Translations under genes and position numbers: made by a program
NCBI GenBank assembly: GCA_019058515.1
Contig: JAHPYY010000118.1
Coordinates: 1 to 29,969, forward strand
Source of the DNA: Promethearchaeota archaeon
GTDB lineage: Archaea > Asgardarchaeota > Lokiarchaeia > Sigynarchaeales > SOKP01
Length of the DNA stretch: 29,969 bases
Reading direction: 5' to 3'
Shown: in pieces, positions 1 through 29,969 of the stretch
Numbering within the stretch: the stretch's first letter is position 1
Layout: each line of letters begins with the position of its first letter
Notes under the pieces: generated by a model
The model's database searches: none
What the model was told of the DNA's origin: nothing
The model's input: the letters and a program-made list of their open reading frames with translations, nothing else

Positions 1-1
1 A

Positions 2-544
2 ACCAGAGCTGGTGGAGAAGACGGAGCTACATTTATTCAGATTGATAATTTTTTAAGGAGTAAATCGAAAAAACTCAACGCTGTGTTTGCTATTCGAATG
101 CCCAACAATTACTTAATAGGTTTCGAATTAAAACTCCATGAAAAAATCCGAAATAGAATGTTCAAACACGCAAAAAAACAGATCGAATCAATCGTAGAAG
201 TAGTGTCTCGTAATGGAGAAGAACTTTCAATCTATCCTGAGGTAATCTCGAAAAAAAGATGGGAAAAAATTAATTTAAATTTTCTAAAAGAAGTTAATGC
301 GAGCGATAACCACTTTTACACGATTGATTCTTGTTCTAGTTGCGGGGTGTGTGAACAAGTGTGTCCAGTAGATAACATTCAATTAGTTGAAGGAAAACCA
401 GAGTGGTGTCACAGATGCGTACAGTGTTTAGCGTGCGTTAACTACTGTCCCGAGGAAGCTATCTTGATTCGTACCGAGTTTATGTCTAAAACTCGATATC
501 AACATCCTGATGTAAAAGTTAAAGATTTAATAAATCAGAAGTAG
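2..544 (+). CDS. EFR1-type flavodoxin/ferredoxin protein, 5' end outside window
   Basis: The reading frame is open from the first bases of the window, so the start lies upstream and a GTG at 83 is only an internal codon. The first residues (TRAGGEDGATF) and the following stretch fit the end of a flavodoxin-like FMN domain. The C-terminal third carries two ferredoxin motifs: C-x2-C-x2-C-x3-C-P (SCSSCGVCEQVCP) and a second C-x2-C-x2-C-x3-C-P (CVQCLACVNYCP region) preceded by a further Cys. This arrangement is that of the EFR1 family (flavodoxin fused to a 2x[4Fe-4S] ferredoxin), soluble electron carriers or oxidoreductases of anaerobes. The physiological partner is not visible. The next gene, also a 2x[4Fe-4S] protein, begins about 90 bp downstream on the same strand, so a shared redox role is possible but inferred. 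The family call is firm; the specific function is unknown. Confidence 0.85.
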   Translation, partial: TRAGGEDGATFIQIDNFLRSKSKKLNAVFAIRMPNNYLIGFELKLHEKIRNRMFKHAKKQIESIVEVVSRNGEELSIYPEVISKKRWEKINLNFLKEVNASDNHFYTIDSCSSCGVCEQVCPVDNIQLVEGKPEWCHRCVQCLACVNYCPEEAILIRTEFMSKTRYQHPDVKVKDLINQK

Positions 545-635
545 CATGTTGCTTCAAGCTTAGGTATTGTAAGGAAAAAACTTATTATTCTTAAATTAAA
601 AAACAAATTAACAGTAAGAATCAATAGTGATGAGA

Positions 636-1853
636 ATGAAATATCGAAAAATGGGCTCTTTAGGTTGGGAAGTTTCTGCTCTGGGGTTTGGTGCTATGAG
701 ATTACCAATGGATTCCAAAGGCGGTGTCGTAGAAGAGGAGGCAATAAAAATGATAAGGTATGCTATTGATCATGGAGTGAATTATGTTGATACTGCGTTC
801 CCATATCACGGGGGAAAAAGCGAAGTAATCGTTGGAAAGGCGCTTCAAGATGGTTACAGAGAAAAAGTGCACCTTGCGACTAAGTTACCTGTTTGGTTGG
901 TTGGAAAGGAAAAGGATTTTGATAAGTACCTAAAACGACAAATTAAAAGAATGCAAACTAATCCAGATTTGTATTTATTTCACGCGCTAAGCAGCGAAAG
1001 ACTTCAAAAAGTAAGAAACCTTAACTTAATCCACAAGATGGAGCAAGCTAGAGATGAGGGCTATTTTAAGTATATTGGATTTTCCTTTCACGATGGATTC
1101 GACGCGTTTAAAGAAATCTTGGACTATTATAGTTGGGATTGCTGTCAAATCCAACACAATTACTTAGATGTTGATTTTCAAGCGGGAACGCGGGGTGTTG
1201 AATATGCAGGGAAGAAGAATGTAGCTCTTATCATCATGGAGCCAATTCGTGGAGGAAAATTAGCCATTCCAGACCATGCTTTAGAACGTAAGCCTGAATT
1301 AAAGCAAATCCTCGAGAGTTCGCCTATTAAAAGAACCATGGCTGACTGGGCTCTACAATTCCTGTGGAATCAACCAGAAGTTTCAGTTGTGTTGAGTGGT
1401 ATGAGCGCTATGCAACACGTCGTAGAAAATGTGGAATCCGCTGAAATATCAGCAATAAATAGTCTGTCCAGCGAAGAGCTTAACACAATTGCTAAATTAC
1501 GAGAAAGTTTTATACGTTTCAATGTAGTTCCATGTACGGGGTGCAGATATTGTATGCCTTGCCCACAAGATGTTAGTATACCGACTGTTTTACTTTTGCT
1601 AAATGACATGGCATACTACGGGGAAAAAGGCCGAAAAAGGTGCAGTATATTTTACAATCGCATGGAAAGAGATATCGAAGCGTTAAAAATTCGGAAGGAA
1701 AATGGAGAAGAAGTAGAGGGAGCAGCTAGCTTATGTATCGAATGTTTGGAATGCATTGAGAAATGCCCACAGCAAATAGACATCCCTAACGCGCTTAAAC
1801 TAGCCTGCGACATTTTTGAAGAAGAAAAACCCGTTTCAGAAGTGCTGGATTAA
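636..1853 (+). CDS. Aldo/keto reductase with C-terminal 2x[4Fe-4S] ferredoxin domain (COG1453 type)
   Basis: The N-terminal 290 residues form an aldo-keto reductase barrel. The tetrad is recognisable as Asp in NYVDTAFPYHGG, Tyr five residues later, Lys in LATKLP and His in LYLFHAL. The C-terminus has two clusters of cysteines, CTGCRYCMPCP and CIECLECIEKCP, each followed by a short helix with IP; together they bind two [4Fe-4S] clusters. This fusion is the 'predicted oxidoreductase of the aldo/keto reductase family' of anaerobic bacteria and archaea, which presumably moves electrons between a carbonyl/alcohol couple and ferredoxin. The substrate is unknown. The frame is open to a GTG at 627 and an ATG at 630, but family members begin with MKYRKMG, so the ATG at 636 is preferred; no clear Shine-Dalgarno sequence decides it. 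The neighbouring EFR1-type protein suggests a redox pair. Confidence 0.9.
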   Translation: MKYRKMGSLGWEVSALGFGAMRLPMDSKGGVVEEEAIKMIRYAIDHGVNYVDTAFPYHGGKSEVIVGKALQDGYREKVHLATKLPVWLVGKEKDFDKYLKRQIKRMQTNPDLYLFHALSSERLQKVRNLNLIHKMEQARDEGYFKYIGFSFHDGFDAFKEILDYYSWDCCQIQHNYLDVDFQAGTRGVEYAGKKNVALIIMEPIRGGKLAIPDHALERKPELKQILESSPIKRTMADWALQFLWNQPEVSVVLSGMSAMQHVVENVESAEISAINSLSSEELNTIAKLRESFIRFNVVPCTGCRYCMPCPQDVSIPTVLLLLNDMAYYGEKGRKRCSIFYNRMERDIEALKIRKENGEEVEGAASLCIECLECIEKCPQQIDIPNALKLACDIFEEEKPVSEVLD

Positions 1854-1873
1854 ATTGTAAATATTTATATTTA

Positions 1874-1880
1874 TTTTTTT
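1874..1880 (+). terminator. Oligo-T terminator after the aldo/keto reductase
   Basis: A run of seven T follows the stop codon by about 20 bp, inside a T-rich stretch, with no need for a hairpin. This is the usual form of an archaeal intrinsic terminator. The sulfatase gene converges from the other side, so the 60-bp gap must end both transcripts. Confidence 0.45.
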
Positions 1881-1915
1881 ACTAATAAATTGGTTGCTTA
1901 CATTTCTGGGATTAT

Positions 1916-3385
1916 TTAAGGGAGTCTCAACCTTTTCCAGCTTGGATTATCACTTGTGTCTAAATACCATCGTAATAATCCTTCTTTTAGTTCTAAAATT
2001 TGTTGTATGTAAGCTTTATTGTTAATTAAATTTTTCCTCTCTTTTGGATCGTTTATTAAATCGTATAATTCTTCTTTAGCATCGCTTCGGATTACCAATT
2101 TCCATTCCCTTGTCCGAATCATAGTTCCTCTGGTCACACTTGAGTTAAATTCCAACGGAATGTTGGTTTTTTCGAAATAAATCCCCATATATGGGTCATT
2201 GGGATTTTTAAAAGCGCCTTCAAAACATTGCGGTTCTCTTGGGTTATATCCCCCCTCTGAAAACACAGCTTCACGAAGAATGTGCTTATTATCTTCTATA
2301 GCAGGTAACAATGACCTCCCAAATGAAGTGTACTGCGTTTTTATTCCCGCTATCTCTAAAATTGTGGGAAATAGGTCTATAGTTTGCATTAAATTACTAT
2401 TTATATTACTTATAGGGCTTAAATTGGGAATTTTCGCGATGAATGGGACTTTTACAAGGCAATCTTGAAAGGCAGTTGGCCATTTTTCTGTTAAACCATA
2501 ATCTCCGACATAATCACCATGGTCTGCTAAGAAAAAAATTGCAGAATTATCGTATTCGCCAATTTCCTTTAGTTTTTCTAGTAATAATCCAAAATGATTA
2601 TCGACGCGAGATATCATTCCGTAATAAGTAGCTACTAATTCTCTGAAGTCTTCTTCAGTAAGTTTGTCTAGCCCGTATCTAATATGAATCAATTTCATGA
2701 ATTCGGGTTTATCTTCTAAAATAGCAGGTATAGGAACGGGAACCTCCTTTCTATCGTACATCGAGAAGTACGGTTCTTCCACCGAGTAAGGTGGATGAGG
2801 ATCAGCTAATGCTACATATAAAAAAAACGGTTTGTTCAGATTGGAGTTTAAATATTCTAGTGTCGCTTCAATGATGTAAAAATCCTCATCTTTAACGGTT
2901 TCGTCTCCTCTTTTACCATAATAGAACGATTTTCGTAATCGATGGTTAGTTGGAAAAGGATTTTCCATCCTTCCAGAGGCAATCTTCTTTAAATCCCTTG
3001 CTCCAGAATATAGGCTAAAATGTTTTGATACGCTGTTCTTAATCGCTTGTTTTGTAAACAGATCGTTCCTTCCAGCCCACATCACCTCGTAACCATTGTC
3101 TTTTAAGAATTTAAACAAATTTTCTTCGTGCGCTTCTAACATTTGATACATTCCTCTATGACCAGAAGAATGCACATATTGACCAGTAAAAGTGCAACAC
3201 CTAGAAGGAACGCAGTACGGATTAACCGTGAAGCAATTTGTAAATGCCACTCCATCCTTAGAAAGCTTATCGATATTGGGAGTTTTAATAACAGAGTTAA
3301 CCTTTCCTCCAATAGAGATACAATCTCCCCTCATTTCGTCGGCTATGACAATTATGATATTAGGAGGAGGAGTGTGATTAGTCAT
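1916..3385 (-). CDS. Type I sulfatase (formylglycine-dependent, Cys type)
   Basis: The 489-residue protein belongs to the alkaline-phosphatase/sulfatase superfamily. The N-terminus NIIIVIADEMRGD supplies metal ligands. CVPSR at residues 58-62 is the C-x-P-S-R sulfatase signature whose Cys is oxidised to formylglycine. ADHGD near residue 290 supplies the second metal-binding Asp-His pair, and a Lys (EKW) follows about ten residues later. Length and C-terminus (KEELYDLINDPKERKNL) are typical of arylsulfatase/choline-sulfatase relatives. No signal peptide is seen, so the enzyme is probably cytoplasmic. It hydrolyses sulfate esters; the substrate cannot be read. Activity would need a formylglycine-generating enzyme (anSME in an anaerobe), which is not encoded here. 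A TATA-like box lies 26 bp upstream of the ATG, so the gene may have its own leaderless transcript although it follows the V4R gene by 60 bp. Confidence 0.9.
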   Translation of the reverse strand: MTNHTPPPNIIIVIADEMRGDCISIGGKVNSVIKTPNIDKLSKDGVAFTNCFTVNPYCVPSRCCTFTGQYVHSSGHRGMYQMLEAHEENLFKFLKDNGYEVMWAGRNDLFTKQAIKNSVSKHFSLYSGARDLKKIASGRMENPFPTNHRLRKSFYYGKRGDETVKDEDFYIIEATLEYLNSNLNKPFFLYVALADPHPPYSVEEPYFSMYDRKEVPVPIPAILEDKPEFMKLIHIRYGLDKLTEEDFRELVATYYGMISRVDNHFGLLLEKLKEIGEYDNSAIFFLADHGDYVGDYGLTEKWPTAFQDCLVKVPFIAKIPNLSPISNINSNLMQTIDLFPTILEIAGIKTQYTSFGRSLLPAIEDNKHILREAVFSEGGYNPREPQCFEGAFKNPNDPYMGIYFEKTNIPLEFNSSVTRGTMIRTREWKLVIRSDAKEELYDLINDPKERKNLINNKAYIQQILELKEGLLRWYLDTSDNPSWKRLRLP

Positions 3386-3405
3386 TAAATAGTTAAATAA
3401 AATTC

Positions 3406-3416
3406 GGTATAAAAGG
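3406..3416 (-). promoter_or_regulatory. TATA box of the sulfatase gene
   Basis: On the minus strand the sequence reads CCTTTTATACC, centred about 26 nt before the ATG at 3385. That is the distance expected if transcription starts at or next to the start codon (leaderless mRNA), and no Shine-Dalgarno motif is present between them. Confidence 0.4.
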
Positions 3417-3445
3417 TTTCATAAATAGCGATATATTAAAAGCAA

Positions 3446-4036
3446 CTATAAAGAAGATAAGAACTCGGAAATAGCTTCCCCTTCTTCCTTTTCTTCATCG
3501 ATGTCAGCATCGTCAAATTCTTCCTCCAATAACTTAAAGCGATATACACAATTTTCATCACCAAGTAACACGCAATTGACCTCTTTACCGTCAACATCTA
3601 AATCCATTTGTTCTATGATTCCGTTGAGGATTCCTTGATAAAGTAAACACAGATTCTTGGCCATAACATTGTCTTTTTCTTCGATAGATAACGGATCGTT
3701 AATAGTCACGATCAATCGATCTTTTTTAACGGCTAAAGATAACTTACCATATCCCAGTTGTTCAAGATTCGCTAACGCTTGGTTTAAATAATATTTTTTG
3801 GAGGATAGCCCAACTAAACCCCAATCTACTACTGCTACTAATTTTTCAGCAAAGTACTTTCCTAAGGTTTTACCGACCCAAATTAATATATCCTCGGCGT
3901 TTGTGCCCGCAAATTCGCTAAATTCGATTAAATCTAACGGTCGCAGCATTATCAATCGAAGATCGTCTCCAAAAAATAAGTGCCCCTTAATATCGTCGAT
4001 ATTGATTTGCTTTTCTTTCTTACCTTTCTTGAACAT
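3446..4036 (-). CDS. V4R/TRAPP(Bet3)-like domain protein
   Basis: This 196-residue soluble protein is tentatively assigned to the V4R (4-vinyl reductase) ligand-binding fold, the superfamily that also holds eukaryotic TRAPP Bet3 subunits. The C-terminal part shows the V4R pattern: a helix with NLCLLYQGILNGIIEQ, then EVNCVLLGDENCVYRFKLLE, where two Cys eight residues apart flank a G-D turn. A strongly acidic tail (residues 171-196) follows. The basic first ten residues (FKKGKKEK) are probably disordered. The gene lies immediately downstream of a small GTPase gene on the same strand (126-bp gap), which echoes the eukaryotic pairing of TRAPP subunits with Rab GTPases, but that link is inference. 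A T/A-rich stretch at about 4070-4090 could hold its own promoter. Alternatives are a generic V4R sensor domain or an unrelated fold. Confidence 0.55.
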   Translation of the reverse strand: MFKKGKKEKQINIDDIKGHLFFGDDLRLIMLRPLDLIEFSEFAGTNAEDILIWVGKTLGKYFAEKLVAVVDWGLVGLSSKKYYLNQALANLEQLGYGKLSLAVKKDRLIVTINDPLSIEEKDNVMAKNLCLLYQGILNGIIEQMDLDVDGKEVNCVLLGDENCVYRFKLLEEEFDDADIDEEKEEGEAISEFLSSL

Positions 4037-4162
4037 GGCTAACTCAATAGACTTTTTTTAAATTTTCTCTATAAATATAATAATATTTAATTTGGTGAAT
4101 ATTTAAATCTTATTTATTAGCATTTCTGCAAATATAAGAATAATGCAGCAAGATTGAATTGG

Positions 4163-5215
4163 TTACAACACAGTTTTTTCGGTATCGAAGGAACTAAAAA
4201 TGAAATCCACTACTTGCGACATGTTTTTATTTGTTTTTACTGAGGTTAATAAGAATTGCCATTCTCGGTTTTCGATTCGTTCGAACTCGAAATAATCCAT
4301 TAATTCATTTTTTAATCTGGTTAACCCTTCCCGACCTAATTGCGACTCAGTTTCTAATAGATCGACTTTATTTCCAAGAATTAACAAGGGGACTCCCACA
4401 ATATCGTATCTGTTAATAATTTTCCAAAACTCGCTCTTAGCTTCTTCAAATCTCAATTGATTTGCAACATCGAACATGTAGATTAAGAAATTACTATCCT
4501 GCAGGCCGATTAACCACTTTTTTCGAAAAGAGTATTGTCCTGGCATGTCCCAAAGAGCTAAAACCCTTTTTTCTTCGTCTTGTACATATTCGATGTTAAA
4601 TTTTCTTGTAGGAGTAAAGAAATTCTCACTAAATTCACCAGTCTTAATTCTTCTTACCAAAGAACTCTTCCCTACTTCGTCTATACCGTAAATAAACGCT
4701 TTGACGAAATATTCTTGAAACTCAAACTCAACTTTTCGCTGCTTTTCAATGACCTCGTCTCCATATCGCCTTAAATCGATGAAAAGAGCTATTAGAAAAT
4801 TATCTATTTCAAATTCCGTTTCGAAGGGATTACTTCTATGATTATTCAGAAGTTCGAACAGCGTTTCTTTTAAAAAATCTTTGTAGTCAAACGGGTTATC
4901 ATTTACATCTAATATTAGTCCAATGATGTATTTTCCATTAATTCGTATGGTAAAAAGGTTTAGATTATTAATGATTAAGGGAACTGGTTCGTTAAACTTG
5001 TATTTAATAGTTTCAATGTTCTTGGATTCAACAGATTTTTCTTTGGAATAATCATTAGCACCTTCTAGCTTGTGCACATCAAGAATTTTGACTATAATTT
5101 CTTCATCATTGATGTTAATAACATCGCTAGGATAACTATAAATGTTTAGATCTTCTAAATCCTCGAAACAACAACCCTTAAAAAGAAAAATGTTTTGAAG
5201 AATGTTGAATACCAA
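4163..5215 (-). CDS. Arf/Ras-like small GTPase with 170-residue N-terminal domain
   Basis: The C-terminal half is a Ras-superfamily G domain with every motif visible: G1 GIDEVGKSS (177-185), a switch-I Thr at 201 or 203, G3 WDMPGQ (222-227, Arf-like with the catalytic Gln kept), G4 NKVD (282-285) and G5 TSVK (324-327). The first 170 residues alternate strands and helices (for example LNLFTIRINGKYIIGLILDV followed by an amphipathic helix), a pattern compatible with a longin or roadblock-like domain, though this is a weak call. No prenylation Cys or membrane anchor is present. The start is TTG at 5213-5215: there is no ATG in frame before residue 224, and an in-frame TGA lies about 30 bp upstream. 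Asgard genomes hold many such GTPases, thought to act in signalling or membrane dynamics. The neighbouring V4R/TRAPP-like gene may encode a partner. Confidence 0.88.
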   Translation of the reverse strand: MVFNILQNIFLFKGCCFEDLEDLNIYSYPSDVININDEEIIVKILDVHKLEGANDYSKEKSVESKNIETIKYKFNEPVPLIINNLNLFTIRINGKYIIGLILDVNDNPFDYKDFLKETLFELLNNHRSNPFETEFEIDNFLIALFIDLRRYGDEVIEKQRKVEFEFQEYFVKAFIYGIDEVGKSSLVRRIKTGEFSENFFTPTRKFNIEYVQDEEKRVLALWDMPGQYSFRKKWLIGLQDSNFLIYMFDVANQLRFEEAKSEFWKIINRYDIVGVPLLILGNKVDLLETESQLGREGLTRLKNELMDYFEFERIENREWQFLLTSVKTNKNMSQVVDFIFSSFDTEKTVL

Positions 5216-5313
5216 GAAGCTTAAATTCTTTGAGTAATAAAAAGATCAACTCCTAAAAAACATTATTAATAGGAATTTTGCAAATAATACAATAATTAAA
5301 AAGTAGTAATTAA

Positions 5314-5325
5314 TATTCGCGAATA
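5314..5325. promoter_or_regulatory. Perfect 12-bp palindrome TATTCGCGAATA
   Basis: The sequence is an exact inverted repeat in the 151-bp gap between the zinc-ribbon gene and the GTPase gene, about 100 bp upstream of the GTPase start. The CGCG centre stands out in an A+T-rich spacer. It could be an operator or chance; there is no direct evidence of a binding protein. Confidence 0.25.
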
Positions 5326-5366
5326 AAATATATGTATAAAATAAAGTAATACTTATTTAATATCCT

Positions 5367-6662
5367 CTAATTATCGTTTTCTGATTCAGGAGTATCATCC
5401 GATTGTTCTTCATCGACCTTTCTTCCGCACACAGGACATTCTCTCCAACTAGGTCTTAGACTATACCCGCATTTTGAGCATTCCGTCATGTTTTTATCGG
5501 GTTCCCATTCAGGGATATTCAATCCCCCTCCTTGCCTCTTCTTTGATAACTCCGCTAATTCCTCTTCGGTCCATACCTCCATACCTTCTGGAATGCCTGA
5601 GCTTTGTTCTTTCTGCATTTGAATTAAATCTTCCTTGGTCCAGATTTCCATCCCTGGAGGAACTCCTCCCCCTCGTTGTTGTGTTTGTTCCGCTAACTCT
5701 TCTGTAGTCCATGTCTTTAATTCGGGTGATCCTTGAGTACCCCCTGATCGAACAGCAACTTGGGCATCACTTGGAGCTCTAACACAACCTGCAGAAAAAT
5801 TCAAAAGAAACTCAAAGCAGTTGTCAAACTTCTGGGGAATGTCATGTTCAAAAAGAGCGACTACTAAACTCGAACCATCTTCTTTTAAGGGAATAGCAAT
5901 CGCGTTTACTGAAACTTCTGATATAATATCGCTAGTAAGATACATTTTTTTCATGGATTCTTTGAGTTGATCGTCATTCATTAAATAATCGCAAACTGGA
6001 TCGCCGTGCCTTTGGAATTCTTCCTCGTATTTCACAAGCTGATTTTTGGTAACTTCAGAGTTTAAAGTTTGAATTATGTGGTACACATACATATAATTCC
6101 TCACTTTTTGCGTTTCATTTTGAACTTCTGAGGGAATCTTTAAGTCAAGTTCTAAAGCGTGAGGCGCAAACAACGGATCGCTTCCCTTTAATTTGCCAAA
6201 GATTGTAATTCTGGGAAGAATCCGCTTAATTTCGCCATAAAAAGCGAACTTTTCTTTGTTAATATTCATTTTATCTCCAGTAAAGTGAATTTCGGGGACA
6301 GACCTAAAGAATAATTCTTTCCAGGGTAATTCTTTTACTGGAATTATCGCAAAACAAGTAGCGTCTATAAATTCTGAGATCTTTTTCGCGAAATCTTTGA
6401 GAGCTTTTTTAATTGGTTTAAATTCCTCTTTTTCTATGTTTTCCTTAATTCTTCCTTCAATTTCTTTATACAACGATTCATTGTTCTTTATTGAAGCTCC
6501 AAACGATTCAATATCTCCGCTGGCATTTCTCTTTATTATCGCAAACACATCATCGATAGCTTTTTTCTGCTGGTTAGATAAATCTGGACCTAAAAAATCA
6601 GACACGGTAAAATCGATTGAATCTCTGAATTTTTCAAACAGCTTTAATTCTGACATACGCAT
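5367..6662 (-). CDS. Zinc-ribbon protein with three 23-residue WT-x-E-[ED]-L repeats
   Basis: The family is not recognised. Residues 1-300 form a mixed alpha/beta domain rich in charged helices, without signal peptide or membrane segment. Residues 313-380 hold three tandem units beginning ELKTWTTEELAE, GMEIWTKEDLIQ and GMEVWTEEELAE; their Trp residues (318, 341, 364) are exactly 23 residues apart, and glycine-rich linkers separate the units. A partial fourth unit (NIPEWEPDKN) leads into a zinc ribbon with Cys at 395, 398, 409 and 412 (CSKCGY and CPVCG). The C-terminal 20 residues are acidic. The arrangement suggests an adaptor that displays short helical motifs to a partner. The start may be the ATG at 6662 or the one at 6656. 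The gene follows the ribbon-helix-helix gene on the same strand, separated by an oligo-T terminator. Confidence 0.75.
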   Translation of the reverse strand: MRMSELKLFEKFRDSIDFTVSDFLGPDLSNQQKKAIDDVFAIIKRNASGDIESFGASIKNNESLYKEIEGRIKENIEKEEFKPIKKALKDFAKKISEFIDATCFAIIPVKELPWKELFFRSVPEIHFTGDKMNINKEKFAFYGEIKRILPRITIFGKLKGSDPLFAPHALELDLKIPSEVQNETQKVRNYMYVYHIIQTLNSEVTKNQLVKYEEEFQRHGDPVCDYLMNDDQLKESMKKMYLTSDIISEVSVNAIAIPLKEDGSSLVVALFEHDIPQKFDNCFEFLLNFSAGCVRAPSDAQVAVRSGGTQGSPELKTWTTEELAEQTQQRGGGVPPGMEIWTKEDLIQMQKEQSSGIPEGMEVWTEEELAELSKKRQGGGLNIPEWEPDKNMTECSKCGYSLRPSWRECPVCGRKVDEEQSDDTPESENDN

Positions 6663-6730
6663 TCACTGTGTTTTATTTTAAGACTAGTTCTATAATTATA
6701 TCACTGTTTAAGGTATAAATATTTAGGTAC

Positions 6731-6764
6731 GAAAATCTATGTTCAAAGAAAATCTATATTCAAA
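6731..6764. repeat. Tandem 17-bp direct repeat
   Basis: GAAAATCTATGTTCAAA is followed directly by GAAAATCTATATTCAAA, with 16 of 17 positions identical. It lies upstream of the zinc-ribbon gene and downstream of the regulator gene. It may be a pair of binding sites or a simple slippage duplication. Confidence 0.6.
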
Positions 6765-6781
6765 AAAAAAGGAAAAAAAAA
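6762..6781 (-). terminator. Double oligo-T terminator after the ribbon-helix-helix gene
   Basis: On the minus strand two runs of nine T separated by CC follow the regulator gene by about 40 bp. This is a strong archaeal-type terminator and implies that the zinc-ribbon gene downstream is transcribed from its own promoter. Confidence 0.6.
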
Positions 6782-6822
6782 GGAGGGGATAAATCAACTA
6801 ATCGTTATTGTGCTATTAATTA

Positions 6823-7116
6823 CTAAATTTCTAAACGTCTTAAAATTTTATAAGTCTTAAAATCACGCACGGGCTCGTGATTTTCATTTAATCGTTCGAT
6901 AGGCACTCGAACAAAATTTTCTTCGTCCAGATCTTCCATATCATAATCTTTTTTATATTTAACGATATTATTTGCTAATTTTAATTCCTTTAATAAGAAT
7001 TCTCTCACCGCACAACGGATTAGTTCTGATCTAGAAGGATACAATCCATCTTCGCCAACAAGTTTCTCGATGGCATCGATAAAGCTCTCTGGGATGTTTA
7101 CAGTAACGATCTTCAT
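6823..7116 (-). CDS. Ribbon-helix-helix (CopG/Arc-type) transcriptional regulator
   Basis: The first 45 residues are a classic ribbon-helix-helix: a beta strand KIVTVNIPE that pairs in the dimer and reads the DNA groove, helix one FIDAIEKLVG, the turn YPSRSELI and helix two RCAVREFLLKEL. The remaining 50 residues are charged and end in a basic stretch; they show no ligand-binding domain such as the NikR ACT domain. A good ribosome-binding site (AAAGG, 7 nt before the ATG) supports the start. The gene is divergent from the membrane-protein gene at 7520 across a 403-bp spacer that holds a TATA-like box, ATGATATGATAT and a large palindrome. Autoregulation is therefore likely but inferred. The regulated genes are unknown. 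Confidence 0.85.
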   Translation of the reverse strand: MKIVTVNIPESFIDAIEKLVGEDGLYPSRSELIRCAVREFLLKELKLANNIVKYKKDYDMEDLDEENFVRVPIERLNENHEPVRDFKTYKILRRLEI

Positions 7117-7135
7117 TCAATCGCCTTTAAAATGA

Positions 7136-7146
7136 ATTTTTATACC
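7136..7146 (-). promoter_or_regulatory. TATA box of the ribbon-helix-helix gene
   Basis: The minus strand reads GGTATAAAAAT, centred about 25 nt before the ATG. A second AATATAAAAAG lies about 15 bp further upstream and could instead be the TATA box, giving a short leader that includes the AAAGG ribosome-binding site. Confidence 0.4.
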
Positions 7147-7352
7147 ACTTTTTATATTAATTATTATTATGATATGATATTTAAATCTTTTAGTTTCTTA
7201 TTTTTATCGGGCTAATATATACGAAAAAGTTATGGAATTGCGCTTAAGCTTGTTTGATATTTAAGTATTTTTTATTAAAGCGTTAATTTTTGATAGAAAG
7301 AATGTATGGAAAAATAAAATCAATAGTTATATTTAGTTATTTATTTATATTC

Positions 7353-7470
7353 GGACAAAATTTCTTGATTTGCTTATTAAGTGTTGATGAACGAGTTCTG
7401 ATTATTTTAAAATTATACTTGAACAATCGAAATCATTAACACTTGTTTAATAAAATTTTCAATTTTGTCC
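7353..7470. repeat. 118-bp imperfect palindrome
   Basis: The outer arms GGACAAAATT (7353-7362) and AATTTTGTCC (7461-7470) are exact inverted copies. Further in, AAGTGTTGATGA (7379-7390) and TCATTAACACTT (7433-7444) are inverted copies with one mismatch and share the same symmetry axis. A shorter pair GTTC/GAAC lies near the centre. The whole could fold into a long stem or serve as spaced operator half-sites; it also has the size and terminal symmetry of a miniature inverted-repeat element, but no target-site duplication is evident. Confidence 0.6.
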
Positions 7471-7519
7471 TATTAAAAAGCTTAATGAAATATTAAATAA
7501 TATTTATCAAAATTGATTA

Positions 7520-8119
7520 ATGGTTATTTATTACCCAATAAAAATAAAAGTTAGAAAGCAGTTGATACTAAAAAAGTTAAAGGAATACCCAAAAGACTTA
7601 TATGTGTTGACAATTACCATCATTAGTTTTGTCATATTCATTATTTTAAACCAATTAGTCTTTCCCTTGTTATCTCAGAGCAGTTCTGGTTATGGCATTT
7701 TAGACTTTGAATTTGCTTGGACAACCGAACGAGTTTTGGAAATATTTACAGTTTGGGGTACTAATGGGATACAACTAGTGACCTTAGAGACCTACTGGGA
7801 CATGCTTTATATTATTGGATATGGATTTTTCATTTTTGGATGCATTTTACTGGTGTCTCGTAGACTAGAGGGGAGATTACAAGATATCGGAATTAATATA
7901 AGCCTTACTCCTCTAATCGCTGGGATTTTCGATTTTATAGAGAACCTTCAATTATTGGCGATGCTTGGTAATCCAGCTTCTTTTCCCCCTTTTTCTCCAC
8001 TCGTTGCTGGTGTGTCTGCTTTTATTAAATTTACCCTTTTGATTATCGGAATTGCGTTCTTTTTTATTACGCTAATCATCGTGGTAATAATCTTGATTCG
8101 AGAGAAATCGAACAATTAA
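7520..8119 (+). CDS. Four-helix membrane protein of unknown function
   Basis: The 199-residue protein has a basic N-terminus (KIKVRKQLILKKLK) and four predicted membrane segments at about 28-50, 95-114, 126-147 and 162-193. The loop after helix one carries FEFAWTTERVLEIFTVWG, and helix three holds DFIENLQLL; this layout resembles a widespread uncharacterised membrane family with a conserved T-x-E-R-x-x-E-I-x-x-x-W-G loop and a D-x-x-E-N motif, recalled only from general pattern. No catalytic function is known. A TATA-like ATTAAATAA 26 bp upstream and the lack of a Shine-Dalgarno sequence suggest a leaderless mRNA. Its stop codon overlaps that of the convergent beta-propeller gene. Confidence 0.75.
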   Translation: MVIYYPIKIKVRKQLILKKLKEYPKDLYVLTITIISFVIFIILNQLVFPLLSQSSSGYGILDFEFAWTTERVLEIFTVWGTNGIQLVTLETYWDMLYIIGYGFFIFGCILLVSRRLEGRLQDIGINISLTPLIAGIFDFIENLQLLAMLGNPASFPPFSPLVAGVSAFIKFTLLIIGIAFFFITLIIVVIILIREKSNN

Positions 8120-9384
8120 AACTTTTTTTTCAATTTAATTTTTAATTGGATCAACATCGATACTAAGAAAAGGAGACTAATTAATAACAGCAAATTATAT
8201 CCGTAGATAACAGAATTACATACATATGTATATCTAATTAACAAGAAATCTTCCTTCTTTGAACCCGCAAGATAGACGCGATCTGAATCATCAATATCAA
8301 TATCATTACATCCCTCGTCTTCTGTGAGTGGCAACAATTCACTTGAAATTAAATTTCCATCATTGTCGCAATTAAGTAGAAGAATTTTTTTAGTTCTCTC
8401 TTGAACAGTATTCCCCGCCACATAGACGCTGTCCATTGTGTCTACCTCTATTCCTCCGCTCCTATGATCGATATTGTATCCGAGCGGAAGGCTCCATTCA
8501 AGTTCTCCCTTTTTTCCAAAATTTAATAAGGTTTTATCTGTCATCACATAAAGATTATCGTTGGAATCCAATAAAACGTCGTTACAATAACCTCGATAAC
8601 CCTCTTCGTATTGAATTGACCAAACTAATTCTCCCGTTTGGTTATATTTCAAGAGGACAATTTTATCCACCCCCGTATTCGTAATTCCTCCTACAAAAAT
8701 GTTGTTCTCAGAATCTAGATCCACACACAATCCAAGGTCAGTCATATCACCGATCCAAGTGCGGTTCCATTGATGGTTCCCGTGTTCGTCATACTTCATT
8801 AATATTACATCGTAATGCGTCTCGCTAGCGATATATCCTGCCAAATAAACCTGGTTAAACGAGTCTAATACTATAGATTGTATATTTACTTCGATGTTAA
8901 AATTGATTGTGAATAGATGACCTCCCGTGTTGCTTAATTTTATCAAATTATTTTTTGTATTGTTTAACCATAAATTACCTACGATGTATGTGTTTAAGTG
9001 TGTATCTACCGCAATGTCAGTTATTATAGATGAAAATTGGTTTGGTCCCCATGATTTTTTCCACACCTTGTTACCAAGAGTATCAAGCTTAATTACGCTC
9101 CAATTGTTGGTGTTTAGCCAATAGTTGCTTGCACCTGCTAAATATATACAATTGTTCGAATCGATATCCATAGCCGTACAATCGTCGCCTTTTCCAAAGT
9201 CGTAGGTTTTATATAAGTCTTCAGATGGAGCAGTTATGTTAGAGGTTCGAGCTATGTTGTTAATATTAGTTATATTAGATATATTAGGACATAATGTTGA
9301 TGCACAAAACGGGAATATACACGAGTTTAATAGATAAATTGAAACAAGTATTAAAATTAATTTAATTTCGGACACAGTTTTCAA
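8116..9384 (-). CDS. Membrane-anchored extracellular beta-propeller (SBBP-type repeats)
   Basis: The 422-residue protein starts with a hydrophobic export signal (IKLILILVSIYLLNSC) and ends with a membrane helix (about 392-413) followed by a lysine-rich tail, so the body should face outside. Between them lie about seven repeats of roughly 45 residues of the form 'DIDSNNCIYLAGAS ... VIKLDTLGNKVWKKSWG', matching SBBP beta-propeller repeats in which D-x-x-x-x-x-Y-[LV]-x-G alternates with [ILV]-x-K-[YL]-x-x-x-G-x-x-x-W. LLNSC could act as a lipobox. Several N-x-[ST] sites (NITN, NITA, NWSV, NRTW, NQTG) are possible glycosylation sites. The start is TTG at 9384 or GTG at 9375; no ATG is near. The function is probably surface recognition or adhesion. 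The stop overlaps the convergent membrane-protein gene. Confidence 0.8.
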   Translation of the reverse strand: MKTVSEIKLILILVSIYLLNSCIFPFCASTLCPNISNITNINNIARTSNITAPSEDLYKTYDFGKGDDCTAMDIDSNNCIYLAGASNYWLNTNNWSVIKLDTLGNKVWKKSWGPNQFSSIITDIAVDTHLNTYIVGNLWLNNTKNNLIKLSNTGGHLFTINFNIEVNIQSIVLDSFNQVYLAGYIASETHYDVILMKYDEHGNHQWNRTWIGDMTDLGLCVDLDSENNIFVGGITNTGVDKIVLLKYNQTGELVWSIQYEEGYRGYCNDVLLDSNDNLYVMTDKTLLNFGKKGELEWSLPLGYNIDHRSGGIEVDTMDSVYVAGNTVQERTKKILLLNCDNDGNLISSELLPLTEDEGCNDIDIDDSDRVYLAGSKKEDFLLIRYTYVCNSVIYGYNLLLLISLLFLVSMLIQLKIKLKKKF

Positions 9385-9498
9385 ATATCAAATTTCTATA
9401 ATACCTTTAAAAATTTAAAACATTTAAGTTCCTTATTTTAAAATATACAAAGTAAAGTTGCGCGCAATTCACTTACAGGTCTTGTACACAGCTGGAAA

Positions 9499-9600
9499 AT
9501 GGATTCTAGGGTTAAGTTGGTACTAGACCCTCGTATCGCTGAAATGCTGCAACCAGATACAAGGAAAAGAAAAAATGTCTTTATTGTTAACCTATTTTAA
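9499..9600 (+). CDS. Possible 33-residue leader ORF
   Basis: An ATG at 9499 opens a frame (MDSRVKLVLDPRIAEMLQ and on) that overlaps the first 26 bases of the following gene in another frame. The frame stays open back to 9442 without another ATG. The composition is not obviously random, with a charged DTRKRKN segment, but no family is recognised. It could be a translated leader affecting the downstream gene or simply noncoding sequence. Confidence 0.2.
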   Translation: MDSRVKLVLDPRIAEMLQPDTRKRKNVFIVNLF

Positions 9601-10459
9601 CCGGAAACTTGGACCAGAACTATTTTTGAGCGTTCCAGAAGAGTTATCGGAAAAGCTTGATCCAGAGACCATTCAAAAGGTAGTCTCGTTGTTAGAATCT
9701 AACGACGAGGGATTCTTTATTCACAATTTCTCTGAAGAGTTTAGAACCGCAAACTACATATTTAAAATTAATTCTAATTATGCACGAGCGAGACAAGAGA
9801 TCCTTTTAATTTCTATTATCGTTTCTGAAAAGGAACCCAATTATTCATACTATGAAAAGGTGTTAACTACATTAGTTAGGAAACTAACTAATTATGAATC
9901 AGTTTACAAATCCTTTTATGTAAGTAATCTAAATGAAAGCACAGACTCGGAAGAGAGCCAACAATTATCTCTTCTCAAAGAAGAGCTAGTGAATGCTTAC
10001 AAAATAATATCAGTTAAACAAATTGAGACCACAGGATTCCTTTTTTCAAAAGATTATTTGTTCGATCGTAAAGCGATTCCCTTAAAAATAGATGCCCTTA
10101 ATAAAATCGTGGGCTTGAAACCATCAGAGTTCAATTATTTTGTAGTATATAGGAGCCAGGGCAAATCCTTCAAGATAGAAATTATACCAGTAGAGACCGA
10201 TCAGATCGTTCAATTAACAATTATATTTGGAGATCAAATGATGTTAAAAATTATTCAAGAGATCACCAGGACATTTTCGGAATACGATAAGGAGATTAAG
10301 CTCGTGTTTACTACTGGTATTTGTGAGGAGGGCGATAGATGTATTTACGAGGTTTATATCCAAACAGATATAAACGAGTTTTCTGGTATTCTTAAAGACA
10401 TTCATAGTATTGAAGGCGTTTTAGAAATTAATGTAAATCTAATTGATTTAGAACGATAA
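9575..10459 (+). CDS. Two-domain sensor-like protein of unknown function (possible ACT-like C-terminus)
   Basis: The 294-residue soluble protein begins LLTYFNRKLGPELFLSVPEEL; the YF-x-R-x-x-GP-x-x-F motif followed by IHNFSEEFRTANYIFKI and QEILLISIIVSE resembles an uncharacterised archaeal domain seen beside signalling proteins, possibly longin/profilin-like (weak). A helical linker (about 110-160) leads to a C-terminal region (about 190-294) with strands and two helices (QLTIIFGDQMMLKIIQEI ... IHSIEGVLEINVNLIDL) compatible with an ACT-type or related ligand-binding fold. AAGGAAAAG upstream of the ATG is a plausible ribosome-binding site. The GalT-like gene begins 20 bp downstream, so the two are probably co-transcribed and this protein might sense a metabolite or partner for that step. 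The function is not known. Confidence 0.7.
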   Translation: MSLLLTYFNRKLGPELFLSVPEELSEKLDPETIQKVVSLLESNDEGFFIHNFSEEFRTANYIFKINSNYARARQEILLISIIVSEKEPNYSYYEKVLTTLVRKLTNYESVYKSFYVSNLNESTDSEESQQLSLLKEELVNAYKIISVKQIETTGFLFSKDYLFDRKAIPLKIDALNKIVGLKPSEFNYFVVYRSQGKSFKIEIIPVETDQIVQLTIIFGDQMMLKIIQEITRTFSEYDKEIKLVFTTGICEEGDRCIYEVYIQTDINEFSGILKDIHSIEGVLEINVNLIDLER

Positions 10460-10479
10460 TATGCGAGATAATTAAGAAA

Positions 10480-11742
10480 ATGAATAAATCTGAAGATATT
10501 TTGTCCAACCCAAAATTTATGGAATGGGGGATCATAACGAAAGAAAATTTTAAAGACATTTATGACCTTCCAATTAAGAGATGGGATCCGTTATCTACAG
10601 TAATGATCAAAACTAAAGATTTTGGCTTGCGAGAAGAAAAAATACGATACTTTGGACATTATTCCTATTTAAGCCCGATCAGAGGTAAGCGACCTAAAGG
10701 CTTTAAAGAATTGGATATAGCCAATTTAAACGAAGATTGCATAAGTGATTTCTATTCAGATTTCAAAGATGTATTTATGGCTGTTATAAAAGGGAAGGAA
10801 TTACGATCAAAGGATGGGAGTTTAGCTGGTGATGGGTATACAATAATTATCACCGAAGATCGAAAGAGAAGAGACAATCCATTTATAGAATACCCTCACC
10901 GAATCTTTAAGCTTCCTGTTTCATGTAAAGCTATTACTTTAATAAATCGATATCCTTCCATGGCTAGAATAGTAGACCAAGAAATTTGTAGCTATGCGGA
11001 ACAACAATTACCACATCACTTAAAAGTCGCTAGAGGAATTAATCTTGTTACATTAACGAAAGAGTTTTACCCTTCTCATTGTTTAAACCTTATTCCTACT
11101 GAGGTAATTGAAGCGTTATTTCTATCAATGAAGGAAGCAATTTTGTATTGCGTGCAAGAATCCATAGATAGAGACTATTACGATATCCCTGTATCTCCAT
11201 TTTTTAATATTGGTCAGAAGGTTGGGGGGTCCCAACCACGCTTTCACGGTCAAGTGTATATCGACCTGAACCAAGATGGTCACGGAAGTCGCTTGGAGCA
11301 TTACCTTGAAGCATTTAAAGAAATGGGAAACGATTGCCATTTATGTGAAACCACTCACGGAGATAGTGATCGCTTATTAATTAAAACAAAATTCTGGACG
11401 TTCTATACTTCAGGGAGCCCCATTAGAAATTATCATATTAGATTTCACCCTAATGAACACATAAGAAGGTTTTCGCAACTTAAGTCAAATCAAATCCGAG
11501 ATTTTTCCGTGATTTTGAAGAAAATTTCGGAGGCGTTAAACGAAATCGGAATCGACAAGAATAGAAATATCTTCTTTAACAGTTGCCCTTACGGTTACGA
11601 TGCAGATTTCCACCTTTTCGGTGATCTCATCCCACACGAGACGATCGGCGGCGCAGAGATGGCAGAAGACATGCGAGTTGCTAGAAAACTCCCCCATATC
11701 GCCGCTTTTGAGATAAGAGAGGCACTCTATAGGAATAAATAG
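10480..11742 (+). CDS. GalT-like HIT-superfamily nucleotidyltransferase homologue
   Basis: The 420-residue protein fits the two-domain layout of galactose-1-phosphate uridylyltransferase. The segment NIGQKVGGSQPRFHGQVY (243-260) corresponds to the GalT active site N-x-G-x-x-x-G-x-S-x-x-H-P-H-G-Q; the nucleophilic second His (256) and Gln (258) remain, but the first His is Arg. CHLC (286-289) could bind a metal, although in classical GalT the Cys pair lies before the active site. The C-terminal ADFHLFGDLIPHETIGGAEM matches the second HIT domain, where FHxHIE is usual. GalT and relatives exchange nucleotides between a sugar 1-phosphate and a nucleotide sugar, or phosphorolyse a nucleotide sugar. 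The next plus-strand gene is a sugar nucleotidyltransferase, so a nucleotide-sugar role is likely. The substrate and full activity are uncertain because of the changed His. Confidence 0.75.
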   Translation: MNKSEDILSNPKFMEWGIITKENFKDIYDLPIKRWDPLSTVMIKTKDFGLREEKIRYFGHYSYLSPIRGKRPKGFKELDIANLNEDCISDFYSDFKDVFMAVIKGKELRSKDGSLAGDGYTIIITEDRKRRDNPFIEYPHRIFKLPVSCKAITLINRYPSMARIVDQEICSYAEQQLPHHLKVARGINLVTLTKEFYPSHCLNLIPTEVIEALFLSMKEAILYCVQESIDRDYYDIPVSPFFNIGQKVGGSQPRFHGQVYIDLNQDGHGSRLEHYLEAFKEMGNDCHLCETTHGDSDRLLIKTKFWTFYTSGSPIRNYHIRFHPNEHIRRFSQLKSNQIRDFSVILKKISEALNEIGIDKNRNIFFNSCPYGYDADFHLFGDLIPHETIGGAEMAEDMRVARKLPHIAAFEIREALYRNK

Positions 11743-12015
11743 CTGATTGAGCAATCTATTCTTTAATTACTTGGGTCATTACCAACTTTTCTTTAAAAAG
11801 TAATAGTTGTAATTCTATAAAATCGTTCTATTACGCTTTACGATCAAGCTACAAAACAAAATTAGAAAGTTAAACAGAGAAAGAATTAACTAGAAAGGTA
11901 TTTTGATAAAGCCAGAATCCCAAAATTTAAAAGAAGTAATTTTATTTTAACCTTAGATATCTGAACTATAGAGAAATCTTGTTTTTTATTTTAATTTACA
12001 TAATTATAGCTATTA

Positions 12016-13167
12016 ATGACAAGAGATTGGTCTGCAATTATTTTAGCAGGTGGAAAAGGGTCAAGGTTAATGCCTTTAACCGCTGAATGGCCTAAGCCGC
12101 TCGTTAAAGTAACAAACGTTCCAATGGTTGATTATGCTATAGCCCACTTAATTTACGCAGATATAAAGCATATTACACTTGCGTTAGCTTATATGGGAGA
12201 AAAAGTAGAGAAGTATATTAAAAAAGTATGGACTCCAGAGAGATTGGGGGATGTAGAATTAGAATGCATTGTCAACGAGAGTCGAGGAACCGCAGATGCG
12301 TATCGTTTACTAACAGAAAAAGTTTCCTCCGAAAATGTAGTCGTCTCAATGGCAGATATAGTTACTAATCTTCCAATGAAAGAATTTATGAAATTTCATG
12401 TAGAGAAAGGAGGGATTGCAACTATCTCCATGAAAACCGTCGAATCTCATACATCACAGTATGGAGTAGTGTTGTTGGACAATAACCGTAAAATTTATTT
12501 GTTTTTAGAAAAACCCGCTCCAATGGAATTGTATGTTAGTAGCATGGCACAGAGAACAGACTTATTTTTACACACTAATATTATTAATACTGGTATATAT
12601 TCGTTTAAGCGTGGAATTGGAGATGTATTACACGAAACGGGGTTAATGGATTTTGGGGGGGAAGTATTTCCCTATTTGCTCGAAAATAGCTACGATTTAT
12701 TCGGTTTTGTCAAAGATTACTATTGGCTCGATTGTGGAAACGCGCAAACGTATCTCTGGGCAAATTGGGATTTACTTAGAAAGTATGCTTGGCCGATAAC
12801 GCCAAATGGTAATGATTACGATGGAATCTTTGTTATGGGAATAATTGATTCTGGTCAAGATGTAATTATCGAAAGACCTACTTGTTTTGGAGAAAATGTG
12901 AAATTAAGCAATAGAACTAAAATCAAACCCTTAACTTCGATAGGTAATCAGGTTTCAATTGGAGAAGACACATATATAGATAAAAGTGTAATTTGGGATA
13001 ATGTAACTATTGGAGCGGGATGTATTTTAAATGAAAGCATCATTTGTAGCAATTGCGAGATTGGGGATAATGTTGTACTTGAAAAATGTATTATCGCGCC
13101 TAATTGTAAAATTAGCAACGACCACCAATTAAGAGATAAAACATTGGAATTAGGAGAACGAGTTTAG
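12016..13167 (+). CDS. Sugar-phosphate nucleotidyltransferase with C-terminal left-handed beta-helix
   Basis: The N-terminal 240 residues form a nucleotidyltransferase domain: the glycine-rich signature LAGGKGSRLMPLT...WPKPL (10-29) binds NTP, and Asp in VVVSMADI is the probable metal ligand. FLEKPAPME, NTGIYSF and YYWLDCGNAQTYLWANWD match the sugar-binding core of glucose- or mannose-1-phosphate nucleotidyltransferases. From about residue 275 the chain has hexapeptide repeats ([IV]-G-x-x-x-x-[IV], e.g. SIGNQVSIGEDTYI), a left-handed beta-helix typical of GlmU/GCD1-like proteins. It should make an NDP-sugar from sugar 1-phosphate and NTP; base and sugar cannot be fixed. In many bacteria this unit is fused to a phosphomannomutase-like domain, and a stand-alone homologue of that domain is encoded at 16832. 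The stop is 8 bp from the convergent glycosidase stop. No Shine-Dalgarno sequence is seen. Confidence 0.88.
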   Translation: MTRDWSAIILAGGKGSRLMPLTAEWPKPLVKVTNVPMVDYAIAHLIYADIKHITLALAYMGEKVEKYIKKVWTPERLGDVELECIVNESRGTADAYRLLTEKVSSENVVVSMADIVTNLPMKEFMKFHVEKGGIATISMKTVESHTSQYGVVLLDNNRKIYLFLEKPAPMELYVSSMAQRTDLFLHTNIINTGIYSFKRGIGDVLHETGLMDFGGEVFPYLLENSYDLFGFVKDYYWLDCGNAQTYLWANWDLLRKYAWPITPNGNDYDGIFVMGIIDSGQDVIIERPTCFGENVKLSNRTKIKPLTSIGNQVSIGEDTYIDKSVIWDNVTIGAGCILNESIICSNCEIGDNVVLEKCIIAPNCKISNDHQLRDKTLELGERV

Positions 13168-13175
13168 AGTTATTT

Positions 13176-16100
13176 TCAATCTTTTACTAGATCTATTAAT
13201 TTGGCTACTTGATAATCAGAATTTTTAGCGTTGTCTCTCCAGTTTTTTACAACCTTGATCAAATTTTGAACGCTTTCATCTTCATATTCTCCAGTGTCTG
13301 AGAAAAGATCAATTATAGCTACGATAAATAGCCATTTAGTAAGTTCATTGAAGGATTCTGCATTGAACCATAATTTATCGTGGTATCTGTTAATGTTTAA
13401 GTAGCGTTGTATTTCAGGTATGCTTAAAATGTAGTTCAAAGGCATTTTTCGCTCAGTTTCGGAAGATATTATCCTGTGCCAATTTTGTTGAGACACCATA
13501 TTTTTAATTAATGAGATCGTATTCCACGAATCAATATCATCCTCTTTTATTTCTTCCAGAAACTCGTAAATCACTCGGTTTAAATGCCACTCATCAACCC
13601 AAGATCTACTCAAAATCTCGTAATTTTTTTGCGTTTTTACCAATCCCAGTTTATGCAATATCAGCCAAATATACAGTATGCCTTTTTCGTGAGTGTTTTT
13701 AGGGTATAACTCGTAGATCCATTGCTTTTTTTCCTCGCTAAGAGACGATCTTTTAATAAACCCTCGAAGCTCTAGAGCAACCTTTCCTTTTCTCAAGATA
13801 GTTTCCTCAATCACTTCTGGATTATTTTTTCCAGAAGAATAATTTCTTGCTTCCCTCAATAATTGCTTTAAGTTTAAATGAAGTTCTTCTAAGATTTTTT
13901 CGTTATTTTTAACTTGTTCAATGCTCGAAATCATTTTTGTGTTTATTATCCTCCTCAAAGGTTCATGTAAAGGTTGATAAATGATGCTCTGAAGAGTATT
14001 TTCAATATTGTGAACTCCATTCCCTCTCAACAGAGAGTACAATTGAGCGTAATGGAAAAATGGGTCTTTCTGGATTATGCGAAAGTCCATGAACACATGA
14101 GTTTTAAAAGCCTTAAGTTCGAGGTATAACCCTTTCTCGCTAATCTCTTTATTTAATCTAATGTATTCTAAACCCGACATATAATCCTTAAAGATGCAAT
14201 ATCCTTCGTTTGGTACTTCTAACCCTTCAGAAAGCGTTTTCTGCACGATTAATTTATCCTCTCCTTCTTTTAGAGCAAACCCCACTGAATTTTTGATGAA
14301 TCCCTTGGTTTCTGCGTATTTATTGTGGTAAACGACTAAAGCCCGTTCTTCGAAGAATTTATTTGAGTACGCAAATACATCTTCGTTTACGTGATTTCCT
14401 GCCCAAAAATCGTACATATAGAAGTTCTTAACTTCAGCAAATAAATAGCGTTTTTTCATTATAGGAAAGATAGTGTTAATATGGTGATTTAGCAAACCTT
14501 CGTCGATTTTTTCATCCCAATAAGATCGCCTATATTCCATTCCATATTTCTCGGAATATCCTTCGATTTGCCCGTGTCCAAACATTGGCAAACCTGGCAT
14601 GGTAACCATTAGTGTGCAGATTCCGAAGTACTTTTCTCCTTTTCCAAATTGTATTGCTGCCGTTTCCTCATCGGGATTGTTCAAAAAGTTCACAAATCTC
14701 TTGAGGATTTCGGGATCAAACTCCAAGGTGTTCTTTATTACAGCTCGATAATTGGCGTTTTCTTCGTCTCTTAGCATGTTCATAAACGCTGAATTATATA
14801 CACGATGCATTCCAAGAGTTCGAACGAAAAAACCTTCCAAAAGCCAAAACGCTTCGGCAAGTAACAATGTATCTGGATTTTCCTTGTTTATACGGTCTAC
14901 TACTTCTCTCCAAAATTCCTTTGGCATTTTTTGGAGAAATTCTTCCCTAGATATACCATGTTCTGCCCTCGAGGGAATGGCTCCTCCTGTTCCCGGTTGA
15001 GGAAACCACAATCTCTGAAAGTGTTTTCTTGTTAATGTCATTGCTGCATCAAAGCGGATAATGGGAAACATTTTAGAGACTTGCAAGATTGTGTTTATTA
15101 CAGTTTCTCGTACTTCGGGAATAAGAAAATTAAGTTGAGCTGTATCGTTCCAGGGAAAACTAGTACCGTCGTTTCCGTGGTAGACATATCTATCCCTGTA
15201 TCCTGTTCGGAGCTTAAAAGTAACAGCCGCATCGGTTCTACTGAAGTACTTATCTTCTATATAAATTCCAATATTAGGATTTCCAGATAAATTTTCTCCT
15301 GAATACGAATAGGAGGGAAAAGGAGGATAATCCAAGCTTATGAACCAATCTGGATGCTCTATTATCCATTTCGAAACGATCCCTGTGTGATTAGGGACCA
15401 TGTCACTTGCTAATCTAATCCCTCTTGCGCTTGCTCTACTTTTTAAGTTGACTAAGGAATCATACCCTCCCAAATCGTACGCAATCACATAATCATAGAG
15501 TGAGTAAGCACTAGCTTCAGCTTCGGGATTTCCACACCAATTTTTTATAGTTTTAGACGCCTGACTCCTTTCCCAAATGCCTATTAACCACAACGCGTTA
15601 AATCCCCAATTTCTTAGTTGGTCAAGTTCTTCATTGGGAATCTCGTGGAGTTTGGTAATTGATCGCTTGTACTTCTTCGATAATTGATCTAACCAAACAT
15701 AGGTGTTTTTGGCAATCATTACTACTTTTGGCATCCAATCCTTATCAGGTGTGAAATTTTCTGTTTCTGCTAAGTCATATTCATAAATTTTAGCCTTTCC
15801 CGGTCCCAAACCTCTGAACATTTCTTCTTCGCGTATTAAGTCAAGAGCCAAAAGTATTTTGCGTGCGTAATCTCCCAACAAATCTCCCCAGTTTTGTATC
15901 ATATAATTCAATTGATTTTTGATCGAATTAGGGAATTCCTCGGATGGTTCTTTTAGAAATTCAATAACAGATTGATTTTTATAGCCAAAATGGGGTTTAG
16001 ATTCGAAAAATGTATGTATTTCATTTACTATTTTCTTATAGGTTGTAGATTTTTCTAATTCGTCCGAAGTAAAGAACTCTTTATAAGGAAGAAAGGAAGA

Positions 16101-16565
16101 GTTTACCGTACCTAACCATAAAAAGGCAAACTCGTTAAGTACGTTAATTTCGTTGGCAATATCACCAGTCTTTTTCCTTAGATATTCTTCAATTTTAATT
16201 TTATCTTTAAACAAACTATCTGGAGGAAATTGCTGTAGTAACTCCAAAGTTGAATTTCTCAACTTTTCTGAACCAACTTGCTTTTTTAAATACTCGTATA
16301 ATTCTTCTTCGAGATTTGAGATATTATTTTTCGCTTTGTACAAATTAAAAATACGTTCATTAATTTCGAATATCAAGGAAACTCCGTAAAAATGACCCGT
16401 TTTTACCGCTAATTCTGGATAATTGATTAAATCTTTCTTTTCATTTACTTTTTGTACGAATTTTCTTACTTTATAGATGTTTCCATCAAAAACAATGTTT
16501 CCTTTCTCATCGAACTCAAAATCTTCGAGTAAATATTTACTTCTAGCTTCTCGGGAGATTTTCAT
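13176..16565 (-). CDS. Large GH13 (alpha-amylase family) glycoside hydrolase or transferase
   Basis: The 1129-residue protein has a central GH13 barrel. Region I is DMVPNH (388-393), region II RFDAA with the nucleophile Asp506, and region III LLAEAFW with the acid/base Glu571. Region IV reads NNPDEETA (629-636), keeping the third carboxylate Asp632 but with Pro where most enzymes have His. MPGLPMFGHGQIEGY follows. About 300 residues precede the barrel and more than 400 follow; the C-terminal part is largely helical and unrecognised. There is no signal peptide, so the enzyme should act inside the cell on alpha-glucans such as glycogen or on maltooligosaccharides, by hydrolysis or glucanosyl transfer. 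The layout recalls a family of roughly 1100-residue GH13 proteins in bacteria and archaea. It is surrounded by nucleotide-sugar genes and ends 8 bp from the nucleotidyltransferase. Confidence 0.88.
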   Translation of the reverse strand: MKISREARSKYLLEDFEFDEKGNIVFDGNIYKVRKFVQKVNEKKDLINYPELAVKTGHFYGVSLIFEINERIFNLYKAKNNISNLEEELYEYLKKQVGSEKLRNSTLELLQQFPPDSLFKDKIKIEEYLRKKTGDIANEINVLNEFAFLWLGTVNSSFLPYKEFFTSDELEKSTTYKKIVNEIHTFFESKPHFGYKNQSVIEFLKEPSEEFPNSIKNQLNYMIQNWGDLLGDYARKILLALDLIREEEMFRGLGPGKAKIYEYDLAETENFTPDKDWMPKVVMIAKNTYVWLDQLSKKYKRSITKLHEIPNEELDQLRNWGFNALWLIGIWERSQASKTIKNWCGNPEAEASAYSLYDYVIAYDLGGYDSLVNLKSRASARGIRLASDMVPNHTGIVSKWIIEHPDWFISLDYPPFPSYSYSGENLSGNPNIGIYIEDKYFSRTDAAVTFKLRTGYRDRYVYHGNDGTSFPWNDTAQLNFLIPEVRETVINTILQVSKMFPIIRFDAAMTLTRKHFQRLWFPQPGTGGAIPSRAEHGISREEFLQKMPKEFWREVVDRINKENPDTLLLAEAFWLLEGFFVRTLGMHRVYNSAFMNMLRDEENANYRAVIKNTLEFDPEILKRFVNFLNNPDEETAAIQFGKGEKYFGICTLMVTMPGLPMFGHGQIEGYSEKYGMEYRRSYWDEKIDEGLLNHHINTIFPIMKKRYLFAEVKNFYMYDFWAGNHVNEDVFAYSNKFFEERALVVYHNKYAETKGFIKNSVGFALKEGEDKLIVQKTLSEGLEVPNEGYCIFKDYMSGLEYIRLNKEISEKGLYLELKAFKTHVFMDFRIIQKDPFFHYAQLYSLLRGNGVHNIENTLQSIIYQPLHEPLRRIINTKMISSIEQVKNNEKILEELHLNLKQLLREARNYSSGKNNPEVIEETILRKGKVALELRGFIKRSSLSEEKKQWIYELYPKNTHEKGILYIWLILHKLGLVKTQKNYEILSRSWVDEWHLNRVIYEFLEEIKEDDIDSWNTISLIKNMVSQQNWHRIISSETERKMPLNYILSIPEIQRYLNINRYHDKLWFNAESFNELTKWLFIVAIIDLFSDTGEYEDESVQNLIKVVKNWRDNAKNSDYQVAKLIDLVKD

Positions 16566-16831
16566 AATTAATCTTAATATAGTTTTTAGAAGGATATAGT
16601 CTTGGATAATTATTACTTCATTAAATCTATTTCACAAGTAAAGAATATAATATAAAGTGGTATATTCAATCTTAAAATTTAATGCTTTATTTTATTAGTG
16701 CACATCTTTCATGAGTGAAACAGATTCAATTTTGAGTTTATTCTAAAAACCATAAAATTAATTATAAAGGAGATTAGTTTATCACTAAGAAATTGAATCT
16801 CTTTCAAAATTTAATTTGAAATTGTAGAAGG

Positions 16832-18208
16832 ATGGTAGACAATTTATCTGAAATTACTAAAAATGGACGTATTATCGGTCGTGCTAACTATGTGTTCACT
16901 CCCGAAATCGCATCAAGAATAGGATCAATTCACGGGAGCCAGTTTAAGCAAAATGAATCGATAGTAATTGGACGAGACTATAGTAACGATTCTCGTATGC
17001 TTAAAAGAGGCTATACCTCCGGTATTATGTCGGCAGGAGTAAATATACTAAATTTATCAGATTCAACTTATCCTCTGTTGCAATTTACCATAAGACGATT
17101 TGGAGCAAGTGGAGGTGCGTATTTTTCAGGGGGTCACCTCTACAGCGAGGATTGTGGAGTAAGATTTATTGATGCAGGAGGTATGGAGCTTTCAAAGTTT
17201 GATATTCAGAGCATTATAGAATCGTATAATACTTTTCCAAAACAAATACGTAGAGTGGACCCTAATCAAATAGGGTTAATAACGGCTATACCTAATACAG
17301 AAGATATATACATAAAGTCTCTTCAGCAGTTTGTAAATAAGCAAAAAATAAAAGAACAGAAACTTAAAATCGTAGTTGATTGTTCTTATGGACCCACAGG
17401 AAAAATTACTCCGCTCCTGTTAAATGAAATTGGCGTAGAAGTAATCGCCTTAAATACCCATTATCGAGAGAGATTCACAAATCCTGTGCCCAACATTACA
17501 TCAATCCAAAATTGTGCGAACATTGTAAAAGCGTCTAATAGCCACCTAGGGGTGTGTTTTGATGTAGACGGCTCTCGCTTACTCGTCATTGATGAAAACG
17601 GTTTAGAAGTTAATTGTGAAGACTTGATCATGCTCTTTATTGCGTACGACAAACGTATTCAAAATTCAAAAGCTAACAGCATAATTATAACTCCTTCAAC
17701 ATCACCCGTTGTTAAAAAGTATATTGAAGACGATGGATATACTGTAAATTTAGTAAACAACGATCCAGGGGAAATTTCAAGACAAATCCGAGAACAACGA
17801 GCGTGCTTCGCAGCAGCAGATACTCTTAAGTTTTACTTTCCTCAATTTGCACCATTTTCTGACGGTAATTTCATACTTCTTAAACTATTAGAAATAATGA
17901 CTGATCAAGAGGATCTCATAAGTTCTTTAACGCGTGGATTTCCAAAGGGTATTAAAATTAATAAAACGGTACCTGTTTCGGAAAATCTTATTGGGAGCCT
18001 TCATAACAAATTAAGAGAAATGGCAGAAAACAACGGATTCCAATACCAAGATATTATCAACGAGTTAAAGATAATAGAAAACGAGGTTAACACTACCATT
18101 AAAATTTCTCTTAACAGAAATGCTATACTCTTATCTTCAGAATCTGAGGATCAAGTACTAGCAAAAGATTCTATAAGACGCATCGAGCAATATGTTCTTG
18201 AGATTTAA
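16832..18208 (+). CDS. Degenerate phosphohexomutase (phosphomannomutase/phosphoglucomutase-like), probably inactive
   Basis: The 458-residue chain follows the alpha-D-phosphohexomutase fold, from IIGRANYVFTPEIASRIG (domain 1) through KIVVDCSYGPTGKITPLLL (domain 2). The active-site loop aligns without gaps to the usual GG-x-x-x-TASHNP-x-x-x-x-GIK as GGAYFSGGHLYSEDCGVR: the phospho-Ser is Gly100 while the His is kept. The metal loop D-G-D-x-D-R reads DVDGSR (244-249), lacking the third Asp. The sugar-binding GEESG loop reads AAADTLKFYF and the C-terminal R-x-SGTEP loop is absent. Enzymatic mutase activity is therefore unlikely. The same loss is characteristic of mutase-like domains fused to nucleotidyltransferases in bacteria, so this protein may assist the enzyme at 12016 as a structural or regulatory subunit. 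GAAGG abuts the ATG. Confidence 0.85.
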   Translation: MVDNLSEITKNGRIIGRANYVFTPEIASRIGSIHGSQFKQNESIVIGRDYSNDSRMLKRGYTSGIMSAGVNILNLSDSTYPLLQFTIRRFGASGGAYFSGGHLYSEDCGVRFIDAGGMELSKFDIQSIIESYNTFPKQIRRVDPNQIGLITAIPNTEDIYIKSLQQFVNKQKIKEQKLKIVVDCSYGPTGKITPLLLNEIGVEVIALNTHYRERFTNPVPNITSIQNCANIVKASNSHLGVCFDVDGSRLLVIDENGLEVNCEDLIMLFIAYDKRIQNSKANSIIITPSTSPVVKKYIEDDGYTVNLVNNDPGEISRQIREQRACFAAADTLKFYFPQFAPFSDGNFILLKLLEIMTDQEDLISSLTRGFPKGIKINKTVPVSENLIGSLHNKLREMAENNGFQYQDIINELKIIENEVNTTIKISLNRNAILLSSESEDQVLAKDSIRRIEQYVLEI

Positions 18209-18352
18209 ACCCAATATCATCTTTATTTTTTGCTGTCACTATTTACGAATTTCTTCGGACTATAATACCAAAATTTACTTCTAGAGATGAAAATTTAAAT
18301 TTTCTCAAATTAATGTAATAATAAAGTAATTTCAATATCTAAAGATGATTTT

Positions 18353-19036
18353 ATGAACTTGAATATAACAAGCGCCATAGTTTTAGGAACGCTTTTTTTA
18401 ATTTTTATCGTGTTTCTCATCTTCGATGTATTCAAACGCAACGAAAAGTGGGGTTTTTTAGCTTACATTGTTGCGGTTGTTCCAGTAAATTATATGTGGA
18501 TTCTTGGACTCGATATTCTTCTCGTATGGATAGTTCTGTTTTCCCTTTGGAGCGTAACACTTCTTCGAGATCTTTTATGGGTTTATAGGAAAACCAAGGA
18601 ATTCGACGACATACTCCTGTTTCTATTGCTCGGAGTGCTCGTTCAAATCATTGTAGTTGCTATATTACCCGCACCACAATTGTTTAGCTATCTCCAAACT
18701 AACGCAACTCCTTACTGGGTGTTCTGGTTTCCAGATGTGTACGATGTTACCAACGATTTTGCGATTAAATCCTGGGTAAATACCACGTACTTGATGGCTT
18801 ACAGATTGTTGGCATCCTTGGTAATTACATTGGCCATTATCCCTCTCTTGCTCGATATAAAAGACGAAGAAGTAAGCTTTCCAATAATTGTTATCATTAC
18901 CGCTCTATTTATCATTCCATTCCTGATCTTAAGTTTAATTTGGCTCCCTCAAGCTGCAGCAGTACTTACATTTCTCTTATCGGTGGTTTTGTTCATCGTA
19001 CTGCTAATAATTACACGCTCTGGCAAAGAAGGATAA
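18353..19036 (+). CDS. Polytopic membrane protein of unknown function
   Basis: The 227-residue protein has six or seven membrane helices, at about 7-27, 33-50, 53-76, 86-107, 146-167, 175-198 and 200-221. A loop of about 35 residues between helices four and five (PQLFSYLQTNATPYWVFWFP) is rich in aromatic residues, and NATP and NTTY are possible glycosylation sites if that loop is outside. No transporter, enzyme or sensor signature is recognised. A T-run follows the stop, so it is probably a single transcription unit ahead of radA rather than an operon partner. Confidence 0.7.
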   Translation: MNLNITSAIVLGTLFLIFIVFLIFDVFKRNEKWGFLAYIVAVVPVNYMWILGLDILLVWIVLFSLWSVTLLRDLLWVYRKTKEFDDILLFLLLGVLVQIIVVAILPAPQLFSYLQTNATPYWVFWFPDVYDVTNDFAIKSWVNTTYLMAYRLLASLVITLAIIPLLLDIKDEEVSFPIIVIITALFIIPFLILSLIWLPQAAAVLTFLLSVVLFIVLLIITRSGKEG

Positions 19037-19056
19037 AATTGGATTAAAACTTCAAA

Positions 19057-19064
19057 TTTTTTTT
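19057..19064 (+). terminator. Oligo-T terminator before radA
   Basis: A run of eight T about 20 bp after the membrane-protein stop codon fits an archaeal terminator and separates that gene from radA. Confidence 0.5.
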
Positions 19065-19097
19065 CTAAATTAATTTATTAATCTCTTTCGTTATATT

Positions 19098-19110
19098 ATA
19101 CTATATAAAG
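19098..19110 (+). promoter_or_regulatory. TATA box of radA
   Basis: TTATACTATATAAAG spans this site, about 60 bp before the radA ATG. It would give a leader of roughly 30-40 nt; no Shine-Dalgarno motif is visible in it. Confidence 0.4.
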
Positions 19111-19166
19111 AAATTAATTTTCCAATAATTTACATACAAACTAAAGATTGAGTTCCCTTTTGTAAA

Positions 19167-20171
19167 ATGGCGAAAAAAAAAGAATCCTCCAAAGAAGACG
19201 CCGAAGATTCTAAATTAGATACTACCTCAGAAAAGCAGTACGAACTACAGGATCTCCCCGGAGTCGGAGACGCAACATTAAAGAAGTTAAAAGACGCAGG
19301 TATTCTTTCAGTACGAGCATTAGCGTTTTATCCAATTACGAAATTAATTGAGGACGCAGGGGTGGGAGAAAAAACTGCTGTGAAACTCATTAAAACCGCA
19401 CAAGACATAGAAAAAATGGGATTCAAGTCTGCAGACGCGATATGGGAAAAAAGGAGATTGTTACGAAAGCTATCCACAGGTTCTAATAACTTAGACGATT
19501 TGCTTGGTGGTGGTATTGAACCTGGCGCAGTGACGGAGTTTTTTGGGGAATTTAGGACTGGAAAGACGCAACTCGCCCACCAATTATGCGTTAATGTACA
19601 AAAGACTTACGAAGAAGGTGGACTCGAAGGAAACGCTCTTTATGTCGACACCGAGGGCACATTCCGTCCAGAAAGAATTATTCAAATGGCTGAAGGAAAA
19701 GACATGGATTATAGCCAATGTTTACGGAACATCATAGTTGGACGGGCATACAACAGCGATCATCAGTTACTCCTAGTAAGGGAAACTTCAAAGTTAATTG
19801 AAGAAAGAAATATTAAACTGATAATAGTAGATTCCATAATCGGCCATTTTAGAAGCGAGTATGTAGGTCGTGGTACATTAGCAGCACGACAACAAATGTT
19901 AAACATGCATATCCACGATCTTTTAAGACTTAGCGAGACTTACGAAGAGTTAGCTGTAGTATTTTGTAACCAAGTCCAAAGTCGACCCGACGTGTTCTAC
20001 GGTAATCCTTTAACTCACTCTGGAGGCAACATAATCGCGCACGGATCAACCATTCGCGTATTTTTAAGGAAGGGTAAAGGAGAACAAAGAGTTGCGAAAA
20101 TTGTGGATGCCCCCCACCTACCTGAAGCTGACGCAGTGTTTTCCATCACAGAAAATGGTATTGAAGATTAG
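19167..20171 (+). CDS. radA: DNA repair and recombination protein RadA
   Basis: The 334-residue protein is a full archaeal RadA/Rad51 recombinase. The charged N-terminus precedes a helix-hairpin-helix DNA-binding domain (LQDLPGVGDATLKKL, then GVGEKTAVKL). The RecA-fold ATPase has Walker A GEFRTGKTQ (127-135, with Arg where most have Gly or Ser) and Walker B LIIVDS. VGRGTLAARQQMLN matches the L1/DNA-binding region, NQVQSRPDVFYGNPLTHSGGN the L2 region, and the C-terminus PHLPEADAVFSITENGIED is nearly invariant in the family. It forms filaments on single-stranded DNA and catalyses homologous pairing and strand exchange. The polymerisation motif is not clear in the linker; AIWEKRRLLRKL occupies that place. 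It is transcribed alone from its own TATA box. Confidence 0.97.
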   Translation: MAKKKESSKEDAEDSKLDTTSEKQYELQDLPGVGDATLKKLKDAGILSVRALAFYPITKLIEDAGVGEKTAVKLIKTAQDIEKMGFKSADAIWEKRRLLRKLSTGSNNLDDLLGGGIEPGAVTEFFGEFRTGKTQLAHQLCVNVQKTYEEGGLEGNALYVDTEGTFRPERIIQMAEGKDMDYSQCLRNIIVGRAYNSDHQLLLVRETSKLIEERNIKLIIVDSIIGHFRSEYVGRGTLAARQQMLNMHIHDLLRLSETYEELAVVFCNQVQSRPDVFYGNPLTHSGGNIIAHGSTIRVFLRKGKGEQRVAKIVDAPHLPEADAVFSITENGIED

Positions 20172-20321
20172 CATTATACTCTCAGATACGCAATTATACC
20201 ATTGGTATTGAGATTATTCTCAGAGTACTTAACTTTGACAAATAATCAAAAGGATGGAAAAGTAGTTAATAGTTTACGCTTTTTTGTTGAAATAGATCTT
20301 ACAATTTCTAAAAAATTAAAA

Positions 20322-20346
20322 ATTCTCCTTCTTATGATGATTTTAT
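20322..20346 (+). repeat. Direct repeat, left copy (25 bp)
   Basis: This stretch, beginning ATTCTCCTTCTTATGATG, recurs at 21356-21380 with 22 of 25 positions identical. The two copies bracket the LRR gene and the tiny hydrophobic ORF. Confidence 0.6.
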
Positions 20347-20410
20347 AATTTAATTTTTCTATTATTTTTACAATTTGTTACCTGCACTTTATTAATTTCT
20401 ATTACCCGTA

Positions 20411-20420
20411 TTATTTAAAT
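20411..20420 (+). promoter_or_regulatory. TATA box of the LRR gene
   Basis: TTATTTAAAT is centred about 27 bp upstream of the ATG at 20443, which predicts a leaderless transcript. There is no Shine-Dalgarno sequence before the ATG. Confidence 0.4.
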
Positions 20421-20442
20421 AGGCAAGTATCTATTATTATTT

Positions 20443-21129
20443 ATGAAGATGGATAATTTTACCGAGGAACCATATGTTACCGTAAGTGGAAAAAAATTTT
20501 TCATCGAAGACTACGATCTAAACCTTGCGTTCTTTAAGTTTGACCGTATCGCTGAGATCAAGGGTCTTGAAAACGCCGATTTGCTCACTGTGTGCATGGT
20601 TAGTTGCGGTATCTCTAAGATCGAAGGGCTCGAAAATCTTGTGAATCTCGAGAAATTACGATTGGAAGGGAATAAAATCGAGAATCTCGAAGGGCTTGAC
20701 TCCTTGGAAAGCCTAGAGCGCCTGATCTTAACTCGAAATAAAATCTCAAGCTTACGGGGCTTGGACGCTCTTTCGAACCTAAAAGTGCTGGTACTCGACC
20801 AGAACCAGATTCGAGATTTAGAATACCTCGAGGGGCTTTCGTCTTTGAAACTACTTTCAATCTCTCAAAACAACATTACGGAAATAAAAGGTCTAGACTC
20901 TTTACGAAATATATATTCTCTAGATCTGGCCTATAATCGTATTACCAAGATTAAAAGGTTGTCGTCGCTATGCAACCTCGAATTTTTATTCCTTGACGGT
21001 AATCCCATCTCTGAAATCCCGTCGTTGAAAAACTTGCGTAATTTAAGAGATTTAAGTTTGATGGGGACGAATGTAAAGGAGAAACCCAAGCTTGATTACC
21101 TACCAAGCCTGGAGCATGTGTTCATTTAA
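20443..21129 (+). CDS. SDS22-like leucine-rich-repeat protein
   Basis: Almost all of the 228 residues are leucine-rich repeats of exactly 22 residues with consensus L-x-x-L-x-L-x-x-N-x-I-x-x-I-x-x-L-x-x-L-x-x. Eight or nine units can be counted, e.g. LEKLRLEGNKIENLEGLDSL and LKVLVLDQNQIRDLEYLEGL. The N-terminal 30 residues are a charged cap; there is no signal peptide or anchor, so the protein is probably cytoplasmic. This repeat class (SDS22-like) folds into a curved solenoid and binds proteins, often phosphatases or GTPase regulators in eukaryotes. The partner here is unknown. The gene uses many more G/C-ending codons (CTC, GAG, AAG) than its neighbours, and imperfect direct repeats flank it, which may point to a different history. 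It has its own TATA box. Confidence 0.9.
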   Translation: MKMDNFTEEPYVTVSGKKFFIEDYDLNLAFFKFDRIAEIKGLENADLLTVCMVSCGISKIEGLENLVNLEKLRLEGNKIENLEGLDSLESLERLILTRNKISSLRGLDALSNLKVLVLDQNQIRDLEYLEGLSSLKLLSISQNNITEIKGLDSLRNIYSLDLAYNRITKIKRLSSLCNLEFLFLDGNPISEIPSLKNLRNLRDLSLMGTNVKEKPKLDYLPSLEHVFI

Positions 21130-21194
21130 CTTAATTATTTAATTGAGATTTTCTGTGTAATTTGCATCACCAAATTAAAAAGGAAACGGCTCAA

Positions 21195-21260
21195 ATGATG
21201 GGGGCATGCGGTTTGTTCGGGGTTACGGGCGCGCTCGTAGCTCTTGCGATTAGAAAATAA
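21195..21260 (+). CDS. Possible 21-residue hydrophobic peptide
   Basis: The frame MMGACGLFGVTGALVALAIR, ending in a further Lys, is a small glycine-rich hydrophobic helix with a basic end, like a single membrane span. The frame extends upstream to a TTG at 21162 (adding HHQIKKETAQ). The patch is clearly G+C-richer than the surrounding spacer, as is the LRR gene 65 bp upstream. It may be a small membrane protein, or the remnant of a longer gene. No family is recognised. Confidence 0.3.
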   Translation: MMGACGLFGVTGALVALAIRK

Positions 21261-21355
21261 GCCAAACTAGCGCAAATGACCGTTGTAATTGTAATTTAGT
21301 TCTGCTTAAAGTTGCTAATCTACGCTCATTTTTCTCCGTTAAGGTAAATTTCTTG

Positions 21356-21380
21356 ATTCTCCTTATTATGATAATTTGAT
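21356..21380 (+). repeat. Direct repeat, right copy (25 bp)
   Basis: This stretch, beginning ATTCTCCTTATTATGATA, matches 20322-20346 at 22 of 25 positions; the starts are 1034 bp apart. Confidence 0.6.
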
Positions 21381-21548
21381 TGGATCTGGAGAAGGTAGAT
21401 TAAATTTTTGTAATCTGTTCAAAATTTAAACATATATAAATTGTACTATGCGCGCTTTGTTCACTTTTTAGAGTATAAACTAAAAACGAATACCACTTTA
21501 TGGTGAAGAAAATAAAATAATGCACCACTTTTTTAAGGAATAGTATAC

Positions 21549-21564
21549 TTTATGATATCATAAA
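21549..21564. promoter_or_regulatory. Perfect 16-bp palindrome, candidate operator
   Basis: TTTATGATATCATAAA is an exact inverted repeat 85 bp upstream of the regulator ATG. The half-site ATGAT recurs in the inverted repeat GAATCAT/ATGATTC at 21571-21599. Ribbon-helix-helix dimers of the MetJ/Arc type bind palindromic or tandem short sites, so autoregulation is a reasonable inference. Confidence 0.45.
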
Positions 21565-21648
21565 AGTTATGAATCATTAACAAATATTCATCATGATTCT
21601 TGAAATTAAAAATCCAGTAAGAGAAAAAACATTTTACTTCTATTTGGG

Positions 21649-22242
21649 ATGATTATGGAATATCAACGAACAGAAAAAATGAATAATCGAATTACGGTTG
21701 CACTTGATAACAAAACGCTCAAAATCTTGAACGAATTAAAGAAAAACACTACAACCTCACAGTCCGAACTATTACGAAAATCAATCAGGTTCTTCTATGA
21801 TTTTAGAAAATTAATAAATGAACATAATAATGTTTCGGAAAAATTCACTACATATTTAGAATTACTGTCTAATGGTGAACATATTATCCTAGATATCGAT
21901 CATTACCTGCTTTTTCTCAAATTCATTGAAGATTCCCCTAATAAAGAGGAATTTTGGGAGGTACATAAAGCCATAGCTAAAGGACACGCTCACGAGTTTG
22001 CGGAAGATAAAAATATTTCAACAGTTCAGAATATAATTAACCGAATGGAAGCGTGTAACTTTTTTAAGGTTGTGAAAGATTCTTCTACGAGATATACATT
22101 ACTTCTCGGAACTGACATTCAAAAAACCTTTATTAAAATTTTATTGGAAGAAATATTTAATGGTCTTGGTATAATAATGGAAATTCAAGAAGGATTATCA
22201 AAACTTAAAGTATCATTTGATCGGTTTTTATTTAAGGAATAG
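21649..22242 (+). CDS. Ribbon-helix-helix regulator with C-terminal helical domain
   Basis: Residues 12-50 form a ribbon-helix-helix: strand NRITVALDN, helix KTLKILNELKKN, turn TTSQSELL and helix RKSIRFFYDFRKLI. The remaining 145 residues form a mainly helical domain without recognisable ligand motif; it includes YLELLSNGEHIILDIDHYLLFL and a later segment (KNISTVQNIINRMEACNFFKVV...YTLLLGTD) that looks like a winged-helix or sensor module with conserved HEF. Such N-terminal RHH plus long sensor proteins occur in archaea, but the ligand is unknown. ATG codons at 21649, 21655 and 21679 are possible starts; the third sits right before the ribbon strand. The palindromes upstream suggest autoregulation. 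It converges with the glnK operon. Confidence 0.75.
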   Translation: MIMEYQRTEKMNNRITVALDNKTLKILNELKKNTTTSQSELLRKSIRFFYDFRKLINEHNNVSEKFTTYLELLSNGEHIILDIDHYLLFLKFIEDSPNKEEFWEVHKAIAKGHAHEFAEDKNISTVQNIINRMEACNFFKVVKDSSTRYTLLLGTDIQKTFIKILLEEIFNGLGIIMEIQEGLSKLKVSFDRFLFKE

Positions 22243-22318
22243 AATTTATGCGATGTGTAAATTCGAAAAAGTAATTAAAATAAGCTAATAGAAATTAGGT
22301 TTTTAAAACTATTATATT

Positions 22319-22329
22319 AAAAAAAAAAA
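22319..22329 (-). terminator. Oligo-T terminator of the KaiC-like/amt/glnK operon
   Basis: Eleven consecutive T on the minus strand follow the glnK stop codon by about 17 bp, a strong archaeal-type terminator for the three-gene operon. Confidence 0.6.
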
Positions 22330-22346
22330 GAGTAAAACAAATCCTG

Positions 22347-22694
22347 CTATATTATATTTTCATCTACAGTAGCTAAAGCTCCATCACGAACACGAATAAC
22401 TTCGGTCACATTAGAGACAAAGATTTTTCCATCACCAATAATTCCTGTCCTAGCGTTTGCAACGATTAATTCGAGAACTTTATTTAGATCTTCTGTTTTA
22501 ATTACTATTATAATTTTTGATTTCGGGAGCATATCAGCCGTAATAATGGTTCCGTTCATTACTTGAATGATACCCGATTGCTTTCCTCGTCCTTTAACTT
22601 CGTAAGTCGTCAAAGCAGAAAACCCTGCTTCAGCTAGAGCTTTTGTGACGAAATTTAATCTCTCGTTCCTAATTATAGCTTCGACTTTTTTCAT
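22347..22694 (-). CDS. glnK: PII nitrogen regulatory protein GlnK
   Basis: The 115-residue protein is a PII family member: MKKVEAIIRNERLNFVTKALAEAG start, the T-loop from GRGKQSG to MLPKSK (about 35-60), and the C-terminal signature ARTGIIGDGKIFV with VIRVRDG. PII trimers bind ATP, ADP and 2-oxoglutarate and plug the cytoplasmic pores of Amt channels when nitrogen is plentiful. The T-loop has no Tyr at the uridylylation position (NGTIITADML), so control by covalent uridylylation is unlikely and effector binding should suffice. The gene follows amt by 18 bp, and a strong ribosome-binding site overlaps the amt stop, so it is translated from the same mRNA and its product almost certainly regulates that transporter. 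Confidence 0.95.
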   Translation of the reverse strand: MKKVEAIIRNERLNFVTKALAEAGFSALTTYEVKGRGKQSGIIQVMNGTIITADMLPKSKIIIVIKTEDLNKVLELIVANARTGIIGDGKIFVSNVTEVIRVRDGALATVDENII

Positions 22695-22704
22695 TTTATT
22701 AATT

Positions 22705-22713
22705 CACTCCTTT
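22705..22713 (-). promoter_or_regulatory. Ribosome-binding site of glnK
   Basis: AAAGGAGTG on the minus strand, 10 nt before the glnK ATG, is a near-perfect Shine-Dalgarno sequence and overlaps the last base of the amt stop codon. It contrasts with the leaderless-looking single genes in this window. Confidence 0.7.
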
Positions 22714-24026
22714 CAATCTGTTTTATTCATCATATCTTCGGGATAGGCATAAGTTTTATGTACTGAAATGTCGAGTCCGAACAATTCTTCGTCTTTCGAT
22801 GCTCTAAGTAAATTAAATTTATGCAACACATAGAATAAAATAAATCCTAGTCCTGCAACTACTAATGCAATAACAGTTACTCCTAATATTTGAATTCCAA
22901 GGACATATCCCCAATTGCCAAGTTCAAAACCGTATAGCGGATGTGCACCCATCACTTTGGCACCAAAAATGCCAGTTGCTATAACTCCCCAAATTCCACA
23001 AGCACCATGAACGGGGAAAACGGCTAACGCATCATCTATTTTAAGTTTATGTTCGAGTACTCCATAAATGAAGGTAGTGAGAACTCCAGCTATGATCCCC
23101 ATTACAAAAGCCCAGAGTGGATGTACTATATGCGCACCTGAACAGATCGTAACAGCACCAGCTAATAATCCTATCATACTAGTGAGTACATGTCCGCGGG
23201 AGGTTAATGCAGCACCGAATAAACCACCAGCCATGCACATCGCTGTTGTAATAGATACCCAAGCCAACTCTACATTGATTGTCTGGGGATCTGCCGCGGT
23301 ACTTGAACCAATGTTAAAACCAAACCAGCCAAAAACTAACAGCCACGCACCGAGGACAGCAAGGGGGATGCTATGTCCAAAGAAAGTTCGAGGTGATTTT
23401 TTCTTTCCTACAAATTTTCCAATTCTTGGACCAATAATGAACGCCGCTACTAAGCCCAACATCCCTCCGGTCAAGTGAACTACACTCGATCCTGCATAGT
23501 CAATGTATCCCAACTCGGATAACCAGCCACCCCCCCAAACCCAATGTTCGATTAAGGGGTATATAACTGTTGCAATTACCGCCGCTGCAATGACCCATCC
23601 TTTCAACTTATCTCTCTCTGCTGTCGCTCCAGGAACAATAGCTAAGCAAGTAATCATAAACATGGACATCTTAAACCACAACGCCATGTCGCCTAATCCA
23701 GAAGGACTTCCTGCCACACCGTAAGCTCCTTCTTCGGAAAGAATTGGAGGTAATGGATTTGCAATAGTAGGAATATAGATGGGTATCCCAAAGATGCTAT
23801 CTGTAGAATAGTAAGCTAAGGGAAATCCGATAAGAAAATAAAGTACGAATGCTAATGTCCAACCTACATTTATCATGATAATTGTGTGTGACACATTTTT
23901 CTTTCGAACCATGCCAGCGTATAGAAAACCAAAACCAGCCGTTGCCATTATGAAGATTGCAACAGGAGCCCAACCAACCAGAAACGCTTGTTGAAACGAA
24001 CCGAAATAATCTACATCCGTTGTCAT
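22713..24026 (-). CDS. amt: Ammonium transporter Amt
   Basis: The 437-residue protein has the 11-helix Amt/Mep/Rh fold with an outward N-terminus. Family markers include GFGFLYAGMVRKKN, the conserved Asp in YIDYAGSSVVHLTGG with the first pore His in VVHL, and the second pore His in PVHGACGIWGVIATGIF. The twin-His pair and Asp are intact, so it should conduct ammonium across the cytoplasmic membrane. Its cytoplasmic C-terminus (ELFGLDISVHKTYAYPEDMMNKTD) holds the usual GLD-x-x-x-H motif that couples the subunits and contacts GlnK. The gene lies between a KaiC-like ATPase gene (18-bp gap) and glnK (18-bp gap), and GTGGAGATG upstream of the ATG is a plausible ribosome-binding site. Confidence 0.96.
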   Translation of the reverse strand: MTTDVDYFGSFQQAFLVGWAPVAIFIMATAGFGFLYAGMVRKKNVSHTIIMINVGWTLAFVLYFLIGFPLAYYSTDSIFGIPIYIPTIANPLPPILSEEGAYGVAGSPSGLGDMALWFKMSMFMITCLAIVPGATAERDKLKGWVIAAAVIATVIYPLIEHWVWGGGWLSELGYIDYAGSSVVHLTGGMLGLVAAFIIGPRIGKFVGKKKSPRTFFGHSIPLAVLGAWLLVFGWFGFNIGSSTAADPQTINVELAWVSITTAMCMAGGLFGAALTSRGHVLTSMIGLLAGAVTICSGAHIVHPLWAFVMGIIAGVLTTFIYGVLEHKLKIDDALAVFPVHGACGIWGVIATGIFGAKVMGAHPLYGFELGNWGYVLGIQILGVTVIALVVAGLGFILFYVLHKFNLLRASKDEELFGLDISVHKTYAYPEDMMNKTD

Positions 24027-24044
24027 AGTTTAGAACATCTCCAC

Positions 24045-24824
24045 TTATAACTTACTTGCAAACCAAACAGGCTTCAAGGATATTGGAATTTCTTCTACCC
24101 ACAATCCTTCAGTTTCTATATTAAGTTTTAAAATTTGTGGTTTAAGCGGGACACTTCTTGATTTTCTGAGGACAAATACCCTCGTCCAAATTACATCGTG
24201 TTTTTGGTAATCTAAGTAAATCAAATGATCAACGAGGTATTCGATGATTCCTGGATGTTCTGGAATTCCTTCAGCTGTCATTAAAGCAGTTGCTCCTTTT
24301 TTTTTTATCTCGAGTAACAGTTTCATGAAGACTTCTCTAAATTCTCTTTGATCTGCTAACCTACGTTCGAGCGCGGATAACGAATCTACTACTACTCTAG
24401 ATACTTTTGGGACCTCGTCAAGAACTTTCAGTATCATAGCCATGGCTTCGCCTTTGTTAACAAGACTATATTCACTAGCGTAGGAAGCATTTATCGAAAG
24501 GTTTATAATAATAAACCTTCTTTGTTCGATTAAACTAGGGAAATCTTCCCAAAGCTCAGCACCTGTTCTTATTATTGTTTCTGGAGTTTCTTCGGTGGTT
24601 ATATACACTACAGTCTCTCCAGCTTCTATGCCTTTATGCATGAATTGCAGACATAAAATGGTTTTACCTGTACCTGGTTCTCCCCTTACGAGGATTGCAT
24701 CGCCTTTTGGAAGACCGGGTATAAAATTTTTTAGTCCTTTAACACCTATATCCACCCATTCAATATTTTTTGACTCCATAGCTTTTTCATAACCAGGGTC
24801 ATGTGTTTTTTTACTTTTAAACAT
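24045..24824 (-). CDS. Single-domain KaiC-like (RAD55 family) ATPase
   Basis: The 259-residue RecA-fold protein has Walker A GEPGTGKT (48-55), the paired catalytic glutamates in TTEET (77-79), and Walker B RVVVDS (143-148). KNFIPGLPKGDAILVRG is the standard lead-in and LRKSRSVPLKPQILKL the basic C-terminal signature of the COG0467 (KaiC/RAD55) group. These archaeal relatives have one RecA domain and are commonly signalling ATPases rather than recombinases. It is the first gene of an operon with amt and glnK (18-bp gaps), so a role in controlling ammonium transport or nitrogen signalling is inferred. AAGGAAAAG before the ATG serves as ribosome-binding site. No autophosphorylation Ser/Thr pair can be confidently assigned. 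Confidence 0.9.
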   Translation of the reverse strand: MFKSKKTHDPGYEKAMESKNIEWVDIGVKGLKNFIPGLPKGDAILVRGEPGTGKTILCLQFMHKGIEAGETVVYITTEETPETIIRTGAELWEDFPSLIEQRRFIIINLSINASYASEYSLVNKGEAMAMILKVLDEVPKVSRVVVDSLSALERRLADQREFREVFMKLLLEIKKKGATALMTAEGIPEHPGIIEYLVDHLIYLDYQKHDVIWTRVFVLRKSRSVPLKPQILKLNIETEGLWVEEIPISLKPVWFASKL

Positions 24825-25350
24825 TTTCTTTTCCTTTTTTTAAATTAGAATTGATTTTATTTTCAAACAATTAAGAGATGTCAGACATAAAAGTTTCATT
24901 GAGAAGCGCGCTTAAATTATAAGAAGAAATTTGCTTTACATAAATAAATACAATGAAATATTAAATGCACAAGTTAATTGTATGAGAGAAGTATCGCACT
25001 TTAACACTAATTCATAAGTTTTAAGAAAATGATGTGTCGGATTCACAGATATTAAGATGCTCCTTTTACGCGTTCCTATGAATTAGACCTGATATTTATA
25101 AAAAAATGCGGAATATATTTGTTCAATAACTTTTCCAATGCGAGAATCGCAAAAAAGAGTAAACAAATAATTTTTAATCCATCAAGCCTTTCATATCTAA
25201 ATATAAATCAATGAATCCAAAAAAGAGAAACATTTATAAGATGAAAGAGTATCAGGATGAATTAAAAACGGAGATTAAATCTTATATTCTGAATATTACA
25301 TATAAGTAAAGAAATCTTATATTTATTATTAAATATAAAAACCCTAAAAA
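24825..25350. other. 526-bp divergent intergenic region
   Basis: This A+T-rich spacer lies between the KaiC-like operon (minus) and the DUF2934-like gene (plus). It contains a short ORF at 25211-25309, a TATA-like CTTATATTTATT about 28 bp before the ATG at 25351, and AATTCATA/TATGAATT (25009-25016 and 25077-25084) as a loose inverted repeat. No RNA gene or mobile element was recognised. The promoter of the nitrogen operon must also lie here. Confidence 0.55.
25211..25309 (+). CDS. Possible 32-residue ORF resembling the start of the next gene
   Basis: The frame MNPKKRNIYKMKEYQDELKT continues to a TAA at 25307. KEYQDELK resembles KEYPDELK at the start of the next protein, and the underlying bases are also alike over about 20 positions, so it may be a decayed partial duplication. 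ATATAAAT lies just upstream. Coding status is doubtful. Confidence 0.2.
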   Translation: MNPKKRNIYKMKEYQDELKTEIKSYILNITYK

Positions 25351-25635
25351 ATGAGTCAAAAAGAATATCCCGATGAGTTAAAGGAATATATAAGCATGGC
25401 AGCGTATTTCCTCGCAAATAAACGACATCCTTACGATACCCTCTGTTGGTTTCTTGCAGAGAGACAGTTGTACCTTGAACGAAATTTTACTAATCCTACT
25501 CAAGAACAAACAAGGATGAGAGCATCAGAAATATATGTGTCAAATCCAGAATACGATGTCTTATGTTGGCTTATCTCGGAAATAGATATGATCATTAAAA
25601 CTAAAAATAAACCAACTTTCGAAAGCTTATTTTAA
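25351..25635 (+). CDS. Small protein with two DUF2934-like repeats
   Basis: The 94-residue protein has two similar halves: ISMAAYFLANKRHPYDTLCWFLAERQLYL and RASEIYVSNPEYDVLCWLISEIDMII. Each has a first helix with A-x-x-x-Y, a turn with P-x-Y-D, and a helix with CW-L/F-x-x-E, which resembles DUF2934 (AYxLWxxxGxxxxxxxxDWxxAExxL). The function of DUF2934 is unknown. The internal duplication makes a compact four-helix protein plausible. A TATA-like sequence about 28 bp upstream suggests a leaderless transcript. The MBL-fold gene starts 42 bp downstream on the same strand and may be co-transcribed. Confidence 0.6.
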   Translation: MSQKEYPDELKEYISMAAYFLANKRHPYDTLCWFLAERQLYLERNFTNPTQEQTRMRASEIYVSNPEYDVLCWLISEIDMIIKTKNKPTFESLF

Positions 25636-25677
25636 TTGCTACTAGTTGCAAATTAATAAAATAAAATAACTAAAATA

Positions 25678-26409
25678 ATGGAAGAAAGTCAGGTTAAAAT
25701 CACCTGCCTTATTGACGATCTTAATACTGTGGAGAATAGATTTTACACTTCGTTCGGTTTTGCAGTGTTAATCGAAAAAGACGGGAAAAATATACTGTTC
25801 GACACCGGAACAAGAGTAGATCATTTAGTTAGGAATTTGAATAAGTGTGGAGTTTCTCCAAGCGCTATTGATGCGATAATTTTGTCCCATAATCATTACG
25901 ACCATACAAATGGTTTGCCAGGCATTTTAAAGGAAAATCCGAATGTACCCATTTATGTACATCGAGAGTGGAATTCGTCAACAGCTCATAGAGGAGATAA
26001 AATTCCAAAAGTGAACCAGGTAATAATCCAAGAGGCAAGAGAACTTAAAGAGATCGCAACCGGGTTGTTTATTACGAATTGCTACCAGTCTTCCGATTAC
26101 GGAGGAATTTTTGAGCACGGTTGCTTTGTAGAAGCTCAGGACTCGTATGTATTGGTGTGTGGTTGCTGTCATCCGGGATTAAATCTTTTTTTACAGGATC
26201 GAGGTGAGCTAAATATTCCAAGTAATGCTCTTTTATGTATTTTAGGCGGTCTTCACAGTTTTAAGTTTGATGATAAGACGGCGGAGCGTTTATATCCATA
26301 TATAAAAACTATTTATCTCCATCATTGCACAATGAACGCAAGAACATTTAGAGCGCAATTTAAAGAAAAGTGTAAGATTGGAGTAGTTGGGAAAACTCTC
26401 TATTTCTGA
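25678..26409 (+). CDS. Metallo-beta-lactamase-fold hydrolase (COG1237 type)
   Basis: The 243-residue protein shows the full metal site: FDTG (41-44), H-x-H-x-DH in SHNHYDHTNG (71-76), His165 in GCCHPGL, and GGLH (190-193), with LHHCT near 215-217. The CHPG and GG-[FL]-H motifs are those of the COG1237 group, which includes the enzyme annotated as 7,8-dihydropterin-6-methyl-4-(beta-D-ribofuranosyl)aminobenzene-5'-phosphate synthase of methanopterin biosynthesis. At 243 residues it is close to the usual length. Whether it makes a folate-like cofactor here or hydrolyses another phosphoester is unclear, and the group annotation is known to be broad. No other pterin gene is nearby. No ribosome-binding site is seen before the ATG. 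Confidence 0.85.
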   Translation: MEESQVKITCLIDDLNTVENRFYTSFGFAVLIEKDGKNILFDTGTRVDHLVRNLNKCGVSPSAIDAIILSHNHYDHTNGLPGILKENPNVPIYVHREWNSSTAHRGDKIPKVNQVIIQEARELKEIATGLFITNCYQSSDYGGIFEHGCFVEAQDSYVLVCGCCHPGLNLFLQDRGELNIPSNALLCILGGLHSFKFDDKTAERLYPYIKTIYLHHCTMNARTFRAQFKEKCKIGVVGKTLYF

Positions 26410-26446
26410 TTAGTTGAAAAAAACTAGGATATTCTTAATTGGTGAT

Positions 26447-26884
26447 TCAATAATTCACATCAACATTCACATCTATCCCATCTCTTACAGCTTGGGTTAC
26501 AACACAGTATTGTTCAAACATCTTTTTGCATTGGTCTGCTCGTTTTCTTGCGTTTGGATCCGTAATTACGGTGTCAATATTAACATTAATAGTTTTAACT
26601 CGCCAGAATCCTTTCTGATTTCTCGCTATAATAACTTCTGCTTCCGCTTTTAACTCATCCAAACTTAACTCGCGCTTTTTTAGGCAAAAAATGAAGCTTG
26701 CGCTTAAACATCCCAAAATTGCCATACCCAACATTCTGGAAGGATTTGGTCCCAGCATATCCACCTCCTCTTTGTGGGTTTCGTCAATGTAGCAATCTTT
26801 TACTTCCATACTTCCCAGATCGCATCTAAAAATCATCTGTTCTTCAAGTTTAATCCCAACTTTTGTTTTCATCTCATTTGACAC
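26447..26884 (-). CDS. OsmC-family peroxidase homologue
   Basis: The 145-residue protein has the OsmC/Ohr fold: an N-terminal beta region, DMLGPNPSRMLGMAILGCLSASF with the first conserved Cys (59), and the second Cys (127) in QYCVVTQAVRDGIDVNVDV. In the family these two cysteines form the thiol-peroxidase pair that reduces organic hydroperoxides. Cys67 and Cys21 are extra. The start is taken as the GTG at 26884, since AAGGTGA lies 9 nt upstream; an ATG at 26872 is the alternative. The gene converges with the metallo-hydrolase. A protective role against peroxides fits an oxygen-sensitive host but is inferred. Confidence 0.85.
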   Translation of the reverse strand: MSNEMKTKVGIKLEEQMIFRCDLGSMEVKDCYIDETHKEEVDMLGPNPSRMLGMAILGCLSASFIFCLKKRELSLDELKAEAEVIIARNQKGFWRVKTINVNIDTVITDPNARKRADQCKKMFEQYCVVTQAVRDGIDVNVDVNY

Positions 26885-26893
26885 TTTTATCTT

Positions 26894-26900
26894 TCACCTT
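26894..26900 (-). promoter_or_regulatory. Ribosome-binding site selecting a GTG start for OsmC
   Basis: AAGGTGA on the minus strand, 9 nt before the GTG at 26884, supports that codon over the in-frame ATG four codons later. Confidence 0.5.
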
Positions 26901-26996
26901 AAAATTTGAGTTTTAAAAAGAATTTTTTGTTTATTATTCACCTTAGTGATTTTTTAAGTTTTAGTTAATAATTATAAAGTTGATGCCTAGCGAGTT

Positions 26997-27635
26997 TTAC
27001 TTGTTTTCTATTTGTTTTAACTTAAAATAGCCAGACAAATGAAACGCTAATAATAAAAAATATCCAATTATAAGTAATATAAACTCTGCAGCAAATAATA
27101 CGAGAAATACACTCATAAATACAAAAAATATTATTTCAGTAGTTATTACAAATTTATTGTGGTAATACTTAAGGTCAAAAAACGATTTTTTAACGCGATA
27201 TTCCTTTAGAATCTCTTCCAGATTATCCAACTCCTCTTTGTTTATCAATAATTTAGCTCCAAAAGGCTTCTTATGAATTCCTAATAAATTTGTACCCCAA
27301 TCGAATGTATCAATAATAGAATGGATTATATAAGCTATCCCTGATGCGATTAAGGGGATGTAGAACAAAATCCCACCGATAATAAACAAAATTACTCCAG
27401 GTATTATCGAATGAGTAATCAGCATCCTATGGTTGCGGTCTTTGGCAAATTTGGAGAAAAAAACATCAAAATCCATTATAAAAGCGGAGCCAACCACCAG
27501 CATATATTCAAAAATATTAAATTGAAAAAAGTAATGGAAAACTGAAGCTATAATGATACCAACTGCGTAATGTAAGTTAATATGAATCAAAAACCACCGA
27601 ATTTTCAACGTAACTTTTTGTGTTAACGCGTTCAA
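26997..27635 (-). CDS. DUF457/YdjM-like membrane protein (putative metal-dependent hydrolase)
   Basis: The protein of about 212 residues has an N-terminal membrane segment (YAVGIIIASVFHYFF), then MDFDVFFSKFAKDRNHRMLITHS, a hydrophobic pair of helices with AYIIHSIIDTFDWG, a cytoplasmic charged stretch, and two C-terminal helices. The D-x-D, H-R-x-x-[IT]-H-S and H-x-x-x-D motifs across membrane helices resemble the DUF457/YdjM group of membrane-bound putative metal hydrolases. The frame overlaps the end of the sugar-kinase gene by 59 bp if the TTG at 27635 is used; TTG codons at 27608 and 27590 are alternatives, and no ATG occurs before residue 45. It is the last gene of an operon with the kinase and a coiled-coil protein. 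Confidence 0.7.
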   Translation of the reverse strand: MNALTQKVTLKIRWFLIHINLHYAVGIIIASVFHYFFQFNIFEYMLVVGSAFIMDFDVFFSKFAKDRNHRMLITHSIIPGVILFIIGGILFYIPLIASGIAYIIHSIIDTFDWGTNLLGIHKKPFGAKLLINKEELDNLEEILKEYRVKKSFFDLKYYHNKFVITTEIIFFVFMSVFLVLFAAEFILLIIGYFLLLAFHLSGYFKLKQIENK

Positions 27636-28575
27636 CTACTTTTTCCCGAGATTTAAAACCTTTAGGTCCTGATTGCTCGACTAAAAAGGAAGCAGCAGCG
27701 GATGCTAAGTATGCAGCATTTTCAACTTCAATCCATGTGTTATTTGAGTTTATGAGCTCGTATAAAAAAATAGCCAGATATACATCTCCTGCGCCTGTTT
27801 CGTCAAGAACTTGTTTTGGTTTGAAAGCAGGGATTTTCAGCAACTCTTTATGCTTTTTAATTACCATAGAACCCATCTCTCCTAATGTCATGATAAACAA
27901 CCCATCGAAATTCGATTTAACGAAAAAGTTCATGATTGCATCCATATCTTCCTCGCCTGATAGTATCTTCATCTCAATCTCTGATCCTTTCAATATTAAA
28001 CGTTTCCCCGCTAATTTTATGATGTTTTTAACATTGGAAATAAGTTCATCGTCTTTTTTATACTCAACTCTTCCATCTTTGTCAATAGATCGAACGAATC
28101 CTTGAAGATCAATTCCTATTATTGTATTGGGATACTCTTTTAAAATAGTGGAGACAAAGGCGTAATCGATTTCGTGACAGAGTGGTACTAATGCAATGAC
28201 ATTTGGAGGTCTCTCCAAAGATTCTATTAAATACTCAGCGTTTAGATTAGGGCTCTTAGCCAATAAAGTTAAATTTCTCGAGTGATTAAAGTAATCTAAC
28301 ATAAATGTGGTATTTTGTGTGTCGTAATGTTTAACTACTGAAACATCAACATTTTTCATTTGCAGTTTTTTTAAAAATGAAATATCAAAATTCTTGATAC
28401 CAATATTGGAAAATACTTTAATCGAGACATTTTGGGTGTATTTACTTAGGGATAACGAGCAATAGGTGACGCTTCCTCCTAAACTTGGACGGTTTTCGAA
28501 TTGATTTATAATTATGTTATCAATAGCGAAGTGTCCAGCGAATAATATATTTTTTAAGGAATTTCGTTTATCCAT
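27577..28575 (-). CDS. PfkB-family carbohydrate (ribokinase-like) kinase
   Basis: The 332-residue protein begins with ILFAGHFAIDNII and the sugar-binding GGSVTYCS, and carries the PfkB signature DETGAGDVYLAIFLYEL (258-274) with the catalytic base Asp264 and the anion hole GAGD. ILKGSEIE and MTLGEMGSMV match the nucleotide-binding part. It phosphorylates a sugar or nucleoside with ATP; the substrate (ribose, a hexose, inositol or other) cannot be decided. Its ATG overlaps the stop of the coiled-coil gene by 8 bp, a sign of translational coupling, and its own end overlaps the following membrane-protein frame. Confidence 0.9.
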   Translation of the reverse strand: MDKRNSLKNILFAGHFAIDNIIINQFENRPSLGGSVTYCSLSLSKYTQNVSIKVFSNIGIKNFDISFLKKLQMKNVDVSVVKHYDTQNTTFMLDYFNHSRNLTLLAKSPNLNAEYLIESLERPPNVIALVPLCHEIDYAFVSTILKEYPNTIIGIDLQGFVRSIDKDGRVEYKKDDELISNVKNIIKLAGKRLILKGSEIEMKILSGEEDMDAIMNFFVKSNFDGLFIMTLGEMGSMVIKKHKELLKIPAFKPKQVLDETGAGDVYLAIFLYELINSNNTWIEVENAAYLASAAASFLVEQSGPKGFKSREKVVERVNTKSYVENSVVFDSY

Positions 28576-29860
28576 TTAACTGTTTTCTTAGTTCCTCAAT
28601 CGTATCGTTTTTCTGGGATATTATGTTTTTGTACTTATTGAGTTTAGATTGTAAATCTTCTATTAAATCGGACATAGGCTCTTCAGGCACGTTAGAACTA
28701 TCTATTTGTTCTATTGGAGTCGTTTCTGGAGAAATCTGGCTTATTTTTATCTCTTCTATGATTTTGTCTTTTGCCTCTAGCTTAGCTTTTAATTCTTGGA
28801 TAAGAGTGTTCTCCCCTTCTTCAGTTGTTTGCTTGCTTTTATTTAATTTTTGGTACAACACTTGCAGTTGTGAAAGCTCATTTTTCAGTTCTTCGTTTTC
28901 TTTTTTAATAGCATCACTGTCTTTATCTATCGTAATCCCTTTATTTTCAATCGCTTGTTTGAGTTGATTTCTCTCGGTTTTTAAATTTTCTACGGATCTC
29001 TTATATTTATTCAATTCCTCTTGTAGATCTTGGCATAATGTTTCCAAAGCTTGGGTACCTGTTAGCTCTTTAGAAGATATTGGAGTTTCAGGCTTTCGGA
29101 CTGCTAATTCGTTGAATTTTTGTTCTAATTCTTGATATGTTTTCTCGGAATTTTCTAATTTTACTAATGTGTTTTTCAACTCATTGTCTAAATTCTGTAT
29201 TTGGATATCTTTCTTACTTAATTGATCTTTTAATTCATTAATCAGATCAGATTCCCCACCTTGTGATGGAATCGGCTCTACTTTTGAGGGTTGAGATTCA
29301 AACTTTTTCTTCAATTGTGTTATTTTCTTCTCTTTTTTGTTTAATTCGTCCTGTAAATTCTTAATCAATTCAGTGTTGATGGAGGTTTGTACAGAGGAAC
29401 GATCTTCTACTTTATCAAAGCGATTAAAATCTAGAGTCTCCAATTGTTTATTTAACGCTTCGTTTTCAGTAGTTAGCAATTCTAGTTTATTGAGTTTTTC
29501 TCTCAACTCTCTATCTAACCTAAGTATTTGGTCATCTTTTTTGACCAACTGTTCTTTCAAGGATTCGTAAGCGTTAATGTCGAACTCTATTTCTTGATTA
29601 GCTTCGGTCAACCTTTTAAATGTATCCAATTCCTTCATTATGGAATTCTTTTCGTTCATTAGCTTCTTAATAACATCTTCCGATTTAACTATTAAACCAA
29701 CGTTATCTTCAAGCTTTTGGCGTAGCTCTTCATTTTCTTTTTGTAGGCTGTCAACTTTGTCTAAAGTCTCTCCGATTACGGAGGGTCGTTTTATTTCCGT
29801 AATCATCTTTTTTCGCCACATGCTCATAAAATCTTCGTCTTTTTCATTTTCATCCGACAT
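28568..29860 (-). CDS. Coiled-coil protein with six repeated modules
   Basis: The 430-residue protein is almost entirely charged coiled coil. A 17-residue module with consensus LI-x-[EDN]-L-[QK]-x-x-L-x-K-[KY]-[DK]-x-x-I occurs about six times, near residues 100, 165, 206, 275, 353 and 399 (e.g. LIKNLQDELNKKEKKI, LINELKDQLSKKDIQI, LIQELKAKLEAKDKII). Short Pro/Ser-rich linkers separate the coils. The N-terminus (DEDFMSMWRKKMITEIKRP) is a conserved-looking cap. No catalytic domain, signal or anchor is present. It may be a scaffold or cytoskeletal-type protein. GAGAGAGG lies 8 nt before the ATG. The kinase gene overlaps its stop by 8 bp, tying it to that operon. No known family is recognised. 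Confidence 0.8.
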   Translation of the reverse strand: MSDENEKDEDFMSMWRKKMITEIKRPSVIGETLDKVDSLQKENEELRQKLEDNVGLIVKSEDVIKKLMNEKNSIMKELDTFKRLTEANQEIEFDINAYESLKEQLVKKDDQILRLDRELREKLNKLELLTTENEALNKQLETLDFNRFDKVEDRSSVQTSINTELIKNLQDELNKKEKKITQLKKKFESQPSKVEPIPSQGGESDLINELKDQLSKKDIQIQNLDNELKNTLVKLENSEKTYQELEQKFNELAVRKPETPISSKELTGTQALETLCQDLQEELNKYKRSVENLKTERNQLKQAIENKGITIDKDSDAIKKENEELKNELSQLQVLYQKLNKSKQTTEEGENTLIQELKAKLEAKDKIIEEIKISQISPETTPIEQIDSSNVPEEPMSDLIEDLQSKLNKYKNIISQKNDTIEELRKQLNG

Positions 29861-29879
29861 TTATAAATCCTCTCTCTAT

Positions 29880-29969
29880 TTAAGTTAAGATTATTCCTGA
29901 GAAATATCCAACTGAATATTCACAAGGACCAGTTCCGCCTCCCTTCTGATAACTCGTGTAATATTTCAA
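29880..29969 (-). CDS. Possible 3' end of a further minus-strand gene
   Basis: The minus strand is open from the window edge to a TAA at 29880-29882, encoding 29 residues with YYTSYQKGGGTGPCEYSVGY in the middle. Codon use and the glycine-rich patch look coding. It ends 19 bp before the coiled-coil gene, which would fit an operon. The PCEYSVGYFSG string faintly recalls the start of the V4R helix, but the chain stops right after it, so no family is assigned. Confidence 0.35.
   Translation of the reverse strand: MKYYTSYQKGGGTGPCEYSVGYFSGIILT

Follow-up and report, generated by a model that had tools for sequence, protein, structure and literature searches.

Why should an archaeon keep a gene for a phosphohexomutase that seems unable to act as one? 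The question is raised by a protein encoded at positions 16832–18208 (+) of the window, by which we mean the whole stretch of 29,969 nucleotides analysed here (Promethearchaeota archaeon, contig JAHPYY010000118.1 of assembly GCA_019058515.1, forward strand; all coordinates refer to it). An initial inspection of the letters, here called the sequence-only reading, described the product as a catalytically dead mutase encoded apart from its usual nucleotidyltransferase fusion partner, with a suggested role in nucleotide-sugar synthesis. The results below support that interpretation in part.

The open reading frame encodes 458 residues. Pfam assigns PGM_PMM_I (69.8 bits) and PGM_PMM_II (66.3 bits), both above their cut-offs; PGM_PMM_III scores 20.3 bits, just below its cut-off of 20.7, and PGM_PMM_IV has no match. 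The best solved relatives are the archaeal PMM/PGM structures 9du5, 1wqa and 2f7l (E-values 1e-38 to 6e-32). When the protein is aligned with these three, the former phospho-Ser loop (residues 99–104, 17126–17143 (+)) pairs without a gap, SGGHLY replacing TASHNP, and the position of the phospho-Ser is occupied by Gly101. The former metal loop (residues 244–249, 17561–17578 (+)) reads DVDGSR in place of DGDADR, with the first two Asp and the Arg retained and the third Asp replaced by Ser248. The former sugar-binding loop (residues 327–333, 17810–17830 (+)) has become AAADTLK instead of GGEENGG, and the former phosphate-binding loop (residues 424–430, 18101–18121 (+)) K-SLNRN instead of R-SGTEP. 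Aligned together with 36 active Asgard mutases, the window protein shows the same losses: all 36 have the Ser, the third Asp, the Glu of the sugar loop and the Arg and Thr of the phosphate loop, and the window protein has none of them in this alignment either. Across a 23-row alignment of close relatives (mean column identity 84%) Gly101, Ser248, Ala327–329 and Lys424 are invariant, and the changed catalytic positions are thus not sequencing errors. The AlphaFold2 model of the protein is confident over the full-length fold (pLDDT 90.5, pTM 0.90). Foldseek returns 9du5 as its best match, and the matches to 9du5, 1wqa and 2f7l span the full length with TM-scores of 0.76–0.77 and an r.m.s.d. of about 8. 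The sequence-only reading had stated each of these points (a Gly for the phospho-Ser in a gapless loop, a metal loop short of its third Asp, sugar and phosphate loops gone, the fold kept), and all of them hold. Alignments and model together confirm a protein predicted to keep the full phosphohexomutase fold without any intact set of catalytic motifs.

The loss of four catalytic motifs would also be expected of a gene decaying without function, a reading that the conservation of the gene makes scarcely credible. Among the best 120 of 529 relatives, the window's own protein excepted, identity is 71–77% and length 458–466 residues; gene order is kept, and no internal stop occurs in any listed match of a profile search of 227 Asgard genomes. 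Wherever an organism is named for these best 120 it is an Asgard archaeon, and their database labels are hypothetical, mutase or guanylyltransferase/phosphomannomutase. Each of the 55 loci found by a scan of GTDB species genomes carries a Lokiarchaeota or Lokiarchaeia title. In the profile search the dead-mutase profile matches in 124 of the 227 genomes at 1e-30. Eight of these hold fused forms only and were dropped, as were seven whose copies were judged active (about 110–125 bits; six were seen as loci and one, G222, was judged by score only). This leaves a stand-alone homologue in 109 genomes, with scores that range between about 118 bits and, in Loki relatives, about 960 bits, a count that includes contig-end fragments (e.g. 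69 residues in G186 and 173 in G031). Judged by this record, the gene is a conserved one and no relic.

Across the wider clade the active-site loop has drifted. The catalytic position, read in 83 distinct stand-alone rows, holds Gly 61 times, Ala 11 times, Ser seven times, Val twice, and Glu and another residue once each; the position of the third Asp is never Asp (Ser in 73, Arg in seven, Gln, Thr and Gly in one each). The seven rows with Ser fall into one subclade, whose active-site loop is TRSHNL and whose metal loop has the form DAE(G/A)RH or DPE(G/A)RH, and loss of the Ser is consequently not universal in the stand-alone clade. In this subclade (loci L132, L133, L135, L136, L139, L143 and L145) the third Asp and the Arg of the metal pattern are lost. 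The protein might still be an enzyme, with an altered sugar-phosphate chemistry that works through His102, Asp244, Asp246 and Arg249: the window protein retains the Arg together with the first two metal Asp, His102 is kept in 78 of the 83 rows and Asp244 in 82, and the subclade keeps Ser-His-Asn. However, the sugar and phosphate loops are gone, Asp246 is replaced in 19 of the 83 rows, and the loop varies by subclade, a pattern more in keeping with relaxed constraint than with a newly formed active site. We regard an altered enzyme as improbable. Drift of the active-site loop between subclades fits selection acting elsewhere than at the active site.

Active Ser-His-loop mutases also occur in Asgard genomes, and the dead copy is thus a paralogue. 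The 36 fetched Asgard copies that served as actives all have the Ser-His loop. TIGR03990 matches 147 of 148 Asgard genomes, 83 of them above the cut-off (G001 has four matches), in a count that covers the whole superfamily with dead copies included. The idea that Loki genomes have no active mutase, suggested when three of four genomes gave a single match each, was rejected on the TIGR03990 count and the Ser-His loops. In three loci (L163, L164 and L165) two or three mutase paralogues are clustered, one copy having TGSHIP instead of TASHNP.

The candidate partner is encoded upstream, at 12016–13167 (+), and consists of an NTP_transferase domain and a hexapeptide (left-handed β-helix) domain. 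Its closest solved relatives include a UTP-glucose-1-phosphate uridylyltransferase (8x7s) and mannose-1-phosphate guanylyltransferases. In an alignment of 28 orthologues the Gly-rich loop, the Arg, the Lys, the metal Asp, the Glu-Lys pair and the second Asp are present in every row that covers them; seven of the 28 rows are without the N-terminal positions owing to the chosen start or a cut sequence. The transferase has intact catalytic residues and is predicted to be the catalytic subunit. Transferase matches were found in 124 of the 227 genomes, reduced to 106 when fused-only genomes and paralogues of about 30% identity were dropped. Both genes are present in 101 genomes, the mutase alone in eight, the transferase alone in five and neither in 113 (Fisher p about 1e-47, in a test that ignores kinship); draft genomes may miss genes, which bears on the eight and the five. 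In one genome (G001) the two are kept on one contig, though far apart. Among 19 loci from distant Asgards, picked because both genes are visible, 13 have them on the same strand within 100 bp, three have them convergent and three on the same strand 216–1925 bp apart; mutase and transferase genes overlap by 4 bp in L197 and by 17 bp in L130. In Loki-type loci the transferase lies upstream of the mutase in 39 of 55, at a distance of 1.9–8.4 kb, and most of the remaining 16 loci are short or cut. The gene trees of mutase and partner transferase have, by eye, a similar branching order, a pattern that plain vertical descent would also produce.

The same two parts are joined in one chain elsewhere. 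A database search with one of the Asgard fused transferase-mutase proteins gave 5435 matches, of which the best 120 were considered; their labels, where an organism is named, are archaeal or bacterial, and four proteins shorter than 800 residues were dropped to leave 116. Among these listed matches the TASHNP loop is lost in all 116 proteins of at least 800 residues; 17 carry Ser at that position of the alignment, none of them as Ser-His, and SHNP occurs nowhere in any of the 116. The sequence-only reading had described fused proteins with similar losses, and for the catalytic loop this is what was found. Elsewhere in the domain the fused form is better preserved, 59 of the 116 listed proteins keeping the three metal Asp and the Arg and 94 a GEE-GG-type sugar loop. 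As far as these alignments go, the stand-alone form is the one that has lost more motifs. Fusions of about 840 residues are found in 11 Asgard genomes by the mutase search, to which the transferase search adds two (G055 and G215).

In a maximum-likelihood tree the stand-alone, fused and active mutases form separate groups (ultrafast bootstrap/SH-aLRT 100/100, 99/93 and 100/99 respectively; the tree is unrooted), and two further mutase trees give a similar grouping. Stand-alone and fused dead domains group together, apart from the actives (100/99), in a tree to whose unrooted split a shared loss of constraint may add attraction; the window protein sides with the fused domains and away from the active mutases, as the sequence-only reading requires. 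The two dead groups also share basic residues that are common in fused dead domains and rare in active mutases, namely R55, K58 and R59 (16994–17008 (+)) and R141 (17252–17254 (+)). R55 is found in 81 of 83 stand-alone and 110 of 122 fused sequences, K58 in 73 of 83 and 111 of 122 (8 of 54 active), R59 in 82 of 83 and 114 of 122 (6 of 54 active), and R141 in 82 of 83 and 120 of 122, being outside the five commonest residues at its position in the actives. Tree separation and shared basic residues support a common dead ancestor of the stand-alone and fused domains.

Whether this ancestor was itself fused is a separate matter, which concerns origin only and is compatible with the partnership favoured below. 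The split of the mutase tree and the four basic residues are what one would see if the two genes of the window were the separated halves of an ancestral fusion, as the sequence-only reading implied. However, the unrooted transferase tree falls into three groups (partner, fused and other) with no special tie between partner and fused, and the partner transferase is about equally similar to fused proteins (29–34% identity) and to other transferases (28–33%). Three genomes (G110, G149 and G175) hold fused and split forms side by side, and fusion of once-separate genes explains the data equally well. The transferase tree does not show the genes to be split halves, and we hold fission to be doubtful.

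An AlphaFold2 model of one fused relative (pTM 0.66, linker of low confidence) was searched for an interface between the transferase and mutase parts and has no firm packing between them. None of six scanned neighbours of Asgard fused genes is a glycogen gene. Frames of about 400 residues with weak PF08323 matches (46–50 bits) lie within 2 kb of fused genes in two contigs (G008:C3 and G026:C29), so a glycosyltransferase gene may adjoin the fused form as well. Near one Asgard fused gene (L156) a protein with methyl-coenzyme M reductase alpha domains is encoded.

The pathway is suggested by the neighbourhood. As the sequence-only reading stated, the mutase and transferase genes of the window are separate, with a GH13 gene between them: the transferase gene ends at 13167, a 1129-residue GH13-type protein is encoded at 13176–16565 (−), and the mutase gene, head-to-head with the latter, begins at 16832. 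The intergenic stretch between the two divergent genes (16566–16831) is presumed to be a shared promoter region, a glucan enzyme gene being kept as the divergent neighbour in 49 of 53 Loki-type loci that have upstream sequence: it is GH57 in 26 and the GH13 of the window type in 23, with something else in four. The one GH57 scanned carries the BE_C branching-enzyme domain, and as GH57 and GH13 occupy the same slot, the GH13-type protein probably does a similar job. Its presence in the GH57 slot (23 versus 26 of 53) suggests replacement by an unrelated enzyme. Three acidic residues, putatively catalytic by comparison with known motifs, do not vary among the 26 GH13-type sequences compared; a search of solved structures with this protein gave no relative at 1e-4.

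Other α-glucan genes appear in relatives. In L128 and L129 a GT5 glycogen synthase gene lies 54 and 61 bp from the mutase gene in the same orientation, the order transferase, mutase, GT5 is seen in L197, a GH57 4-α-glucanotransferase adjoins the transferase in L128, and by coordinates GT5 lies within 6.5 kb of the mutase in 22 genomes. BE_C is found in 79 of the 227 genomes, 75 with the mutase and four without it, and 34 mutase genomes are without BE_C. PF08323 matches occur in 143 of the 227 genomes, 103 of the 109 mutase genomes among them; strong GT5 matches (>190 bits) are confined to 38 genomes, 35 of which hold the mutase. In Loki relatives the PF08323 matches, in frames of about 600 residues, are much weaker (roughly 65–90 bits), and these frames may encode something other than glycogen synthase; G001 contains BE_C and no PF08323 match. 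In the window itself the GH13 gene is the sole adjacent gene of glucan type, the synthase and branching context coming from relatives. Genomic context thus read suggests a glycogen-like glucan as the destination of the transferase-mutase pair. Since the neighbours in relatives are α-glucan genes, NDP-glucose for glycogen is likelier than general nucleotide-sugar synthesis; the role first proposed would thereby be narrowed as regards the pathway.

Several further genes of the cluster recur in related loci. A GalT/HIT-like protein (10480–11742 (+)) is encoded upstream of the transferase and kept in many related loci, where its relatives have 61–77% identity; its family scores are only weak. A small protein that looks by eye like a ribbon-helix-helix protein (6823–7116 (−)) has relatives just before the GalT-like gene in many loci, and its product is a possible regulator of the cluster. 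Directly after the mutase, at 18353–20171 (+), follow a membrane-like protein and RadA, an arrangement kept in 38 of 55 related loci; this order of mutase, membrane-like protein and RadA has long been kept without obvious reason.

The neighbourhood also offers the dead mutase a different partner. It may serve the glucan enzymes (GH57/GH13 branching enzyme or glycogen synthase) as a scaffold or as a partner that binds glucan or phosphosugar, its link to the transferase reflecting no more than a shared pathway. The comparison of Asgard gene neighbourhoods cuts both ways here: linkage with the transferase is found in distant Asgards (13 of 19 loci), but in Loki-type loci the closest neighbour of the mutase is the divergent glucan enzyme gene, GH57 or GH13, and the transferase lies kilobases off. 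The head-to-head arrangement in 49 of 53 loci and the directly adjoining GT5 genes of L128 and L129 fit such a role, as do six loci (L134, L137, L138, L140, L141 and L142) in which GH57 is beside or near the mutase and the transferase is unseen nearby. Yet co-occurrence with the transferase (101 genomes with both, eight and five with one alone) is tighter than with BE_C (75 with both, 34 and four with one alone), although GH13 may substitute for GH57 in some of these; moreover, it is to the transferase that the mutase domain is joined in fusions, and the overlapping genes pair the same two proteins. A primary partnership with the glucan enzymes appears unlikely to us.

We therefore return to the transferase as partner, a choice that rests on the kept fold, the shared basic residues, the tight co-occurrence, the gene overlaps and the natural fusions. 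On this evidence from sequence comparison, we consider it reasonably probable that the dead mutase is a non-catalytic subunit of the 12016–13167 transferase, the two forming an NDP-glucose pyrophosphorylase for a glycogen-like glucan. A phosphohexomutase by descent would have become a non-catalytic partner of the nucleotidyltransferase. The NDP-sugar made by the transferase would most likely be NDP-glucose, destined for a glycogen-like α-glucan, the identity of both sugar and nucleotide being deduced from context. The dead mutase would bind the transferase as a regulatory or structural subunit, and its presumed effect would be regulation, e.g. by sensing a sugar phosphate or by holding the right assembly; in the fused relatives the transferase and mutase parts form one chain. 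The eight genomes with the mutase alone, the five with the transferase alone and the seven of 83 rows that keep the Ser count against a subunit, as do the loose packing in the model of a fused relative, the small number of genomes with strong GT5 matches and the closer position of the glucan enzyme gene in Loki-type loci. Stated more broadly, the protein probably serves glucose-storage metabolism as a non-catalytic subunit, whether for control or for structure, and a regulatory or scaffolding role is plausible. A fuller picture can be offered tentatively: these archaea may make a storage glucan via a two-gene NDP-glucose pyrophosphorylase in which a worn-down mutase acts as sensor or tuner, and the fused single-chain version of other archaea and bacteria may be mislabelled as bifunctional. 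If that were true, the kind of enzyme that makes glucose-1-phosphate would have become the sensor or tuner of an enzyme that uses it.

The dead mutase is thus real, conserved and informative, and its function is a proposal. If the proposal is right, a widely kept Asgard protein gains a partner and a pathway, archaeal glycogen synthesis gains a directly testable regulator, and the label 'bifunctional' on a large fused family is put in question. The Streptomyces protein SCO1388 has been described as appearing bifunctional and was found to add probably little GDP-mannose pyrophosphorylase activity (PMC5982138). Archaeal glycogen enzymes have been reviewed, and in the portions of the review at hand the pathway and its regulation are called mainly unexplored and a fused pyrophosphorylase or phosphoglucomutase domain is not mentioned (PMC11046441). 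A further paper lists one Lokiarchaeota genome with a full set for glycogen synthesis (PMC6355812). Our search of the open-licence literature found no description of the dead mutase.

Among known systems the nearest in composition are the fused transferase-hexapeptide-PGM proteins, mostly of about 830–850 residues and some labelled 'mannose-1-phosphate guanylyltransferase/phosphomannomutase', which have the same domain set and the same loss of the catalytic loop. They differ from the window pair in being one chain, where the window has two genes with GH13 between them, and many of those listed keep the metal Asp and Arg and the GEE-GG loop that the window protein has lost. A mutase as protein partner of a nucleotidyl-transferring enzyme is seen in the GlmM-CdaA complexes (7olh, 7ojs and 9g69), in which GlmM inhibits the cyclase CdaA; unlike the window pair, GlmM is an active mutase and CdaA no sugar nucleotidyltransferase. 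PGM5/aciculin (6y8y, with bound glucose-1-phosphate) has, like the window protein as proposed here, a PGM fold thought to be non-enzymatic. It is eukaryotic and close to PGM1, and is not known to have mutase activity or a transferase partner. Further parallels in logic are the catalytically poor partner subunits GMPPA with GMPPB (7d72), the KJC-type protein with VTC1 (8yre) and GlgD with GlgC. In each, as proposed for the window, the tuning of an active transferase is ascribed to a sugar-enzyme relative that is itself non-catalytic. GMPPA, the KJC-type protein and GlgD have transferase folds, whereas the partner in the window has a mutase fold, and to employ a dead mutase, not a dead transferase, as the second subunit would solve a familiar regulatory problem in a new way.
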